This document shows, piece by piece, positions 1 through 64,000 of a DNA stretch of 64,000 bases. The notes under the pieces are model-generated. The model saw nothing but the letters and a program-made list of their open reading frames with translations, did no database searches and was not told the DNA's origin. Source of the stretch: Dysgonomonas sp. BGC7 (GTDB taxonomy: Bacteria > Bacteroidota > Bacteroidia > Bacteroidales > Dysgonomonadaceae). Where the stretch lies: NCBI RefSeq assembly GCF_001261735.1, contig NZ_CVRP01000019.1, positions 1-64,000 on the forward strand, read 5' to 3'. Every line of letters begins with the position of its first letter. Within the stretch, counting starts at the first letter, position 1. The translations under genes and the position numbers were made by a program.

Positions 1-11
1 CAAAGCGGGTG

Positions 12-19
12 CAAAGATA
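12..19 (-). promoter_or_regulatory. -7 promoter box for a leftward gene beyond the left edge
   Basis: On the minus strand this reads TATCTTTG, a perfect match to the Bacteroidetes TAnnTTTG box. It points left out of the window, so the gene it would serve is not visible. The remaining bases up to the nth stop codon are AT-rich and hold no credible gene. Confidence 0.45.
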
Positions 20-190
20 AACACAATTATTCACCAATTCCAAATATTATCCAAACTATTTTTAATCTTTTTTCCAACCATCCAAACAATATACTATAAA
101 TGAACAACTTTCAAAACAAAAAAAATTTAATACAGACTGATGAAGTCAGGCGAGGAACGTTAATTCCAACTTCAATTAATTATAAAATAA

Positions 191-829
191 TTAATGATGG
201 TTTAAAAAATATTTGCAGTATGCAACTAAACCACACTCTTCACACTTCGGTTTTCGAGCTTGACAAATATACCTACCATGCAAGATCAACCAATGATGAG
301 CTCGCGAAAGATATTTCTGAGGTATATATTTTACAAGCTCTTTCTCTGTTTGTTCCGGATTTTTCGAATTATCTGTCAATCCGATTCTATTAGCTACACG
401 AAATACATGCGTATCAACAGGCATAGCAGGCTTACCGAAAGCCACAATAAGCATCACATTTGCCGTTTTGCGACCAACACCAGGTATAGACTCCAACTCC
501 TCCAATGTATCCGGAATTTGCCCCTTAAAATCGCTCATAACCTTCTTAGCCATACCAATAAGGTTCTTTGCTTTGTTATTTGGATATGAAATGCTTTTTA
601 TATACTCATATACTTCATCCTGAGATGAAGCTGCCATAACCTCCGGTACAGGAAAAGCTTTAAACAAAGCAGGTGTTACCATATTTACTCGTTTATCTGT
701 ACACTGAGCAGAAAGGATTACTGCTATAAGGAGGTGAAAAGGGTTGTCGTAATGCAACTCTGTCTCTGCTTGAGGCATTTGAAGTTCAAACCACTCTATT
801 ACTTTTTTGTATCGTTCTTTTTTTGTCAT
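191..829 (-). CDS. nth: Endonuclease III (DNA glycosylase/AP lyase)
   Basis: This is a base-excision repair enzyme that removes oxidised pyrimidines and nicks abasic sites. At 212 residues it is the usual length of the family. The helix-hairpin-helix motif GVGRKTAN carries the catalytic lysine (Lys121), and PVDTHVFR holds the catalytic aspartate (Asp139). Four cysteines spaced C-x6-C-x2-C-x5-C at 189, 196, 199 and 205 form the C-terminal 4Fe-4S loop. It starts at an ATG. It lies downstream of the foldase gene but a strong hairpin separates the two, so it may be transcribed by read-through or from a promoter I could not identify. Confidence 0.96.
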   Translation of the reverse strand: MTKKERYKKVIEWFELQMPQAETELHYDNPFHLLIAVILSAQCTDKRVNMVTPALFKAFPVPEVMAASSQDEVYEYIKSISYPNNKAKNLIGMAKKVMSDFKGQIPDTLEELESIPGVGRKTANVMLIVAFGKPAMPVDTHVFRVANRIGLTDNSKNPEQTEKELVKYIPQKYLSRAHHWLILHGRYICQARKPKCEECGLVAYCKYFLNHH

Positions 830-847
830 AAAGGATGCTTAAAAAAC

Positions 848-879
848 AAGTCCCTTACAGAGTGTGCTGTAAGGGACTT
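848..879 (-). terminator. Intrinsic terminator after the foldase gene
   Basis: A perfect 13-bp stem (848-860 with 867-879) has a six-base loop. Read leftward it is followed by a short gap and a run of six T. It sits just past the stop of the 900-3011 gene and before nth. Confidence 0.75.
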
Positions 880-899
880 TAAATATAGTAAAAAAATAA

Positions 900-3011
900 T
901 TACCAAAATTTCACTCTGTTATCTTCTACATTCATTTTTTGTCTTAAAACACTTAAGGCCTGAGACATTGTTTGATAGAAGTTGTTTTGTTTTATACCCT
1001 CTTTTGTTTGCTGTGAATTAAATTCTTTCGAATCCGTTTCTTTAGCAGCAAGGCTTAATACATAAACCCCCATCTTCCCCTTCTGCGGAGACTCTAGTTT
1101 ATTAATTTGTCCGGTTTTAGAAAATACATTCATTATCGGTTCATATCCAATACCTGATATTGTATTAGTTTGGAAGGTAACAAATTTAACAGTATCTACC
1201 TTTCCTGAAACTGCTTCGGCGCATGCTTCTAATGAATTCAGATTTTTAGATTTAAGATCTGCAATTATCTTTTCAGCTTTTTTATCATTAATCAACTCTG
1301 CCTTCAAAGCCGAAGACACTTCAGACATTGGCATATAATCACCTTTAATCTCAGACTTGATAATAGCAATGATACGCTTATCAGAAGCCTCAAACTTATG
1401 GATAGTTCCCACTTTATTATTAAATGCCCAATGAATAACCTGACGTGTCCCAGTTGCTTGTCCCAAAGCCATTTCTGATGGTGATAATATCGCATTAGAT
1501 ACTACACTATAACCTTTAGCTTGTGCAGCATTATCGAAAGTCTCAGTATTACTGTTTTCTGAAACAAACTGATTTAATTCATTATCTAATAAATTCTGAG
1601 TTTTATCACTTACTATTACAGGCATTTGGATAACTGCCAATTTCACTTTCGACACAGGTTTTGTTTTTTCCTGAATACGAATCAATTGAGTGATGCCTCC
1701 TATATTTAGTTTCAATACGTCTCCTACTGATGCAGCAAAACATTCTTTTCCGATACCAGCACTAGATAACATCATTTCTGTCATCCACCCTAGTTCACCT
1801 CCATTAGAGCCAGGCATAACTTCATTAGCCACTGTTGCAAAATCTTTACCTCCTTTGACAACAGATAGCAAACTATCTGCTAAATGAGTGGAAGAAGCTA
1901 AATCAAGTCCTTGAGGCATAGGGATAATCTGTAATTTTACAGAATCTGCTGCAACTGTTTTGTCAACAAGTTTATACATTATATATGCTTGTCCGTTACG
2001 GGCAGGGCCGTATACTTCGCCTATAGAAGCAGACTGAGCAAAGCTTCTTGTATCAGCAGGAAGAGTAGATGCTGATGCAAATGCATCAACATATGGCACT
2101 GCAGAATATTCACTAACCAGCGTCGCAGGATTTTCTGCTGTTACAAGTTTTTCATGAACTGCATTCATTTCATTTTCTACTACAGCAAAATCTTCATCGC
2201 TAGGTACAACTTCTTTTATAAAATATGATACTTTACGAAGCTCTGTTTCTAGCTTATAGTTACTTTTACGTAAATCGTATAAAGCTTTAATTTCCTTATT
2301 ATCTACTTGTACTGTAGAATCGGAAATAGAAGAATATCTCTGAACTACATATGCTATATCTGCTATATTTTTAGAGTCTTCGTATACAGCTTTAGCCTCA
2401 GTATTACTTGCCAAAAGAGAACCGGCAACAAGAGATGAATACTTTTCTTCTAAACGCTGATATTTCATCATATTTTGAATAAAAGACCAAACCTCTCTAT
2501 TTGCTACAATCTGAGCGGCTTGTTGTTCCGGTAATGTTTTCGGATCAAGATTTATATTAGATAAAAACTGATTCAAGCCATCTCTGTCTATCTGACCAGT
2601 TTGAGGGTTTCCGAAAATCTGAAACAATACAGGGCTCAGATTCTGAGTCTGGCCATATACCATATCTTCAAGTTCTTGTTTTGTAACCGTTAAGCCTAAT
2701 TTATCACACTCTTCATCGAGCATTATTTCTTTTACCATTTGCTGATAAACTAACTCTCGAATTTGAGAAGAAGCAAACTCATCTAAAGAATTCTGTCCAG
2801 ACATTGACTTCTGGAAGCTTTCCCATTCGGTTATTCTTTTTGCATATTCACCTGTTGTAACAACTGTCCCGTTCACAACAAAGGCTTTATCTCTCATTTT
2901 ATTAACAAATGTCGTCACTTCGCCCCAAGGGATTACGAAAGCCAACAGTCCTACAGCAATTATACCTACCAACAGACTGGATTTGCTTCTGATTTTCTGT
3001 AATGCAGCCAT
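900..3011 (-). CDS. Membrane-anchored peptidyl-prolyl isomerase (PpiD/SurA type)
   Basis: This is a periplasmic folding factor of 703 residues, anchored by one N-terminal transmembrane helix (about residues 12-30). A SurA/PpiD-like chaperone region follows (about 35-250). A parvulin-type rotamase domain lies at about 355-450, recognisable by GGELGW at 404-409. A long C-terminal region probably contains a second, degenerate parvulin-like repeat. Such proteins help outer-membrane proteins fold after Sec export. It is the last gene of a leftward set with lptC and an outer-membrane barrel, fitting an envelope-biogenesis role. The start is an ATG. I avoid the symbol ppiD because orthology with the E. 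coli protein is not certain. Confidence 0.9.
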   Translation of the reverse strand: MAALQKIRSKSSLLVGIIAVGLLAFVIPWGEVTTFVNKMRDKAFVVNGTVVTTGEYAKRITEWESFQKSMSGQNSLDEFASSQIRELVYQQMVKEIMLDEECDKLGLTVTKQELEDMVYGQTQNLSPVLFQIFGNPQTGQIDRDGLNQFLSNINLDPKTLPEQQAAQIVANREVWSFIQNMMKYQRLEEKYSSLVAGSLLASNTEAKAVYEDSKNIADIAYVVQRYSSISDSTVQVDNKEIKALYDLRKSNYKLETELRKVSYFIKEVVPSDEDFAVVENEMNAVHEKLVTAENPATLVSEYSAVPYVDAFASASTLPADTRSFAQSASIGEVYGPARNGQAYIMYKLVDKTVAADSVKLQIIPMPQGLDLASSTHLADSLLSVVKGGKDFATVANEVMPGSNGGELGWMTEMMLSSAGIGKECFAASVGDVLKLNIGGITQLIRIQEKTKPVSKVKLAVIQMPVIVSDKTQNLLDNELNQFVSENSNTETFDNAAQAKGYSVVSNAILSPSEMALGQATGTRQVIHWAFNNKVGTIHKFEASDKRIIAIIKSEIKGDYMPMSEVSSALKAELINDKKAEKIIADLKSKNLNSLEACAEAVSGKVDTVKFVTFQTNTISGIGYEPIMNVFSKTGQINKLESPQKGKMGVYVLSLAAKETDSKEFNSQQTKEGIKQNNFYQTMSQALSVLRQKMNVEDNRVKFW

Positions 3012-3116
3012 CTAAAAAATTATTAATACTTTATATTTTGTTTTCTAATTTACTTAAAACATATTCAGGGCACGAAGATAATAAATAGAGATTAAATTTC
3101 GTTCATAATTGAACAA

Positions 3117-3749
3117 CTATTCTTTTTTTTCTTTTCCGGCCTCTTCTCCCTCTTTATTTTCATTTACATATATAACTGTTTTCCCTGCAGGAGTATCTCC
3201 TACATCCTTAAATTCGTATTCCGTCATCTGCTGATTAGCTTCAAACCCACCTTTGCCTCGAAGCATACCTTTTTCAGGACGATTGATCTCTACAAACTTA
3301 TCCGAATAGATCTTCTCTTTCTGCTGATCCCAATATAGCTCATCGCTTGAAAAGGTTTCATTCAATATATTACGAACAAACACATTCCCTTTTAATCTCC
3401 ACAGTTTACGTCTTGAGAAATTCCACGCAGTATCAGCTTTCACTGTCACCACAACATGGAATGAGGTATCAAATTGCTCTAAATAAACTTTATCGGGAAA
3501 ATAAGAATATGGATCTTTTGCCTGATCAAAGATCTCCCATGTTTTAGTTATTACTTTATACCTGATCATTCCTGAATCGGAAATCAGCATAGTTACACTA
3601 TCTGTATTAATTGTAGGGACTGTTTCCGGATCGAACTTAAGATTAACAGAAGATTTTGTTTCTTGACCACAAGAAGCAAATATAAATGGTATGGAAAACA
3701 TTAGCAATACCATTCCGAATAAACATATTTTCCGTTGTACCGATTTCAT
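3117..3749 (-). CDS. lptC: LPS export periplasmic protein LptC (lipoprotein form)
   Basis: The 210-residue protein begins with a signal sequence ending in a lipobox (FASC, Cys27), as usual for Bacteroidetes LptC. The rest is beta-rich, with the DSGxxRYK...W start and alternating hydrophobic pattern of the LptC jellyroll, including a segment around WNFSRRKLWRLKG that resembles LptA/LptC repeats. LptC carries lipopolysaccharide from the inner-membrane LptBFG extractor to the LptA bridge. The last 15 or so residues are very rich in Glu and Lys. The foldase gene follows after about 105 bp, and a hairpin separates lptC from the barrel gene upstream. Confidence 0.82.
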   Translation of the reverse strand: MKSVQRKICLFGMVLLMFSIPFIFASCGQETKSSVNLKFDPETVPTINTDSVTMLISDSGMIRYKVITKTWEIFDQAKDPYSYFPDKVYLEQFDTSFHVVVTVKADTAWNFSRRKLWRLKGNVFVRNILNETFSSDELYWDQQKEKIYSDKFVEINRPEKGMLRGKGGFEANQQMTEYEFKDVGDTPAGKTVIYVNENKEGEEAGKEKKE

Positions 3750-3799
3750 TATTTACTAGATCTCCGACATTTATCTCCAATCTTATCTAAAAAACTAAG

Positions 3800-3820
3800 C
3801 CTCAATTTCAGAAATTGAGG
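3800..3820 (-). terminator. Hairpin terminator after the outer-membrane barrel gene
   Basis: An inverted repeat (3800-3809 with 3811-3820; effective loop about five bases) lies 25 bp past the stop of the 3845-5128 gene. Read leftward it is followed by a T-rich stretch. The right side is also T-rich, so it could work both ways. Confidence 0.6.
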
Positions 3821-3844
3821 TTGTTTGTTTTATTTAGTTTTTGT

Positions 3845-5128
3845 TTATTCTGCTTTGCGTCGGAAGAACCAGAACTCATTGATATTAACATTTAAAGATA
3901 TACCAAAATATTCCTCATTAACCATATTACTCAATTTCGGTTTAAGTTTCTTATACTCGAAATTAAGATTTATATATGAAACTCTTTGTCCTAAATTATC
4001 CTTAATAGGCAGACCAAATCCCAATGTGGCACCATATTCTTTATAACCATCAATATTATTTCCGGCTTTAACATTCATATATGAATTGCTATAATTAAGC
4101 CCTCCTCTGAATTTTATTTTCTTAAAGAAACTTCTGTCATAAGGATCGATCATATACTCGGCTCCTATATTATATTTCCACCTATCATTAAAACGATTTG
4201 AATTATCTAAACCATCATTCATGTATGCAGGAAATTTCACATCAGACCATCTCTGATATGTAGCATCTGCACCCCAGACTAATTTATTACCATGAGCCAT
4301 TGTAAAACCTAACCCGTATGTATCAGGAATACCAGCATCTATACTATTGTGTCTGGTAGTATCACCCAACACAGTCGATGCTATATCATAATGCATATTT
4401 ACGTAGTCAGCTTTAGAGTTAATCTTAGGAGAATATACTGCACCTATTGTAAGCTTCTTTGTTTTAGACAATGGCAATTCATATTGTATCCCTAAATCGA
4501 ATTGGGCAGCCTTAATGGATAGTTCTGTAACATCTACAGATGAATATGCAGGACTCACTAATGTTAGATTTTTATTATACTCGAGTGTACCAAATAGATA
4601 AGAAACATTAGCTCCAACGGATAATCCTTTCAACGGTGTAGAATATCCTATACCAGCATATACCTGACTAAGCCCGCCTGTTCCTGAGAAAGACTGACTA
4701 TTAGGCACCGGTCCACTGGTATCACTTGTGCCAAATTTATAACCTAAAGACGAAAAAGGAAGAACTCCAAAACTGAACCCCAATCCCTTCTTTAAAGGCA
4801 CTAACATTGTAATATAATCAAGTCCTCCTGTTGTTTTATTCTCCGAACCGCTTGCGTCACTCATTTTGCCAAATGTAGCAGAAACACCTATATCGAATAG
4901 AAAAGTAAGAGAGTCTACCCTGGAATATGAAGCAGGATTTAAAGGATTAGCACTTTGGCTATTCCTTAACCCGTAGCCTATTCCCCCCATCGATTTTGAC
5001 GGGCCTACAGCTTTGTCTCTCAATACACCGTAACCATATCTACTATAAGGTGAATCTGTTTGTGCACTCAATGAGCCTATTACAGAAGCCAATAAGGCTA
5101 TAAAAAGAAGTTTCTTGATCTTTAACAT
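3845..5128 (-). CDS. Outer-membrane beta-barrel protein (FadL-like fold)
   Basis: A 427-residue exported protein with a signal peptide ending at SLSAQ. It is dominated by amphipathic beta strands with Gly and aromatic residues and ends in charged residues after strand FEYKKLKPKL...FGISLNVNINEFWFF. The early segment (SPYSRYGYGVL, MGGIGYGLR, NPASYSRVDSLTF) is typical of a Bacteroidetes family usually annotated as hypothetical membrane protein or OmpP1/FadL-like. Its place upstream of lptC and the periplasmic foldase suggests a conserved envelope gene cluster. Substrate unknown. Confidence 0.72.
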   Translation of the reverse strand: MLKIKKLLFIALLASVIGSLSAQTDSPYSRYGYGVLRDKAVGPSKSMGGIGYGLRNSQSANPLNPASYSRVDSLTFLFDIGVSATFGKMSDASGSENKTTGGLDYITMLVPLKKGLGFSFGVLPFSSLGYKFGTSDTSGPVPNSQSFSGTGGLSQVYAGIGYSTPLKGLSVGANVSYLFGTLEYNKNLTLVSPAYSSVDVTELSIKAAQFDLGIQYELPLSKTKKLTIGAVYSPKINSKADYVNMHYDIASTVLGDTTRHNSIDAGIPDTYGLGFTMAHGNKLVWGADATYQRWSDVKFPAYMNDGLDNSNRFNDRWKYNIGAEYMIDPYDRSFFKKIKFRGGLNYSNSYMNVKAGNNIDGYKEYGATLGFGLPIKDNLGQRVSYINLNFEYKKLKPKLSNMVNEEYFGISLNVNINEFWFFRRKAE

Positions 5129-5545
5129 TATAATTTTATATACGGTTTAAATCCTTTTCCAGACATCAACATATTCTTATTTGCACAATCCTTGTACTCT
5201 TAAGTATTTATTGGCGTCTCACCTAACTATAAACAAAAAAAACAAAGAATTATTATTTATAAAATAAAAAACTTACACATCCTTCATTCTTAGCTGAATC
5301 CAACAATTATTATTATTATTTGTCCAGAATATTCTTAGCCAACAGTTTATGCTTTATCAAAACAGCATTGTATTATCACATATATTAATATTTTACCTGC
5401 GACAACCATATAAACTGTATAAATCTGTGCAAAGTAAATTAAAAAAACTCAGTAAACCGACTATTTGCGTAAAATGTCATATTTTTTTTCTCCTCAAAAG
5501 ATTAATTTACCTTATTTTCATATCTTTGTGTTCGCTTTTAATTTA
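5129..5545. other. Divergent intergenic region, AT-rich
   Basis: About 417 bp between the barrel gene (leftward) and the exosortase gene (rightward). I see AT-rich sequence, no open frame with coding character, and one clear -7 box for the exosortase. Confidence 0.6.
5521..5528 (+). promoter_or_regulatory. -7 promoter box of the exosortase gene
   Basis: TATCTTTG matches TAnnTTTG exactly and ends 17 bp before the ATG at 5546. It rules out the longer frame that opens at 5465, because that ATG would lie upstream of the transcript. No TTTG box stands at the usual distance upstream. Confidence 0.6.
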
Positions 5546-6244
5546 ATGAATACAATAATAGAAAAAAGCAAAAAGACCTTTGGGGAGCAATTAAAACCAT
5601 TCAGAAACATTGTATGGTTTTTATGTCTGTTTCTCATATTCGAATTTCTTTGGAAACTATGTGTACACCAAGGCGAAGATGAAAGAGTACTCTTGATATT
5701 GGGCAAGGACCTTACCTCTTATACCGAAGGCATTAATCATTGGACTGCAGAAACTGTTTACTGGGTTTTACACAATCTATTGGGATATAAAGATTTCCAT
5801 TTAATCAACGGAATAACTCTCTATTTCGAAGGTTCTATCCAAATAGATATTATATGGGGCTGCACAGGACTGAAACAGCTATTCATGTTTTCGTTCATAA
5901 TGCTATTCTACTTTGGACCCAGAAAAAAGAAATTGTGGTACATTCCTCTATCTTTGATAATATTGGTGATAATAAATATAGTAAGACTTGCTATTATATT
6001 TATCATAATTAAGAACCCCTACCCCGATTGGTTTATCCCCCTTAATGAATGGTACAACAATCGCATTTGGGAAAACACAAAAGAATGTTACCTTGTTTTT
6101 TACAAAGACTGGTTCAACATATTCCATCGCGATGTATTTAAGTGGATATACTACGATGGAGTTATCTTTTTATTGTGGTTGATATGGGAAGAGAAGATAA
6201 GAAAAGCTGACAGTAAAAAAAGATCTGTAAAAGAATCTGATTAG
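5546..6244 (+). CDS. Exosortase/archaeosortase-family transpeptidase
   Basis: A 232-residue polytopic membrane protein. Exosortases recognise C-terminal sorting signals (PEP-CTERM-like tails) on exported proteins, cleave them and probably attach the protein to the envelope. The three family residues are visible: Cys106 in WGCTGLKQ, Arg147 in NIVRL and His194 in FHRDVFKW. Hydrophobic helices flank them (about 22-40, 112-124, 130-157, 203-214). The start at 5546 is chosen from the -7 box. The gene stands alone and overlaps the convergent glycosyltransferase by 4 bp. I see no protein in the window with an evident sorting tail, so the target must lie elsewhere. The subfamily (XrtF, XrtX or other) cannot be settled here. 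Confidence 0.82.
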   Translation: MNTIIEKSKKTFGEQLKPFRNIVWFLCLFLIFEFLWKLCVHQGEDERVLLILGKDLTSYTEGINHWTAETVYWVLHNLLGYKDFHLINGITLYFEGSIQIDIIWGCTGLKQLFMFSFIMLFYFGPRKKKLWYIPLSLIILVIINIVRLAIIFIIIKNPYPDWFIPLNEWYNNRIWENTKECYLVFYKDWFNIFHRDVFKWIYYDGVIFLLWLIWEEKIRKADSKKRSVKESD

Positions 6245-7452
6245 TGCCACCCTCTTCTATGCCTTGTTCTGAAGTTCATATTATAGATAGGTTGTAATAT
6301 ATCTAATAGAAGCAAGGAAAAATAAAATTTCCCTGAACAGAAATATTTTGCAGATTTGTTCAATAAGATTAGCTGTACAATAAGCCTGAATAAAAACAGA
6401 AAAGCAAATATCCCCAGCAAAGCCCAATTTTGTAATATTACACTATAACCCATAGATATAACAGCAACAATATAAAATATATAACGCGTAGAACTCTCTA
6501 TACTAAAAAAGAAAGGCGCTTTACTTTTATAAAATGATTTAGCTAATGAATATGACTTTTTAATCTGTTTCCAAACAGAAAAACGCTCTATATGTGTCTC
6601 CACAAAACTATCCTGTGATATTGCAACGACAGTATTGTCTCCATCTATTATTCGGTTTATAAACACATCTTCTGCATTCTCAGCTCCCAAACATGAAGCA
6701 AACCCCTTTCTTTCAAAGAAGAGATTCTTGCGAAACAGAATATTGCGGTATGTGCCTGTATAGCCTTTCTTCTTGATTGCACTTGATAGATATTGCAAAC
6801 TGAATAATAGATTATCGAAACGAGCTACTCTATTATAAAACTTATAATTATTCTTATAAAATGAATACCCAAGCACAACATCTTTATCCTCTGCCAAACT
6901 TCCGACCATAGTCGAGATCCATTTATCGGAAACCGGTTTGGAATATGGTTCTATAAATAAAAGAATATCTCCTTTTGCGGCCTTTATACCGATAGTAAAT
7001 GCAAGCTTCCTTCGTCCAAACTGAGTATCTATCGAATAACCGGGAACATAGGTATGATATAGATGAGAGTATTGAGTATTGAGTGATATCAACAATTCAT
7101 CACTCTCGTCGGTTGAACCATTATTTACAACTATAACCTCATAATCCGGATAATCCTGTTCAAGGATCAATGGGAGGTTTTCTTTCAACTCATCCACTTC
7201 ATTTTCCGAAGCTATAATAACCGACACCTTTGGCTTCGATGTATTTGACACATTCCCTGCCCGAACTTCTTTTTTTGCAAAAGAATACGGCTTCTTATAA
7301 TATATAAAATAAAACCACATTTGTATTACAAATGACAGCAGAACTACCGATAGGCCTACTATTTCTATATCATTAAATACAAAATAAGATAATATTTGCT
7401 CAAGCATTTCGGAATTATAGATTTTGAGAGTCTGTAAAAAACTAAGAGCCAT
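6241..7452 (-). CDS. Membrane-anchored family 2 glycosyltransferase
   Basis: A 403-residue protein with an N-terminal membrane helix (about 31-51), a GT-A domain (about 75-270) and two or three C-terminal helices. The nucleotide-binding start is clear (KVSVIIASENE, VVNNGSTDESD). Where the DxD motif is expected the protein has FIEPYSKP, so only a glutamate remains; an acidic pair (Glu261-Asp262) lies in the acceptor region. It would add sugars to a lipid or polymer at the inner membrane; substrate unknown. It follows lysA by 40 bp and is probably co-transcribed with lysC-lysA. Met16 is an alternative start. Confidence 0.82.
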   Translation of the reverse strand: MALSFLQTLKIYNSEMLEQILSYFVFNDIEIVGLSVVLLSFVIQMWFYFIYYKKPYSFAKKEVRAGNVSNTSKPKVSVIIASENEVDELKENLPLILEQDYPDYEVIVVNNGSTDESDELLISLNTQYSHLYHTYVPGYSIDTQFGRRKLAFTIGIKAAKGDILLFIEPYSKPVSDKWISTMVGSLAEDKDVVLGYSFYKNNYKFYNRVARFDNLLFSLQYLSSAIKKKGYTGTYRNILFRKNLFFERKGFASCLGAENAEDVFINRIIDGDNTVVAISQDSFVETHIERFSVWKQIKKSYSLAKSFYKSKAPFFFSIESSTRYIFYIVAVISMGYSVILQNWALLGIFAFLFLFRLIVQLILLNKSAKYFCSGKFYFSLLLLDILQPIYNMNFRTRHRRGWH

Positions 7453-7492
7453 ATATTCACATGACCCTTAGCGTATATATAAGTTATTAATT

Positions 7493-8650
7493 TCAGATTT
7501 TATCAGAATAATAAGCTTTTGGCAACTCGCGGCAATTATACTGCGATGCCATTATTTCTCCGTATGCACCTGCTGAACGCAATATGAGGATATCGCCTCT
7601 TCTCGTTTCGTTCAAAGAATAGTCTTTCACAAAAACATCCGATGACTCACAAATAGGCCCTACTACATCATATTTTGCTAAAGGAAGATCGGAAGATATA
7701 TTTTCAACTTTATGATAAGCCTGATATAATGCGGGGCGTATCAGATCTGTCATACCTGCATCTAAGATAACAAAAGTCTTGGTTTCTCCACGCTTTACAT
7801 AAGTAGTGCGAGTAACCAATGTTCCTGATTGACAAACAATAGAGCGACCTAATTCGAAATGAACAATCTGTCCATCTCTTAGTTTTAGATTTTTGTGGAA
7901 CAATGCAAAATAATCTGCAAAATCAGGTATAGGGTTTTTATCAGGATCTTCATAGTCTATTCCAAGTCCACCACCCATATTAATATGTTCCAGCTTTATA
8001 TCTTGTGCTTCAAAAAAGTCTTGTAATTCATTTACTTTCTTACATAGAGGCTCAAACACACTAATATCTTCAATCTGAGACCCTATATGAAAATGGGCAC
8101 CCATTAGTTTTATATGCTTAAGTGATTTCAGTACTTCTACAACATTTTCCAGATGTTCCAGACCAAAGCCAAATTTATTCTCATTAAGCCCTGTAGTTAT
8201 ATATTCATGAGTATGAGCATCAACATTCGGATTGATACGTATAGCTACTTGTGCCAGTTTGCCTTTTTTTCCTGCAAGTTCATTTATTACTTCCAGCTCA
8301 GGTAATGATTCTACATTGAAACAAAAGATATTAAGATCAAGAGCCAAATTAATCTCCTTATCAGTCTTACCAACTCCTGCAAAAACAATCTTAGAGGCAG
8401 GAAATCCTGCATTTACTGCCGCTTTCACTTCATTGCCGCTTACACAATCTGCACCAAATCCTTCGGAAGCGATTAATTCCAGAATTCGCTTGTTAGCATT
8501 TGCTTTAATGGCATAGTGCTGTATAAAACCATATTTTTTTGTTTCTTCCTTTACTATTTTTAGAGTTTTTTTCAGCAACTCCATATCATAATAGTAAAAA
8601 GGAGTTTCTATACCTTTTAGTTTATCAACAGGAAAATTTCCTTTTGTCAT
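7493..8650 (-). CDS. lysA: Diaminopimelate decarboxylase
   Basis: This PLP enzyme makes L-lysine and CO2 from meso-diaminopimelate, the last step of lysine synthesis. The 385-residue protein has the group-IV decarboxylase layout: a PLP-binding barrel with Lys49 in YAIKANAN, HFHIGSQI, the Gly-rich phosphate loop NMGGGLGIDY, and the C-terminal GPICESSDVF with the active-site cysteine, followed by AGAYGEIMAS and YNCRELP. It begins 14 bp after the stop of lysC, so the two are one transcription unit. It is somewhat shorter than E. coli LysA, as is common in Bacteroidetes. Confidence 0.95.
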   Translation of the reverse strand: MTKGNFPVDKLKGIETPFYYYDMELLKKTLKIVKEETKKYGFIQHYAIKANANKRILELIASEGFGADCVSGNEVKAAVNAGFPASKIVFAGVGKTDKEINLALDLNIFCFNVESLPELEVINELAGKKGKLAQVAIRINPNVDAHTHEYITTGLNENKFGFGLEHLENVVEVLKSLKHIKLMGAHFHIGSQIEDISVFEPLCKKVNELQDFFEAQDIKLEHINMGGGLGIDYEDPDKNPIPDFADYFALFHKNLKLRDGQIVHFELGRSIVCQSGTLVTRTTYVKRGETKTFVILDAGMTDLIRPALYQAYHKVENISSDLPLAKYDVVGPICESSDVFVKDYSLNETRRGDILILRSAGAYGEIMASQYNCRELPKAYYSDKI

Positions 8651-8664
8651 TGGATATCTTTAAA

Positions 8665-9984
8665 TTAATTAAACAATTTATCATTTAATATTTGTAATGT
8701 TCTCTCTTTATCTGCTCGTTGTATCAAAAACGAAAAATTGTATTTACTGCCTCCATAAGAGATCATTTTCACAGATATGCCCTTTACGGCGTTCAATATA
8801 TTAGAAGCAAAACTAGCATCATCAGACTCTAAGTCTCCTATAACAGAAATAATAACCATATCGGTATCTGTAGACACTGTTCCATATTTCTTAAGATCAT
8901 TTACAATGAGATCAAGGTTCTTATTATCGTCAATTGTAAGAGAAATACCTATTTCGGACGTGGCTAACATATCTATGGCTGTTTGGTAATTCTCGAATAC
9001 TTCTGTAACCCGGCGTAAAAACCCATGAGCTAAAAGCATTTTTCCGGATTTTATTTTAATAGCTGTCAGATTATCTTTAGCTGCTACAGCTTTTATAGCG
9101 CGTGCTTCTGTATTATTAGATATAACAGTTCCTATAGCATCCGGATATTCTGTATTCTTTAGGCAAACTGGTATATTGGCCAATTTGGCAGGAAGAATGC
9201 TAGACGGATGCAATATTTTAATTCCAAAATAAGCAAGTTCGGCTGCTTCGTCAAAATTTAGCTGTGGTATTGCCTTAGTTCCTTTTACATAGCGGGGATC
9301 ATTATTCTGCATAGCATCTACGTCTGCCCATATCTGTATTTCTTCGGCATTCACAGCAACTCCTATCAGAGAGGCAGTATAGTCACTTCCACCCTTACGA
9401 AGATCATCTATCTCTCCGTATGCACTACGTGTAATATAACCTTGAGTAATATATAAGTCAGCATCCTTTACTGTAGCTAATGTTGACATCAACTTTTCTT
9501 TAATATAAACTGGATCAGGAGTACTGTTTTTATCCGTACGCATAAAGTCCAAAGCCGGAATAAGAGCGACTTTTACTTTTTGTTCCAGCAGATACAGATA
9601 GAACAATTCCGAACTGATCAATTCGGACTGAGCCATCACCACTCGCTCTTCGAAAAGAGTAAAAAGGTCTTTTGTGAAAGTTCTTATATAATCGAATTTG
9701 GTTGTAATAACAGCTTCTGCTTGTTGCTTAAAATTTGCATCAGAAAAAAGAGATGAGATAAGCTCTCTATATTGTTTCTCCAGTTTATTTATTATTTCAA
9801 CAGCTCCTTCTTGATTCTTCTTATATAGGTAGTCAGAAACTTCGGTCAAAGCCTCAGCCGTACCACGCATCGATGATAAAACTATAATATTGTTAGAACC
9901 GTTCTTTACTATAGTTCCTACATTCTTTATTTTTTCTGCTGTAGCTATAGAAGCACTACCAAATTTAAGAATCTTCATATTCAT
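8665..9984 (-). CDS. lysC: Aspartate kinase (lysine branch)
   Basis: The enzyme phosphorylates L-aspartate, the first step toward DAP and lysine. It has 439 residues: an amino-acid kinase domain to about 290, then two ACT repeats for feedback control. The central motif LRKGGSDYTASLIG, QIWADVDAM and LAYFGIKILHPSSI are standard. The N-terminal motif is KFGSASIA instead of the common KFGGTSVA, an unusual change in the ATP/aspartate-binding loop. Two ATGs compete (9984 and 9978); the second gives the family-like MKILKFG start. First gene of lysC-lysA-glycosyltransferase, with a -7 box about 24 bp upstream. Confidence 0.93.
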   Translation of the reverse strand: MNMKILKFGSASIATAEKIKNVGTIVKNGSNNIIVLSSMRGTAEALTEVSDYLYKKNQEGAVEIINKLEKQYRELISSLFSDANFKQQAEAVITTKFDYIRTFTKDLFTLFEERVVMAQSELISSELFYLYLLEQKVKVALIPALDFMRTDKNSTPDPVYIKEKLMSTLATVKDADLYITQGYITRSAYGEIDDLRKGGSDYTASLIGVAVNAEEIQIWADVDAMQNNDPRYVKGTKAIPQLNFDEAAELAYFGIKILHPSSILPAKLANIPVCLKNTEYPDAIGTVISNNTEARAIKAVAAKDNLTAIKIKSGKMLLAHGFLRRVTEVFENYQTAIDMLATSEIGISLTIDDNKNLDLIVNDLKKYGTVSTDTDMVIISVIGDLESDDASFASNILNAVKGISVKMISYGGSKYNFSFLIQRADKERTLQILNDKLFN

Positions 9985-10007
9985 CTATATTTAAGTCTGA
10001 CGAGATG

Positions 10008-10015
10008 CAAAAATA
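10008..10015 (-). promoter_or_regulatory. -7 promoter box of the lysC operon
   Basis: TATTTTTG on the minus strand matches TAnnTTTG and lies 23 bp upstream of the first lysC ATG. Confidence 0.5.
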
Positions 10016-10167
10016 CAAAAAAATTGAGCATAATTTTCAGATTAATACATATATTTAAAATCATATAGTATTTTTACTAAATAAAACAGCAGACAATTAC
10101 TTAATGTTTTCAATATCCTATATTTGAGAATTTCACTTTTTTTCTTTTAGTCCTATAAAGTACTAAA

Positions 10168-11394
10168 TTAAAGTCTCAGGTAAGCAAAATAGTGTTTCTC
10201 TACTTTCTTCGACAACAGTTGAATATTCAACATATCAGATGCCTCTGATATATCTTTTATTGTACCATCATTATAAAGAATATCAATACTATCATCTACT
10301 TCATTATACATATTAGTATAGACAAGATCGGAAGAATAAAAATATGATGCCTCATCTTCCGTTATACCGAATTGTCGTTTATACAAATCAACATATTCAT
10401 TTATCTGGTTCTGAGACATAGGTTCATTAGCTATTTCTATTTTAAACAGCTTTCTATTTATAAGACAAGAACTCAATTTCGACAACACAACATCTGTATT
10501 ATCAGTCCAGACTTTCATCGCACACCAAATATCATTATCATCCAGATTTACAAAATGCCGGAGAACTTCTTCTTTATGCGTTACAAAGAAATTTTTCTCT
10601 ATTTCATTCTCAAGAAAATACAACAAGGATGGGGAAGCGAAAATAGTTAGGCCCTTCCCTTTCAAAAACTTTGCCCTTGCCAATGTACTTATCATCATTT
10701 TCTCGGCTGCAACAGCAGTCTTATGCAGATAGACTTGCCAATACATAAGCCGACGAGACATCAAAAAATTCTCAATAGAATAGATACCTTTCGCTTCTAC
10801 GACAAGCCTGTCGTTCCGCAAGTCGAGCATTTTAATAATACGAGCCGAACCTATATTTCCTTCTGTTACTCCTGTAAAGAAACTATCACGACGAAGATAA
10901 TCTAAACGATCCACATCTAATTGTCCACTAACCAACTGATGTAAAAATCGCTTAGGGTATTCATCTTTAAATATAGATATACAAATATCCAGTTCTCCAT
11001 TCATTTCTTTATTCAGGGATTCCATCAGAGCCAAAGACAGCTCTTCATGGTGTATACCATTCATAAGCGTATGCTCCAGAACATGGGAGAACGGTCCATG
11101 TCCTACATCGTGAAGAAGAATGCAAGCCATAGCCCCATTAGCCTCTTCGATGGTAATATCGTGCCCTTTACTTCGCAGATTGTTTATAGCTTCATTCATC
11201 AGATACATAGCTCCAATAGAATGATGAAGACGTGTATGTTGCGCACCCGGATATACAAAAGAAGCTAAGCCCAATTGCTTTATACGGTTTAAACGTTGAA
11301 GATATGGATGTTGAATAAGATCGTATAAGAAACTGTTTGGTATAGTAATAAAACCAAAGACAGGATCATTTATAATTTTCTTCTTTATGCTCAT
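10168..11394 (-). CDS. HD-domain phosphohydrolase (dNTPase/SAMHD1-like)
   Basis: A 408-residue cytosolic protein of the HD superfamily. The metal-binding pattern is clear: His57/58 in TRLHHSIGAMYL, the HD pair at 95-96 in LLHDVGHGPFSH, and the later aspartate in QLDVDRLDYLRRDSFFTG. This arrangement is that of deoxynucleotide triphosphohydrolases and their relatives; substrate unproven. It is transcribed alone, leftward, from a -7 box 28 bp upstream of the ATG. Confidence 0.88.
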   Translation of the reverse strand: MSIKKKIINDPVFGFITIPNSFLYDLIQHPYLQRLNRIKQLGLASFVYPGAQHTRLHHSIGAMYLMNEAINNLRSKGHDITIEEANGAMACILLHDVGHGPFSHVLEHTLMNGIHHEELSLALMESLNKEMNGELDICISIFKDEYPKRFLHQLVSGQLDVDRLDYLRRDSFFTGVTEGNIGSARIIKMLDLRNDRLVVEAKGIYSIENFLMSRRLMYWQVYLHKTAVAAEKMMISTLARAKFLKGKGLTIFASPSLLYFLENEIEKNFFVTHKEEVLRHFVNLDDNDIWCAMKVWTDNTDVVLSKLSSCLINRKLFKIEIANEPMSQNQINEYVDLYKRQFGITEDEASYFYSSDLVYTNMYNEVDDSIDILYNDGTIKDISEASDMLNIQLLSKKVEKHYFAYLRL

Positions 11395-11421
11395 ATAGAT
11401 TTAGTGCAAATTACTTAATAA

Positions 11422-11429
11422 CAAAGGTA
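11422..11429 (-). promoter_or_regulatory. -7 promoter box of the HD-domain gene
   Basis: TACCTTTG on the minus strand matches TAnnTTTG, 27 bp upstream of the start codon. Confidence 0.5.
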
Positions 11430-11554
11430 CTCATAAAAACATTAAACTTTACATGAACTATATCGGGGAGAGAAATGTTTTCTTAAATATTGAGGACATA
11501 TTCTAATTAAACAAAAAGAAAATTAAAATTGGATTTTTGAATAAAATGAATAAT

Positions 11555-11562
11555 TATCTTTG
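11555..11562 (+). promoter_or_regulatory. -7 promoter box before a 35-codon frame
   Basis: TATCTTTG matches TAnnTTTG and ends 16 bp before the ATG at 11579. A TTTG lies upstream at 11536-11539, but its spacing of 15 bp is shorter than the usual 19-21. Confidence 0.45.
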
Positions 11563-11578
11563 TATCAATTATTAGATA

Positions 11579-11686
11579 ATGAGAGACAAATTTAAAAAGA
11601 TTCTTTTAAGAATCGAGTACCTTTTAAGAATAAGGAGAACTGATCGCAATACTGTTATCAAAGAATATTTAGAAAAAAAGGGATAA
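11579..11686 (+). CDS. Small basic protein, 35 residues (candidate)
   Basis: An ATG-to-TAA frame directly behind a perfect -7 box. The predicted peptide is strongly basic, rich in Lys, Arg and Leu, and looks like one amphipathic helix ending in EYLEKKG. There is no recognised family. It lies between the HD-domain gene (divergent) and the TerC gene, which has its own -7 box 26 bp further on. Support is positional only: promoter, start codon and a composition plausible for a small protein. It could equally be a leader of the TerC transcript. Confidence 0.4.
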   Translation: MRDKFKKILLRIEYLLRIRRTDRNTVIKEYLEKKG

Positions 11687-11711
11687 TCTCCACACGTGAC
11701 AATTTCTTTAT

Positions 11712-11719
11712 TAATTTTG
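11712..11719 (+). promoter_or_regulatory. -7 promoter box of the TerC-family gene
   Basis: TAATTTTG matches TAnnTTTG and ends 13 bp before the ATG at 11733, implying a very short leader. Confidence 0.5.
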
Positions 11720-11732
11720 TCACCAAAAACAA

Positions 11733-12578
11733 ATGGAAATTCTAGAAACCTTTCTTTTGCCAAGTGCCTGGATAGCTCTTCTCACTCTGGCTTTTCTCGA
11801 AATAGTATTGGGGATAGACAATATCGTTTTTCTGTCTATCATGTCATCCAAACTTCCCGCAAAGGAGCAGCCTAAGGCCAGAACCATTGGGTTGTTGCTT
11901 GCCATGCTTTTTAGAATTCTTCTTTTATTCTGCATATCATGGTTAATGAAACTCACCAAACCAATAATATCTTTTGACACTACTTGGTTAGACGGCTCTA
12001 TATCCGGACAAAGTATTATTATTGGCATCGGAGGATTATTTCTCCTCTATAAGAGTGTAACAGAAATACATCACAAACTGGAAGGGGAGAGCGATTCTGT
12101 ACAAGGCAAGTCTAAAACAGGCTTTATTGGAGTCATCGTTCAAATTGTAGCATTAGATATTGTTTTTTCTTTCGATAGCGTACTCACAGCAGTAGGGCTT
12201 GTCAGTTTCAACGAATTCGGATATGTCGGAGCTATGACAATAATGGTTACAGCAGTTATAGTTGCTGTACTAATTATGTTATTATTTTCGGGGCCTGTAA
12301 GTAAATTCGTAAATGAACATCCAACTATACAGATGCTCGGGTTATCATTTCTGATACTTATTGGTGTTATGTTGCTCGTGGAGTCGGCACATCTATCGCA
12401 GATCTCCTTCTTTGGAAATACAGTAGGAGAAATTCCTAAAGGATATATATATTTTGCCATTGCATTTTCTCTATTAGTTGAATTCCTAAATATGAAACTA
12501 CGTAAAAAATCAAGTCCGGTTAAATTAAAGGACTCTGAACTAATAGAGGAAGATAAAAATAATATATCTCAAGAATAG
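11733..12578 (+). CDS. TerC-family integral membrane protein
   Basis: A 281-residue protein with about seven transmembrane helices. The family signatures are present: LEIVLGIDNIVFLSIM near the N-terminus with acidic Glu and Asp inside the helix, and the repeat-like VQIVALDIVFSFDSVLTAVG in the middle. TerC relatives in other bacteria export manganese or act during metal loading of exported proteins, or belong to tellurite-resistance clusters. No ter genes are nearby, so metal-ion handling is the more likely role. It is a single-gene unit ended by a strong hairpin. Confidence 0.88.
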   Translation: MEILETFLLPSAWIALLTLAFLEIVLGIDNIVFLSIMSSKLPAKEQPKARTIGLLLAMLFRILLLFCISWLMKLTKPIISFDTTWLDGSISGQSIIIGIGGLFLLYKSVTEIHHKLEGESDSVQGKSKTGFIGVIVQIVALDIVFSFDSVLTAVGLVSFNEFGYVGAMTIMVTAVIVAVLIMLLFSGPVSKFVNEHPTIQMLGLSFLILIGVMLLVESAHLSQISFFGNTVGEIPKGYIYFAIAFSLLVEFLNMKLRKKSSPVKLKDSELIEEDKNNISQE

Positions 12579-12607
12579 TATTAAAACCTATAATTGAAGA
12601 ATAAAGT

Positions 12608-12637
12608 AAAAGACAGTTTATAAATAAACTGTCTTTT
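12608..12637. terminator. Bidirectional terminator
   Basis: A perfect 13-bp stem (12608-12620 with 12625-12637) with a four-base loop, A-rich on the left and T-rich on the right. It serves the TerC gene and the convergent DUF1398 gene. Confidence 0.8.
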
Positions 12638-12656
12638 TATATTTTATTTAATAATT

Positions 12657-13052
12657 TTATATAGGTATCTCTTCTCTTAGAATAATATTATTTGAGCTAT
12701 CATAATAAGTACAAGTTTTATTAAATATATCAACTTTCCATCTATAAATACCTGCCTCCGCAGAATTTTTACAAAAAGTCTGATAATCAGTTCCACCTTG
12801 TTGATGAATCTTTAAATAATCTTTAAACCTATTACTATTCGTTTCCGATGAAATGTATAACTCCGAATATTCAGCTTCTGAAAATATAACACAATCTTCT
12901 TTCCCTTTATACTCTGCATGTCCATCATAGACATAGACATAGATACTATATTCCAATATACCGAGTGAGAATAACTCCTTTATATATTGAGGAAAATCAG
13001 CCCCACTTTCCATTTTCGTATGAGATTTTTTTATTTGATCTAGTGTAAACAT
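12657..13052 (-). CDS. DUF1398-family protein
   Basis: A 131-residue soluble protein resembling the DUF1398 family (E. coli YbcV, sometimes called phage envelope protein). Recognisable parts are FPQYIKELFSLGILEYSIYV, the GxAEYKGKED segment, and the C-terminal GIYRWKVDIFNKTCTYYD with IILREEIP at the end. Function unknown; the family is scattered through bacteria and phages. It stands alone next to a stretch that looks decayed, which may mark a site of gene exchange. Confidence 0.75.
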   Translation of the reverse strand: MFTLDQIKKSHTKMESGADFPQYIKELFSLGILEYSIYVYVYDGHAEYKGKEDCVIFSEAEYSELYISSETNSNRFKDYLKIHQQGGTDYQTFCKNSAEAGIYRWKVDIFNKTCTYYDSSNNIILREEIPI

Positions 13053-13186
13053 ATAATTTTAATATATATGTAAATATAACAACAAGTCCAAATGCAATGT
13101 TTAAGAAAGTTACTATTAATTGTTTATATCTTTTTGCTCTTGCCTAAATTATATTCCTTGTCGTGGACAAGATTATATAATAGTAA

Positions 13187-13360
13187 GAAATAACTTATCA
13201 GGAGTTAATTGAGAAGTTCAAAGAACTAAAAAATGATTTTTTTGAAATAAATCCATGACAAAAAATTCTAAGAATTAATATGTGCCCAATTATTATATAT
13301 CATTAAAATGGAAAAGAGAAAGTTGTTCGTGATTTAATCGAGTATTATAATCAAAACTAA
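13187..13360 (+). pseudogene. Possible remnant of a small gene
   Basis: One frame reads EITYQELIEKFKELKND-like sequence, then meets TGA, and after a further stop continues in the same frame with GKEKVVRDLIEYYNQN before a final TAA. The two pieces look coding (charged, helical) while the middle does not. No intact start was found and no family is recognised. It may be only AT-rich chance sequence. Confidence 0.25.
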
Positions 13361-13388
13361 AAAAGCAACCACCTATGTGATTGCTTTT
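13361..13388 (-). terminator. Terminator of the tRNA gene
   Basis: A 12-bp stem with one mismatch (13361-13372 with 13377-13388) and a four-base loop, immediately past the tRNA 3' end when read leftward. The A-run on the left supplies T residues in the transcript. Confidence 0.7.
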
Positions 13389-13394
13389 TCTCAG

Positions 13395-13466
13395 TTGCGG
13401 AAGCTGGATTCGAACCAACGACCTCCAGGTTATGAGCCTGGCGAGCTACCACTGCTCCATCCCGCG
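13395..13466 (-). tRNA. tRNA-Met (CAU), probably the initiator
   Basis: The minus strand folds into a complete cloverleaf of 72 bases: acceptor CGCGGGA with TTCCGCA, D-arm GAGC/GCTC, anticodon arm CCAGG-CTCATAA-CCTGG, and T-arm with TTCGAAT. The anticodon is CAT. Position 1 is C and position 72 is A, an unpaired end that marks initiator tRNAs. The 3' CCA is not encoded. A terminator hairpin follows at once. Confidence 0.93.
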
Positions 13467-13591
13467 ATATTGTGAGTGCAAAAGTATGTAATTTATTATT
13501 ACCCTCCAAATAAATACAGAATAATAACACATTTAATTTCATAAAGGGCACTAACTATTATATTACAAAGACGTTACACGAACACTTTTTT

Positions 13592-15076
13592 TTACCAAGT
13601 ATATGTCAAACCAAAACGTAACATTTCATTATACATGAAATAGCCCCATTTATCATCTTTCTTGCTAGGAGGTACTCCATCATCATACTTCACATACAAG
13701 TATAGAGTTGTAGACAAATATCTGTTAAGAGCAAAGTTAAAAGCATTCTCACACTCCACATATATTTTTTCATAATTAGTAAAGTATTTAATACGGGAGG
13801 TAAAGCTTGTATATCTGTTTCTATTATATGATAGATTCACATTAAATGTAGAACCATAATCAAGTTTATCTTTATAATTCTTCTCAACACCAAACATAGT
13901 TACATCAACTCCCTCATCACCTACATATTTATAATTGAGTGACAAGACTGATAAATCTGCCGAAATTTTAAATTTTCTATATTTATCAACTTTAGATGTA
14001 GTTTCTGAAGCATAACGCATACCGACCCCGAGATTTAACTCGAAAGGAGAGAATATTGCTCGCTGTTTTTTCTTATTTACATCGTTTACCTTATATTTAT
14101 TCAATAAAGGCGTCTTCATTTCAAGGTTAGACGAATAAGACCATTTCTTAAAGGCATCTATACTAAATGTACTGTATGTTCTCAGGTAATCATCTATTAT
14201 ATTCACACTATTCACACTATCAGCAGGAGTCTGTTGTAGATTCAGACGCCATTCTATCAAGTTGTTAAACGATACTTTTTTCTTCTTATAATTAAAAGTG
14301 AATTTTTGATTACTATAAAGGTTAAAGTTATTGTCACTCCCCCAATTGTCCGAAAAATTATTCTGAGATAATTGCAACACATGCTCTCCGTTCTTGATCC
14401 AGTAAACAGATCTTATTTGCACCTTTTCTATTTCCGGCCGATTAAAGTCTACTGCATTGTCAGCAGAAATAAGCTCTTTGAAAGGATTTTTTGCTTCTAC
14501 AACCTCTTCCCTTATTACCGGCGAACCTTTGAAAGTAAGAGCATTCAGTCGTACCTTCTGAGGATTATTCATGTAGTACATCCTTCTCATATTCTCCGTA
14601 TGCTCTACCCTGTCCAATATAGGAGCAAATGTACTATCAGGAGAAATCAAGTGAAAATCTTTAGATTGAGCAGAAGAAACATCTTTAGGCAGAAAATCCA
14701 GTTTTGAAGGTAATATATTCCCATCAAATACCACAGGCAAGAAGATTGGCTCAAAGATTATTGTATCTCGAAAAGTCACATCATTAGAGAAAGGTGTCCA
14801 CTCTGGCTCCAATACCAACAAACCATTTTCGTCGCGCAAAGGTTCTAGATTTGCTGCATGAATGATGTTTGCATAAGCTGTATCTATCTTTAGCGGAGCA
14901 GAGAAACCTTTTGTAGTATCCTTCACCGTCACTTCTCTAACTCGAGAGGTAATATCTGTTATCTTATTTAAAAGATTATTTTTCTTCGTATTGCTATCAT
15001 GTGTTTTCTGAGCATTTAACGATACAAAAACAAACATGAATATTGTAATACTAAAATAAATTCTTAATAGCCTCAT
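13592..15076 (-). CDS. DUF3078 domain-containing outer-membrane protein
   Basis: An exported protein of 494 residues from the ATG at 15076; a TTG seven codons upstream is less likely. The signal peptide ends at SLNAQ. The C-terminal half is a series of amphipathic strands with typical text such as VLQLSQNNFSDNWGSDNNFNLYSNQKFTFNYKKK split across strands, matching the Bacteroidetes DUF3078 family, which is predicted to be a beta-barrel. The N-terminal 200 residues are less ordered. Function unknown. It is transcribed alone, leftward. Confidence 0.8.
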   Translation of the reverse strand: MRLLRIYFSITIFMFVFVSLNAQKTHDSNTKKNNLLNKITDITSRVREVTVKDTTKGFSAPLKIDTAYANIIHAANLEPLRDENGLLVLEPEWTPFSNDVTFRDTIIFEPIFLPVVFDGNILPSKLDFLPKDVSSAQSKDFHLISPDSTFAPILDRVEHTENMRRMYYMNNPQKVRLNALTFKGSPVIREEVVEAKNPFKELISADNAVDFNRPEIEKVQIRSVYWIKNGEHVLQLSQNNFSDNWGSDNNFNLYSNQKFTFNYKKKKVSFNNLIEWRLNLQQTPADSVNSVNIIDDYLRTYSTFSIDAFKKWSYSSNLEMKTPLLNKYKVNDVNKKKQRAIFSPFELNLGVGMRYASETTSKVDKYRKFKISADLSVLSLNYKYVGDEGVDVTMFGVEKNYKDKLDYGSTFNVNLSYNRNRYTSFTSRIKYFTNYEKIYVECENAFNFALNRYLSTTLYLYVKYDDGVPPSKKDDKWGYFMYNEMLRFGLTYTW

Positions 15077-15264
15077 CTTACTTAACTTTTTCAACAAAAG
15101 GATATTTAATTGTCTTAAATAAGTTGCAAATTTAGCAATTTAATCTTAAAATTCATTTTAAATTATATTAAATGCCTCAATAGCAAAATCTCTTAATAGA
15201 AACAAAATCACATTTTATATCAGGTTAATTTTTTATGCCTATACAACTTTTGAATAATTTGATG

Positions 15265-15272
15265 TAATTTTG
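15265..15272 (+). promoter_or_regulatory. Possible -7 promoter box of aroC
   Basis: TAATTTTG matches TAnnTTTG and lies 76 bp upstream of the aroC ATG in the divergent intergenic region. No well-spaced TTTG was found, so support is modest. Confidence 0.35.
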
Positions 15273-15348
15273 TAATATAGATATAGATAAAAAATAAGAG
15301 AAATGATTTTTTATGACACAAAGTCTCTTTTAATTTAAAGATCAAAAG

Positions 15349-16425
15349 ATGAATACATTTGGCAATATTTTTAGGCTTACATCCTATGGCGAATCACACG
15401 GTGCAGCAATAGGCGGTGTTATTGACGGATGTCCGGCCGGAATCACCATAGATATGGAATTTATACAAAGCGAACTTAATCGCCGACGTCCGGGGCAATC
15501 GAAAATAACAACTCCCCGCAAAGAAGCAGATGAAGTAGAGTTTCTGTCGGGTATATACGAAGGAAAGACTACCGGTACTCCGATAGGATTTATGATAAGA
15601 AACGGTAACCAACACTCTTCCGACTACGACAATCTAAAAGATATATATCGTCCATCACATGCCGACTACACCTATAGTCAAAAATACGGCATACGTGACC
15701 ACAGGGGCGGAGGACGTTCCTCTGCACGCGAAACAATAGCACGATGTGTAGGAGGAGCTTTAGCCAAACTCGCCCTAAAGGAGATAGGTGTCGACATAAC
15801 TGCATTTGCCTCGCAAATAGCAGATATAAAGCTAGACAAAGCATATACCGAATACGATCTATCCCTTATAGAATCTACACCTGTACGCTGTCCCGATCCC
15901 CAAAAAGCTGCTGAGATGATATCGCTCATAGAGGAGGTGAAATCGAAAGGCGACACCATCGGCGGAGTTATAACATGCGTTGTAAAAGGAACGCCTGTAG
16001 GCTTGGGAGAACCCGTCTTCGGGAAACTACATGCTGCACTAGGCAATGCCATGTTGAGCATAAACGCTGTGAAAGGATTTGAATATGGAGATGGCTTTGA
16101 TGTAAACCATAGAGGATCGGAAGTAAATGATGTATTCTACAACGACAATGGAAAAATAGCTACACAGACCAATCACTCGGGAGGAATACAAGGCGGAATA
16201 TCCAACGGACAGGATATATATTTCCGTGTAGCATTTAAGCCCGTGGCAACCATACTAATGCATCAGCAAACAGTAACAAAAGAAGGTGAAGCCACAGATC
16301 TAAAAGCCAGGGGACGCCACGACGCTTGTGTACTGCCTCGTGCTGTACCTATAGTAGAAGCTATGGCAGCAATGACTATACTCGACTTTTTCCTGTTAAG
16401 TAAAATAAATAAAGCATTTTTATAA
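15349..16425 (+). CDS. aroC: Chorismate synthase
   Basis: This enzyme converts EPSP to chorismate with reduced FMN, the last step of the shikimate pathway. At 358 residues it is full length. Family signatures are GESHG (14-18) near the N-terminus, [26 protein letters not shown] around the FMN/phosphate site, and the C-terminal [18 protein letters not shown]. It is a single-gene unit with a strong terminator. Its codon use is noticeably richer in G and C than its neighbours, as expected for a well-conserved enzyme gene. Confidence 0.97.
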
Positions 16426-16446
16426 GAATAAAAACAAGATAAAAGA

Positions 16447-16477
16447 AAGGCTTCGGAACTATTTACACCGAAGCCTT
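16447..16477. terminator. Bidirectional terminator after aroC
   Basis: A perfect 10-bp stem (16447-16456 with 16468-16477) followed by a T-rich run to the right; the left flank is A-rich. It lies between aroC and the convergent mechanosensitive channel gene. Confidence 0.75.
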
Positions 16478-16500
16478 CTTTATTCTCATCTCAAGCTTAT

Positions 16501-17802
16501 TTAGTTATCTAAAACTTTACGTTCTCTTAAATACACATCATACTTATCGCTACCCGAGCACTCCTCATAGATTTTAAGATCAAAGAATTTAACAACACTG
16601 ATCAAGTGATTTATTATTTCCGACAAAATAATTTCATATTCAGCCCATACCGTAGTATCTGTAAATGTATAAATCTCTATAGGTAAACCTTGTGCCGTAG
16701 GAGCTAGCTGACGAACAAGCAATGTGAGATTTTTATTGATCTTCGGATGATTGCGAAGATAATGGATTCCATACTGCAAGAAAAGATCATTATTAGTTAT
16801 GCTATGCACATTGAGAGGAATATCGCTATCTCCCTGTTTATTGAGTTTTGCATATTCTGTCTCCTTTCGTTTGATATACTCCCCTAGCCCATCTATTTGT
16901 TTATATCTGTCTAGTTCTTCGCTTGTCAAAAAACGTATTGTATCATGTTTTATATTCAATGCTCTCTTAAATCGCCTACCTCCCGTTTCCTTCATACCTC
17001 GCCAGTTTTGGAACGAATCGGAAATTAAAGAATAAGTAGGAATAGTAGTTATAGTTTTATCAAAGTTCCGTATTTTCACTGTTGTAAGATTTATTTCTTC
17101 CACATCTCCGTCTGCTCCATATTTATTCATTGTTATCCAATCCCCGATTTGCACCATATTGTTTGCCGTAACCTGAATACTACCGACAAAGCCTTTGATA
17201 GAATCCTGAAAAACCAACATCATTATAGCCGAAGCCGCACCCATAGCAGCAAAAAATGCTGTAGCCGATTTACCGGTAAGAATAGAATAAATAATAACAG
17301 CTCCGAAGATAAAAAAGATAATATATATTACCTGAATATAGCTTTTCATCGGTTTGTTCTTAAAGGCAGGCTTTTCCTGTAACACATCGGCTAGTGATTT
17401 AACAACCGACATCACAATCCATATAACCATGAAGACCATATAAATGTCTGTCAACTTTATCAGAGGAGACACAAAACTAGAAAAATCATAAAACACAACA
17501 GGTATAGAACCTCTTACAAAAGAATATGGTATAATCATTGTAAGATAATAAGGCAACTTATTCTTTATTGTATAGTCAAAAAAAGACAGATTAGTTATTT
17601 TTGCCAAACGTTTCATTGCATAGCTCAATATTCTTTTGAACGAAAATTGTAGAGCATACACTATAGCAACGACCAGTACCAATAAAACGATTAAGTATGT
17701 ATATTCTACCCCCTGCTCGGGCACTCCCAGACTATGCAAGATACCACGTATCCATTTAGCTACTGAAATCGTTAATGAATCTAATTCAATTTGAGTATTC
17801 AT
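16501..17802 (-). CDS. Mechanosensitive ion channel, MscS family (YbdG-like)
   Basis: A 433-residue inner-membrane protein with four to five N-terminal helices (about 35-55, 75-95, 110-140, 155-175) and then the MscS pore helix and beta domain. The pore segment reads AFFAAMGAASAIMMLVFQDSIKGFVGSI, followed by NMVQIGDWITM and the DGDVEEINLTTVKIRNFD segment typical of the family. Length and the large insert in the cytosolic part fit the YbdG subgroup, which protects against mild osmotic down-shock. The leader just upstream of the ATG holds a perfect 16-bp tandem duplication, and a copy of the dispersed repeat lies about 105 bp upstream. Confidence 0.9.
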   Translation of the reverse strand: MNTQIELDSLTISVAKWIRGILHSLGVPEQGVEYTYLIVLLVLVVAIVYALQFSFKRILSYAMKRLAKITNLSFFDYTIKNKLPYYLTMIIPYSFVRGSIPVVFYDFSSFVSPLIKLTDIYMVFMVIWIVMSVVKSLADVLQEKPAFKNKPMKSYIQVIYIIFFIFGAVIIYSILTGKSATAFFAAMGAASAIMMLVFQDSIKGFVGSIQVTANNMVQIGDWITMNKYGADGDVEEINLTTVKIRNFDKTITTIPTYSLISDSFQNWRGMKETGGRRFKRALNIKHDTIRFLTSEELDRYKQIDGLGEYIKRKETEYAKLNKQGDSDIPLNVHSITNNDLFLQYGIHYLRNHPKINKNLTLLVRQLAPTAQGLPIEIYTFTDTTVWAEYEIILSEIINHLISVVKFFDLKIYEECSGSDKYDVYLRERKVLDN

Positions 17803-17804
17803 AT

Positions 17805-17836
17805 TATATTATATATTTGTTATATTATATATTTGT
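17805..17836. repeat. 16-bp tandem duplication in the mscS-like leader
   Basis: The sequence TATATTATATATTTGT occurs twice head to tail (17805-17820 and 17821-17836), beginning 3 bp upstream of the start codon of the leftward channel gene. It is wholly AT-rich apart from one G per unit. Confidence 0.8.
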
Positions 17837-17906
17837 TTATGTTTTCTTACCTAAATACATCATCAATTTAATAGTGAACAACTGATTACACTACTCTATC
17901 AATAAA

Positions 17907-17962
17907 ATTTTAACTAAAACCTGACAAAGTTGTACGACTTTTACACGATTTTCTCAACTGTC
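17907..17962 (+). repeat. Dispersed intergenic repeat, copy 1
   Basis: It shares the core TAACTAAAACCTGACAAAG plus flanking bases with two copies near 44.4 and 44.5 kb. All three are on the same strand. This copy also shares the upstream bases ACAACTG with copy 2 at nearly the same distance. The right half (ATTTTCT...) is less conserved and has a 2-3 bp length difference. Confidence 0.75.
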
Positions 17963-18020
17963 CTAATCCCCAATCTGCTCGTTAAATTGGTAAATTAGTA
18001 TATTAATTATAGATAAACAT

Positions 18021-18374
18021 CTACCTTTCTTTGAATCCCTCTATACGTAAGAATATTTTATTTTTTGTAAAGAAGCAGTTCAAAGTATCGTCTATGTTAT
18101 AAATACGATAACTATCCATGTATGCCCAAGTACCTTTTATATATACTTTACACAAATATGCCTCATCCGGTTTTTCTCTCTCATTTTGAGGAACCTCTTT
18201 ATAAGAAAGAGCCTTCAGGTATTCTATTTTGGTAATAGTACCATTATCAGCATCTCTGTATTTTAAATGACTTTGTACCGCTTCTCCCATTTTCTCCAAA
18301 TCATAATCATATGAAGAACAAGAATACGACCAAAAGCAAGATATGATTAGCATTAAAATAGCAAACTTTTTCAT
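18021..18374 (-). CDS. Small lipoprotein of unknown function
   Basis: A 117-residue protein with a signal sequence and lipobox YSCS (Cys19). The mature part is polar, with a central segment TITKIEYLKALSYKEVP and a C-terminal FFTKNKIFLRIEGFKER. No family is recognised. It probably sits in the envelope. It stands alone upstream of the channel gene on the same strand, separated by about 220 bp that holds a dispersed repeat. Confidence 0.65.
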   Translation of the reverse strand: MKKFAILMLIISCFWSYSCSSYDYDLEKMGEAVQSHLKYRDADNGTITKIEYLKALSYKEVPQNEREKPDEAYLCKVYIKGTWAYMDSYRIYNIDDTLNCFFTKNKIFLRIEGFKER

Positions 18375-18560
18375 ATACTATATTTTTAAATTTCTCAAAT
18401 TTAATAAATCCGAATATGGCGAACAAAAATTGGCTTGATTTATAAAAAAATAGTTACTAAAAAAGTTTAAATACGAATCTTCATACTAAAACAGGATAGA
18501 AAATACAGTACATTTTTATACTTTAGCATACTATACGACAATTAAAAATCTCTATATAGA

Positions 18561-18956
18561 ATGGGAAGAAAGGGGTCTGAAAAATTTTCTTTTAAGAAAC
18601 GCTCAAAATCAGCCATATATGCCCTTAGCGGATTAAAGACATTATTTCTGGAAGAACATAACTCTCGCATTCATGTTGTTATCACAATTTTAGTTATCGC
18701 AGCGGGCATCCTACTCGATATATCACTTACCGAGTGGCTGGTTGTCAGCCTGCTTGTAGGTCTTGTGTTTGGGCTTGAAATAATGAACTCTGCTATAGAA
18801 AACCTTTGCGACTACATTTCGCCTCAATGGCACGAAGCCATAAAAAAGATAAAAGATCTGGCTGCCGCTGCCGTTTTCGTAGCTTCGGTTATATCTGTTA
18901 TTTGTGGCGCTATTATCTTTCTTCCTAAATTATATTTATTATTTATCGCATTATAA
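18561..18956 (+). CDS. dgkA: Diacylglycerol/undecaprenol kinase
   Basis: A 131-residue membrane kinase of the DgkA family with three predicted helices (about 34-51, 53-70 and 97-125). The active-site signature is GLEIMNSAIENLCDYI, with the metal-binding glutamates. In Gram-positive bacteria such proteins phosphorylate undecaprenol; in E. coli, diacylglycerol. Which substrate is used here cannot be read from the sequence. The basic N-terminus (KKRSKSAIYALSGLKTLF) is family-like. An exported EEP-family protein follows after 16 bp. Confidence 0.88.
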   Translation: MGRKGSEKFSFKKRSKSAIYALSGLKTLFLEEHNSRIHVVITILVIAAGILLDISLTEWLVVSLLVGLVFGLEIMNSAIENLCDYISPQWHEAIKKIKDLAAAAVFVASVISVICGAIIFLPKLYLLFIAL

Positions 18957-18972
18957 AACATACAAATAGAAA

Positions 18973-19830
18973 ATGAAAAAGCTAATTTATTTTATCTTAA
19001 TCTCCCTGTCATTAATTTCATGCTCAGAAAAAAAACCTTTAGAAATTAATGTCATGTCTTTTAATATCCGTCTCGATCATGCGGGAGACAGCCTAAACAA
19101 CTGGCAATATAGAAAGGATGTAGCCGCAGAAGTTATTAAAACTAACGATATAGATATTTTAGGAACACAGGAAGTATTGCTCAATCAGTTCAACGACTTA
19201 AAAGAACGGCTACCTGAATATACAGGTATAGGAGTTGGTCGTGAAGACGGAAAGAAAATGGGCGAATTCTGCGCTCTATTCTATAAAAAGACCAAATTTA
19301 CAGAAATAAAATCAGGAAACTTCTGGCTAAGTGAAACTCCCGAAATAGCAGGCTCTAAAGGTTGGGACGCTTCATATATCCGTGTAGCTACATGGGCTAT
19401 ACTGAAAGATAATACTACAGGCAAACAAGTATTTGCAATTAATTCTCATCTCGACAATGATGGACTCACTGCCCGTATAGAAGGAGGTAATCTTTTATTA
19501 AAGAAAGCAATGGAGTTGGGAAAAGGATTACCCATCATATTGACAGGCGACTTCAACGATACCCCCGAATCTGAAACAATAAAGAATATAACAGATTCGG
19601 CCAAAAGCGATTATTTATTAAATAGTAAAGCTGTGGCGGAATCTGTAGCAGGCACAGAATGGACATTTCACGACTTCGGACGATTACCTATGCAAGAACG
19701 TCCTCTTATCGACTACATTTTTGTAAGTAAAAATATTAGAGTCTTGAACTACAATACACTTTCTGATAAATTAGATGGTATATTTGTATCCGATCATAAA
19801 CCAATAATGGCTAAAATCGAGATTAAATAG
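18973..19830 (+). CDS. Endonuclease/exonuclease/phosphatase-family lipoprotein
   Basis: A 285-residue protein with a lipoprotein signal (SLISC). All catalytic motifs of the EEP superfamily are present: MSFNIRLD, LGTQEV, NSHLDND, LTGDFNDTP, LIDYIFVS and the final SDHKPI. These enzymes cleave phosphodiester or phosphate esters with a divalent metal. As a periplasmic or surface lipoprotein in Bacteroidetes it could act on nucleic acid, phosphoinositides or sphingolipids; the substrate is not evident. It is close behind dgkA and likely co-transcribed. Confidence 0.88.
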   Translation: MKKLIYFILISLSLISCSEKKPLEINVMSFNIRLDHAGDSLNNWQYRKDVAAEVIKTNDIDILGTQEVLLNQFNDLKERLPEYTGIGVGREDGKKMGEFCALFYKKTKFTEIKSGNFWLSETPEIAGSKGWDASYIRVATWAILKDNTTGKQVFAINSHLDNDGLTARIEGGNLLLKKAMELGKGLPIILTGDFNDTPESETIKNITDSAKSDYLLNSKAVAESVAGTEWTFHDFGRLPMQERPLIDYIFVSKNIRVLNYNTLSDKLDGIFVSDHKPIMAKIEIK

Positions 19831-19838
19831 TATATTTG
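19831..19838 (+). promoter_or_regulatory. -7 promoter box of the M16 protease gene
   Basis: TATATTTG matches TAnnTTTG and begins right after the stop of the preceding gene, 93 bp upstream of the protease ATG. A small UUCG-capped hairpin (AGCC-TTCG-GGCT, 19841-19852) would lie at the very 5' end of the message. Confidence 0.45.
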
Positions 19839-19931
19839 TAAGCCTTCGGGCTAATAGAAATCAAAACAGAATAAACAATAGGGTAAACTCTCTATACAAT
19901 CCTCTAAAAAACGTTTTTAACACGATTTACT

Positions 19932-22739
19932 ATGAGAAAATCATTTATTTTAATCGCTTTCTTTGCTTTAGCCGGTATAGTTAAGGCACAAGCCCCTGAA
20001 CCCCTCCCTATCGACCCGCAAGTGAGATATGGCAAACTGCAAAATGGGCTGACATATTACATCAGACACAATGCTTATCCGGAGAAAAGAGCCGACTTTT
20101 ACATTGCCCAAAAGGTTGGATCGATGCAAGAAGAAGATAATCAGGCCGGGTTGGCACACTTTCTTGAGCATATGGCCTTTAACGGAACTAAGAATTTTTC
20201 AGGTAAAAAAACAATGCTCAATTATCTGGAATCTATTGGAGTAAAGTTTGGTGCAAATGTAAATGCTTATACATCTTTTGACGAAACGGTCTATAATCTG
20301 TCAGATGTTCCGGTAGTGCGCCAGTCTATCATAGATTCTTGCTTACTGGTATTGCATGACTGGTCGGGTTTTATTGCCCTAAAAGATGAACAGATAGACG
20401 AAGAACGTTTGGTTATCAAAGAAGAATGGCGTACACGAAGCGGTGCACAATCGAGGATATGGGACAAACAGCTGCCTGTTATCTTCAAAGGAAGTAAATA
20501 TGCAGAACGTATGCCTATCGGGAAGATGGAAGTTGTAGAAAACTTTCCTTACCAAACCTTACGCGATTATTATCATAAATGGTACAGACCCGACCTACAA
20601 GGAATCATAGTAGTCGGCGATATTGATGTAGACAAAATAGAAAGCCAAATAAAGTCTATGTTTGCAGATATTCCCAAGCCAGTGAATCCGGCCGAAAGAG
20701 TCTATTTCCCTGTACCCGATAATGATGCGCCAATAGTATCTATAATAACCGATCCGGAAGCAGTGAATACAATAGTAACCCTATATCTGAAACACGATAT
20801 ATTACCGGAACAACTAAAGAAAACCCAAGCAGAATTGTTGGTTGGTATTGGCAAATCATTAGCTTCATCTATGCTCTCTGACCGACTAAAGGAAATTTCG
20901 CAAAAAGCAGATGCTCCTTTTGCTGCATCTTATGCTTATGATGGCTCTTTCTTTGTTTCTAAAACTAAAGATGCATGGACTACTATTGCAATTAGTAAAG
21001 AAGGAAAAGTACAGGAAACATTAGCAAGCCTTATAAGAGAAAATGAACGACTTAAAAATTTTGGTTTTACAGAAGCCGAAGTTGAACGAGCTAAAGCCTC
21101 TATGCTACAGAGATATGAAAACATGTACAATAATCGGAACAAAGAACTGAACGAAAAATATGTAAACGAATATGTACAGAGTTTTACTGATGATGAAGGA
21201 ATTCCGGGTATAGAATACGAATACGACTTCTTGAAACAACATGCACCCATAATCAGCGCAGACCTTATTAATGGAATGATTAAACAACTTATCAATGACA
21301 AGAATGTTGTAATCTCTGTAACAGGACCCGAAAAAGAAGGTCTGAAATATCCTACAGAAGAAGATCTCACAACGGTTTTCAATACCGTTGCTGCAGAAAA
21401 GATCACTCCATATGTGGAAACAGTATCTAACGAACCTCTTATTACAAAAATGCCAAAAGCCGGCACTATTGTAAAAACAGAAAAAGACAATACCCTAGGC
21501 ACTACTTTATGGACACTATCGAACGGAATGAAGATAGCCATAAAAAAGACAGATTATAAAGATGATCAAATATTAATGACATCACAGGCATACGGAGGAA
21601 CTTCTTTGATAGATGACAAGGATATTTACAATGCCAATATGGCTTCCTCAGTTCCGTCTATAGGAGGAATAGGAAATTTCAGCTCTACCGACTTAAAGAA
21701 GGTATTAGCTGGAAAATCTGCTAAAGTGAATGCTTTTATAGCCAATACAGTGCAAGGAATAAGTGGTTCTTCTAATATGAAGGACTTAGAAACACTGCTA
21801 CAACTTACTTATCTGCATTTAACTGCGCCACGTAAAGACGAAGGAGCATATACTACCATGATGGATGTTGTAAAAAATCAGCTTAAGAATCTACAGAATG
21901 AGCCTTCAGCAATAATGAGAGATTCTATAATGTATAGCATGTACTCTAACAACCCTCGTATGAAAAGCATGAAATTGGAAGATGCTGAAAATTTAAATTA
22001 CGACCGTATTATAGAAATCTATAAAGAGATGTTCTCCAATCCGGGTACTTTTACTTTCACTTTTGTCGGTACTATAGATGAAGATGTTTTAAAACCATTG
22101 GTAGAACAATATATGGCATCCCTCCCTGCTGGAAATATTCATATCAGATACAAAGATAGAAGTAACGAGTTTCGCAAAGGAAAATATGTTCTGGCGTTTG
22201 ATCAAGAAATGAAAACTCCCAAAACTTCTGTATTCGAATTATATAGTGGAACACTTAATCGCGACCAGAAAAACCAAATCTCATTAAATGTACTAAAACA
22301 AATACTGGATATTGTATATGTACGTACAGTAAGGGAAGAGGCCGGTGGAACTTACGGCGTAGGTGTTTCAGCAGCTATCAGTCGTGTGCCTGAAGGACAA
22401 ACGTCTCTACAAATGAGTTTTGATACAGATCCTGAAAGAGTGGCCACTATATCTCCTATCATAGATAGAGAACTGAAGAAAATAGCTCAAGATGGTCCTG
22501 AAGATGCTGACTTTTTGAAGGTAAAAGAATATTTAGTAAAGAAGTTCCAAGAAGATGAAAAGACAAATAACTATTGGAACAGCATTGTGAACACTAAATA
22601 TTTCTACGGGGAGGATAACTATTCCAATTACCTGTCGACAGTGAATGGCTTGACTAAGGAAGACATAAAGAACCTGACTCAGAAATTAATATCACAAAAC
22701 AACTTCATCGAAGTTATCATGAATCCTAAAGAAAAATAA
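19932..22739 (+). CDS. Periplasmic M16-family zinc protease, double domain
   Basis: A 935-residue insulinase-family peptidase with a signal peptide ending at VKAQ. The inverted zinc motif is HFLEH (76-80), and the downstream acidic ligand lies in the EERLVIKEEWR segment. The length corresponds to the four structural M16 repeats that form two half-clamshells; the second half (from about 520) is the inactive partner, with the familiar REEAGGTYGVGV near the end. Such enzymes degrade peptides, possibly signal peptides or dietary peptides, in the periplasm. It is transcribed alone and ended by a strong hairpin. Confidence 0.94.
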   Translation: MRKSFILIAFFALAGIVKAQAPEPLPIDPQVRYGKLQNGLTYYIRHNAYPEKRADFYIAQKVGSMQEEDNQAGLAHFLEHMAFNGTKNFSGKKTMLNYLESIGVKFGANVNAYTSFDETVYNLSDVPVVRQSIIDSCLLVLHDWSGFIALKDEQIDEERLVIKEEWRTRSGAQSRIWDKQLPVIFKGSKYAERMPIGKMEVVENFPYQTLRDYYHKWYRPDLQGIIVVGDIDVDKIESQIKSMFADIPKPVNPAERVYFPVPDNDAPIVSIITDPEAVNTIVTLYLKHDILPEQLKKTQAELLVGIGKSLASSMLSDRLKEISQKADAPFAASYAYDGSFFVSKTKDAWTTIAISKEGKVQETLASLIRENERLKNFGFTEAEVERAKASMLQRYENMYNNRNKELNEKYVNEYVQSFTDDEGIPGIEYEYDFLKQHAPIISADLINGMIKQLINDKNVVISVTGPEKEGLKYPTEEDLTTVFNTVAAEKITPYVETVSNEPLITKMPKAGTIVKTEKDNTLGTTLWTLSNGMKIAIKKTDYKDDQILMTSQAYGGTSLIDDKDIYNANMASSVPSIGGIGNFSSTDLKKVLAGKSAKVNAFIANTVQGISGSSNMKDLETLLQLTYLHLTAPRKDEGAYTTMMDVVKNQLKNLQNEPSAIMRDSIMYSMYSNNPRMKSMKLEDAENLNYDRIIEIYKEMFSNPGTFTFTFVGTIDEDVLKPLVEQYMASLPAGNIHIRYKDRSNEFRKGKYVLAFDQEMKTPKTSVFELYSGTLNRDQKNQISLNVLKQILDIVYVRTVREEAGGTYGVGVSAAISRVPEGQTSLQMSFDTDPERVATISPIIDRELKKIAQDGPEDADFLKVKEYLVKKFQEDEKTNNYWNSIVNTKYFYGEDNYSNYLSTVNGLTKEDIKNLTQKLISQNNFIEVIMNPKEK

Positions 22740-22760
22740 AATAACCATTCTATCTTTTTT

Positions 22761-22792
22761 AAAGCTGCCGGAGTAAAACTTCGGCAGCTTTT
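22761..22792 (+). terminator. Terminator of the M16 protease gene
   Basis: A 14-bp stem with one G-T pair (22761-22774 with 22779-22792), a four-base loop, and a TTTATT tail. Confidence 0.85.
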
Positions 22793-22925
22793 TATTATAA
22801 AAAAGCCCTCCAGAGCCTTTTCTCGTTTACAATATCGTCACATATTCTTAACGTAAACTTAACTACACATTCCCGCAACAATCAAATCTTTAATCTTTAC
22901 TTTGCAGAGAATTAACAAAAATGCA

Positions 22926-23951
22926 ATGAAACGATTATTCTTTTTTATAGTCTCTCTTAATATTTGCTCGATAGGATTATCCTACGGACAAGACTCATTA
23001 GCTTTCAAACCATCCGGAAGAGTTATAGCCAGAGGATTTTTAGATTATAGTAGTGGCTTCGGTGAAGCTAATAAAGAAAGAGGATTTGATATTACCAGAG
23101 CTTTCCTAGGATATAATTATCAATTTACAAAAACATTTAACGGACAGGTTATCATAGATGGAGCTGCCGGAAAAACATCTTCTGATGGAATGGAAGTCTA
23201 TCTTCGTAATGCTTTTATCAACTGGAAAGATAACGGATTCAATATAAACGTCGGATTAATCGGACTAATGCAGTTCAGCACACAAGAAAACTACTGGATG
23301 CATCGGTATGTAATGAAGTCTTTTCAGGATTTAAATAAGATGGCACCCAGTGTCGATTTGGGTATAACTGCTGAATACAATATCAACGACTTTCTGTCTG
23401 CCGACCTAAGTCTTACGAATGGAGAAGGAAATAAAAAAGTGCGAAAAGATAATAATATGCGCTATGCTGCCGGCCTCAATCTACATCCCACAAAAAACAC
23501 AATCTTACGAGTATATGCAGACATATACAATGATGATGAGGGCACAAGAGATAAATTACCCGAAGGCGTTACTTCTTCCGAATACAAAGACCAATACACC
23601 CTATCCCTTTTTGCAGGCTACAAAGATAAAGTTATATCGGCAGGTGCTGAATACAATAGGGTCTATAATAAAGGATTTATAGAAAAGAAAGATTATTTCG
23701 GATATTCATTCTACACATCTGTAGCATGTTCGCCTAAATGGAGAACTTTTGCACGCTACGATTTAGCAGACTCGTCCTCTCCTGATAACTTTACTACGCC
23801 TTGGTATGGCTCGGACGGACAGCTTATGATGATTGGAATAGAGTTTCGTCCTATGAAACAATTGAAAATTGCACCGAACTTTCGGAATATAAATCCCGAC
23901 AGAAGTAAATCGGAACAATATCTATATATCAATGTAGAGTTTAATTTATAA
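22926..23951 (+). CDS. OprO/OprP-like outer-membrane porin
   Basis: An exported beta-barrel of 341 residues from the ATG at 22926 (a TTG eight codons upstream is less likely). The signal peptide ends at LSYGQ. The text GRVIARGFLDYSSGF, FDITRAFLGYNYQF, AFINWKDNGFNINVGLIG and the C-terminal EQYLYINVEFNL is that of the phosphate-selective porin O/P family. Its place 1.5 kb upstream of pstS suggests that it feeds phosphate or phosphate esters to the Pst system. A divergent MATE gene intervenes, so co-regulation rather than co-transcription is likely. Confidence 0.83.
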   Translation: MKRLFFFIVSLNICSIGLSYGQDSLAFKPSGRVIARGFLDYSSGFGEANKERGFDITRAFLGYNYQFTKTFNGQVIIDGAAGKTSSDGMEVYLRNAFINWKDNGFNINVGLIGLMQFSTQENYWMHRYVMKSFQDLNKMAPSVDLGITAEYNINDFLSADLSLTNGEGNKKVRKDNNMRYAAGLNLHPTKNTILRVYADIYNDDEGTRDKLPEGVTSSEYKDQYTLSLFAGYKDKVISAGAEYNRVYNKGFIEKKDYFGYSFYTSVACSPKWRTFARYDLADSSSPDNFTTPWYGSDGQLMMIGIEFRPMKQLKIAPNFRNINPDRSKSEQYLYINVEFNL

Positions 23952-23978
23952 TACAGGGTTTTTATCATCCTGCGTCTT

Positions 23979-25325
23979 TCAAGACCTGATCTTACCCGTT
24001 AATTTGCGGAATCTCAAAAACATTAATATTGCAGCGCAAGATAGCCCCGTAGGGAACGTAACCCAGACTCCCTGAATGCCCCAGCCAAGTATAAACCCAC
24101 ATATATATCCTATTGGCAAAGCAATGACAAAGTACGAAACAAAAGCAATAACCATAATAACCTTCACGTCGGCAATCCCTCTCAATGCATTTGCGAAAGC
24201 AATTTGCATTCCATCACTAAACTGATATAACAGCAAAGAGAAAATAAGAGTACCAACTACCGCTATCACTTGCGTATCATCAGTAAACCATCCTCCGATA
24301 TCGTTTCTGAATATAAACACCAAGCATGAAGCTGTCAGAGACATAAGAGCTATTACATGAGCCCCAGCATATGCCGTATTGCGAATATTACCTATATCAT
24401 TGGCTCCCTTAAAGTTGCTCACCCGCACAGCTATGGCAGCACCCATACCATAAAACATCATAAAACTGACTGTAGATATAGTAACCATAATCTGATGGGC
24501 AGCCAAAGCAATAGTTCCAAGCCAACCTATCATAATGGCACTAAGACTGAACGAAGCTGTTTCCATTCCCATTTGCAAGGCAATAGGCCATCCCAGTTTA
24601 TTTACACTCTTGAGGTCTCTTTTATTAACAGACGATTGTTTGAATCCATCTTTATATTGACTATATTTTTTAGTACAGAAAAATATTATAACAAATGCAG
24701 TCAACATCATCATACGCGAAAACAAGGTACTTATTCCTGCACCCAAAAGCCCAAGCTCGGGCATACCAAATTTTCCGTGGATCAATGTATAATTGCTGAA
24801 TACATGAAACACATTACCACATAGCAATATCCACATAGCTGTACGGGTATTGTTTATCCCATCTGCGAATTGTTTAAACCCATTAAACAACATTACGAAC
24901 AAAAGAGAAGCAAGTAAAGTTAGATAATAGGGTTTTATCAATGGCATCAGTTCTTCGGGCTGCCCCAATCTCTCTATGTTAAAGTAAAGAATTGTCATTG
25001 CAATAGTCAATAACACAGCAATAATAGAATTGGCACAAAGGCTGTTTTTCAATATACGCCCTGCTGCCGAAAGCTCTTTTCGTCCGAAAAGGCTGCCTAT
25101 AACAGGCGTCAATCCATACGAAAACCCTGTACCGAATATAATAGTAAGATTAAATACATTATTTGCAAAAGACGCAGCGGACAAACTCTCTGTATTATAA
25201 TGTCCCACCATCAGAGTATCGGCAAATCCGACTATAATCATTCCTATCTGTCCCACAACAATAGGCAGTCCCAAGCGAAGAAGTGCTACGTAATGGGATT
25301 TGTATCTATCAAAAAACTTTTTCAT
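23979..25325 (-). CDS. MATE-family multidrug/sodium antiporter
   Basis: A 448-residue inner-membrane protein with twelve helices in two similar halves, typical of the NorM type: RLGLPIVVGQIGMIIVGFADTLMVGHY at the start and LGWPIALQMGMETASFSLSAIMIGWLG at the start of the second half. It exports cationic drugs or metabolites with H+ or Na+. The start at the ATG 25325 is favoured over a TTG four codons upstream because a -7 box overlaps that region. It is placed convergently to the porin gene and divergently from pstS, and has no obvious tie to phosphate uptake. Confidence 0.92.
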   Translation of the reverse strand: MKKFFDRYKSHYVALLRLGLPIVVGQIGMIIVGFADTLMVGHYNTESLSAASFANNVFNLTIIFGTGFSYGLTPVIGSLFGRKELSAAGRILKNSLCANSIIAVLLTIAMTILYFNIERLGQPEELMPLIKPYYLTLLASLLFVMLFNGFKQFADGINNTRTAMWILLCGNVFHVFSNYTLIHGKFGMPELGLLGAGISTLFSRMMMLTAFVIIFFCTKKYSQYKDGFKQSSVNKRDLKSVNKLGWPIALQMGMETASFSLSAIMIGWLGTIALAAHQIMVTISTVSFMMFYGMGAAIAVRVSNFKGANDIGNIRNTAYAGAHVIALMSLTASCLVFIFRNDIGGWFTDDTQVIAVVGTLIFSLLLYQFSDGMQIAFANALRGIADVKVIMVIAFVSYFVIALPIGYICGFILGWGIQGVWVTFPTGLSCAAILMFLRFRKLTGKIRS

Positions 25326-25334
25326 TTGTGGACA

Positions 25335-25342
25335 CAAAAGTA
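25335..25342 (-). promoter_or_regulatory. -7 promoter box of the MATE gene
   Basis: TACTTTTG on the minus strand matches TAnnTTTG and ends 9 bp before the ATG, so the message would be nearly leaderless. It lies in the interval shared with the pstS promoter. Confidence 0.5.
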
Positions 25343-25488
25343 GTCATTATTTACTATTTAGAAAAAGGAATAAGAGAAAAGGCCAACCCAATCTTAACAG
25401 TTTCGTAACAAATCCTTAGTCTCATTGTTACAACTACTCAATAATATTGTATCGTAAAAGAAAAGATAATTAACAAAAAATAAATAAT

Positions 25489-26559
25489 ATGAAAAAAGCG
25501 GTTTTATTTACATTAGTAGCTTTAGTAATAGCACTAAGTTCATGCGGAAACAAAGAAAGCAATTTATCCGGAGCCGGAGCAACTTTTCCTGCACCTTTTT
25601 ATAATATTGTATTTAAAGAGTACGCAAAAATAGGAAGTAATGTTTCTTACGGAGCCATCGGTAGTGGTGGAGGAATACGCAGTTTGAAAGATCAGACAGT
25701 AGATTTCGGAGCTACAGATGTATATCTTTCCGATTCGGAACTTGCAGAAATGGGTAAAGAAATAGTCCATATACCTACGGCTTTGGGTGCGGTTGTACTA
25801 TCATACAATCTGAAAGGTGTGAAAGATATGAAACTAACTTCTGAAATTATATCAGATATCTATAGAGGGAAAATAACTAACTGGAACGACAGCAAGATAA
25901 AAGAACTTAATCCGGATCTGAATCTACCTGACAAGAGTATTACTCCTGTATACCGTTCAGATGGTAGTGGTACTACTTCTGTATTCTCAGAATATATGTC
26001 GAAAGTAAATGAAGCGTGGAAGCAAGAAATAGGAGAAGGCAAATCACTGAAGTTCCCTGTAGGTATAGCAGCAAAAGGCAATCCGGGAGTAGCAGGTATT
26101 ATCGCTCAGACAGATGGAGCAATCGGATATATAGGTTCCGAATATGCTTTAGCTCTCAACATGTCTTCTGCTTTGATTCAGAACAGTGTCGGTAATTTTA
26201 TTGCAGCAGATACAAAAAGTATTTCAGCAGCAGCAGATGTAGATATGCCGAATGACACACGAGTAGTAATCACAAATTCTCAAAACCCTGAAGCCTACCC
26301 TATCAGCACATTTACATGGATTATAGCATATAAAGAACAAAACTACAATGCAAGATCGGAAGTTCAGGCTAAAGCTTTGGTAGGCTTACTAAATTATATA
26401 ATCAGCGAAGAAGGACAGGCAATAGCAACTAAAACACACTATGCCCCGCTTCCGGCTACAGTTGTAGAAAAAACCAAAGCAAATATAGAAGCTATGACTT
26501 ACAACGGAAACAAAATAGAAACATACCAACTTTCGACTGCAAAAAATACTCAACATTAA
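25489..26559 (+). CDS. pstS: Phosphate ABC transporter substrate-binding lipoprotein PstS
   Basis: A 356-residue periplasmic phosphate receptor, lipid-anchored through the cysteine of LSSC. Phosphate-contact segments are evident: LSGAGATFPAPFY, GSGGGIRSLKDQTVDFGATD and YRSDGSGTTSVFSEYM. It hands phosphate to the PstCA channel. It is the first gene of pstS-C-A-B-phoU-RR-HK, all on one strand with small gaps or overlaps. The imperfect box TAATATTG about 40 bp upstream of the ATG may be a weak -7 that needs activation, as expected for a Pho-controlled promoter, but I cannot name a Pho box for this phylum. Confidence 0.95.
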   Translation: MKKAVLFTLVALVIALSSCGNKESNLSGAGATFPAPFYNIVFKEYAKIGSNVSYGAIGSGGGIRSLKDQTVDFGATDVYLSDSELAEMGKEIVHIPTALGAVVLSYNLKGVKDMKLTSEIISDIYRGKITNWNDSKIKELNPDLNLPDKSITPVYRSDGSGTTSVFSEYMSKVNEAWKQEIGEGKSLKFPVGIAAKGNPGVAGIIAQTDGAIGYIGSEYALALNMSSALIQNSVGNFIAADTKSISAAADVDMPNDTRVVITNSQNPEAYPISTFTWIIAYKEQNYNARSEVQAKALVGLLNYIISEEGQAIATKTHYAPLPATVVEKTKANIEAMTYNGNKIETYQLSTAKNTQH

Positions 26560-26596
26560 TACTTAAAGAGTAAACTAACGGCTACAAGCAAAAAGA

Positions 26597-27445
26597 ATGA
26601 AAGATAAAATATTCAAATCGGTACTATTGATAGCCTCTTGTCTTATTATCCTGCTAACAGCAGGTATAGTATACGGGCTGATAAGTAAGAGTATCGGTGC
26701 ATTCTCTGAGTTCGGGTTCTTTGGCTTTCTTACCTCCACCGAATGGGACTCTCGCAATGAACAATACGGAGCATTGCCATTCATAGCAGGAACTATGATA
26801 ACATCTATACTGGCGCTCCTGTTTTGCATCCCATTTTCGCTATCTGTTGCTTTGTTCAACGGAGAGTATTTCCGCAACAAAAAAATATCGACCGTAGTAA
26901 GCTCAATAGTAGATTTGCTGGCAGGTATACCATCAATAGTATATGGGCTATGGGGATTTTATACCCTTCGTCCTATACTCATCCAAATGGGAGTAAGCGA
27001 TCAGGGCTTCGGAGTTCTTCTTTCGTCCATAGTTTTGGCAATAATGATAATTCCATATGCCTCGTCACTCAGCACAGAGTTTATAGCTATGGTACCCAAC
27101 GAACTGAAAGAAGGAGCATACAGCCTTGGGGCAACCAATCTAGAAGTAATCACATCTGTAAATCTGCCTGTAGCAGGATCGGGAATATTTGCCTCGTACA
27201 TTCTGGCTTTTGGTAGGGCTTTGGGCGAAACGATGGCAGTGACGATGCTGATAGGTAATACAATAAACATACCAATGGCTTTGTCCGATACAGGTAACTC
27301 TATGGCCAGTGTGATTGCTAACCAGTTTGGTGAAGCCAGCGGTTTAAAGCTCAGTTCGCTGATGGCTATCGGATTACTTCTGTTCCTTATCACGGCTTGT
27401 ATAAATTTCGTTGCCAAGTATATTATGAAAATGGTAAATAAATAA
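26597..27445 (+). CDS. pstC: Phosphate ABC transporter permease PstC
   Basis: A 282-residue permease with six helices. The ABC-permease EAA loop appears as LKEGAYSLGATNLEVITSVNLPVAGSGI, and FGRALGETMAVTMLIGN is the Pst-specific motif. With PstA it makes the inner-membrane phosphate channel. Its stop overlaps the pstA start by one base (TAATG), implying translational coupling. Confidence 0.95.
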   Translation: MKDKIFKSVLLIASCLIILLTAGIVYGLISKSIGAFSEFGFFGFLTSTEWDSRNEQYGALPFIAGTMITSILALLFCIPFSLSVALFNGEYFRNKKISTVVSSIVDLLAGIPSIVYGLWGFYTLRPILIQMGVSDQGFGVLLSSIVLAIMIIPYASSLSTEFIAMVPNELKEGAYSLGATNLEVITSVNLPVAGSGIFASYILAFGRALGETMAVTMLIGNTINIPMALSDTGNSMASVIANQFGEASGLKLSSLMAIGLLLFLITACINFVAKYIMKMVNK

Positions 27446-28323
27446 TGAAAAAGCGACTCACATCAACTGCAAAATTCAGACTCACGAAGAGTAAGGTATT
27501 CTTTTGGGGAGTATGTACTCTGTCAGGCATTACAATGATACCGCTTTTTCTTATCCTCTGGGAATTAGTAAAGAAAGGATATAAGCAATTCAACCTGAGC
27601 CTGTTTACAGAAGTAGCCCCAACTTCGATGGAAGCTATGCTGGCACGTATCAGCGACAGTCCCATTCCGGGAGGTATACTCAATGGTATCACAGGAACAT
27701 TGCTTATACTATCCATCGCAATAGTAATTGCCATACCTATAGGCATAATGACAGGAGTATACCTAGCTGAAAATCCGAAAAAAAAATTAGCTAATTTAGT
27801 TCGCAACCTTAGCGACCTGCTACAAGGAATCCCTTCTATCGTTATAGGGGTAGTAGTATATATTTGGGTAGTAATACCAATGTCCGGCTATTCTGCTTTG
27901 GCTGGTAGTGTAGCTCTGGCAATAATGATGCTACCGATGATAATCAGGTCTACCGAAGAAAGCCTGAAGATGTTGCCTGCATCCCTAAAAGAAGCGGCTT
28001 TAGCGTTAGGCGGATCATACACAAGTGTGGTCGTAAGAGTTTTATTACCTTCTGCATTCAGCGGTTTATTCACAGGTTCTCTCCTTGCTATATCACGTGT
28101 GATGGGCGAAACCGCGCCTTTGCTGGTAACCGCGCTTGGAGCAGCCTCCGTAAATTGGAATGCTACAAGCCCTACCAGTGCTATTTCGCTGTTGATATGG
28201 GAGTTTTACAATGATCCAAATCTGGCAGATTTGGTATGGTCTTCCTCTCTACTCCTATTATTATTCGTATTAGGTATTAATCTTTTAGCAAAAAGAATAG
28301 CAAAAAAATGGAAAATACAATAA
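27445..28323 (+). CDS. pstA: Phosphate ABC transporter permease PstA
   Basis: A 292-residue permease and partner of PstC. Family signatures are [26 protein letters not shown], the EAA loop [27 protein letters not shown] and [15 protein letters not shown]. It begins inside the pstC stop codon and its end overlaps the pstB start by 16 bp. Confidence 0.95.
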
Positions 28324-29090
28324 ATTTGAATGAACAAAATATTCTGGAACTCAAAGACGTTTCAGTATCTTATACACCCGGCAAGAATGCTGTCAATATG
28401 GTAAATGCGAACATAAAACCAAATACCGTCACTGCCATAATGGGACCTTCGGGTTGTGGAAAAAGTACATTACTACGTGCTATAAACCGTATGCACGAGC
28501 TTTATCCTGATATTGTAACCACAGGCGAAATATTACTGAAAGGACAGAATATTTTCAATATGAATCCGATGAAAGTACGCCGATTGGCTGGTATGGTATT
28601 TCAGCGTCCGAACCCGTTTCCGACAATGAGTATTTTCGACAATGTAATAGCAGGATATAAACTGAACAACATAAAACTAAACAAAACCGAAAAGGAAGAA
28701 ATAGTAGAGAACAGCCTACGCAGTGTGGCACTGTGGGATGAGGTAAAAGACTCTATGACAAAGAAAGGAACATTCCTTTCGGGAGGACAGCAGCAAAGGC
28801 TCTGTATAGCACGTGCATTAGCTCTGAAACCGGAGCTTCTTCTTATGGATGAACCAACCTCGGCACTGGATCCTATATCAACTAACAGAGTGGAAGAATT
28901 AATATTCGAACTCAAAAAAGAATATACCATAGTGATTGTTACACACAATATGTCGCAGGCTGCACGGTTGTCAGACAACTCTATGTTTATGTATATGGGT
29001 GAACTTGTCGAATATGGTACTACCAAACAGATGTTTACTAAACCTGTTAATAAGCGTACAGAAGATTATCTGACAGGAGTATTCAGCTAA
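28308..29090 (+). CDS. pstB: Phosphate ABC transporter ATPase PstB
   Basis: A 260-residue ATPase that powers phosphate import. It has Walker [10 protein letters not shown], the Q-loop in [10 protein letters not shown], signature [15 protein letters not shown], Walker [14 protein letters not shown] and the switch histidine in [13 protein letters not shown]. The length is standard. It overlaps pstA by 16 bp, and phoU follows after 36 bp. Confidence 0.97.
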
Positions 29091-29126
29091 TTAATAAAGA
29101 GAAAAGAAGAGAAGACAAATAAAAAA

Positions 29127-29825
29127 ATGATATATCAGCAAATTATGACAACAAACATAAAACTTAAACAATTAGAGCTTTTGCTCAATGATTTTGAGCT
29201 TCTGTCGAAAACGGCATTGGTACAAATGCAAATTACAACAAAGTTACTCAACGACAACACTATCGAGTCGTTATATGAAGAAGCGGAATCGAATGAAATA
29301 ATAATGGATAGATTAGAAATTAAGGTACGTGAAGAAGTTGTTTTCACTATCTTTCAGTTTAATCCGGTAGCCGCCGATCTACGCAAAATAATCACCTATC
29401 AGGATATAACAACCAATCTGGAGCGTATAGGGGATATGTTACTGAATGTGATACACTTCCTTAAAAAAACAGACCTGTCGACACCCCATTTCGAACCGAT
29501 AAAGAAAATGATAAGCAAGATGGTTCAGTACACCGGCGAAATGTTACGTAACACTATATTTTCATTCTCGAACGAAGACAGTCATACTGCTTATGAAGTT
29601 ATTGCAGAAGATGACAAAGTTGATGAATTGTTTCACCAAATTAGTCTATCTTTACAAGAGATCTATGCCGATAAAAAATTGAACAAAGAAGATATACGTA
29701 ATATGATAAATGTAAACGCCATTTCTCATAATCTAGAACGCATAGGCGACAGTGCCACAAACATAGCCGAAGCCACTATATATTTAACAGAAGGAAAAGA
29801 TATCAGACATGGAAACAAACAATAA
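29127..29825 (+). CDS. phoU: Phosphate signalling protein PhoU
   Basis: A 232-residue cytosolic protein made of two three-helix PhoU repeats. The metal-binding pattern is seen twice: DITTNLERIGDMLLN and NAISHNLERIGDSATNIAEA. PhoU couples the activity of PstSCAB to the PhoR sensor so that the response is off when phosphate is plentiful. Met7 is an alternative start. The 3' end overlaps the response-regulator gene by 17 bp, which places the signalling genes in the same message. Confidence 0.94.
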   Translation: MIYQQIMTTNIKLKQLELLLNDFELLSKTALVQMQITTKLLNDNTIESLYEEAESNEIIMDRLEIKVREEVVFTIFQFNPVAADLRKIITYQDITTNLERIGDMLLNVIHFLKKTDLSTPHFEPIKKMISKMVQYTGEMLRNTIFSFSNEDSHTAYEVIAEDDKVDELFHQISLSLQEIYADKKLNKEDIRNMINVNAISHNLERIGDSATNIAEATIYLTEGKDIRHGNKQ

Positions 29826-30510
29826 AGATATATCTATACTAATAGTAGATGATGAACCCGATATAAGGGAAATACTACAATTCAATCTGCAAAACGAAGG
29901 CTATAATATAGACCTTGCCGAATCAGCTGAAGAAGCCGCTAAAATATTGACATCAAAACACAGGCTCATTTTGTTAGATGTTATGATGGGCGGCATATCT
30001 GGATTCAAATTTGCAGATCAGTTAAGAAAAGAAGGAAACAGCACGCCTATTATTTTCCTAACAGCTAAAAATACAGAAAATGATATGCTGACAGGATTTT
30101 CGATAGGAGGAGATGATTATATATCAAAGCCATTCTCGATAAAGGAAGTTATAGCTAGAGTAAAGAGTGTATTGAAAAGAAGCAGGGAAGCAAGCTCTGA
30201 AGTAGAAAGTAATACAATAAAAGTTGACGATCTTATTATAGATCGTGATACAAAAACAGTTACCGTAAACGGAAAGTTAGTAGATCTCACCAAAACAGAA
30301 TTTAATATACTTGTCTTGCTAGTAGAAAACTCAAGTAGAATATTTTCCCGCTCAGACATACTCGATAAGGCATGGAAAGACGATGGTATAGTACTCGAAC
30401 GAACAGTAGATGTACATATTGCACGCCTGAGAAAAAAGATAGACCCTTATGGAGATTGTATTATCAATCGTACCGGTTATGGATACACATTCAATATACA
30501 AAATAAGTAA
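29809..30510 (+). CDS. PhoB-type response regulator (OmpR family)
   Basis: A 233-residue regulator with a receiver domain (acidic pocket Asp14-Asp15, phospho-acceptor Asp57 in LILLDVMMGG, Lys in FLTAK) and an OmpR/PhoB winged-helix domain (about 130-233, with LTKTEFNILVLLVENSSRIFSR and the ERTVDVHIARLRKKID recognition region). By context it activates the pst operon and other phosphate-starvation genes. It is followed by its kinase after 8 bp. Confidence 0.92.
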   Translation: METNNKDISILIVDDEPDIREILQFNLQNEGYNIDLAESAEEAAKILTSKHRLILLDVMMGGISGFKFADQLRKEGNSTPIIFLTAKNTENDMLTGFSIGGDDYISKPFSIKEVIARVKSVLKRSREASSEVESNTIKVDDLIIDRDTKTVTVNGKLVDLTKTEFNILVLLVENSSRIFSRSDILDKAWKDDGIVLERTVDVHIARLRKKIDPYGDCIINRTGYGYTFNIQNK

Positions 30511-30518
30511 TTAGTATT

Positions 30519-32246
30519 ATGAAGTTAACATATAAGCAACGGGTATTTTTCTATTTCTTCATCATATTTGCTGTGTTTGCAGCCTGTATCATTGTGCTCG
30601 AACAAAAAGAAGAAAAAGCACAACGCACACAGTCGCTTATTGATAGGCTCGACGGCTATGCAGATATGATAAATACATACATCGGAGAGGTGCATTATCC
30701 GGATAGCAATATGGTAAGAATGCAATCGTTGGCAAAAGCGATGCCAATGGATATCCGTATTTCGATTATCGACAATGATGGCAAAGTTTTCTTCGACAAG
30801 AATGTCTCTGACTTGTCTAAGCTCGATAATCATCTCGACCGCCCGGAGATACGCAATGCTCTCTATCAAGGAACAGGGTTTAACATACGTACTTCCGAAT
30901 CAACACACAGGGAATATCTTTATTATGCTAAACATTACGATAGTTATTATGTGCGGGTTGCATTGCCATACACAATACAGACTAAAGGAATGCTAAAAGC
31001 AGACAATTTCTTTGTGTACATCGTTGCCGGTATGTTTATCGTTGTGTTACTATTACTCAATTTTGTAGCAGGGCGTTTCAGCAAATCTATTCTTCAGCTA
31101 AAAAGCCTTACAACAAAAATAAAAGAGGATAAGCCTCTTTCCGAGAAAATTGAATTTCCTGACGATGAGTTAGGCGATATAGGAAAAAAGCTGGTAGATA
31201 TATTAAATCAAAAAGAAAAAAATAAAGAAGCTATCGAACTGGAAAGAGAAAAACTGATCCAACACTTCCAATTCTCTCACGAAGGTATATGCATCTTCGA
31301 TTCCGGATTCAAAAAAATATATGCAAATACGCACTTCTTTCAGTATTTCAACTTTATAGTTGATGAACCGGCATTCAATCTGGAAGCTATTTTGCATGAG
31401 AAGATATTCGATCCTGTTGTCGAATTTATTTCGAATAGAAAAAAAGAAGACAATTTTCATACATTCCAACTAAAAAAGAACGGGAAAATATTTTCGATAC
31501 AAACAATAGTATTTGAGGATAACAGCTTTGAGATTACAATAAAAGATATCAGCAGAACAGAAAAAACACGGCTGATGAAGCAGGAAATGACCAACAATAT
31601 AGCTCATGAGCTAAGAACACCGGTAACAAGCCTGCGTGGTTATCTGGAAACCCTGAGCACCCAACAGTTGCCATCCGAAAAACAAGCTCAGTTTATAGAA
31701 CGGGCATACCAACAAAGTATCCGCCTGTCTAATCTGATTGACGATGTAAGCCTTATAAGTAAAATAGAAGAGGCATCCTCTCAGTTTACTCTTGAAAAGG
31801 TCAATCTATCTCAACTGATAAATGATGTCAGAATCGACCTTTTAGATAGATTAGAGGCAAATGACATAAAACTGAATATTTCGGTAAACGACCACCTTGT
31901 TATCAACGGTAATTATACTCTTTTGTATTCTATTTTCCGTAATCTCTTCGACAACTCAATCAACTATGCAGGACAACATATTGTGATAAATATCAACAAC
32001 TACATGGAGGATAATGAGTTTGTCTACTTCACATACTGTGATACAGGACGGGGAGTAGAAGAACAATATCTGCCTCGCCTTTTCGAACGGTTCTATAGAG
32101 TAAATGAAGGTCGAACACGCGACACAGGAGGTTCTGGTCTAGGCTTGTCTATTGTAAGGAATGCAGTTATTTTTCATAAAGGAGAAATACAAGTAAAAAA
32201 CAGATTGGAAGGAGGTTTAGAATTCTTCTTCACACTAAAAAAATAG
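30519..32246 (+). CDS. PhoR-type sensor histidine kinase
   Basis: A 575-residue membrane kinase. Two helices (about 9-28 and 163-185) enclose a periplasmic domain of about 130 residues. A HAMP-like linker and a PAS-like domain (about 245-345) follow, then HisKA with the phospho-accepting His363 in NIAHELRTPVTSL, and an ATPase domain with DTGRGVEEQYLPRLFERFYR and GGSGLGLSIVRN. It phosphorylates the adjacent regulator when phosphate is low. A substantial periplasmic domain is unlike E. coli PhoR. It ends convergently 15 bp from the next gene. Confidence 0.92.
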   Translation: MKLTYKQRVFFYFFIIFAVFAACIIVLEQKEEKAQRTQSLIDRLDGYADMINTYIGEVHYPDSNMVRMQSLAKAMPMDIRISIIDNDGKVFFDKNVSDLSKLDNHLDRPEIRNALYQGTGFNIRTSESTHREYLYYAKHYDSYYVRVALPYTIQTKGMLKADNFFVYIVAGMFIVVLLLLNFVAGRFSKSILQLKSLTTKIKEDKPLSEKIEFPDDELGDIGKKLVDILNQKEKNKEAIELEREKLIQHFQFSHEGICIFDSGFKKIYANTHFFQYFNFIVDEPAFNLEAILHEKIFDPVVEFISNRKKEDNFHTFQLKKNGKIFSIQTIVFEDNSFEITIKDISRTEKTRLMKQEMTNNIAHELRTPVTSLRGYLETLSTQQLPSEKQAQFIERAYQQSIRLSNLIDDVSLISKIEEASSQFTLEKVNLSQLINDVRIDLLDRLEANDIKLNISVNDHLVINGNYTLLYSIFRNLFDNSINYAGQHIVININNYMEDNEFVYFTYCDTGRGVEEQYLPRLFERFYRVNEGRTRDTGGSGLGLSIVRNAVIFHKGEIQVKNRLEGGLEFFFTLKK

Positions 32247-32260
32247 ATAAGAAATCTTAC

Positions 32261-32560
32261 TCAACTTATAAGATTTCGAATAAGATGCAAAATTGCTAAC
32301 AAAGGGCTGCGAAACAACATTTGTGGCCCTGAATAGCGCATTACTTCTTTTATATTCTGTCTCATATCTGGTCTATAACAGTGTACAGGGCACTTCTCGC
32401 AATTAGGCTTATCCTCTCCAAATCTACATTTCTCTAGTCTGTTCAGAGCATAAATATTAAGATCTTTACAGTCTGGGCATAATTTCCCCGATGTATTGTG
32501 CTTAGCAGCACAATAGATATGGATCATCTTTGTTACAGTTCTTTTTTCTGTATTATTCAT
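32261..32560 (-). CDS. YgbA-like nitrous-oxide-stimulated promoter family protein
   Basis: A 99-residue soluble protein with six or more conserved cysteines: CAAKHNTSGKLCPDC, then KCRFGEDKPNCEKCPVHCY. This is the YgbA_NO family, whose promoters in enterobacteria respond to nitric oxide. The cysteine pattern suggests an iron-sulfur or zinc site. Its function is not firmly known. It stands alone between the Pho kinase and a barrel gene. Confidence 0.8.
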   Translation of the reverse strand: MNNTEKRTVTKMIHIYCAAKHNTSGKLCPDCKDLNIYALNRLEKCRFGEDKPNCEKCPVHCYRPDMRQNIKEVMRYSGPQMLFRSPLLAILHLIRNLIS

Positions 32561-32623
32561 TCTGAAACTGAAAAGAGAATATAATATATTTACCGGACAG
32601 ATATATTAAAAGAAGAAAATCTG

Positions 32624-33340
32624 TTATTCAAAATTGAATACTAAAGAGATCATTCTCGATTTTCCTGACAATATAGCCTGTGTATATTTCAACAAGTCTT
32701 TATCAGTAAGATCCGATCTGCCTTTTCGTACGAGATCAGTCAAACCAAAAGAAAACTTCAACTCGGGACAAAGTTTAAATAAAGGCAAGTAAAAATTACA
32801 CCCTATTCCAAATTCTAAACCATAGTCCATTTTCTTGAAGCGAAGCACATCTTCTTTTTTCGAGCCAATATCCATTGCTGCATATCCGCCTGCAAGAAGA
32901 TATGGACGATAATTTTTGATTCGAGGAGCACTAAACTTGAGGAGCAAAGGTAATGTCAGATAATTACTCCTCACCGAAGCAGTATATTCTTCACCTGATG
33001 TCTGTTCTTTGAATACAAAGCGCCGTTCTCCCAGATACAGCGTTGGAGCCAAACGCAGATTGAAATACTCATTAAGGTATCTATCTCCTATCATACCCAC
33101 ATTGAAGCCTACCGAATAGGAAGGTATCTCGGCAAACCAAGCTTCTCCATTATCACCTACAAACCCTGTATGAGTGAGGATCATATCATGCCCTGTTATA
33201 CCAATGGAAAAGCCCAAATGATACATCTTCTGATCTGCAAAAGGTTGATTAACAGCCCTACGCAATTGTGTCTGACCAGCTAATGGCATAATATAGCACA
33301 AAGCCATCAGCAATAATATCTGTGTATATATCTTTTTCAA
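32624..33340 (-). CDS. PorT-family outer-membrane beta-barrel
   Basis: A 238-residue exported barrel with a signal peptide ending at LAGQ. Features shared with the Bacteroidetes PorT family are FADQKMYHLGFSIGITGHDM, FNLRLAPTLYLGERRFVF, NYLTLPLLLKFSAPR, RPYLLAGGYAAMDIG and LKFSFGLTDLV. PorT of Porphyromonas is needed for type IX secretion; many relatives are simply small porin-like barrels. The start appears to be a TTG at 33340, since it alone gives the expected MKKIYTQ signal peptide and no in-frame ATG lies close. It is transcribed alone. Confidence 0.68.
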   Translation of the reverse strand: MKKIYTQILLLMALCYIMPLAGQTQLRRAVNQPFADQKMYHLGFSIGITGHDMILTHTGFVGDNGEAWFAEIPSYSVGFNVGMIGDRYLNEYFNLRLAPTLYLGERRFVFKEQTSGEEYTASVRSNYLTLPLLLKFSAPRIKNYRPYLLAGGYAAMDIGSKKEDVLRFKKMDYGLEFGIGCNFYLPLFKLCPELKFSFGLTDLVRKGRSDLTDKDLLKYTQAILSGKSRMISLVFNFE

Positions 33341-33564
33341 CTTTACAATTTTACGACTAATCTTTAAAACGTGATTACAAACAATATATTATGATAAACA
33401 CTTTATAAAATAACTTAGAAAGATTAAAAATAAAGAGCAATATTATACATATACAACATAGCACTGAACATTATAAAAAACTACAAATGAAACATTTATA
33501 AATACAGCTTAATACTTAATAGATAAATACTATGTTATTATTTATAATATCTAACAATCTGAAT

Positions 33565-33595
33565 TTTGGATGAAACAAAAAACTAGCTATATTTG
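33565..33595 (+). promoter_or_regulatory. Full promoter (-33/-7) of the ferredoxin gene
   Basis: TTTG (33565-33568), a 19-bp spacer, and TATATTTG (33588-33595) match both halves of the Bacteroidetes consensus. It is the best promoter seen in the window. The ATG lies 39 bp past the -7 box. Confidence 0.75.
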
Positions 33596-33634
33596 CCACA
33601 TCAAAGTTAGTAATAATCTTAAAAAAAGAAAATC

Positions 33635-33802
33635 ATGGCTTACGTAATTAATGAAGACTGCATTGCTTGTGGTACTTGCATCGATGAATGTCCAGTAAAC
33701 GCTATATCAGAAGGAGATATTTACAAAATAGATCCGGACGCATGTACCGATTGTGGTACTTGTGCAGATGCTTGCCCAACTGAAGCTATTCATCCTGCAT
33801 AA
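33635..33802 (+). CDS. 2[4Fe-4S] ferredoxin
   Basis: A 55-residue electron carrier with two cluster motifs: CIACGTCIDECP and CTDCGTCADACP, each C-x2-C-x2-C-x3-CP, arranged as the classical clostridial-type ferredoxin. It shuttles electrons between enzymes such as pyruvate:ferredoxin oxidoreductase, Rnf or hydrogenase. It has its own strong promoter and a perfect terminator, so it is an independent and probably highly expressed gene. It is short enough to be missed by simple ORF cutoffs. Confidence 0.97.
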   Translation: MAYVINEDCIACGTCIDECPVNAISEGDIYKIDPDACTDCGTCADACPTEAIHPA

Positions 33803-33826
33803 TCTGTTAGGATTGATAAAATATAG

Positions 33827-33852
33827 AAGGAAACTGAATATTCAGTTTCCTT
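33827..33852 (+). terminator. Terminator of the ferredoxin gene
   Basis: A perfect 12-bp inverted repeat (33827-33838 with 33841-33852) followed by TTTTATT. Confidence 0.85.
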
Positions 33853-33900
33853 TTTTATTGAGTGTGCTATTAAAGAACAATAGAAAATAGAGAAAGATAT

Positions 33901-33934
33901 AAAAGAGGAGCATCTCATTAGATGCTCCTCTTTT
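33901..33934 (-). terminator. Terminator of the cydAB operon
   Basis: A perfect 15-bp stem (33901-33915 with 33920-33934) with a CATT loop, 22 bp past the cydB stop. The left arm starts with AAAA, which gives the U-run leftward. Confidence 0.85.
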
Positions 33935-33955
33935 ATAATATCTCAAAAATTCTAA

Positions 33956-35101
33956 TCAATACACATGACCATCGTCTTTCAAGTCTTCTGCTTTCAGGCG
34001 TTTCTTCTCCAATGCATTCCATGCATAGAAAATATATGCCAAAACAAATGGTATCAAAATAGAAACAATACTCATTACAGTCAAAGTAAATTCACTCGAA
34101 GAAGAATTTTCGATAGTTAACGAACTTTGCAGATCTGTCGCAGATGGATAATAGGCAGTATTGTTAAAGCCTGTTACCAATAATAGCATACATACTGTAA
34201 GTACAGTACCGATACCCGAAAACCAGATTCCTTTACTAAATTCTTTGCTCAGTAAAGTCTTACCTATTCCGAACAATACAAGAAGTACACCTACAAGGAA
34301 AACAATTCCTACAATCGGCATCTCTACCATATTCAGAAAATATTTATACTGTACGAGTTCTACAACTTTTGTCACAGGATCTACAGCATAACCTTTAGCA
34401 AGAAATGTCCAGATTACAAAAGCAAGGAAGAATACTACAAATGGAATAGAGTTATATAGTAAAAACTTACGTGAGCGATTAACCAATGTTTCATCTGCCA
34501 AACGGTTGACAAAGAAAAGACAAGCTAATGTGCGGGCAAGGAAAAATACTGTTAGCCCCAATAACCAACAACGAGGTTCGGCCAAGGCTTCAAGTCCGTG
34601 CCATTCTGTTCCCCAACGGCTGATAATTGGGTTTGCTATGTCTGTAAGATTACCTTTATTTACTGTAAAATCCGAACCGGTAAAGAATGTAGCCAATGCC
34701 GCACCTACCAAGAATGTTCCAAGCAATCCGTTAATGAACAGGAAAGATCTGTATGTAGTCTTGCCATAAGTATTACCCGGCTTCGACTGATATTCATAAG
34801 ATACTGCCTGTATCACAAAACAAAGCAATATAGCCATCCAAACCCAGTATGCTCCACCAAAGCTGGTAGAATAGAACAAAGGGAATGATGCGAACAAAGC
34901 TCCTCCGAATGTTACCAGTGTAGTATATGTATACTCCCATTTACGCCCTAAAGCATTTACAAGTATCATGCGTTCCTTTTCTTCTTTTGCCAAAGAAAAT
35001 AGCATTGACTGCCCTCCCTGTACGAAAAGAAGGAAGGCAAAAAGTCCTCCGATCAAACAGATAAGGAACCACCAATAATGTTGTAAAAATGAATAATCCA
35101 T
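33956..35101 (-). CDS. cydB: Cytochrome bd ubiquinol/menaquinol oxidase subunit II
   Basis: A 381-residue membrane subunit with eight to nine helices, the partner of CydA in the high-affinity terminal oxidase. Recognisable parts are the N-terminal FLQHYWWFLICLIGGLFAFLLFVQGGQSML, SFGGAYWVWM, and the C-terminal VSILIPFVLAYIFYAWNAL. It follows cydA after 33 bp. It permits respiration in traces of oxygen and detoxifies oxygen in anaerobes such as Bacteroidales. Confidence 0.95.
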   Translation of the reverse strand: MDYSFLQHYWWFLICLIGGLFAFLLFVQGGQSMLFSLAKEEKERMILVNALGRKWEYTYTTLVTFGGALFASFPLFYSTSFGGAYWVWMAILLCFVIQAVSYEYQSKPGNTYGKTTYRSFLFINGLLGTFLVGAALATFFTGSDFTVNKGNLTDIANPIISRWGTEWHGLEALAEPRCWLLGLTVFFLARTLACLFFVNRLADETLVNRSRKFLLYNSIPFVVFFLAFVIWTFLAKGYAVDPVTKVVELVQYKYFLNMVEMPIVGIVFLVGVLLVLFGIGKTLLSKEFSKGIWFSGIGTVLTVCMLLLVTGFNNTAYYPSATDLQSSLTIENSSSSEFTLTVMSIVSILIPFVLAYIFYAWNALEKKRLKAEDLKDDGHVY

Positions 35102-35134
35102 AGTTATATCTTTTTTTAGTTAAAAAATCAAGTA

Positions 35135-36694
35135 TTAGTGAGCACCTTCCGGACCTTTTCTTATTTGATTAAGCATGATACGGATTTCGGCAATAAGTAA
35201 AGCGGTGAACAAAGCTAAGAAAACAAAGAATGTAATAACAACAGACATTGTAGAAATAGCGGATACAGCAGCTTGTAAAGGCATTACATCCTGAATAGCC
35301 CATGGTTGACGACCAATTTCAGCAACCATCCATCCGGCTTGGGATGCAACGTATGTCAATGGAATAGTCCATATACAAATCCACAAAAGCCATTTTTTAT
35401 CCTCAATATTGATCTTACGATATACTAAAAATGTAAGAACGGCGAAGAACAAAATAAAATAACCACCCAAATAAACCATAATATGGAATGCCCAATATAC
35501 TGTTTTAGCAAGATTAGGTACTAATTGCTCCGGATTCTCCAAATATCCATATCCAAAGTAGGCAAAGTTATCTTTCAATATTCCTTTATGTAAAATTGCA
35601 GTAGCCTCATCACCATCAGCCTTAGCTTTCCTATAATCGGTTAATGCCTGAATCGCTACTCGACCTTTAGTACGCATCTCTTCAAAAGACAGCGCTGTTG
35701 TTCCATCCGGTTTTGTATAACCTCCTTCAATAATATCATTGATACCCGGTACAAAAGCCTGAGTATCATAGAACGCAATTAAAGACAAGCCTCCGGGAAA
35801 TTTTACAGGAGGAAATATAAATTCCTCTTTACCATCATTATATGATTCTTTAGAAGGATTAGGAATACCGAATATAATAAGCCCCTCGTTTGTACCACCT
35901 TTATACAAGCCTTCCATCACGGCCAGTTTCATAGGCTGTTTTTCTGCTACCTGTACAGCAGATCCATGACCTGAATATAGTGTAAGCAATGAAGCACAAA
36001 GTCCAAATACTGTAGCAACCTTCAAACTCTGCATGGCAAACTCTTTGTCTCGTTTTTTAAGTAGATACCAGGCTGCAACTCCTATAACAAATGCAGATCC
36101 AAGAATCCAACTGGAAACAACTGTATGGAAAAACTTATTGATTGCAACAGGAGATAAAGCGACTGCAAAAAAATCGACCATTTCGTTGCGGGATGTATCA
36201 GCATTAAACTCCATTCCTACAGGATATTGCATCCATGCGTTAGCAATAAGAATCCATAATGCCGAAATAGTAGCACCTGTTATGGTCAACCATGTAGCAG
36301 CAAGGTGTACACCTTTACTTACACGTTTCCATCCAAAAAACATAATAGAAATAAATGTAGCTTCCATAAAGAATGCTACAGTAGCTTCAATAGCAAGAGG
36401 CGCACCAAAAATGTCCCCTACAAAGAAGCTGTAATTTGACCAGTTTGTACCAAACTGAAACTCAAGAATAAGTCCGGTAGCAATACCGATAGCAAAGTTA
36501 ATTCCGAAAAGAGTCATCCAGAATTTTGCAGTTTTTTTCCACTGCTCATTGCCTGTCCGCACATACATTGTTTCCATGATTGCCATAATAAGCCCCAACC
36601 CAAGGGTAAGGGGTACAAACAACCAGTGATACATTGCTGTCAGAGCAAACTGGGCTCTAGACCAGTCGATTAACGATGTACTTAGTAGTTCCAT
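35135..36694 (-). CDS. cydA: Cytochrome bd oxidase subunit I
   Basis: A 519-residue subunit carrying the three hemes. The N-terminus RAQFALTAMYHWLFVPLTLGLG includes the heme-b595 histidine, GRQPW marks the region near the quinol side, and the second half keeps the conserved helix pattern. The Q-loop is of moderate length with a long insert around residues 260-370. There is no small cydX-like frame next to it that I could support. It is the first gene of cydAB, with no clear -7 box upstream. Confidence 0.96.
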   Translation of the reverse strand: MELLSTSLIDWSRAQFALTAMYHWLFVPLTLGLGLIMAIMETMYVRTGNEQWKKTAKFWMTLFGINFAIGIATGLILEFQFGTNWSNYSFFVGDIFGAPLAIEATVAFFMEATFISIMFFGWKRVSKGVHLAATWLTITGATISALWILIANAWMQYPVGMEFNADTSRNEMVDFFAVALSPVAINKFFHTVVSSWILGSAFVIGVAAWYLLKKRDKEFAMQSLKVATVFGLCASLLTLYSGHGSAVQVAEKQPMKLAVMEGLYKGGTNEGLIIFGIPNPSKESYNDGKEEFIFPPVKFPGGLSLIAFYDTQAFVPGINDIIEGGYTKPDGTTALSFEEMRTKGRVAIQALTDYRKAKADGDEATAILHKGILKDNFAYFGYGYLENPEQLVPNLAKTVYWAFHIMVYLGGYFILFFAVLTFLVYRKINIEDKKWLLWICIWTIPLTYVASQAGWMVAEIGRQPWAIQDVMPLQAAVSAISTMSVVITFFVFLALFTALLIAEIRIMLNQIRKGPEGAH

Positions 36695-36798
36695 AAAAAT
36701 AGTTTTATATTAGTTAATATATGAGGATTATACTTTATTTAATGATTATACCTTTTGGCTAACTTTTCTCTACTACAATTTGATTATCATGTATACTA

Positions 36799-37905
36799 TC
36801 AGATACTATACTCTTTGAATTCAAGTCCAAAAGTATTAGCTACGGCTTTATAGACAATATCACCTTTTACGATATTCAATCCCTTTCGCAATTCTTTATT
36901 ATCTGCACATGCCTTTGCCCAGCCCGAATTTGCCAATTGGAGAGCATACGGAAGTGTCGCATTAGTAAGAGCCAATGTAGAAGTCATAGGTACAGCTCCC
37001 GGTATATTGGCTACGCAATAATGAACAACATCGTCTACAACATATACAGGATCTAGATGTGTAGTAGGTTTTGATGTTTCGAAGCATCCTCCCTGATCAA
37101 TAGCCACATCAACCAATACTGTTCCAGCTTGCATCAATTTCAACATATCCCGAGTGATTACCTGAGGAGCTTTATCTCCCGCAATCAAAACAGCTCCTAT
37201 TATCAGGTCAGCATCTTTACATAGTTCCGCTACAGTATGAGTGTCCGAATATCGGGTAGTAACATTTGCCGGCATAACATCGCTCAGATAGCGCAAACGA
37301 GGCAAACTTTTGTCCAAGACGGTAACACGTGCTCCCATTCCTGCTGCAATCCATGCAGACTGAGCTCCTACTACTCCGCCCCCTATTATGACCACATGTG
37401 CGGGTTTTACTCCGGGAACACCACCTAGCAGAACACCTTTTCCTAAATGGGGCTTTTCAAGAAAACGAGCACCTTCCTGAATTGCCATACGTCCGGCGAC
37501 TTCACTCATAGGCACAAGTAGAGGTAAGGATCTATCTGACAGCTCCACTGTCTCGTAAGCTATACAGACAGCCTTACTTTTTATCATCGCTTTTGTTAGT
37601 TCTAGGCTAGAGGCAAAATGAAAATAGGTAAATAGGATCTGATCTTTTCTTACCAAATCATATTCCTGTAGTATAGGCTCTTTTACTTTCACAATCATGT
37701 CTGCTATTGCGTATACTTCCTCTATAGACGAAAGTATTCTTGCTCCTGCAGAAACATAGTCTGCATCAGCAAATCCACTTCCTACGCCTGCACTTTCCTG
37801 AACAAACACTTCATGTCCGTTTGCAATCAATTCATGTACACCACCAGGTGTAACAGCTACACGATTTTCGAAGGCCTTTACTTCTTTTGGAATTCCGATT
37901 TTCAT
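36799..37905 (-). CDS. ald: Alanine dehydrogenase
   Basis: An NAD-dependent enzyme that interconverts alanine with pyruvate and ammonia. The 368-residue protein has the family start MKIGIPKEVKAFENRVAVTPGGV, the catalytic region LFTYFHFASS, the nucleotide fold VVIIGGGVVGAQSAWIAAGMGARVTVLD and the C-terminal NIPGAVPMTSTLALTNATLPY. It is full length. A DUF3467 gene precedes it by 30 bp on the same strand, so the two may be co-transcribed. Confidence 0.96.
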   Translation of the reverse strand: MKIGIPKEVKAFENRVAVTPGGVHELIANGHEVFVQESAGVGSGFADADYVSAGARILSSIEEVYAIADMIVKVKEPILQEYDLVRKDQILFTYFHFASSLELTKAMIKSKAVCIAYETVELSDRSLPLLVPMSEVAGRMAIQEGARFLEKPHLGKGVLLGGVPGVKPAHVVIIGGGVVGAQSAWIAAGMGARVTVLDKSLPRLRYLSDVMPANVTTRYSDTHTVAELCKDADLIIGAVLIAGDKAPQVITRDMLKLMQAGTVLVDVAIDQGGCFETSKPTTHLDPVYVVDDVVHYCVANIPGAVPMTSTLALTNATLPYALQLANSGWAKACADNKELRKGLNIVKGDIVYKAVANTFGLEFKEYSI

Positions 37906-37935
37906 AGGGTCTCTATTTAATAGTTAATAAATAAC

Positions 37936-38250
37936 TTAAGCTTCGCCTATAGGTCCATTTATTGGAGGTAGAAAACCTGCCGACTGATCGGCAGAGATAG
38001 ATCCGTTTTGAGATTCGAATCTGTTTATATTTTCATTTAGAGCGTACAATAATCTCTTTGCATGCTCAGGAGTAAGTATTATACGTGATTTAACTTTAGC
38101 CTTGGGTAGTCCGGGTAAAATACGAACAAAATCAATAACAAATTCGGATGATGAATGGGCTATAATAGCTAAATTGGAATAAGTTCCCTGCGCTACGTCT
38201 TCCGGTAATTCTATCTGAATCTGATTTTCTTGTTCATTTCTATTTTCCAT
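37936..38250 (-). CDS. DUF3467-family protein
   Basis: A 104-residue soluble protein from the ATG at 38250; a TTG 14 codons upstream is less likely because homologues start near MENRNEQENQIQIEL. The family core is clear: DVAQGTYSNLAIIAHSSSEFVIDFVRILPGLPKAKVKSRIILTPEHAKRLL, here cut in pieces. Function unknown; in Bacteroidetes it is often beside RNA polymerase or housekeeping genes. It lies 30 bp upstream of ald. Confidence 0.85.
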   Translation of the reverse strand: MENRNEQENQIQIELPEDVAQGTYSNLAIIAHSSSEFVIDFVRILPGLPKAKVKSRIILTPEHAKRLLYALNENINRFESQNGSISADQSAGFLPPINGPIGEA

Positions 38251-38395
38251 AAATAATTTTGATTTTGGTTTTACTGTTATTTCCTTTTCCAATTTCTAAT
38301 ACTAAGACTACATTTACACAAAGGAAGATAATTATCGTAAGACTTCAAAGTATTACATATATATTTTATAACACAATTATACAATTTTTCAGAAC

Positions 38396-38821
38396 CTAAG
38401 ACACATTTACCTTTTCTTCCTGCTCCCCTATATTATCTATACTTAAAGCAACTACCGCAGCCCGTTTTTTTCTTTTTCTCAGCACTATGATTTGAGATAT
38501 AGTACCTATTACCCCCAGTCCAATCATTACAAAACGCATTGTACCATAATCAAAAACATAAAAGGCTGTAAAACAAATCATACACCACATAAAAGATATG
38601 GAAAAGATCAGACCCTTGACACTAAAACCGTCATTAACCCGCCTGATATATTTTCCGGTAATTTTATTGTCTAATAGCTTTTGATGCAGAAAGGGAGATC
38701 CTTTTGCAAATAAGACTCCTGTAAGCAAAATAAACGGAGTTGTAGGTAAGCCCGGAGTAACTATACCGAGTAGTCCCAGACCTAATGAAATTAAACCTAA
38801 TATTATATATAAATATCTCAT
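38396..38821 (-). CDS. DUF454/YbaN-family inner-membrane protein
   Basis: A 141-residue protein from the ATG at 38821, with four hydrophobic segments. Family signatures are LGLLGIVTPGLPTTPFILL near the N-terminus and the basic tail after the last helix (VLRKRKKR). Function unknown. A longer frame opens upstream at 38863 with a non-ATG start and is not favoured. Confidence 0.8.
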   Translation of the reverse strand: MRYLYIILGLISLGLGLLGIVTPGLPTTPFILLTGVLFAKGSPFLHQKLLDNKITGKYIRRVNDGFSVKGLIFSISFMWCMICFTAFYVFDYGTMRFVMIGLGVIGTISQIIVLRKRKKRAAVVALSIDNIGEQEEKVNVS

Positions 38822-39093
38822 TATTGTGTGTGCGTGCCTTGAAACCAATAGCATTAATAACAAAGGAAAGAAAAAAAACAGACATAAAATAGTAATAGTC
38901 CCATTTTAATATAAATAAAGTGGTAAATAGCGCCAACTAACAAAATAAAGCAAAAACAGGCAGTCATCACAAGGTTACTATGAGAATAAAAGCTAGACAC
39001 ACAAATAAGAATCAACCACCTAATAATAAACAAATTACACAAATAAAGAATAAAAAAAGCGACATCAAAAGAATAGTTTTAACAAAAATGTAT

Positions 39094-39101
39094 TATCTTT
39101 G
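39094..39101 (+). promoter_or_regulatory. -7 promoter box of the thioredoxin-fold gene
   Basis: TATCTTTG matches TAnnTTTG and stands 129 bp upstream of the ATG, giving an unusually long leader for this genome. Confidence 0.6.
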
Positions 39102-39107
39102 TGCCCG

Positions 39108-39230
39108 AAATGCAAAATATTGAACACCTAAGCGTAGGATTCAAGTTTTGTTCCCAAAAGTTGGGAGGGTCTTTTTCTTTTCTGTGAGGAAGCGAGAATA
39201 AGACTTTAGTGGTAACCTAATGATTATTTT
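39108..39230 (+). promoter_or_regulatory. Structured 5' leader, possible attenuator
   Basis: Two hairpins are visible. The first has CCTA/TAGG arms around AGCG (39127-39138), extended by outer GAA/TTC. The second has TTCCCAA/TTGGGAG arms (39151-39167), followed after a few bases by a T-rich run (39171-39182), so it resembles an intrinsic terminator inside the leader. A further 45 bases lead to the start codon. This layout fits an attenuator or an RNA element, but no known class is recognised. Confidence 0.4.
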
Positions 39231-39737
39231 ATGAAGTATTTGAAGTACGCCTTGATTATGGGGGTAGCTCTTATAAGCTTATCGTCCAATACATCAAGAA
39301 CTTCTAGGCTTTCGGAAGGTATTTATCCGGGAAACCTGTTACCTGATATTAAAAATTTAGAAAACGTATCAGGAACAAAAATGAATTTATCAGATCTGAG
39401 AGGTCAAAAAGTATTGATAAATTTCTGGGCTGCTTATGATGCCTATTCACACAAAGAAAATGTGTTATTCTCTCATATCATAGAGAACAAGCAGTATCCT
39501 TTACAAATGGTATCAGTATCTTTTGACAAGAGTGAATCGGTATATGAAAGAACCTTGGCCATGGATAAAATTGATAAAGAGTATCAGTTTTTGGCAAAAG
39601 ACAATATTTCGTCCGACCTATTCAACCTTTACCAATTGGATAGAGGGTTTAAAAACTATTTACTCGATGAAAATGGAGTAATTATAGCAATGAACCTTAG
39701 CCCTAAGGACTTGGATTTACTAATGAAAAAGAATTAA
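39231..39737 (+). CDS. Thioredoxin-fold protein lacking the CxxC motif
   Basis: A 168-residue protein with an N-terminal signal or anchor and a TlpA/AhpC-like fold: LPDIKNLENVSGTKMNLSDLRGQKVLINFWAAYDAYSHKEN in pieces, then MVSVSFDKSESVYER. Where redox enzymes have WCxxC, this protein has WAAYDAYSH and no cysteine at all, so it cannot be a disulfide reductase. It may be a chaperone or binding protein that uses the fold only. The long leader with hairpins suggests special control. It is transcribed alone and ended by a hairpin. Confidence 0.75.
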   Translation: MKYLKYALIMGVALISLSSNTSRTSRLSEGIYPGNLLPDIKNLENVSGTKMNLSDLRGQKVLINFWAAYDAYSHKENVLFSHIIENKQYPLQMVSVSFDKSESVYERTLAMDKIDKEYQFLAKDNISSDLFNLYQLDRGFKNYLLDENGVIIAMNLSPKDLDLLMKKN

Positions 39738-39752
39738 CTATTTTACTTTTAT

Positions 39753-39787
39753 TAAAGCGTTTCATTTCTTGTAAATGAGGCGCTTTA
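39753..39787 (+). terminator. Terminator of the thioredoxin-fold gene
   Basis: A 15-bp stem with two G-T pairs (39753-39767 with 39773-39787) followed by TTCTTTTTT. Confidence 0.75.
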
Positions 39788-39833
39788 TTCTTTTTTAGGA
39801 GTTATGGCATAGTTATTGTTTTTGATTAGTCAG

Positions 39834-39841
39834 TATATTTG
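39834..39841 (+). promoter_or_regulatory. -7 promoter box of the EcsC gene
   Basis: TATATTTG matches TAnnTTTG. It lies only 6 bp before an ATG at 39848 and 18 bp before the ATG at 39860; the second is therefore the more likely start. Confidence 0.5.
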
Positions 39842-39859
39842 TAGTTAATGCTTTTTATT

Positions 39860-40480
39860 ATGTCAAGAAACAAACAGAACATACAAGACAATAAGAGTTT
39901 AATTTCTAAAACATTGAATTGGGCTTACTCGAAGGCCATAGTAGGATTTACAGGCATAGATTCAGCATACGATCTTGGTAATAGCTACCTCAGTCAGGAA
40001 GGTACACTAGAGCAGCAAGTAGATTCGTTAATAAAGTGGCAGGTGGCAAAGGCAGCGACCAGTGGTTTTGTTACAGGTCTGGGCGGTGTTATGATTATGC
40101 CTCTCACTGTACCTGCCAATATAGCAAGTGTGATATATGTTCAAATACGCATGATTACTGCAATAGCTTACATGGGAGGACATGACATACACGACGACAG
40201 AGTAAAATCTTTGGTCTACATATCCATGGCAGGCAACGGAGCCAAAGAATTACTTAAAGACATGAGTGTAAAAGCAGGAGAAAAACTCATGACAAAAACA
40301 ATAGAAAAAGTAAGTGCAAAACTTGCTGCAAAAATAGGAGAAAAGGGTGTTGCTAATCTGGGCAAAGCTGTCCCATTAGTAGGAGGTGTGGTAGGAGGCT
40401 CTTTTGATGCTGTAACAACACGTACTGTAGGCAAGGTAGCAAAAAGTATATTTATTACCTCTGACAAAAAAAGCAGATAA
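39860..40480 (+). CDS. EcsC-family protein
   Basis: A 206-residue protein with alternating hydrophobic and Gly/Ala-rich segments, resembling the EcsC family: KWQVAKAATSGFVTGLGGVMIMPLTVPANI and the C-terminal GKAVPLVGGVVGGSFDAVTTRTVGKVAK. EcsC of Bacillus accompanies an ABC transporter, but most homologues, like this one, stand alone and have no known role. Probably membrane-associated. The stop codon lies inside the arm of the terminator hairpin. Confidence 0.78.
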   Translation: MSRNKQNIQDNKSLISKTLNWAYSKAIVGFTGIDSAYDLGNSYLSQEGTLEQQVDSLIKWQVAKAATSGFVTGLGGVMIMPLTVPANIASVIYVQIRMITAIAYMGGHDIHDDRVKSLVYISMAGNGAKELLKDMSVKAGEKLMTKTIEKVSAKLAAKIGEKGVANLGKAVPLVGGVVGGSFDAVTTRTVGKVAKSIFITSDKKSR

Positions 40481-40502
40481 TCCGTAATAGATTATCTGCT
40501 TT
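40470..40502. terminator. Terminator between EcsC and the superoxide dismutase gene
   Basis: A perfect 13-bp stem (40470-40482 with 40490-40502). The genes converge here, and both flanks can give a U-run (A-run on the left, TTT on the right). Confidence 0.7.
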
Positions 40503-40525
40503 CATACTTTATGACTAATTATTTC

Positions 40526-41209
40526 TTAGTAGCGTGCAGCAACTGCATCCCAGTCTATTATTTTCCACAATTCAGCCAAGTGATCAGCACGACGATTTTG
40601 GTAATCAAGATAATAAGCATGTTCCCAAACATCAAATCCAAGAAGAGGAGTTAAGTCTTTAGTAATAGGATTACCGGCATTTGGTTCTTTTACTATTTCA
40701 AGTTTTCCGCTTTTATCTTTAGCCAACCATACCCAGCCAGATCCAAATACAGCAGTGCCTGCTGCCACAAACTCTTTCTTAAAATTATCGAATGAGCCCC
40801 ATTGTGCATTGATAGCATCAGCTAATTTTCCTTTAGGTTCTCCACCACCATTAGGGCTGAAAGAAAGAAAATATATATTATGATTCAGAGTCTGACCTGC
40901 ATTATTAAAGATTGCTCCATCGCTTTCTTTTACGATAGTTTCCAAATCTGCATTCTCAAATTTAGTTCCCTGAATCAGATTATTCAAATTAGTAATATAG
41001 GTTTGCAAATGTTTTCCATAATGCAATTCTATTGTTTGTTGTCCTATAACCGGTTCTAACGCGTTAGTTGCATATGGCAACTTTGGTAATTCAAATTTCA
41101 TAGCTTTTGTTTTTTGTTGATTGTTATTATTATTTATATTTTGTGCCTCTACCACATTGAAAACGAATGCCGTCAGAAGCATTATATATGTCAAAGAAAG
41201 TTTCTTCAT
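40526..41209 (-). CDS. Fe/Mn superoxide dismutase with an export signal
   Basis: A 227-residue superoxide dismutase. Metal-ligand regions are present: HYGKHLQTYI, TLNHNIYFLS, GSGWVWLAKD and DVWEHAYYLDYQNRR. Ahead of the family start (MKFELPKLPYATNALEPV, here an internal Met) are about 36 extra residues that form a signal peptide (MKKLSLTYIMLLTAFVFNVVEA, cut here before Gln23) plus an Asn/Gln-rich linker. The start at 41209 is fixed by a -7 box between it and a longer frame. An exported enzyme would protect the periplasm or surface. The internal Met at 41101 could give a cytosolic form. Confidence 0.9.
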   Translation of the reverse strand: MKKLSLTYIMLLTAFVFNVVEAQNINNNNNQQKTKAMKFELPKLPYATNALEPVIGQQTIELHYGKHLQTYITNLNNLIQGTKFENADLETIVKESDGAIFNNAGQTLNHNIYFLSFSPNGGGEPKGKLADAINAQWGSFDNFKKEFVAAGTAVFGSGWVWLAKDKSGKLEIVKEPNAGNPITKDLTPLLGFDVWEHAYYLDYQNRRADHLAELWKIIDWDAVAARY

Positions 41210-41235
41210 GATTCTATTATTTTTATCAGTTGTTA

Positions 41236-41243
41236 CAAATTTA
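41236..41243 (-). promoter_or_regulatory. -7 promoter box of the superoxide dismutase gene
   Basis: TAAATTTG on the minus strand matches TAnnTTTG, 26 bp upstream of the ATG at 41209. It excludes the frame extension to 41281. Confidence 0.55.
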
Positions 41244-41407
41244 ACAATATTAATTTGATTATTGTTTACAAAGTACTTCATAATTTACATAAATTAATCT
41301 TAAGACATTATTGTCAAAATCTATAACCATTGCACATCAAATAAATACAACTTATTTCTTTTTATTACTTGATTAAGAAAACACTAAAGCTATTCTAATT
41401 TTATTAT

Positions 41408-41415
41408 TACTTTTG
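41408..41415 (+). promoter_or_regulatory. -7 promoter box of the LuxR-type regulator
   Basis: TACTTTTG matches TAnnTTTG and ends 23 bp before the ATG at 41439. Confidence 0.55.
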
Positions 41416-41438
41416 TTGTAAATTTAGAAACAGAGCCA

Positions 41439-42317
41439 ATGTTATTTTTAGATGCATCTTCAATCCTATCTGAAGTAATAGAAGAAAACCACCAATTGAT
41501 ACCGGTTGTAAACCGTTTTGGAGTAAAACTCGGACTGGGAGATAAAACAATTGGCGACATTTGTCACTCTGCAAATATAAATACAGACTTTTTTCTGGCT
41601 ATATTAAACACTTTTCTGAACGAGGACTACTTTCCCGAGCGAAAGCTACAAAAGTTCGATCTTGAATTGGTTCTCAAATACATTAAACAAACAGACGTTT
41701 ATTTGATTCATGGGCAGTTGCACAACCTGGAAAAGCATATGAATGCTTTCTTATCTATGAGCGACCCCAACAACGCTCAATTGAAGTTAATAGGTAAACT
41801 ATTTTCCGACTTTAAGAAAGAACTGCTCGGTCTTATTGAACAGGGAATGGTAAAAGGAGACACTCCTTTGGCACTCTTAACAGACCTGAAAAGCATTATC
41901 ATAAAGCATATATCAGGAAATTTCAATGAGAACATGTGCTATGCTGTAATCTTTACCTTAGACAGCTTTCAGAAAGACCTGGAAAAGCACAACCGTATAA
42001 GAGAAAAGATATTGAAACCAATGCTTGACGAGCTCGACGAATCCAGCATCGAAGATCTGCAAGAGCTGATTGCCGCCAGCCATTCGGTAAAGGAAAACAA
42101 AGGTCATTCTCTCTCGCAACGCGAACTGGATGTTCTTCGCTTAATAGCTTTAGGCATGTTGAACAAGGAAGTAGCAGACAAACTCAATATAAGCTTAAAC
42201 ACTGTTTTATCTCACAGGAAGAACATAACTGCAAAACTGGGGATAAAGACTGTATCGGGACTCATTTTTTATTGTATAACACACGGCCACATATCAGCTG
42301 ACGAAATAGAACTATAA
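41439..42317 (+). CDS. LuxR-type regulator with a RIC/hemerythrin-like N-terminus
   Basis: A 292-residue cytosolic regulator. The C-terminus (about 224-285) is a LuxR helix-turn-helix: SLSQRELDVLRLIALGMLNKEVADKLNISLNTVLSHRKNI. The N-terminus (about 8-66) resembles the ScdA/DUF542 domain of the iron-sulfur repair protein RIC (YtfE), but the CCGG cysteines are replaced by LGLG. The middle keeps hemerythrin-like positions: His91 and His95 in LIHGQLHNLEKH and His184 in LEKHNRIREKILKP. It could sense oxygen, NO or iron. It is translationally coupled to a small membrane protein (ATAATG). Confidence 0.8.
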   Translation: MLFLDASSILSEVIEENHQLIPVVNRFGVKLGLGDKTIGDICHSANINTDFFLAILNTFLNEDYFPERKLQKFDLELVLKYIKQTDVYLIHGQLHNLEKHMNAFLSMSDPNNAQLKLIGKLFSDFKKELLGLIEQGMVKGDTPLALLTDLKSIIIKHISGNFNENMCYAVIFTLDSFQKDLEKHNRIREKILKPMLDELDESSIEDLQELIAASHSVKENKGHSLSQRELDVLRLIALGMLNKEVADKLNISLNTVLSHRKNITAKLGIKTVSGLIFYCITHGHISADEIEL

Positions 42318-42808
42318 TGGAAAAAATAAACAGATACATCTCTTTCGAAATACTCTTTGCTATATTATTCATCATTGCTTTTTTTCTACCTTGGCTCGAT
42401 TGGGGTATGATAAAAATTGTGGGATGGGACATCCCCGATATACAAAAGAAGATAACGAAAGTCTCTAACTTTTTTTCGCGCAACAAAGAGTCTGTATATA
42501 CCACCTATATTGTATATCTGATACCGATATTAAGCTTGATTGTATTTTCCACATGGTTAGCTCTGAAAAAGAAAACAGCCCGTGCTCTTTTAATGACAAC
42601 GGGAATTCTTGCTTTTATCGTTTCTCTTAACTTATTCTACAAACTACCCAAAGCCGGCAGTGGCGTTTACTTACTGTGCGGAACTTCGATATTATCTATC
42701 GTATACCTTATTTTTATCTACCGTCGCAACAGAAAGAAAAAAGAAGAAATGTTGACTGAAATCCCTGATAGAATTGAAGAAGAACTAGACAATAAAATAG
42801 AATCTTAG
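42317..42808 (+). CDS. Four-helix membrane protein of unknown function
   Basis: A 163-residue protein with four predicted helices (about 9-27, 55-79, 89-106 and 114-134) and a highly charged C-terminal tail (RRNRKKKEEM...IEEELDN). No family is recognised. Its start overlaps the stop of the LuxR-type regulator by one base, so the two are made together and may form a sensing pair. Its last codons overlap the convergent metallophosphoesterase by 4 bp. Confidence 0.7.
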   Translation: MEKINRYISFEILFAILFIIAFFLPWLDWGMIKIVGWDIPDIQKKITKVSNFFSRNKESVYTTYIVYLIPILSLIVFSTWLALKKKTARALLMTTGILAFIVSLNLFYKLPKAGSGVYLLCGTSILSIVYLIFIYRRNRKKKEEMLTEIPDRIEEELDNKIES

Positions 42809-43653
42809 TCCCGCTTCAAAGTGATTTCTACAATCTCAGGCCACGCAAAGAAACGAAGAGGGAAGCCTCCCATACCTACGCCTGATGTAACATAGAGACG
42901 AGTATTACCTCTTTCTTTCCACCCATAGCGGTATTTCATTCCTGTTTGCATAAACTTGGCATGACCTGTACTTGGCATGATGGGAGCCCACAAACCAAAC
43001 AAAGTAACCTGCCCGGCATGAGTATGTCCCGAAAGCATCAGGTCTACCTTATCAGTTTCCAAAATCTCAAGATAGTCAGGATTGTGAGACAAAAGAATAC
43101 AAAAATCCGAAACCTTAACATCATCAATCGTATTTTCGGGCAATTGTACATCTGTCCAAAAATCACCCACTCCACCAATCTTGATACTATCATTACCTTC
43201 TTTTATCCAATAAGAACGATTATCTGAAACATTAAAACCACAGTCTACCAATCCTTGCTGTATAATATCAGCATCTTCCCAGTGATCATGATTACCAAGC
43301 ACGGAATATACCCCATACGTACTCTTTAACTGTTTCAATCCTTCAAAAAAAAGTCTTGTATAAGCTGAATCTTTCAACACATAATCGCCACCCAACACTA
43401 CAATATCAGGCTCACACTGATTGATGCGTTCAACCATTTCGGCTAGATTCTCCTTATTAAAATATCGGTTGAAGTGGATATCGGATACAAAGACTATTTT
43501 TTTGCCATCAAATGACTCAGGTATATCTTTGTGAGAGAATGACATTTTCTTCAACTGCACATTCCGGGCTTCGAAGTAAGCATACCCCAAGCAAAGACAT
43601 GGCAACAGAAGACACAAAGCCAGAATAATCGACAATCTCTTTTTCCAATTCAT
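42805..43653 (-). CDS. Membrane-anchored metallophosphoesterase
   Basis: A 282-residue protein with one N-terminal helix and a calcineurin-like domain with all metal motifs: FVSDIHF, GGDYV, LGNHDHW, LSHNPD and LMLSGHTHAGQ. It resembles the YaeI/YkuE type, which acts on lipid-linked phosphate such as UDP-diacylglucosamine-like substrates or phosphodiesters; the substrate is not proven. It starts inside the end of the pyrophosphatase gene (4-bp overlap), so they form one operon. Confidence 0.88.
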   Translation of the reverse strand: MNWKKRLSIILALCLLLPCLCLGYAYFEARNVQLKKMSFSHKDIPESFDGKKIVFVSDIHFNRYFNKENLAEMVERINQCEPDIVVLGGDYVLKDSAYTRLFFEGLKQLKSTYGVYSVLGNHDHWEDADIIQQGLVDCGFNVSDNRSYWIKEGNDSIKIGGVGDFWTDVQLPENTIDDVKVSDFCILLSHNPDYLEILETDKVDLMLSGHTHAGQVTLFGLWAPIMPSTGHAKFMQTGMKYRYGWKERGNTRLYVTSGVGMGGFPLRFFAWPEIVEITLKRD

Positions 43654-44270
43654 TTATCCCTGTATTCGGCATCATAATCTTCTATGGCCCTCTTTATTAC
43701 TTCATAAGCTGTATCTACACCGTATGTATGGGTAAGGATACAACGTGGCGACTGATCGCCCGGAAGATCTTTATATGTAGTAAAATAATGCTTCAAGCGA
43801 TCAATAACCATACACGGAACATCATTAATATCTTTATAAGAGCCATATATAGCATCATTTTCAAGAACAGCGATCAATTTATCATCAGCTTTATTATGAT
43901 CTAGCAATCTGAACCCGCCAATAGGACGAGCTTTTACAATAATATCTCCATGTGTGATATCCTTTTCTGTCAGCACACAAATATCCACAGGATCATTATC
44001 CCCTTCAATATCGTTCCTATTCAGTGCCTTATTAGTAACTTCAGCTACGCGGTCGGCACTATAGGTCTGCGGGATAAAACCATAGAGAGCAGGTATTATA
44101 TTAGAATATTTTTGAGGTCGGTCGATACTTAAATATCCGGTTTCCTTATCCACTTCATACTTTACAGTATCGGTCGGTACAATTTCTATAAAACAAGTAA
44201 CAACTTCCGGCGCACTATCGCCAACACTGATCCCATGCCATGGATGAGCCTTAAACTTATGATTATTCAT
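43650..44270 (-). CDS. ppa: Family I inorganic pyrophosphatase
   Basis: This enzyme hydrolyses pyrophosphate from biosynthetic reactions. The 206-residue protein has the family signature GDNDPVDICVLTE (the D-x-D-P-x-D metal site), preceded by YGFIPQTY and DRPQKYSNIIPALYGF. It is longer than E. coli Ppa (175 residues), mainly at the N-terminus (HPWHGISVGD) and in the C-terminal helix. The first gene of the ppa-metallophosphoesterase operon. Its upstream region carries two copies of the dispersed repeat. Confidence 0.93.
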   Translation of the reverse strand: MNNHKFKAHPWHGISVGDSAPEVVTCFIEIVPTDTVKYEVDKETGYLSIDRPQKYSNIIPALYGFIPQTYSADRVAEVTNKALNRNDIEGDNDPVDICVLTEKDITHGDIIVKARPIGGFRLLDHNKADDKLIAVLENDAIYGSYKDINDVPCMVIDRLKHYFTTYKDLPGDQSPRCILTHTYGVDTAYEVIKRAIEDYDAEYRDK

Positions 44271-44361
44271 TCTTATATTTATGGTTTTTATCTATTACTA
44301 ATACTAATCAGTCGTTGATTTCGGTGTGCAACAACTGTTTGGCGAGTTTCTGTAAAATATG

Positions 44362-44416
44362 ATTTTAACTAAAACCTGACAAAGTTATACCTTTTTTTCT
44401 ATTTTCTGCAATCACC
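44362..44416 (+). repeat. Dispersed intergenic repeat, copy 2
   Basis: It has the core TAACTAAAACCTGACAAAG, and 38 bp from the element start the block TATTTTCTGCAATCACC. It matches copy 3 at both blocks with identical spacing. The core lies about 92 bp upstream of the ppa start. Confidence 0.8.
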
Positions 44417-44506
44417 CTTTTTCGCTCTTCAGATTCCATTCATTGGTTTTAATATATAAATTAAAGAACTTCTGCCACTCCTTAATTATTCTATTAAGTA
44501 AAGTCA

Positions 44507-44561
44507 ATTTTAACTAAAACCTGACAAAGGTGTACAGTTTCACCTATTTTCTACAATCGCC
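44507..44561 (+). repeat. Dispersed intergenic repeat, copy 3
   Basis: The same core as copies 1 and 2, then TATTTTCTACAATCGCC at the same distance as in copy 2. It lies in direct orientation 145 bp downstream of copy 2. Confidence 0.8.
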
Positions 44562-44725
44562 AGACATTCTCTTTCGCCTTCCGACCTCTGCTTTATAGAT
44601 AAAGTTTTACCACCTCGAGAAAAAACTATTATCCAATAAAAAAACAGAGTTCCAAGAGCTAATTATCTAAAAAAATAATGTCTTTATATATTGAGAAACA
44701 AGCGTATTTATCATTTACTTTTAAT

Positions 44726-44733
44726 TATCTTTG
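44726..44733 (+). promoter_or_regulatory. -7 promoter box of the dCMP deaminase gene
   Basis: TATCTTTG matches TAnnTTTG and ends 25 bp before the GTG at 44759. It shows that the longer frame from 44678 is not used. Confidence 0.6.
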
Positions 44734-44758
44734 CAATGCCAATTTTAATATAAAAAAA

Positions 44759-45217
44759 GTGAAAGAAAAACAACGACTGCTAGATGAACGTTATATGCGT
44801 ATGGCTACCATTTGGGCTGAAAACTCATATTGTAAACGACGTAAAGTAGGAGCACTTATAGTTAAGGATAAAATGATTATATCTGATGGCTACAACGGCA
44901 CACCATCGGGATTCGAGAATATATGCGAAGACGAAAATAATGAAACCAAGCCTTATGTTCTACACGCAGAGGCCAATGCCATTACAAAAGTAGCCTGTTC
45001 GCACAACAGCAGCAAAGATGCCACAATGTATGTAACAACATCACCTTGTATAGAGTGTGCAAAACTAATTATACAAGCAGGGATAAGAAGAGTTGTGTAC
45101 AGTGAGAAATACAGGCGTTCGGATGGAGCTGCCCTGTTAGAGAGAGCCGGAATAGAGGTCGTATATATAGATTCAATTACAAATTTGGAAGAAACAAAAG
45201 AGATAAATGGAAAGTGA
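44759..45217 (+). CDS. dCMP/CMP deaminase (ComEB-like)
   Basis: A 152-residue zinc deaminase that makes dUMP from dCMP for thymidylate synthesis. The zinc motifs are LHAEANAI (His, proton-shuttle Glu) and TTSPCIECAKL (two Cys). GALIVKDKMIISDGYNGTPSGF is the nucleotide-binding part. The start is a GTG at 44759: it lies just past the -7 box and gives the family-like N-terminus KEKQRLLDERYMRMA. It overlaps the protease gene by 11 bp. Confidence 0.9.
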   Translation: MKEKQRLLDERYMRMATIWAENSYCKRRKVGALIVKDKMIISDGYNGTPSGFENICEDENNETKPYVLHAEANAITKVACSHNSSKDATMYVTTSPCIECAKLIIQAGIRRVVYSEKYRRSDGAALLERAGIEVVYIDSITNLEETKEINGK

Positions 45218-46934
45218 CAATAATTTTTTCTTAAAACAAGAGGGAGAAAACAAACCCTTTGAGACAAACATCCCTAACAAAAAGAAAGAAAAAAGCAGTA
45301 AAATACTCATCTGGTTACCATTATGTATCGCAGTGAGTATAGCTGTAGGCATATTTATAGGAAATGCCTTTTCTGTATTCAATCCTGTGCGTGGCTGGCT
45401 CAACAATTCGGCTACTGGGAGCAAGAAGTTGGAGACTATTTTCGATTACATAAACAAGGCTTATGTAGACACTGTAAACGTCAACGATATGGTAGAGAAT
45501 GCCATACCGACAATCATTGCAGGACTAGACCCCCACTCTACTTACATCTCGGCAGAAAACATGGCTCTTACAGGAGACGAACTGGATGGACACTTTAGTG
45601 GTATCGGAGTAGAATTCATGCTTAGCAACGACACAGTTGCTATTGTCAATGTGATACCCGGAGGCCCGTCTGAAGCCGTAGGCATAATACCGGGCGACCG
45701 CTTGGTATATGTAAACGACAGCCTCTTTGTAGGAAAAGGATTGAGCGAAGAAAAAGTATTCCGAAATCTTAGAGGCAAAAAAGATTCGAAAGTAAAGCTA
45801 ACCATAAAGAGAGCTACAAGCAAGGAGCTTATTACATTTGAAGTAACGAGAGCCGATGTGCCGGTAAAAACCGTTCCTGCATCATATATGCTAGACAACA
45901 AAGTCGGTTACATAAAAGTTACTAAATTTGGAAGCACTACATACAATGAATTTATTACAGCCATAGCAAAACTAAAAAGCCAAGGCTGCGAATCATTCAT
46001 TGTAGACCTTCAACAAAACACAGGCGGATATATGGGTGCTGCTATCATGATGACTAACGAATTTCTTTCAAACGGTAACATGATAGTATATACAGAAGGT
46101 CGTTCATATCCAAGAGAGAACGTATTTGCCGATGGTTCGGGCACATGCAAAAGCAACCCGCTGGTAGTGCTCATAGATGAAGGCAGTGCTTCGGCCAGTG
46201 AAATATTTGCAGGAGCAATGCAAGACAACGACAGAGGACTGATTGTAGGCCGCAGATCTTTTGGTAAAGGCCTAGTGCAGAATAGATTTGTGTTCAAAGA
46301 TGGCTCTGCCCTCCAGCTAACGATTGCACGCTATCACACACCTTCGGGCAGATGTATTCAAAAAGCATATACCAAAGGCGACAGAGGCGATTACGACATG
46401 GATCTTGTTAACAGATACAACCGTGGTGAGTTTGACAATAGGGATAGCATCAAACTCGACAACCTACCTTTATTTGCGACATCATCCGGGCGCCCTGTAT
46501 ATGGAGACGATGGCATACTGGCAGACGTATTCGTTCCTCGCGACACAGCTGGGATAAACTCTTATTACCTAAGAGTAGCTAATAGTGGACTTATGCGTGA
46601 ATATGCCTTCAACTATACTGAGAAAAACAGAGCTACTATCAAGAAATTCAAAACATGGCAAGAAGCGGCAAAATACTTAGAAAGTCAACCTTTGGTAGAC
46701 TATCTTGTGGAATATGCTTACACCAAAGGGATACGCCGCCAACCATATTTGATAGAACAGTCTCGTAAGTTATTACACACTCAGTTAACAGCTTTCGTCA
46801 TACGAAACGTATATGGAGAAGATGGCTTCTACCCCATATTCCAGAAAGACGACCTGATTATAAAAGAAGCAATGAGGCTGATAAAAGCAGATAAAGCCAC
46901 TACCAATGCGATAAAAGAAGAATCATATAAATAA
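45207..46934 (+). CDS. S41-family C-terminal processing peptidase
   Basis: A 575-residue periplasmic protease anchored by one N-terminal helix (about 32-53). A PDZ domain follows (about 120-210, with GIGVEFM and IIPGDRLVYVND), then the S41 catalytic domain with the Ser in DEGSASASEIFAG and the Lys in GRRSFGKGLVQ. A C-terminal extension of about 170 residues, as is usual in Bacteroidetes, contains ADVFVPRDT. It trims or degrades envelope proteins. It starts within the end of the deaminase gene. Confidence 0.94.
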   Translation: MESDNNFFLKQEGENKPFETNIPNKKKEKSSKILIWLPLCIAVSIAVGIFIGNAFSVFNPVRGWLNNSATGSKKLETIFDYINKAYVDTVNVNDMVENAIPTIIAGLDPHSTYISAENMALTGDELDGHFSGIGVEFMLSNDTVAIVNVIPGGPSEAVGIIPGDRLVYVNDSLFVGKGLSEEKVFRNLRGKKDSKVKLTIKRATSKELITFEVTRADVPVKTVPASYMLDNKVGYIKVTKFGSTTYNEFITAIAKLKSQGCESFIVDLQQNTGGYMGAAIMMTNEFLSNGNMIVYTEGRSYPRENVFADGSGTCKSNPLVVLIDEGSASASEIFAGAMQDNDRGLIVGRRSFGKGLVQNRFVFKDGSALQLTIARYHTPSGRCIQKAYTKGDRGDYDMDLVNRYNRGEFDNRDSIKLDNLPLFATSSGRPVYGDDGILADVFVPRDTAGINSYYLRVANSGLMREYAFNYTEKNRATIKKFKTWQEAAKYLESQPLVDYLVEYAYTKGIRRQPYLIEQSRKLLHTQLTAFVIRNVYGEDGFYPIFQKDDLIIKEAMRLIKADKATTNAIKEESYK

Positions 46935-46945
46935 CTATTTATAGA

Positions 46946-46981
46946 ATGTGACGCCAATTTCATAAAAATTGAGCGTCACAT
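46946..46981 (+). terminator. Hairpin after the protease gene
   Basis: A 9-bp stem (46946-46954 with 46973-46981), extended inward by AATTT/AAATT bases, then GCGTTTT. The T-run is short, so termination may be partial; the next gene starts 12 bp later. Confidence 0.5.
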
Positions 46982-46993
46982 GCGTTTTATAGA

Positions 46994-47551
46994 ATGAGTA
47001 ATATACAAGAGGATAAAAATAGGTTAAGGAAAAAGATATCTTCTATCAAGAATGAGTATAATAAAGAAGAACTTGAAAGACGATCGCAAGAAGTATTAGA
47101 TGTTCTTGAGCTTACCGGAGTTTTTCAGAGTGCAAAAACCATCTTCATATACAATAGTATGGAAGATGAAGTAAAGACTTCCGATTTTATCAGAAAATGG
47201 GAAAAAGAAAAAGATTTCTATACTCCGGTTGTAAAGGGAGATGAGATCATATTCAGGCAATGCAACATTAACACCCAACTCAAAGAATCTTCTTTCGGCA
47301 TACAAGAACCAATAGGAGAGAATTTTTCTGACTACTCGAAAGTAGATTTAGTTATAGTTCCCGGACTAGCCTTTGACAGAAAGAAAAACCGAATGGGTAG
47401 AGGAAAAGGATATTATGACCGTTTCTTACCCAAACTAACAGCACCTAAAATGGGTATCTGTTTTGAGTTCCAATTATTTGACACAATTCCTTCCGACAAG
47501 AATGATATAAAGATGGATTATATCGTTTCCGAGAACGAATTCATCTGGTAA
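46994..47551 (+). CDS. 5-formyltetrahydrofolate cyclo-ligase
   Basis: A 185-residue folate enzyme that converts 5-formyl-THF to 5,10-methenyl-THF with ATP. The Walker-like loop is GRGKGYYDRFLPK, preceded by VDLVIVPGLAFDRKKNRMG; the N-terminus KNRLRKKISSIKNEY is family-like. Its neighbours ParE and PurU also belong to core metabolism, and PurU uses the same folate pool. Confidence 0.92.
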   Translation: MSNIQEDKNRLRKKISSIKNEYNKEELERRSQEVLDVLELTGVFQSAKTIFIYNSMEDEVKTSDFIRKWEKEKDFYTPVVKGDEIIFRQCNINTQLKESSFGIQEPIGENFSDYSKVDLVIVPGLAFDRKKNRMGRGKGYYDRFLPKLTAPKMGICFEFQLFDTIPSDKNDIKMDYIVSENEFIW

Positions 47552-47625
47552 TGTTAATTAACATTCTACAAAGCAAAAAAGATTTCATAAGCCCTGTATT
47601 ACAGAAACGAAACAAATAAAAGTTA

Positions 47626-47633
47626 TATATTTG
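47626..47633 (+). promoter_or_regulatory. -7 promoter box of the acetyltransferase gene
   Basis: TATATTTG matches TAnnTTTG, 37 bp upstream of the ATG at 47671. Confidence 0.5.
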
Positions 47634-47670
47634 TAGAAAATATTGAAATAAAGCCATTTTAAAAACAGAT

Positions 47671-48810
47671 ATGCCTGTAACAGTAAAAGCTATAGACGAA
47701 AACGACAAGAGCTTAAAAAAAGCATTCGTCAAATTCCCCATCCAATTATATAAAGATTGTCCGTATTATGTACCATCGCTTGTATTAGATGAATTGGACA
47801 CTCTGAATACAAAGAAAAATCCGGCTTTCGATTTCTGCGAAATGCAACTATTTTTAGCTTATAAGGATAATAAAATTGTGGGGCGAATAGCAGCTATCAT
47901 CAACCATAAAGCCAATGAAGTATGGAATGATAAGCATGCTCGTTTCAGTTTTGTTGATTTCATAGACGACAACGAAGTCGTAGATGCATTATTCGATGCT
48001 GCTCAAAAATGGGCTAAAAGTAAAGGTATGACAGCCATTGTAGGTCCCATGGGATTCACCGACTTAGACCCTGAAGGAATGTTGATTTACGGCTTCGACC
48101 AAGTAAGCACAATGGCTACAAAATATAGCTATCCTTATTATGTAACCCAAGTCGAACGCTTAGGCTTTACCAAAGAAGCAGACTGGAACGAATATCGTAT
48201 ACCTGTACCCGATTCCGTACCGGAAAGACATCAGCGAATAGCTAATATAGTAGCCCAAAGGTTTGGGTTGAAAGTTCTCAAATTCAAAAATCTTGAACAA
48301 ATCAGACCATATGTCGACAGGTTGTTCAGACTGATGAATGAAGCATATAAACCACTATACGGATTTTCACCCCTTACTCAGAAGCAAATAGACCATTATG
48401 TAAAAATGTATGTTCCTCTTCTTCGCTGGGACATCGTTTCTATAATTATAAAAGAAGATACAGACGAGGTAGTTGCCTTTGGTATAGGAATGCCGAGTAT
48501 GTCTGACGGGTTGATTAAATCGCGGGGGAAGTTATTCCCATTAGGCTGGTATCATTTATTGAAAGATTTAAAGAGTAAGAAAAATCCGGTTATAGACCTT
48601 TTACTTATCGGCATATCACCCGAATATCAGGGAAAAGGAGTTAATGCTATCATATTCAACGATTTTATACCATCTGCTTATAAGTGTGGATTTCAATGGG
48701 CAGAATCGAATCCTGAATTGGAGATGAATAATAAAGTAGCCTCCCTATGGGAAGGCTTTAATGCAGAAAACCACAAAAAGCGCAGAGCTTATATCAAGCA
48801 TCTGAATTAA
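47671..48810 (+). CDS. GNAT-like N-acetyltransferase of unknown substrate
   Basis: A 379-residue cytosolic protein. Two GNAT-like halves appear: an N-terminal one (FDFCEMQLFLAYKDNKIVGRIAAIINHKAN in pieces) and a C-terminal one with the CoA-binding LLLIGISPEYQGKGVNAIIFNDF. The sequence GPMGFTDLDPEGMLI is a marker of a conserved Bacteroidetes family annotated as N-acetyltransferase or hypothetical. Substrate unknown. It is a single-gene unit with its own promoter and terminator. Confidence 0.8.
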   Translation: MPVTVKAIDENDKSLKKAFVKFPIQLYKDCPYYVPSLVLDELDTLNTKKNPAFDFCEMQLFLAYKDNKIVGRIAAIINHKANEVWNDKHARFSFVDFIDDNEVVDALFDAAQKWAKSKGMTAIVGPMGFTDLDPEGMLIYGFDQVSTMATKYSYPYYVTQVERLGFTKEADWNEYRIPVPDSVPERHQRIANIVAQRFGLKVLKFKNLEQIRPYVDRLFRLMNEAYKPLYGFSPLTQKQIDHYVKMYVPLLRWDIVSIIIKEDTDEVVAFGIGMPSMSDGLIKSRGKLFPLGWYHLLKDLKSKKNPVIDLLLIGISPEYQGKGVNAIIFNDFIPSAYKCGFQWAESNPELEMNNKVASLWEGFNAENHKKRRAYIKHLN

Positions 48811-48830
48811 ACGAGCACATAATATAAAGG

Positions 48831-48859
48831 TAAGCAGAGCTAAATAATAGTTCTGCTTA
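48831..48859 (+). terminator. Terminator of the acetyltransferase gene
   Basis: A 12-bp stem with one G-T pair (48831-48842 with 48848-48859), a five-base loop, then TTTTTTA. Confidence 0.8.
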
Positions 48860-48989
48860 TTTTTTAGGCTAATCATGCAGCTTACCTCCCTAGATGCCCC
48901 CTTTACTTAACATTTAAAAACTTACTATTTACAAAGATTTTTTGTATTTTTACACTGCATTTTTCAAAACGTGTGACTTTTTTTAATTT

Positions 48990-50843
48990 ATGGAAGAAGA
49001 AGAAATCAAACTACCGGAAATAAACTATTCTGATGATGATATAAAAACCCTCGATTGGCAAGAACACATTCGTCGTCGTCCGGGTATGTATATTGGTAAG
49101 TTGGGCGATGGCTCATCTGCCGATGATGGTATCTATGTACTACTGAAAGAAGTGCTGGATAACTCTATCGACGAATATATGATGGGATTTGGAAAAACAA
49201 TAGAAGTCACTATAGCTGATGGATCTGTAAAAGTTCGAGATCATGGCCGTGGAGTTCCATTAGGTAAAGTAAAAGATGTTTCATCAAAGATGAATACCGG
49301 AGCAAAATATGATTCCAAAGCTTTCAAGAAGTCGGTTGGACTAAACGGAGTTGGTATTAAAGCAGTAAATGCACTGTCATCTGTATTCTATATACAAAGC
49401 TTTCGTGAAGGGAAAACAACTTCGGTAGAATATAGCAAAGCAATAGTAACAAAGGAAGAAGCGGTACATCCTTCGACCGAAGAAAATGGAACACTGATCG
49501 AATTTGTTCCTGACGAAACGATTTTCACCAATTATAATTTCAGAGATGCATACGTAGAAAGCCTGCTAAAAAACTATGTTTTTCTAAATACAGGACTCAC
49601 TATAATATATAACGGAAAGAAATTCTTTTCCAAAAACGGACTTGTAGATCTTCTAAATGAGAATATGACTTCCGACCCTCTTTATCCTATTATTCATATA
49701 AAAGAATCGGATATCGAGGTGGTTATTACACACACCGACCAGTATGGAGAAGAATACTATTCGTTTGTAAACGGGCAACATACCACGCAAGGAGGAACGC
49801 ACCAATCGGCATTCAGAGAATCTCTGTCTCGGGTAATCAAGGAGTTTTACAACAAAAACTTCGATTATGCCGATATCAGAAGTGGAATTGTAGCCGCTGT
49901 AAGTATTAAGGTAGAAGAACCTGTTTTCGAATCTCAGACGAAGACCAAACTCGGTTCGAAAGACATGGGACCTGATGGACCATCGGTACAAAAATTCATT
50001 GGTGATTTCCTAAAAAAAGAATTGGACAACTATTTGCATAAAAACGCGGATACATCAGAATCTTTACTAAAGAAAATACTGGAATCGGAAAAAGAAAGAA
50101 AGGCTATTGCCGGAGTAACCAAATTAGCCCGAGAACGAGCAAAGAAAGCTAATCTTCACAATAAAAAGTTACGAGACTGTCGCATACATTACAGCGACAC
50201 CAAAGGCGATAATCTGGACGAAACATCTATATTCATTACAGAGGGAGATTCTGCCAGCGGATCTATAACAAAAAGCAGAAACCCCAACCTGCAAGCCGTA
50301 TTCAGCCTTCGGGGAAAACCTCTGAATAGTTTTGGGCTGACGAAAAAAATCGTTTACGAAAACGAAGAGTTTAATCTGTTACAAGCTGCTCTCAATATAG
50401 AAGACGGACTTGACGGCTTACGCTACAATAAAATAATAGTGGCCACCGATGCTGATACCGATGGTATGCATATACGTTTGCTCTTGCTTACGTTCTTCTT
50501 GCAATTTTTTCCCGATCTGATTAAGAAAAATCATGTATATATTCTTCAAACTCCTCTATTCAGAGTGCGCAACAAAAAAGAAACAATCTATTGCTACACC
50601 GAAGAAGAACGGATAAATGCCATCAGCAAACTAGGAGCAAATCCTGAGATAACCCGATTTAAAGGACTTGGAGAAATATCCCCTGACGAATTCAGGCATT
50701 TCATTGGTAAAGACATTCGTCTGGACAGGGTGACTATGAAAAAAGAAGACCTAGTAAATAATATGCTCAATTTCTACATGGGGAAAAATACTCCTGAGAG
50801 GCAAGAGTTTATCATAGATAATCTTGTCATTGAAGAAGATTAA
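48990..50843 (+). CDS. parE: DNA topoisomerase IV subunit B
   Basis: The ATPase subunit of the type IIA enzyme that unlinks daughter chromosomes. The 617-residue protein has a GHKL ATPase domain ([27 protein letters not shown] and [14 protein letters not shown]), a transducer, and a TOPRIM domain ([26 protein letters not shown]). A C-terminal segment ([16 protein letters not shown]) binds the A subunit. The length favours ParE over the longer GyrB. No parC lies in the window immediately after; purU follows instead. Confidence 0.92.
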
Positions 50844-50876
50844 TTTCCACGACAGTAAGTAATTTCATCAAAAATA

Positions 50877-51737
50877 ATGAATAACGCCCACGCAATTATT
50901 TTAATTTCCTCGCCCGATCGTCCCGGGTTAGTAGCCGCAGTTACAGACTTTATTAATGTAAATGGAGGTAATATCATCAATCTGGAACAGCATGTTGATA
51001 AACAAGAAGATTCTTTCTTCATGCGAATAGAATGGGATCTGACAAATTTCATCATTCCCAGAGAGAAGATAAGCGACTATTTCCAAACAATGTACGCTAA
51101 CAAATATAATATGACATTCAGGTTATACTTCAACGACTATACTCCACGTATGGCTGTTTTTGTATCCAAGATGTCTCATTGTCTGTTCGATATACTGGCG
51201 CGTTATACTGCCGGCGAATGGAATGTAGAAATACCTTTGATAGTAAGCAACCATGAAGATCTTCGTTGGGTAGCCGATAAGTTTGGAATAGAATATCATG
51301 TCCTGAAACTGAATAAGACGAATAAAGAAGAGATAGAAGCCAAACAAATGAGCCTACTTCAAGACAAGAAGATAGATTTCATTGTTCTTGCCAGATATAT
51401 GCAAATCTTATCCGATAATTTTATAGAGTCCTACCCTAACAAAATAATCAACATTCATCATTCATTTCTGCCTGCCTTTGTGGGAGCAAAACCATATCAT
51501 GCAGCCTACGAAAGAGGCGTGAAAATAATTGGTGCAACAAGCCATTATGTAACAGCCGAGCTTGATGCAGGACCTATCATAGAACAAGATATTACACGTA
51601 TTTCGCATCGCGACAGTGTAGAAAACCTTGTTCGTAAAGGACAAGACTTGGAAAAGATAGTATTATCTCATGCTATAGAATATCATCTGATGAGAAGAGT
51701 ATTGGTGTATAAGAATAAAACTATCTTATTTTCATAA
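50877..51737 (+). CDS. purU: Formyltetrahydrofolate deformylase
   Basis: The enzyme releases formate from 10-formyl-THF, balancing one-carbon units and supplying formate to PurT. The 286-residue protein has an N-terminal ACT domain (LISSPDRPGLVAAVTDFINVNGGNI) and a C-terminal formyl-transferase-like domain with the catalytic Asn-His region NIHHSFLPAFVGAKPY, then GATSHYVTAELDAGPIIEQD with its Asp. It follows parE after 33 bp. Confidence 0.94.
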   Translation: MNNAHAIILISSPDRPGLVAAVTDFINVNGGNIINLEQHVDKQEDSFFMRIEWDLTNFIIPREKISDYFQTMYANKYNMTFRLYFNDYTPRMAVFVSKMSHCLFDILARYTAGEWNVEIPLIVSNHEDLRWVADKFGIEYHVLKLNKTNKEEIEAKQMSLLQDKKIDFIVLARYMQILSDNFIESYPNKIINIHHSFLPAFVGAKPYHAAYERGVKIIGATSHYVTAELDAGPIIEQDITRISHRDSVENLVRKGQDLEKIVLSHAIEYHLMRRVLVYKNKTILFS

Positions 51738-51806
51738 CAAACACGATTTCAATGATTATATGTTCTTTAATATATCAAAAAAGAATGAATATCAATCATG
51801 TTTTCT

Positions 51807-51814
51807 TACATTTG
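51807..51814 (+). promoter_or_regulatory. -7 promoter box of the peptide transporter gene
   Basis: TACATTTG matches TAnnTTTG and ends 54 bp before the ATG at 51869. Confidence 0.45.
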
Positions 51815-51868
51815 TACAGCTTACAACTAAAACAATTTAACTTATAATATTAATTAAACTTTAACCTT

Positions 51869-53431
51869 ATGTTTAAAAACCATCCTAAAGGCTTGCTCGC
51901 CGCTTCATTATCGAATATGGGAGAACGTTTCGGCTTCTATATTATGATGGCGATTCTTACCCTGTTTATTTCATCTAAATTTGGACTAGATGAAGGCAAA
52001 GCAGGTTATGTTTATTCTGCGTTTTATGCTTCTATCTATTTACTAGCTTTAGTAGGTGGTTTAATTGCAGATAAAACTAAAAACTACAAGCGTACTATTA
52101 TGATAGGTATTATTTTAATGGCTATAGGATATTTGATTATAGCTATTCCGACTCCAACTCCTGTCCCTAGTATGGCTCTATACCTTACTTTAACCTGCTT
52201 TGGTCTTTTAGTGATCGCATTAGGTAACGGTTTATTTAAAGGAAATCTACAGGCTCTAGTTGGTCAAATGTATGATAATCCGAAATACTCGGACAAGCGA
52301 GATACAGGCTTCCAACTTTTCTATATGTTCATTAATATCGGAGGTTTCTTTGCCCCATTTATTGCCATTGGAGTACGTAACTGGTGGTTAAAGCTACATA
52401 ACTTCGACTATAATGCTTCTCTACCTGAATTATGCCATCAATATATAGAGAAAGGAAATAATTTACCCGCAGAATCTATTGAGAAATTAACTCAGTACGC
52501 TAATGGAGCAATAATTGATAAAACACCTGTAACCGATCTGTTAGCATTTTCAAATGACTATCTAAATATATTTAACACTGGTTTTCAGTATGCTTTTGCC
52601 GCTGCAATATTTGCAATGCTAATCTCTCTTGTTATATATAATATAAATAAGAAATCATTTCCTGATCCGGCAAATAAAACAATATTGAATAAAGATGGTG
52701 AAAATAAAATATCAAAAGAAGAGATCCAAATGAGCGCTCAAGAAATAAAACAACGCATTTATGCTTTATTCGCTGTATTTGGTGTTGTTATTTTCTTTTG
52801 GCTTTCTTTCCATCAGAATGGATATTCCTTAACTTATTTTGCACGTGACTATGTAAATCTGGAAGTAATAAATATAGACTTAGGCTTTACCAGCATCAAG
52901 GGAGCAGAAATATTTCAAAGTGTAAATCCATTTTTCGTTGTAGTGCTCACTCCTCTCATTATGTGGATATTCGGAGCAATGAGAAAAAGGAGTAAAGAGC
53001 CATCAACACCAATGAAAATAGCTATAGGTATGGGAATAGCATCTCTTGCTTATGTTTTCTTGACAATTGTTTCATTCGCTTTACCAGCTAAAGATCTATT
53101 AGCAACAATGAGCGCTGCTGATATAGAAGCAATACGGGTTACACCATGGATAATGGTGGGAATGTATTTTATACTCACGGTTGCTGAATTATTCATTTCA
53201 CCACTTGGACTATCATTCGTGTCTAAAGTAGCACCTCCTCATTTGCAAGGATTGATGCAAGGATGCTGGCTAGCAGCAACAGCTATAGGTAACTCAATAC
53301 TATTCATAGGAGGAATATTATATATGAATGTCCCAATATGGGCTTGCTGGTTAGTTTTCGTTATTGCAACAGGCTTATCAATGATAGTAATGCTATCTAT
53401 GGTGAAGTGGCTTGAGAGAGTTGCAAAATAA
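51869..53431 (+). CDS. POT-family proton/peptide symporter
   Basis: A 520-residue transporter with about twelve to fourteen helices that imports di- and tripeptides with protons. The family signature is near the N-terminus (SLSNMGERFGFYIMMAILTLF, with the E-R-F motif). The second PTR signature is FQLFYMFINIGGFFAPFIA, and there is a mid-protein loop of about 90 residues (390-490 nt region of the second quarter) rich in polar residues. It is a single-gene unit between purU and the accessory region. Confidence 0.93.
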   Translation: MFKNHPKGLLAASLSNMGERFGFYIMMAILTLFISSKFGLDEGKAGYVYSAFYASIYLLALVGGLIADKTKNYKRTIMIGIILMAIGYLIIAIPTPTPVPSMALYLTLTCFGLLVIALGNGLFKGNLQALVGQMYDNPKYSDKRDTGFQLFYMFINIGGFFAPFIAIGVRNWWLKLHNFDYNASLPELCHQYIEKGNNLPAESIEKLTQYANGAIIDKTPVTDLLAFSNDYLNIFNTGFQYAFAAAIFAMLISLVIYNINKKSFPDPANKTILNKDGENKISKEEIQMSAQEIKQRIYALFAVFGVVIFFWLSFHQNGYSLTYFARDYVNLEVINIDLGFTSIKGAEIFQSVNPFFVVVLTPLIMWIFGAMRKRSKEPSTPMKIAIGMGIASLAYVFLTIVSFALPAKDLLATMSAADIEAIRVTPWIMVGMYFILTVAELFISPLGLSFVSKVAPPHLQGLMQGCWLAATAIGNSILFIGGILYMNVPIWACWLVFVIATGLSMIVMLSMVKWLERVAK

Positions 53432-53500
53432 TAAGAATCAAAAAGCTTCTCAAAAAAAGAGAGAAGAGTTGATCAATTCGTAAAAGCAAATATTTATAAT

Positions 53501-53540
53501 AAGAATCCTCGTTACTTATGTATAGGTAACGAGGATTCTT
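53501..53540. terminator. Bidirectional terminator
   Basis: A perfect 15-bp stem (53501-53515 with 53526-53540) with a ten-base loop. It separates the peptide transporter from the convergent surface-protein gene, and marks the border between housekeeping and accessory regions. Confidence 0.8.
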
Positions 53541-53560
53541 ATTAATTCAATACACTATCT

Positions 53561-55516
53561 TTATGGCTGTTTAGTCTCATCTTCTCTTTCCTGAGCTTTT
53601 TTGAGTCCCCAAGCAATTGCATTAGCAGTTAATACCGAATTGTATACATTGTAGGTAGTTCCTCTACCATAAGCAGCTCTTGGTATCGGCTTATTATTGT
53701 TCGACTCATCCACACGGAAAGGATATGCATATCTGTATATAAAATCCGAATAACCGGAGTTGAATCCGCCATCACCACAATACAGATAATTAAGGCTGGT
53801 ATGCCTGAACATAGTAAGCTTATCCGTATTTGCAGTAGCTGTTTGAGTCATATCGTCTCCTGTACTGTATGAAATAATAGATCCCGCAGGAATGTTACTA
53901 AATGCTCTTGTAGCTGTAGCATCTTCTCCCCATTGCTTGCCTCTGATGTCACCAAAAGGGCCATTCAATATTTCGTCATTATTATAAGGTAGTGCATATA
54001 CTGCTCCTCCGGCATTGATGGTTGTGGAAGTAATTGATTTATTTCCAAATATGGTTTGATTGATAAGTTCAGACCCTCCAAATTCAAGAAATGCCAGTAA
54101 AACTCCTCCTTTTGCCAGATAGTCTACAAAATGTTGACAAGAAGCATCATCTGGTGTATAATAAACACCAAGTATTACTACTGCAGGCATTGCATCCAAC
54201 TCCGTTTTCAATTGAGCAGCTGTCGGGGTGTAGTCTCCTATGTTGTCATCATTAACTATTATATTTTCTACTTTTACGATACTATTTTCCAATAGTCCAA
54301 AGTTTGCTGCGGTTTTTATTAATTTGGCCGATTGCGAGAGTCCTAATCCATTACTAGGACTTCCTGAAAAGGCGTAACCATAGACACCAGAATAAGTGCC
54401 TAATGTTAATATTTTTTTGGGTGTTAATGCTACATCTATAAAAGCTTTACATGTAGCACTATTAGACTCACTGTTAGTCGATATGGTTACTGTTTTTTTT
54501 CCGGTACTGGTAGGAGTACCAAAACCCATTAGTTTAATAGGCTGTAAAACCATTGATGCCGACAATATACCTGAAGCCTTATAATATACACCATCTACAA
54601 CATCAGTCTTGATATCATAAGTAGCTCCATATGAAGCAACAGGTACATCAAGATAGACCTCGATATAATTGGTCGGATCAAGTTCCGTATTTAGCTTAAG
54701 AACCCCAAAGGCTTTTGTTGTATTACATCTTAAGGTATAATTAGGCCTGATAGATGAATCTGCAACTGTTATTGAAAATGTACAAGCCGGGTTACTTCCA
54801 TTTTCGCGCACTCCATTAATAGATACAGTAAACTGGTCAACTTGAGGATCTTTAGGTGTACCCATTCCTGGGATTACCAATGAGAAAGTACCTGTTGATA
54901 AGAATTCTCCGGATGTAATGAAAAAATATTCATTATCGTTAGCCGGATCCGTTGCAGTTGCTGTAATAGAATAGGCTCCTGCTTTAGTTACAGTAACATT
55001 TATAGTCAAAAAATTACTAGATGATAATGATTCTCCGTTACTATATCCTCCATAAACTTTAATGTCATTACTACAATCGGCGATAGTAAATATTGATTGC
55101 CCTTTTCTTGTTTCAAAACAAGTCCATTCTCTACCATTCCATTGATTAAGACCCTTACATAAACCATTCTCGACATCTTCAACCAAGTTGTAGACAATCA
55201 GACCGGTATGTTTTTTATCCTCTACTTCTTTTTTGGCAGCATTGTTATAATCATTATTTGCACTTGTTGAAAGAGGGTTGTCAGGATCTAATAAAAACAT
55301 CGGATAGAGTTGATTTTTGTCGGATAATATTACGCGCGGAAGTCCCAACCCTCGATAGGCATTCCGTGTACTATCGCTTATATTCTCTCTTTCTTTTATT
55401 TGTAACAAAGCTCCTTTCTCAGGCTCTTCTCCCAAACCAATAGTTACCTGAGCACCCAAATAACTGGTATAAAAGAAACCGATCAATATCGCAAAGATAA
55501 ATACATAATTTTTCAT
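53561..55516 (-). CDS. Secreted surface protein with a shared N-terminal module
   Basis: A 651-residue exported protein; the signal peptide ends at LGAQ (Gln23). Residues 23-140 form a module found in two other genes here (QVTIG, EKGALLQIKE, GLPRVIL, LYPMF, EDKKHTGLIVYN, WNGREW). The middle (about 145-370) looks like repeated Ig-like beta domains (NVTVTKAGAYSITATATDP and similar). The last 280 residues resemble a Rossmann/glutamine-amidotransferase-like fold (MPAVVILGVYY, FVDYLAKGGVLLAFLEFGG), without a clear catalytic triad. Probably displayed on the cell surface. A leader of at least 60 bp contains 12-bp direct repeats. Confidence 0.72.
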   Translation of the reverse strand: MKNYVFIFAILIGFFYTSYLGAQVTIGLGEEPEKGALLQIKERENISDSTRNAYRGLGLPRVILSDKNQLYPMFLLDPDNPLSTSANNDYNNAAKKEVEDKKHTGLIVYNLVEDVENGLCKGLNQWNGREWTCFETRKGQSIFTIADCSNDIKVYGGYSNGESLSSSNFLTINVTVTKAGAYSITATATDPANDNEYFFITSGEFLSTGTFSLVIPGMGTPKDPQVDQFTVSINGVRENGSNPACTFSITVADSSIRPNYTLRCNTTKAFGVLKLNTELDPTNYIEVYLDVPVASYGATYDIKTDVVDGVYYKASGILSASMVLQPIKLMGFGTPTSTGKKTVTISTNSESNSATCKAFIDVALTPKKILTLGTYSGVYGYAFSGSPSNGLGLSQSAKLIKTAANFGLLENSIVKVENIIVNDDNIGDYTPTAAQLKTELDAMPAVVILGVYYTPDDASCQHFVDYLAKGGVLLAFLEFGGSELINQTIFGNKSITSTTINAGGAVYALPYNNDEILNGPFGDIRGKQWGEDATATRAFSNIPAGSIISYSTGDDMTQTATANTDKLTMFRHTSLNYLYCGDGGFNSGYSDFIYRYAYPFRVDESNNNKPIPRAAYGRGTTYNVYNSVLTANAIAWGLKKAQEREDETKQP

Positions 55517-55577
55517 TTTTAATCTGCTAGTGTTTATTAAATGTTTGTGATTATTATTTGATTTTGTCTATTGTACA

Positions 55578-55613
55578 GATCTTTAGTCTGATCTTTAGTC
55601 TGATCTTTAATCT
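55578..55613. repeat. Three 12-bp direct repeats upstream of a surface-protein gene
   Basis: GATCTTTAGTCT occurs twice and GATCTTTAATCT once, head to tail without spacers, 62 bp upstream of the ATG of the leftward 651-residue protein gene. Such repeats can be operator half-sites or hot spots for slipped-strand changes. Confidence 0.85.
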
Positions 55614-56063
55614 GTTTAACAAAAGAACAGACTATTTTGATTCGTCAAAATGAGCAATGTTAGAAACTTCCACGGCTAATATACTTCCATATACACTATG
55701 TATCTGCACATTACTAATTTTTTGTTTATCTCATATGTTAGATTGATTTAAACAAATATAAATATTAAAATACTCTTTCATAATTCTTGTTTATGCAACA
55801 ATTTCTTATCAGATCGCATAATATAAGCTAGTTTATTACTACTATTTGTCATTTTAAATTTAACGTATTATTGGACATTTACACGATAGTTATTTAGCTT
55901 GTGTAATTACTTATTAAAGCATTGCAACAACGAGTATAATCACCACAAAATTAGTGCTTATATCCTTCATTTACTATGTAAGAAGTAAACAACCCTTTGT
56001 ACTACATGAAATGTAACAACCTTATATACAAATAGTTAAATTCTATATTGAACGATAGTTTTG

Positions 56064-56130
56064 TAATAAAGTAAAATGTATTGGTAAATACTGTATAGTT
56101 GACTAAATATGTAAAATACATATTTTTTTT
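56064..56130 (+). ncRNA. Candidate small RNA
   Basis: A perfect -7 box TAGTTTTG (56056-56063) is followed about 45 bp later by a 7-bp hairpin (56107-56113 with 56117-56123) and eight T. The pair could delimit an RNA of about 60 bases. There is no -33 box, and the region is AT-rich enough for both signals to arise by chance. Confidence 0.22.
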
Positions 56131-56248
56131 ATGTACCAACTTGTATTTAATTAAACAGAACAATACGGCATTTACTGATTGAAATATTTATTATGATAGA
56201 ATAACTATAGATATTAAAAATAAATAATATAATCTGAGATCTTCATTC

Positions 56249-57889
56249 TTACATAGCAAGTACACTATCCAGGAATTCAACTGTATTTTTATTCTCTGGA
56301 ATACCTGCTTTTTTACGGATATGAGAACTGTATTTATAAATTGTATGGGAACTTTTTCCTGTTATTTCAGCTATTTCAGTCAAAGAGAATCCGCACTTCA
56401 ACAATATACCGATCTTTATTTCCATATCAGTCATCTCTGGATATGTTTGAATCAGGCGGTCTACATAGGCATTATAGTTCTCATTTACCAATGCAGACAA
56501 ATATTCCCAATCAAATTCGAATAAGTAGTCTTGTCCAAATAATATTTTGTTAGCGCTTTCCAAAAAATGTCTATACTTATTCTTTTGGGGAGAAATAGAT
56601 AAAGTCACCATTCTTCTATAGATTTCTATATTTTGACTACGAGCTTCCATCACTGAACGTATTATCTCTTTTTTGTCATGTAATTGTTGACTGATAACCT
56701 CAATATGCTTCTTCTTCCGGTATCTGTAATAAATAAAAGCAATAGGTATAATAACCGCTACAAGAACAGCTAAAAAGATTATTGTTTGTACCTTAAGCCT
56801 ATTCTTTAGGTATAAGTTACGATTCTTTTCAAAATCAATTTTTCGTTCCAGGTATTTAATATCGTCATATTTTTGTTTCTGACCGATAATTTCTGTTACT
56901 TGATTAAAACTTTTGTAATTATCCAAAGCCAGTTGTAGATTATTACTCTTAGTAGCTATTTCATATATAGAACTATAAGCATTGTGCATAGTCTGATAAT
57001 CTTTCGATTTTTTCGCAAAACTTATCGCTCTATTATTATAATACAGGATTGAATCTCCCTCCCCCTCTTTTTCAAAAATATCACCTTTTATAGCGTATCC
57101 TATAGCAAGATCTTTATTTCTCACTGATATATCAATCGCCTTGTTTATAGCATATTTGGCTTCAGGATATTTTTTGAGTCCTATTAGAGTAACGGCTATA
57201 TCCCTATAAATTTTAGCTTTGGAACTGATACTGTCATCCGGTATTTTAGCTATTGACTTTCGGTACATTTCCACACCCTTATCAAACTGTTGGTCTTTTA
57301 CATAACAATCGCCAATAAGCTTAAGTATATTTTCCTCTGAAAAGAAAAGATTATTTTGTCTGAAATAATCTAATCCTTTTTGGTAATAGTCTATTGCCTT
57401 TTTATATTCTTTCAGATTATTATCATATATGTCGGCCAGAAAATACGCGGAATAGGCTTTCAACTTATGAGTATTTATCCCTTCAAAGTTAAATGCTTTT
57501 AAATAGTAGTGTTCAGCCTCAGTATATTTTCCCTGTTCTTCAAATACCTGTCCGGCATAAAAATATGCTCGCCCCAAATCGTCGCAAGGATGTTTCTCAT
57601 AGTAATCTATGATATATGTAATAAACGCATCATCAGTTATAGATATTCTATTTAATTTATGAGCCTTTATCAATAATAACCCATAACGGGCATAATCTTC
57701 TTGAGACAAACTCTCGGGAGATTCTATAGATTCAAGCAAGATCAATGCACTGTCAGGTTTGACCTCAATGAACGATCCAACCTGATCGAGTATATCTTCA
57801 GGTGCATATCGCAAACATGAAGAAGATGAGAAAATAATTAAAAAGAGAAATAAAATAGATAGAGTCGACTTTATGTAGCAGTATGTCAT
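56249..57889 (-). CDS. Membrane-spanning TPR/HTH transcriptional regulator
   Basis: A 546-residue protein. The N-terminus is a signal or lipoprotein-like segment (SSSC, Cys25). Several TPR repeats follow (about 60-340: YFYAGQVFEEQGKYTEAEHYYLKA, IDYYQKGLDYF), then one helix (about 368-388), a coiled stretch, and a C-terminal helix-turn-helix (about 486-530: MEIKIGILLKCGFSLTEIAEITGKSSHTIYKYSSHIRKKAGI in pieces). This is a common Bacteroidetes design for envelope-to-DNA signalling in one protein. The start at 57889 is chosen because a -7 box sits on the ATG at 57928. Probably controls nearby surface genes. Confidence 0.82.
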   Translation of the reverse strand: MTYCYIKSTLSILFLFLIIFSSSSCLRYAPEDILDQVGSFIEVKPDSALILLESIESPESLSQEDYARYGLLLIKAHKLNRISITDDAFITYIIDYYEKHPCDDLGRAYFYAGQVFEEQGKYTEAEHYYLKAFNFEGINTHKLKAYSAYFLADIYDNNLKEYKKAIDYYQKGLDYFRQNNLFFSEENILKLIGDCYVKDQQFDKGVEMYRKSIAKIPDDSISSKAKIYRDIAVTLIGLKKYPEAKYAINKAIDISVRNKDLAIGYAIKGDIFEKEGEGDSILYYNNRAISFAKKSKDYQTMHNAYSSIYEIATKSNNLQLALDNYKSFNQVTEIIGQKQKYDDIKYLERKIDFEKNRNLYLKNRLKVQTIIFLAVLVAVIIPIAFIYYRYRKKKHIEVISQQLHDKKEIIRSVMEARSQNIEIYRRMVTLSISPQKNKYRHFLESANKILFGQDYLFEFDWEYLSALVNENYNAYVDRLIQTYPEMTDMEIKIGILLKCGFSLTEIAEITGKSSHTIYKYSSHIRKKAGIPENKNTVEFLDSVLAM

Positions 57890-57932
57890 AAGTTTTGGTT
57901 TTATAAATGAAAGTGTAACTTGAAGCATTTTG

Positions 57933-57940
57933 CAAAAATA
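57933..57940 (-). promoter_or_regulatory. -7 promoter box of the TPR/HTH regulator gene
   Basis: TATTTTTG on the minus strand matches TAnnTTTG. It lies 4 bp before an ATG at 57928 and 43 bp before the ATG at 57889, which favours the latter. Confidence 0.45.
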
Positions 57941-58052
57941 ATTTGTAAAATGGTTACTCCAACAAGCAGAGTGTTAAAAATAAGAGATAGAGATATGATA
58001 ATTCTCATATTTTTTCTTAAAGGAAGCATATATAGTTTATTATAAAACATAC

Positions 58053-59633
58053 TTAAATAGTAATTCTCTTCACCTCATCCTCGAATCCGTCTTCGTCGAT
58101 AGCTTTTGCCTTAATCTTACTTCTGTAATTATATACCGTCTGAACTGTTACCCGTAAGAAAGAAGAGATCATTTTATTATCTGAAATACCAAGCTTCAAC
58201 AAAGCTAATATACGAAGTTCTGTATTCATTTTCTTTTCATCCTTAAGCATGTAACGACTGTCTTCGAGCAAAAGACTATTAACGCTTTCTATAAAGTTAG
58301 GATATAACTCAAAAAAAGTATTGTCAAAATCTGAATACAATAGATCTATTTCACTTTGAGTATTATTAAGTTGGTCATTTTCCGATTTTAGAATATCTTC
58401 AGAATAGCCCGATTTCAGTTTTCGAAGGATAGATTTTCTATAGTCCTCAAATTTCTTTATATAGATCGAAGACATATTTAGATAATGTCCTATATATATT
58501 TCTTTAATACGATTATGTTCCTTTAATGTTAAATTTGCATTGAATAGTTCCAGCTTTGTTTTGTTCAATATTTTATTGTGTTTATACACAAATATTAGAA
58601 TTATGGCCAATAAAACAAAAAAGACAGAAATGATTCCTGAATAATATTGTAAACTTGTCTGCTGATCACTTATTTTATCATAATAAGTATCTTGTATCAA
58701 TGTGTGCGTCTTTTCTGCTATACTATATCTATGACTGTTACTAAACATTTTTGCATCTTCCATTGCAATATTAATATAGCTATATGCTTTGTCTGTATTT
58801 TTTTCTTCCTGAAGAATCATCGCTAAATATATCAATGGAGGATTTTTCCTAATTGCCAATCGATTATATTCAATAGATGCCTGAATTAAATATCTTTTTG
58901 CTTCGGCCCACTTCTCTTTTCCTGATTCCATCAACACACCACCCTGATTAAATAAAAATTCAGCGTGCATATATGGAGTAATGTCAGGATGCTGTAATAT
59001 TAGATTTACTGTCCGAACAGATTCTTCAAGCATTCCGTTCATATAATACTTATAAGCTAATATTGTCAGATATTCAACACTATTCTTATCTCCAAAAGAC
59101 AAGTAGGCATCAATATATTTGGCTTGTTCTTTTCTATATTTATTTCTGTAAAACAAGTCATTAATATCCTTAATCTGATTGTGGTAAACATAAATATAAG
59201 TATGATAATATTTTGTTTTATATGCAGTTGGTATTTTTTCAGGATCAATAGACTCTAATATACTAAAGGACTCATGAAAAAGCTGAGGAAAACTTAGAAG
59301 ATAGGCTCTCGCCAGTTTTACATCCAATATATATTCGTCATTATTTAATTCCAAGGCAAGATCTAAACATTTTTTTGAATAATATAAAGAAGAGTCACTA
59401 ACAAAATAACTATATTCTTCCATTATTCGTCTTGTCCTACGATATTTTTCTTCTTTTGTTTTCGAACTATTCAGAAAATTAGTAAGTTGTAATAAGTTAT
59501 CTTCTTTTTGTTGTATATAGATTAAGCGTTTGTCTAATGATTTATCTAATACGTTTAATAAGGAATCAGCTTCATTACAATAGACAACTGCATGAAGACT
59601 CATCAGGAAAGAAAATAGAATAATAACTTTCAT
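58053..59633 (-). CDS. DUF6377-like TPR/HTH membrane regulator
   Basis: A 526-residue protein from the ATG at 59633 (a TTG one codon earlier is not favoured). It has a signal peptide (MSLHAVVYCNEADSLL), a TPR-like region (about 40-310), one helix (about 330-350), a coiled segment, and a C-terminal DNA-binding domain (about 470-510: ELRILALLKLGISDNKMISSFLRVTVQTVYNYRSKIK in pieces). It belongs to the Bacteroidetes family with the DUF6377 domain, thought to link periplasmic sensing to transcription. Its HTH differs from that of the 56249 gene, so the two are not recent copies. Confidence 0.82.
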   Translation of the reverse strand: MKVIILFSFLMSLHAVVYCNEADSLLNVLDKSLDKRLIYIQQKEDNLLQLTNFLNSSKTKEEKYRRTRRIMEEYSYFVSDSSLYYSKKCLDLALELNNDEYILDVKLARAYLLSFPQLFHESFSILESIDPEKIPTAYKTKYYHTYIYVYHNQIKDINDLFYRNKYRKEQAKYIDAYLSFGDKNSVEYLTILAYKYYMNGMLEESVRTVNLILQHPDITPYMHAEFLFNQGGVLMESGKEKWAEAKRYLIQASIEYNRLAIRKNPPLIYLAMILQEEKNTDKAYSYINIAMEDAKMFSNSHRYSIAEKTHTLIQDTYYDKISDQQTSLQYYSGIISVFFVLLAIILIFVYKHNKILNKTKLELFNANLTLKEHNRIKEIYIGHYLNMSSIYIKKFEDYRKSILRKLKSGYSEDILKSENDQLNNTQSEIDLLYSDFDNTFFELYPNFIESVNSLLLEDSRYMLKDEKKMNTELRILALLKLGISDNKMISSFLRVTVQTVYNYRSKIKAKAIDEDGFEDEVKRITI

Positions 59634-60109
59634 CAATATTAGCCAGTCTTGTGTAAATATATCAATTAAGTAATCTCTGAAAAAGTTGCTTTTGTGATTA
59701 AGCCAGAGAAAGAGACAATTATTTTGTTACGGAATACAAACTCACAGTCAAAGGAATATTTATAAAATTACTAATTGTCTTCAGAGGCAAAATTACTTAT
59801 TTATTTTATATACACGAATAAGAAATAATAATTTGAAGATAAAAAGTTAAAAACGATTCCATTATTTCTAACTACAAGATAAAAAACATTGGTTTTACTA
59901 TTCCAAATAAGTTACATTATCCTCATTATATATCTACTATTCATTACTACAAACGCGCCTTTCCTACAGAAACATAAAACAATGTATTACAACATATTAC
60001 ATTCACATGATTACAAATACAGAAAAGAGATATCTATAATAGACATGAAAGCTTTCATTTAACTTTACTAAAAACTAATAGTAGAAAATACAGATAATAA
60101 AAATATCTC
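59634..60109. other. Divergent AT-rich intergenic region
   Basis: About 475 bp between two divergent regulator genes. No open frame with coding character and no clear -7 box were found; TTATTTTG-like sequence near 59720 is one base short of the consensus. Regulatory sites for both genes presumably lie here. Confidence 0.5.
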
Positions 60110-60874
60110 ATGATAAAATATCTTATACTTATTATAACTCTATTTGTTTTTTGTAATACTTTATCTCCAGAAAAAAAATATTACAAACAAGTATTTTATA
60201 CTTATGCTTCCTATCAACTCCAAAATGAGATTGAAGGTAATAATACAAATAATTTTCATAGTGAAGAAGATAGATCTACAAATAATGATTCTCGTTATCT
60301 GTATTGTACCATATCTCTAGCTATCTCTTTAGTTGTCTTTTTCCTTTCCATATATTACAGTTATAAACAACTAACTAAAACAAAACAGTCTATCCAACAT
60401 AAAGACAACATAATAAAGAGAATGGAAGATGATTTTGTAAATAATAGGAAGATGATAGAAACATGTAGAGTAACCAACAAGGAAATGCTTGATGTATATA
60501 TGCGTATAGTACAACTATCGGTTTCGCCTAAGAAAAGACATCATCAAAAATTCTTATTGGACTATAATAGCATTATTTATAATAATAGTGAAGAATTCCA
60601 ATTTGATTGGGAAACTTTTAGAGTATTATTCAATAATACGTTCAACTATTATATTGATAAGCTAAAGACTATTTTTCCAGATCTTTCTGAAAAAGAAGTA
60701 CAAGCAATCTCTATGCAGAAAGCAGGTTTTGATATAGCGGACATTGCCCAAATATTCGAATATAGTGTCAATACTATTTATAAACGCAATTCGGATATAC
60801 GCAAAAAACTAGGAGTGCCTGAACTTGGTAATATTATTCATTTTATCGACCATGAATTAAGACAAAAGATATAA
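60110..60874 (+). CDS. TPR-less membrane HTH regulator, paralogue of the 56249 gene
   Basis: A 254-residue protein with a signal-like start (1-18), a short outside segment, one helix (about 63-84), a coiled stretch, and a C-terminal HTH. It aligns with the last 160 residues of the 56249 protein: VQLSVSPKKRHHQKFL with VTLSISPQKNKYRHFL, FQFDWETF with FEFDWEYL, and the HTH KKLGVPE with KKAGIPE. The entire TPR sensor region is missing, leaving only about 45 residues outside. It may be a decoy, a constitutive regulator, or one that senses through a partner. Confidence 0.75.
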   Translation: MIKYLILIITLFVFCNTLSPEKKYYKQVFYTYASYQLQNEIEGNNTNNFHSEEDRSTNNDSRYLYCTISLAISLVVFFLSIYYSYKQLTKTKQSIQHKDNIIKRMEDDFVNNRKMIETCRVTNKEMLDVYMRIVQLSVSPKKRHHQKFLLDYNSIIYNNSEEFQFDWETFRVLFNNTFNYYIDKLKTIFPDLSEKEVQAISMQKAGFDIADIAQIFEYSVNTIYKRNSDIRKKLGVPELGNIIHFIDHELRQKI

Positions 60875-61256
60875 TATATAGAAGAATAGAACTTATATAT
60901 AGAATTAAATATTTATATTAAATATAAAACACTATATATAAATAAAATACAATATTAAATATATTAAATTGTATTAAGATTATAAAGATGATGATTACAC
61001 TTTTTGAGATAGATTTGTAATAGAAAATCGGTTGACATTTTCAGAATTAAAATTAAACTTTAGTTAGGGAATTATTCAAGCCTGTTAAAATATAAACTTT
61101 GTCTATTATAATATTTAACACACATCTGTGTAGTTTTGTAAAGTTTGTGTTAAGGATAATCCCGTGAGTCGTGAGATTAGCGGGATTTATTTTAGACAAA
61201 GAAATAGATAAGATTAAATATCGAATAAAAGTTATTCAGACTAAAATGTAAAAATC
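60875..61256. other. AT-rich intergenic region with promoter and leader hairpin
   Basis: About 380 bp. The left part is almost pure A and T. TAGTTTTG (61131-61138) may be the -7 box of the FISUMP protein gene. A 7-bp hairpin (AATCCCG with CGGGATT, 61158-61187) followed by TATTTT lies in the presumed leader and looks like a weak terminator or attenuator. Confidence 0.45.
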
Positions 61257-62498
61257 ATGAAAAAAACCTATATAAAGAATAAGACAGCCATATTCTTTCT
61301 GCTAGTAACACTAACGAATCATTTATCAGCACAAGTAACTATTGGTGCTGGCATAGAACCCAATAAAGGAGCTCTATTGGATTTGAAAGAAAATAATGGA
61401 AATAGTCACAACATTACTACTAATAAAGGAGTTATTTTACCCCGAGTAAAACTCACTGACCCTTACAATCTATATCCCATGTTTAGTTCTGATAATATGG
61501 GCGGCTATAAAAACAGTAATAAATCAGTAGAAGACAAACAGCATATAGGACTATCGGTATATCACATAGACGAGTGTAGTCTGGAAGGAGCCGGTTTATA
61601 TTTATGGTCGGGTAAGAGATGGAAAAAAGCAAATGAAGATCTTCCAAATCATGTTTATCGAATAACAGACTCGCGGGATGGAGAAATGTATCTGGCTCGT
61701 AACTTTGGAACACAGGCAGGAGATTGGATGCTGGAAAATATGAGATACAAGAGCGCAGATATAATTTTAAGTCGGAAAGAAGATGCTAATTATGCAGATG
61801 TTGTTCAATCAAGACTAATGCGTTATTTCTACCCAAACGGAATAAATAATGATATTCCATCTACATGGAACAGAAAGCAAGGTTTGCTTTATAGTTATGC
61901 TGCTGCAACAGCGGGTAAACAAAATAATACAGATCAGAATCAAGGACAAGTAGCAGGCAATACGCCTGGCGTAAATGAAGTAGAATCAGTAATTGGATAT
62001 ATACAAGGTATCTGTCCAACAGGTTGGCACATACCTAGTGACAGGGAATGGAACGCTCTCGAAAAAGAAATATACAACAATCCTGAAAAATATAGTGAAT
62101 ACTCTGGTAGTAACAATTTTAATCCGGCAAACTGGATTCCGGCATGGGAAAGCTCATCGTCTGCTGCTATACGAGGATCTTCCGGTACGAAAGGGCATGC
62201 TCATGCGATGCTGTCCGCCTGTCCTGCCCCCGGTAATGTAAAATCAGTCAATGGTAAAAGCCTTCCATCAACATTAGGCGGATTCGATGCATTACCTATA
62301 GGATATGCATATAATGGTGAGGTCATCGATCATGGCGGTGGTTGCTACTTCTGGACAGCGAGTACTACAACCAGAGATACACAGAATCCAAACATGTTAT
62401 GGGCTTGGGATCGTATAATAACAACTGATCAGGCAGGGGTTTTACGCTATACATATACCCGTAATGCATTGTTTTCTGTCCGTTGCAAAAAAAACTGA
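61257..62498 (+). CDS. Secreted FISUMP-domain surface protein
   Basis: A 413-residue exported protein with a signal peptide ending at LSAQ (Gln26). Residues 26-140 form the shared N-terminal module (QVTIGAGIEPNKGALLDLKE, LPRVKLTD, LYPMFSSDN, EDKQHIGLSVYH, LWSGKRW). The rest is a Fibrobacter-succinogenes major paralogous domain: ICPTGWHIPSDREWNALEKEI, GGCYFWTAS, and the closing FSVRCKKN, which recalls a lectin-like C-terminus. These proteins are thought to bind surfaces or polysaccharides. It is transcribed alone and faces a small lipoprotein gene. Confidence 0.82.
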   Translation: MKKTYIKNKTAIFFLLVTLTNHLSAQVTIGAGIEPNKGALLDLKENNGNSHNITTNKGVILPRVKLTDPYNLYPMFSSDNMGGYKNSNKSVEDKQHIGLSVYHIDECSLEGAGLYLWSGKRWKKANEDLPNHVYRITDSRDGEMYLARNFGTQAGDWMLENMRYKSADIILSRKEDANYADVVQSRLMRYFYPNGINNDIPSTWNRKQGLLYSYAAATAGKQNNTDQNQGQVAGNTPGVNEVESVIGYIQGICPTGWHIPSDREWNALEKEIYNNPEKYSEYSGSNNFNPANWIPAWESSSSAAIRGSSGTKGHAHAMLSACPAPGNVKSVNGKSLPSTLGGFDALPIGYAYNGEVIDHGGGCYFWTASTTTRDTQNPNMLWAWDRIITTDQAGVLRYTYTRNALFSVRCKKN

Positions 62499-62535
62499 TA
62501 TAGCTTATACTATCCTCTTGTTAAGACCATGTTAT

Positions 62536-63126
62536 TTATCTTTTTTCATAAATAACAGTAAAATCTAAACCTTTTGTATTTAGTCCATAGCATAATTCAA
62601 ACCAAATATTTCCCTGTGATGTTCTGACCAAAAACTGTTTATAATTATATGGATATGGATCATACATGTCTTTTGCATAACGCATACTGTTTTTTCTAAG
62701 CAAATCAGTAGCTTTGTTTATTATCCCTCCTGAATAAACCAAAACACCTCCTAGCTGCAATATAGTTTCTTCATAGTTTTTCACAACACTCGTTTCCGAG
62801 AATTCTTGCCCATCTATAGGTAAAACCATGACATGGTAATATTGTCCGCCTATAGTCATAACTAAAGAATCATTGTAAAAAAAGTATTTTTCTTCATATA
62901 CTCTATTGTGCTCATTTATATATTGATAGCCTTTTGGTGCTGATAAATAAGGATATTCCCCAATCTCTGAGTTTGTAATGGGAATAGAATTAATATCAAA
63001 CTCTGTAATACTAGATTGAATATTTTCATTTACAGATTTGTCCGTAAGTCCCTTTTGGGAACTCTGAAAACAAGAACTGTAAAAAAACATTAGAAAAAGG
63101 GTGAAGATAAATACTATATTTTTCAC
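62536..63126 (-). CDS. Lipoprotein of unknown function
   Basis: A 196-residue protein with a lipoprotein signal (YSSC, Cys19) and a GTG start, since no in-frame ATG fits. The mature part includes IGEYPYLSAPKGYQYINEHNRVYEEKYFFYNDS in pieces, which recalls the N-terminal part of some OmpA-linked lipoproteins, but the OmpA domain itself is absent. It ends YGLNTKGLDFTVIYEKR. It may be a periplasmic or outer-membrane lipoprotein serving the surface locus. Confidence 0.65.
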   Translation of the reverse strand: MKNIVFIFTLFLMFFYSSCFQSSQKGLTDKSVNENIQSSITEFDINSIPITNSEIGEYPYLSAPKGYQYINEHNRVYEEKYFFYNDSLVMTIGGQYYHVMVLPIDGQEFSETSVVKNYEETILQLGGVLVYSGGIINKATDLLRKNSMRYAKDMYDPYPYNYKQFLVRTSQGNIWFELCYGLNTKGLDFTVIYEKR

Positions 63127-63407
63127 GCATAATTTATTTTAGTGAACCGCGAAGATAAGCTTTTCATTATATAAATCTAATTTTTCACCTATTGATTTTA
63201 AGCAATTTACAAACAAAGGCCACAACAACGTCGTTCATCTCACCAAGCAGTCGTTTGTCTCATATTTTCTTATTAAAATCAGACTCCTGATACTTTTGTA
63301 GTATAAACTATATCCAGTAAAAATTGAAATTGTAATAATAGGTTGAAGATTAGAAGAGTACTATAAACAAATAATACAAAAAGTGACTCTTGAGTAAATA
63401 AGACTTT

Positions 63408-64000
63408 ATGAAACTATATAAAATTATTCAGATAATATGCTTTGTGCCTGTGGTTATTTCCATGACAGCAAATGCTCAGGTAACAATAGGAGAAACAGAA
63501 GCACCTGTTAATGGAGCTCTATTGCAATTAAAAAATATAGCTAATATAAATGGCGCAGAAATAAATGCTAACAAAGGATTAGCTCTTCCCCGTGTCAGTC
63601 TTGCAAGCAAAACTGCACTATATCCTATGTTCACAACACATGCGGACACCCTCAATACTGTCTATAAGAAAAATCATACAGGCCTGATGGTATATAATAC
63701 CAACAGATGTCTTACTAAAAATGAGGGCAAGGACGGCAGAGGTATCTGGATATGGGATGGTACTATGTGGAATAACACATCGGTTTTAAGCGAAGCATCA
63801 TCATTATTTACCAGTACCGACCATATAGATCTACCTAGTGGTAGCGATGCTCGAGGTGCTGTAGGTCCTATAGAATTAGGACTAGAATGGAATCCGGTTG
63901 ACAAACAAGTTACTTATACAGCCCCTACAGCCAGCCCTTCTTTTACTGGCGTTTCTTTCAACAGCATTACTCCCTCCAGCCCCGTTTCTGCCGCTTCAGG
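63408..64000 (+). CDS. Secreted surface protein with the shared module (cut by the window edge)
   Basis: At least 197 residues; the frame is open to the right edge. A signal peptide ends at ANAQ (Gln24). Residues 24-135 repeat the module: QVTIGETEAPVNGALLQLK, GLALPRVSLA, LYPMFTTH, HTGLMVYN, IWDGTMW. After it comes a Ser/Thr/Pro-rich stretch (YTAPTASPSFTGVSFNSITPSS), typical of a linker or phage-tail-like repeat. The remaining domain lies outside the window, so its type is unknown. The gene begins about 280 bp after the lipoprotein gene on the other strand. Confidence 0.75.
   Translation, partial: MKLYKIIQIICFVPVVISMTANAQVTIGETEAPVNGALLQLKNIANINGAEINANKGLALPRVSLASKTALYPMFTTHADTLNTVYKKNHTGLMVYNTNRCLTKNEGKDGRGIWIWDGTMWNNTSVLSEASSLFTSTDHIDLPSGSDARGAVGPIELGLEWNPVDKQVTYTAPTASPSFTGVSFNSITPSSPVSAAS

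Follow-up and report, generated by a model that had tools for sequence, protein, structure and literature searches.

The FISUMP (Fib_succ_major) domain occurs in diversity-generating retroelement targets of C-type lectin fold, as described in two published studies (PMC4159848, PMC8143477), and is related in the literature to binding domains of that fold. According to a third study, substrates of signal peptidase I in Bacteroidetes generally have a glutamine at position +1 (PMC5837995). The gene array analyzed here, from Dysgonomonas sp. BGC7, encodes exported proteins in which most bodies are FISUMP domains and all stand behind a common N-terminal module.

The window, that is, the whole stretch of DNA that was analyzed, has 64,000 nucleotides, and its open reading frames were taken from a simple six-frame caller. 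The locus comprises the following features, one of which continues, and one of which lies, beyond the window on the same contig (C19).

53561..55516, minus strand: 651-aa module protein, with a head, two repeated stretches (by eye), and a C-terminal domain (called Rossmann-like at first pass).
55121..55450, minus strand: head module of the 651-aa protein (55115-55450 in the genome profile search).
56249..57928, minus strand: 559-aa TPR regulator with weak HTH matches, a local neighbor and not a general module partner.
58053..59636, minus strand: 527-aa SusR-like/DUF6377 regulator, a local neighbor.
60110..60874, plus strand: short HTH-like protein of 254 aa without a TPR match, a local neighbor.
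61257..62498, plus strand: 413-aa module-FISUMP protein, from Pfam and NCBIfam.
61332..61631, plus strand: head module of the 413-aa protein, from the profile search.
61722..62486, plus strand: FISUMP (Fib_succ_major) body of the 413-aa protein.
62536..63126, minus strand: 196-aa protein flanked by two module genes, its start resembling a lipobox as judged by eye.
63408..64000 in the window, plus strand: first part of a 670-aa module-FISUMP protein whose end lies at C19:65420.
63477..63779, plus strand: head module of the 670-aa protein, from the profile search.
C19:64668-65405, plus strand: FISUMP body of the 670-aa protein.

Beyond the window, the gene for the 670-aa protein is followed by two more module-FISUMP genes (402 and 392 aa), which brings the array to five module genes; the body is FISUMP in four of them and another in the fifth. 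At its far end the array has a LytTR regulator and a TPR kinase, and 3-11 kb past it lies a pilus operon of FimA/Mfa type; the largest protein of this operon ends in an Lcl_C-like domain whose match (E 1.1e-5) is under the cut-off. The 196-aa protein matched no Pfam or NCBIfam family above cut-off, and none of the seven proteins compared with anti-phage defence families matched. A repeat scan of the array found no inverted pair with arms 100-600 nt apart beside the module genes, and thus no sign of an invertible promoter there; the only two such pairs in the array, both weak (77% and 83% complementary), lie close to the regulators. Between positions 9600 and 19001 of L006, promoter-like sites numbered 52 against 41.8 expected (sd 6.6), and terminator-like sites numbered 3 against 4.6. 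The Rfam scan of the window found one tRNA only, distant from the locus.

The proteins encoded at 53561, 61257, and 63408 begin with a hydrophobic, signal-peptide-like stretch, which is followed by the common module (the head), 101-113 residues long as cut, with the motif string QVTIG ... GALLxLK ... KGLxLPRVxL ... HTGLxVYN ... GxYxWxGxxW. Compared with the head of the 61257 protein, identity is 46% for the 53561 head and 42% for the 63408 head, and for all five array heads the range is 38-52%. The first-pass annotation had recognized such a module in these three exported proteins, and over about 100 residues this is confirmed. In a search of the genome, a profile of the five heads retrieved the five from which it had been built (E 1e-45 to 1e-40) and 13 other copies at E below 1e-16, and because of these matches across the genome, chance similarity is excluded. 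Of 85 module proteins, 82 match a pattern of signal peptide followed by Q, and the remaining three have Q with a variant motif (by eye). Given the generality of this residue in the phylum, the common N terminus might be thought to reflect signal-peptide composition and the glutamine rule only. However, the similarity extends about 100 residues past the glutamine and includes conserved positions at G, LPRV, HxGL, and W, and the signal peptides are 26% alike versus 49% for the heads, which excludes this reading. When 25 heads were compared with Pfam and NCBIfam at E 0.05, NCBIfam returned none and Pfam one isolated match (RPA43_OB, E 0.026, in one head), and the PDB gave no sequence match to the head. 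The head is thus a real domain that is not listed in the family libraries checked.

With respect to the bodies, the FISUMP domain assigned earlier to the 61257 protein scores above both curated cut-offs (PF09603, 65.4 bits, cut-off 33.9; TIGR02145, 66.0 bits, cut-off 41.65). The same annotation had expected different bodies and had left the 63408 protein with an unseen domain; extension past 64 kb identified this domain as FISUMP too (72.7 bits in Pfam, 51.3 in NCBIfam), and the 402- and 392-aa proteins likewise exceed the curated cut-offs (63.6 and 93.4 bits in Pfam, 47.7 and 70.7 in NCBIfam). The 53561 protein has no FISUMP match in Pfam or NCBIfam, and the Ig-like plus Rossmann-like architecture once suggested for it was not recovered, as Pfam gave sub-threshold matches only (CBM_35, E 0.0038; Big_3, E 0.05) and the PDB no sequence match at E 1. 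Its body is homologous to that of a module protein at C3:45413. The FISUMP body has no PDB sequence match at E 0.1. Within the locus, one domain makes up four of five bodies, a counterweight to a reading that stresses varied bodies.

Among 83 module proteins, the bodies form at least 14 clusters, a lower bound because clustering was by single linkage; the set includes 40 loci from relatives that were chosen around strong module matches, and the rate of 34/35 obtained there is biased accordingly. The body families include FISUMP, Ig_7 (nine cases), LRR_4, and BACON, with S74-chaperone and collagen fibres elsewhere. FISUMP is the commonest body found in Dysgonomonas. All 10 FISUMPs of the genome lie inside module ORFs, and in loci titled Dysgonomonas that were found by FISUMP patterns, every FISUMP ORF (15/15) carries the module. 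Since genome G016 has 65 FISUMP matches versus only 6 module matches, FISUMP can do without the head even within the genus.

That a conserved N terminus is combined with exchangeable C termini, as the first-pass annotation proposed, is upheld by these clusters and by one pair of neighboring genes. The two genes share an identical tract of 197 nt inside the head. Ungapped identity is 45% over the preceding 120 nt and 24% over the following 120 nt, and the bodies of the two are 42% identical; we interpret the tract as one clear head exchange between neighbors. In 538 of the 561 pairwise comparisons among 34 proteins, head conservation exceeded that of the FISUMP body (0.49 versus 0.38), and the DNA likeness of heads is nearly the same for same-body pairs (0.650) as for different-body pairs (0.646). 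On the head tree, body labels change 22 times versus 36.8 times when shuffled, and because bodies are thus more clustered than shuffled labels, exchange would be only occasional. Such partial clustering would also agree with one old adhesin family in which nothing was exchanged, the first domain having been conserved and the rest having diverged beyond recognition. We consider this quite improbable, as the bodies fall in distinct Pfam families (FISUMP, Ig_7, LRR_4, BACON, S74), the identical tract is confined to the head, and the starred branches of the head tree alone force 2-3 changes of each label.

The source genome contains 26 module matches, and the module is present in 25/25 Dysgonomonas genomes (own included), with 4-81 matches each. 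The richest, G007, has 81 module and 59 FISUMP matches, although some of the 81 have identical scores on two contigs and are possibly assembly duplicates. A distant form is found in at least 52 of 295 other sampled Bacteroidota genomes, these phylum counts being lower bounds with at most 17-18 candidates per genome scored. In 20 other Bacteroidota genomes, the module lies near the N terminus in all 36 module ORFs read (first match starting by residue 64). The kinship proposed earlier with Bacteroidetes proteins of the VGIGT...LLIPR...LVYN type is borne out by these homologous heads.

These distant proteins open the way for another interpretation, wherein the head is a fibre-start domain that starts or caps the trimer of homotrimeric fibres, like the N termini of phage tail fibres, the Dysgonomonas proteins being short versions. 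Consistent with this, S74 intramolecular-chaperone ends were matched in 5 of 10 distant module proteins given to Pfam (picked from 36, partly for coiled-coil tails) and in 1 of 5 distant proteins scanned, collagen repeats occur in 1 of 5 (L137), and 1 of 25 heads has a weak PHROG match named tail fiber protein (E 6.8e-6). However, neither Peptidase_S74 nor collagen was matched in the five array proteins or in 11 other Dysgonomonas module proteins scanned, and two heads had no match in 50,697 phage records. We therefore regard a fibre-start role as possible but doubtful.

Between the module genes, two long TPR/TM/HTH regulators and a TPR-less paralogue had been described at first pass. The 56249 protein does have TPRs above the Pfam cut-off, next to its weak HTH matches, and the 60110 protein has no TPR match (its GerE match of 18.5 bits is under the 23.5 cut-off), but the 58053 protein has no TPR match above a cut-off; it belongs to PF19904 (DUF6377, 206 bits, cut-off 36.7) and reaches 383 of the 480 bits required for SusR (NF058541). 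The adjacency of these genes, and of the LytTR regulator and TPR kinase at the far end, would suit a single surface-display system whose module proteins cooperate under the adjacent, envelope-sensing regulators, as had been supposed. Yet, of 56 other module loci, 7 have homologues of the window regulators within 6 kb, versus 2 of 17 control windows; the neighbor search covered only homologues (phmmer E 1e-5) of these regulators and of regulatory and fimbrial genes that lie immediately past the window. Nor is the array linked in related genomes at the corresponding place: in 14-20 kb from purU onward in 13 relatives, module genes and TPR, SusR-like, or short HTH regulators were found in 0/13, an outcome that the first-pass annotation had named as refuting its proposal. 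One of the 13 has a DUF3575 homologue, and one has an HTH protein homologous to a gene situated past the pilus operon. Among the loci listed, several module copies in named genomes are also solitary among housekeeping genes, by eye (L059, L060, L061, and L070, for instance). A single system is thus highly improbable. A pilus-tip role, prompted by the nearby FimA/Mfa operon, was rejected as a general link (fimbrial homologues near 1/56 other module loci versus 1/17 controls). Judged from these counts, neither the regulators nor the pilus operon are general partners of the module.

We favor, with a probability of roughly 55%, a fixed head, probably serving in docking or assembly, that is combined with exchangeable ligand-binding bodies; its function, fold, and surface location are what we infer, and an anchoring role is plausible. 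In this model, signal peptidase I would expose the first glutamine of the head, going by the pattern. The head would be kept constant, and the body exchanged, across a large family of exported Bacteroidota proteins. The head may dock the protein on a common envelope or surface partner, or nucleate assembly, each body thereby presenting a different binding site. The repertoire would expand as genes are duplicated, bodies diverge, and heads recombine internally, and the window would hold one such array, assembled in this lineage beside regulators and a FimA/Mfa-type pilus operon that do not accompany the module in general. Against this model, no type IX sorting tail (TIGR04183) was matched in the module proteins tested with NCBIfam (the five of the locus and the C3 relative; eight matches elsewhere in the genome), so that passage across the outer membrane and surface location are presumed.

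Dysgonomonas is a gut-associated genus. In a bolder version of the favored model, which we think rather unlikely, it would carry a recombining cassette repertoire of tens of exported binders with one docking head, whose differing lectin-like bodies provide many specificities on one scaffold, new ones spreading by recombination inside the head. In either case, the libraries checked contain neither a credible family entry nor a solved relative for a domain that occurs in up to dozens of copies per Dysgonomonas genome and is recognizable in other Bacteroidota. Should this domain prove to be the common docking or assembly part, its partner would explain how a large class of exported binding proteins in Bacteroidota is displayed when neither a lipoprotein anchor nor a recognized type IX sorting tail is present, and would offer a single handle on dozens of uncharacterized proteins.

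Among known systems, FimA/Mfa (type V) pili come close in position and in the related Lcl_C-like end of the largest pilus-operon protein, but no FimA/Mfa Pfam domain was matched in any of the five module proteins here, which start like signal peptidase I substrates rather than lipoproteins. Bacteroidota QVGIGT...LLIPRV...LVYN proteins, some with an S74 chaperone or collagen, have a homologous head near the protein start; their heads measure only about 60-85 residues, the shortening falling mainly between LPRV and GLxVYN, and none of the bodies scanned is FISUMP, these being fibres, other domains, or unassigned sequence. Conversely, FISUMP/Fib_succ_major proteins have the domain that forms four of five bodies here, but among the best 79 loci, the FISUMP ORFs from outside Dysgonomonadaceae and Candidatus Symbiothrix gave no module match at E 1e-4. 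Retroelement targets with Fib_succ_major/DUF1566 (PMC4159848, PMC8143477) likewise have this domain family at the C-terminal end of a longer protein. As regards possible control of the FISUMP genes by such an element, reverse transcriptase (RVT_1) has no match on contig C19 and three in the genome, one of them like that of a diversity-generating retroelement on C22, a contig that ends just beyond it, and the sequence searched contained no template/variable repeat pair. The variety at this locus lies among paralogues, and a cassette repertoire, if real, would use paralogues to achieve what retroelements do in receptor diversification.

The proteins encoded at 53561-55516 (reverse strand), at 61257-62498 and from 63408 (both forward strand) each start with a signal-peptide-like N terminus that leads into a shared module, some 100 residues long and here called the head, and the first-pass annotation was largely right in describing an exported N-terminal module common to all three. 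It had set the third protein apart from FISUMP proteins as carrying an unseen domain; the complete gene, cut by the window end, encodes 670 amino acids, and its C-terminal end is a FISUMP domain (Fib_succ_major, PF09603, 72.7 bits). The window, bases 1-64000 of the 205-kb contig C19 (genome total, 4.32 Mb), covers one end of a five-gene head array, in which four genes have FISUMP bodies and one has another. The following features lie beyond it:

C19:65459-66667, module-FISUMP gene, after the 670-amino-acid gene
C19:66910-68088, module-FISUMP gene
C19:68158-70814 (L006 18159-18869 and L007 1-1814 in the stretches read), LytTR response regulator and TPR histidine kinase, which separate the array from the pilus operon
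C19:71117-79267 (L007 2117-10267), FimA/Mfa-type pilus operon, after the LytTR/TPR kinase genes

The pilus operon encodes a DUF3575/OmpA protein, two FimA/Mfa-like proteins, an Mfa2 anchor and a FimA-like subunit; its 968-amino-acid FimA/Mfa-like protein has a C-terminal Lcl_C-like domain.

A five-head profile gave 26 matches in this genome, 18 at E <1e-16 (the array's five included), 7 at E 4e-10 to 7e-6 and one marginal (E 0.008), and all 10 FISUMP matches lay within ORFs that, judged by position, begin with the module. With a 25-head profile drawn from this genome, the module was found in 25 of 25 Dysgonomonas genomes, this one included, at 4 to 81 matches per genome (E 1e-8), and in at least 17 of 295 sampled Bacteroidota genomes outside the genus. 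A wider profile, with distant heads added, detected it in at least 52 of those 295, 6 of the 52 having themselves contributed rows. The first module match began by residue 64 in all 36 module ORFs from 20 non-Dysgonomonas genomes (one stretch each). FISUMP was present in 21 of the 25 Dysgonomonas genomes, and its count need not be coupled to that of the module: one genome (G008) had 1 FISUMP versus 12 module matches and another (G016) 65 versus 6, so that most FISUMPs of the latter must sit on something else.

The bodies attached to the head are diverse. The 29 module genes of this genome, read by pattern, gave 11 body clusters at E 1e-4. Adding 40 loci of five relatives together with 20 control windows brought the set to 85 module ORFs, including 4 from three of the control windows. 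The 83 bodies of at least 60 residues formed 14 single-linkage clusters: one of 42 FISUMP-like bodies (34 matched by the FISUMP profile), a mixed group of 12 short bodies, 10 resembling the 53561 protein and smaller groups. Pfam further recognized Ig_7 (nine times), LRR_4 and BACON, and had no match for several module-protein bodies. In this set 34 of 35 FISUMPs belonged to a module ORF, a proportion biased by the choice of windows by module. In a fairer test, using 79 loci from the best 80 listed for FISUMP-derived patterns, 23 of 106 FISUMP ORFs bore the module. Among the matches listed, all 15 FISUMP ORFs in Dysgonomonas-titled loci bore it; the remaining 8 came from MAGs of Dysgonamonadaceae or Candidatus Symbiothrix, and two of these 8 were weak (domain E ~3e-4). 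The other 83 listed, mostly from other Bacteroidota and Fibrobacter, had no module at E 1e-4; 5 of them came from Dysgonamonadaceae/Symbiothrix MAGs, three beginning at a contig edge.

Short module proteins of 209 to 265 amino acids that share a tail (FINIVFVIR, for example) occur on contigs C6, C9 and C1 of this genome (stretches L048, L053 and L055). In five cases such a gene directly precedes, in the same orientation, a gene for an exported-looking protein of 537 to 1926 amino acids, a small ORF intervening in one; these larger proteins have a cysteine near the end, within CxxPVN or CxxPIN in three of five.

With respect to export, 82 of the 85 module proteins have [AGSTC]Q and the module motif after a hydrophobic stretch, and the remaining three have Q with a variant motif (by eye). 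This pattern fits the Q-rule for Bacteroidetes signal peptidase I substrates; the abstract of PMC5837995 states that the Q does not act as a generic sorting signal. The T9SS tail family had no match in the array's five module proteins and 8 elsewhere in the genome. Three tandem module proteins of one non-Dysgonomonas genome (L261 2295-10163) have closely similar C-terminal tails that by eye resemble sorting tails, without a TIGR04183 match.

Are heads exchanged between bodies? Within genomes, head DNA identity averaged 0.650 for same-body pairs (201) versus 0.646 for different-body pairs (502), and in 538 of 561 pairs among 34 proteins the head was better conserved than the FISUMP body; both results count for exchange. 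Two genes on contig C18 (L045:7005-9038 and L045:9586-11652) share an identical 197-nt tract (residues 32 to 96) entirely in the head. In ungapped comparison of the 120 nt on either side, identity is 45% ahead of the tract and 24% behind it, and the bodies are 42% identical by global alignment and 37% by BLAST, which demonstrates one head-confined recombination tract. A pair in another genome (G003) has identical heads and may be a plain duplication, since its signal peptides are near-identical and its bodies 60% identical. Against free exchange, mapping the body labels onto an 83-head tree takes 22 changes, fewer than the 36.8 for shuffled labels, so a head and its body frequently stay together; in this short alignment, starred branches enforce only 2 to 3 changes per label.

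The first-pass interpretation held in part: the exchangeable bodies on a fixed module stood, and the surface-display locus under adjacent regulators did not, being local chance or lineage-specific assembly. Of the 56 other module loci, 7 have a homologue of a regulator in the window or just beyond it at most 6 kb from a module gene, and 2 of 17 control windows have one near the centre; for fimbrial homologues the counts are 1 of 56 and 1 of 17. The proposed linkage of the array genes was not found in relatives either. purU was located in 16 of the 25 Dysgonomonas genomes, this one included, and in 13 of the 15 others we read 14 to 20 kb downstream of it; a POT transporter adjoined purU or lay one gene away in 12 of the 13, and module genes and TPR, SusR-like and short HTH regulators were found there in 0 of 13. 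Homologues of an HTH gene (HTHa), at ~18 kb, and of DUF3575, at ~13 kb, each occurred in one relative. The array is thus an assembly specific to this lineage. The regulator part is AT-rich (26 to 31% GC versus 33 to 39% in 15 of 16 4-kb windows). The gene at 41439-42314, which follows purU-POT in several relatives, here lies ~9 kb upstream of purU, so gene order in the segment differs in this genome.

Two module-FISUMP genes, L047 7281-8597 (C21) and L071 10001-11215 (Dysgonomonas sp. Marseille-P4361), have by eye phage tail/connector-like surroundings, with a similar tail-chaperone-like gene near both. A reverse transcriptase on contig C22 (56810-57394; L247, L249), which by eye also has phage-like genes, carries an IGxxxSQ motif like that of diversity-generating retroelements; no template/variable pair was found, and the contig ends close by.

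Our data establish a conserved exported head with many bodies and high copy number. We propose that the head would dock the protein or nucleate assembly, and that different bodies may bind different ligands. According to PMC4159848 and PMC8143477, Fib_succ_major domains are found in targets of diversity-generating retroelements and have been linked with DUF1566 and with the C-type lectin fold, which supports a putative binding role of the FISUMP bodies. The strongest rival is that the head plays a trimeric-fibre role, as distant relatives bear S74 chaperone and collagen bodies: S74 occurs in 5 of 10 non-Dysgonomonas proteins (picked from 36, partly for coiled-coil tails), beside one F5/8C domain and one beta-roll, and a second set of five module proteins from outside the genus has S74 in one and collagen in one.

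The head with exchangeable bodies, which is the interesting part of the observation, forms a genuine domain family that the libraries checked do not list. For 25 heads, Pfam gave a single isolated match (E 0.026), NCBIfam none, and PHROGs single-member matches only (best, a tail fiber family, E 6.8e-6), and PDB chains had no head match at E 10. Our literature search found Fib_succ_major and not the term FISUMP, and the head may be described elsewhere. The principle of an N-terminal head common to exchangeable binding bodies is already known.
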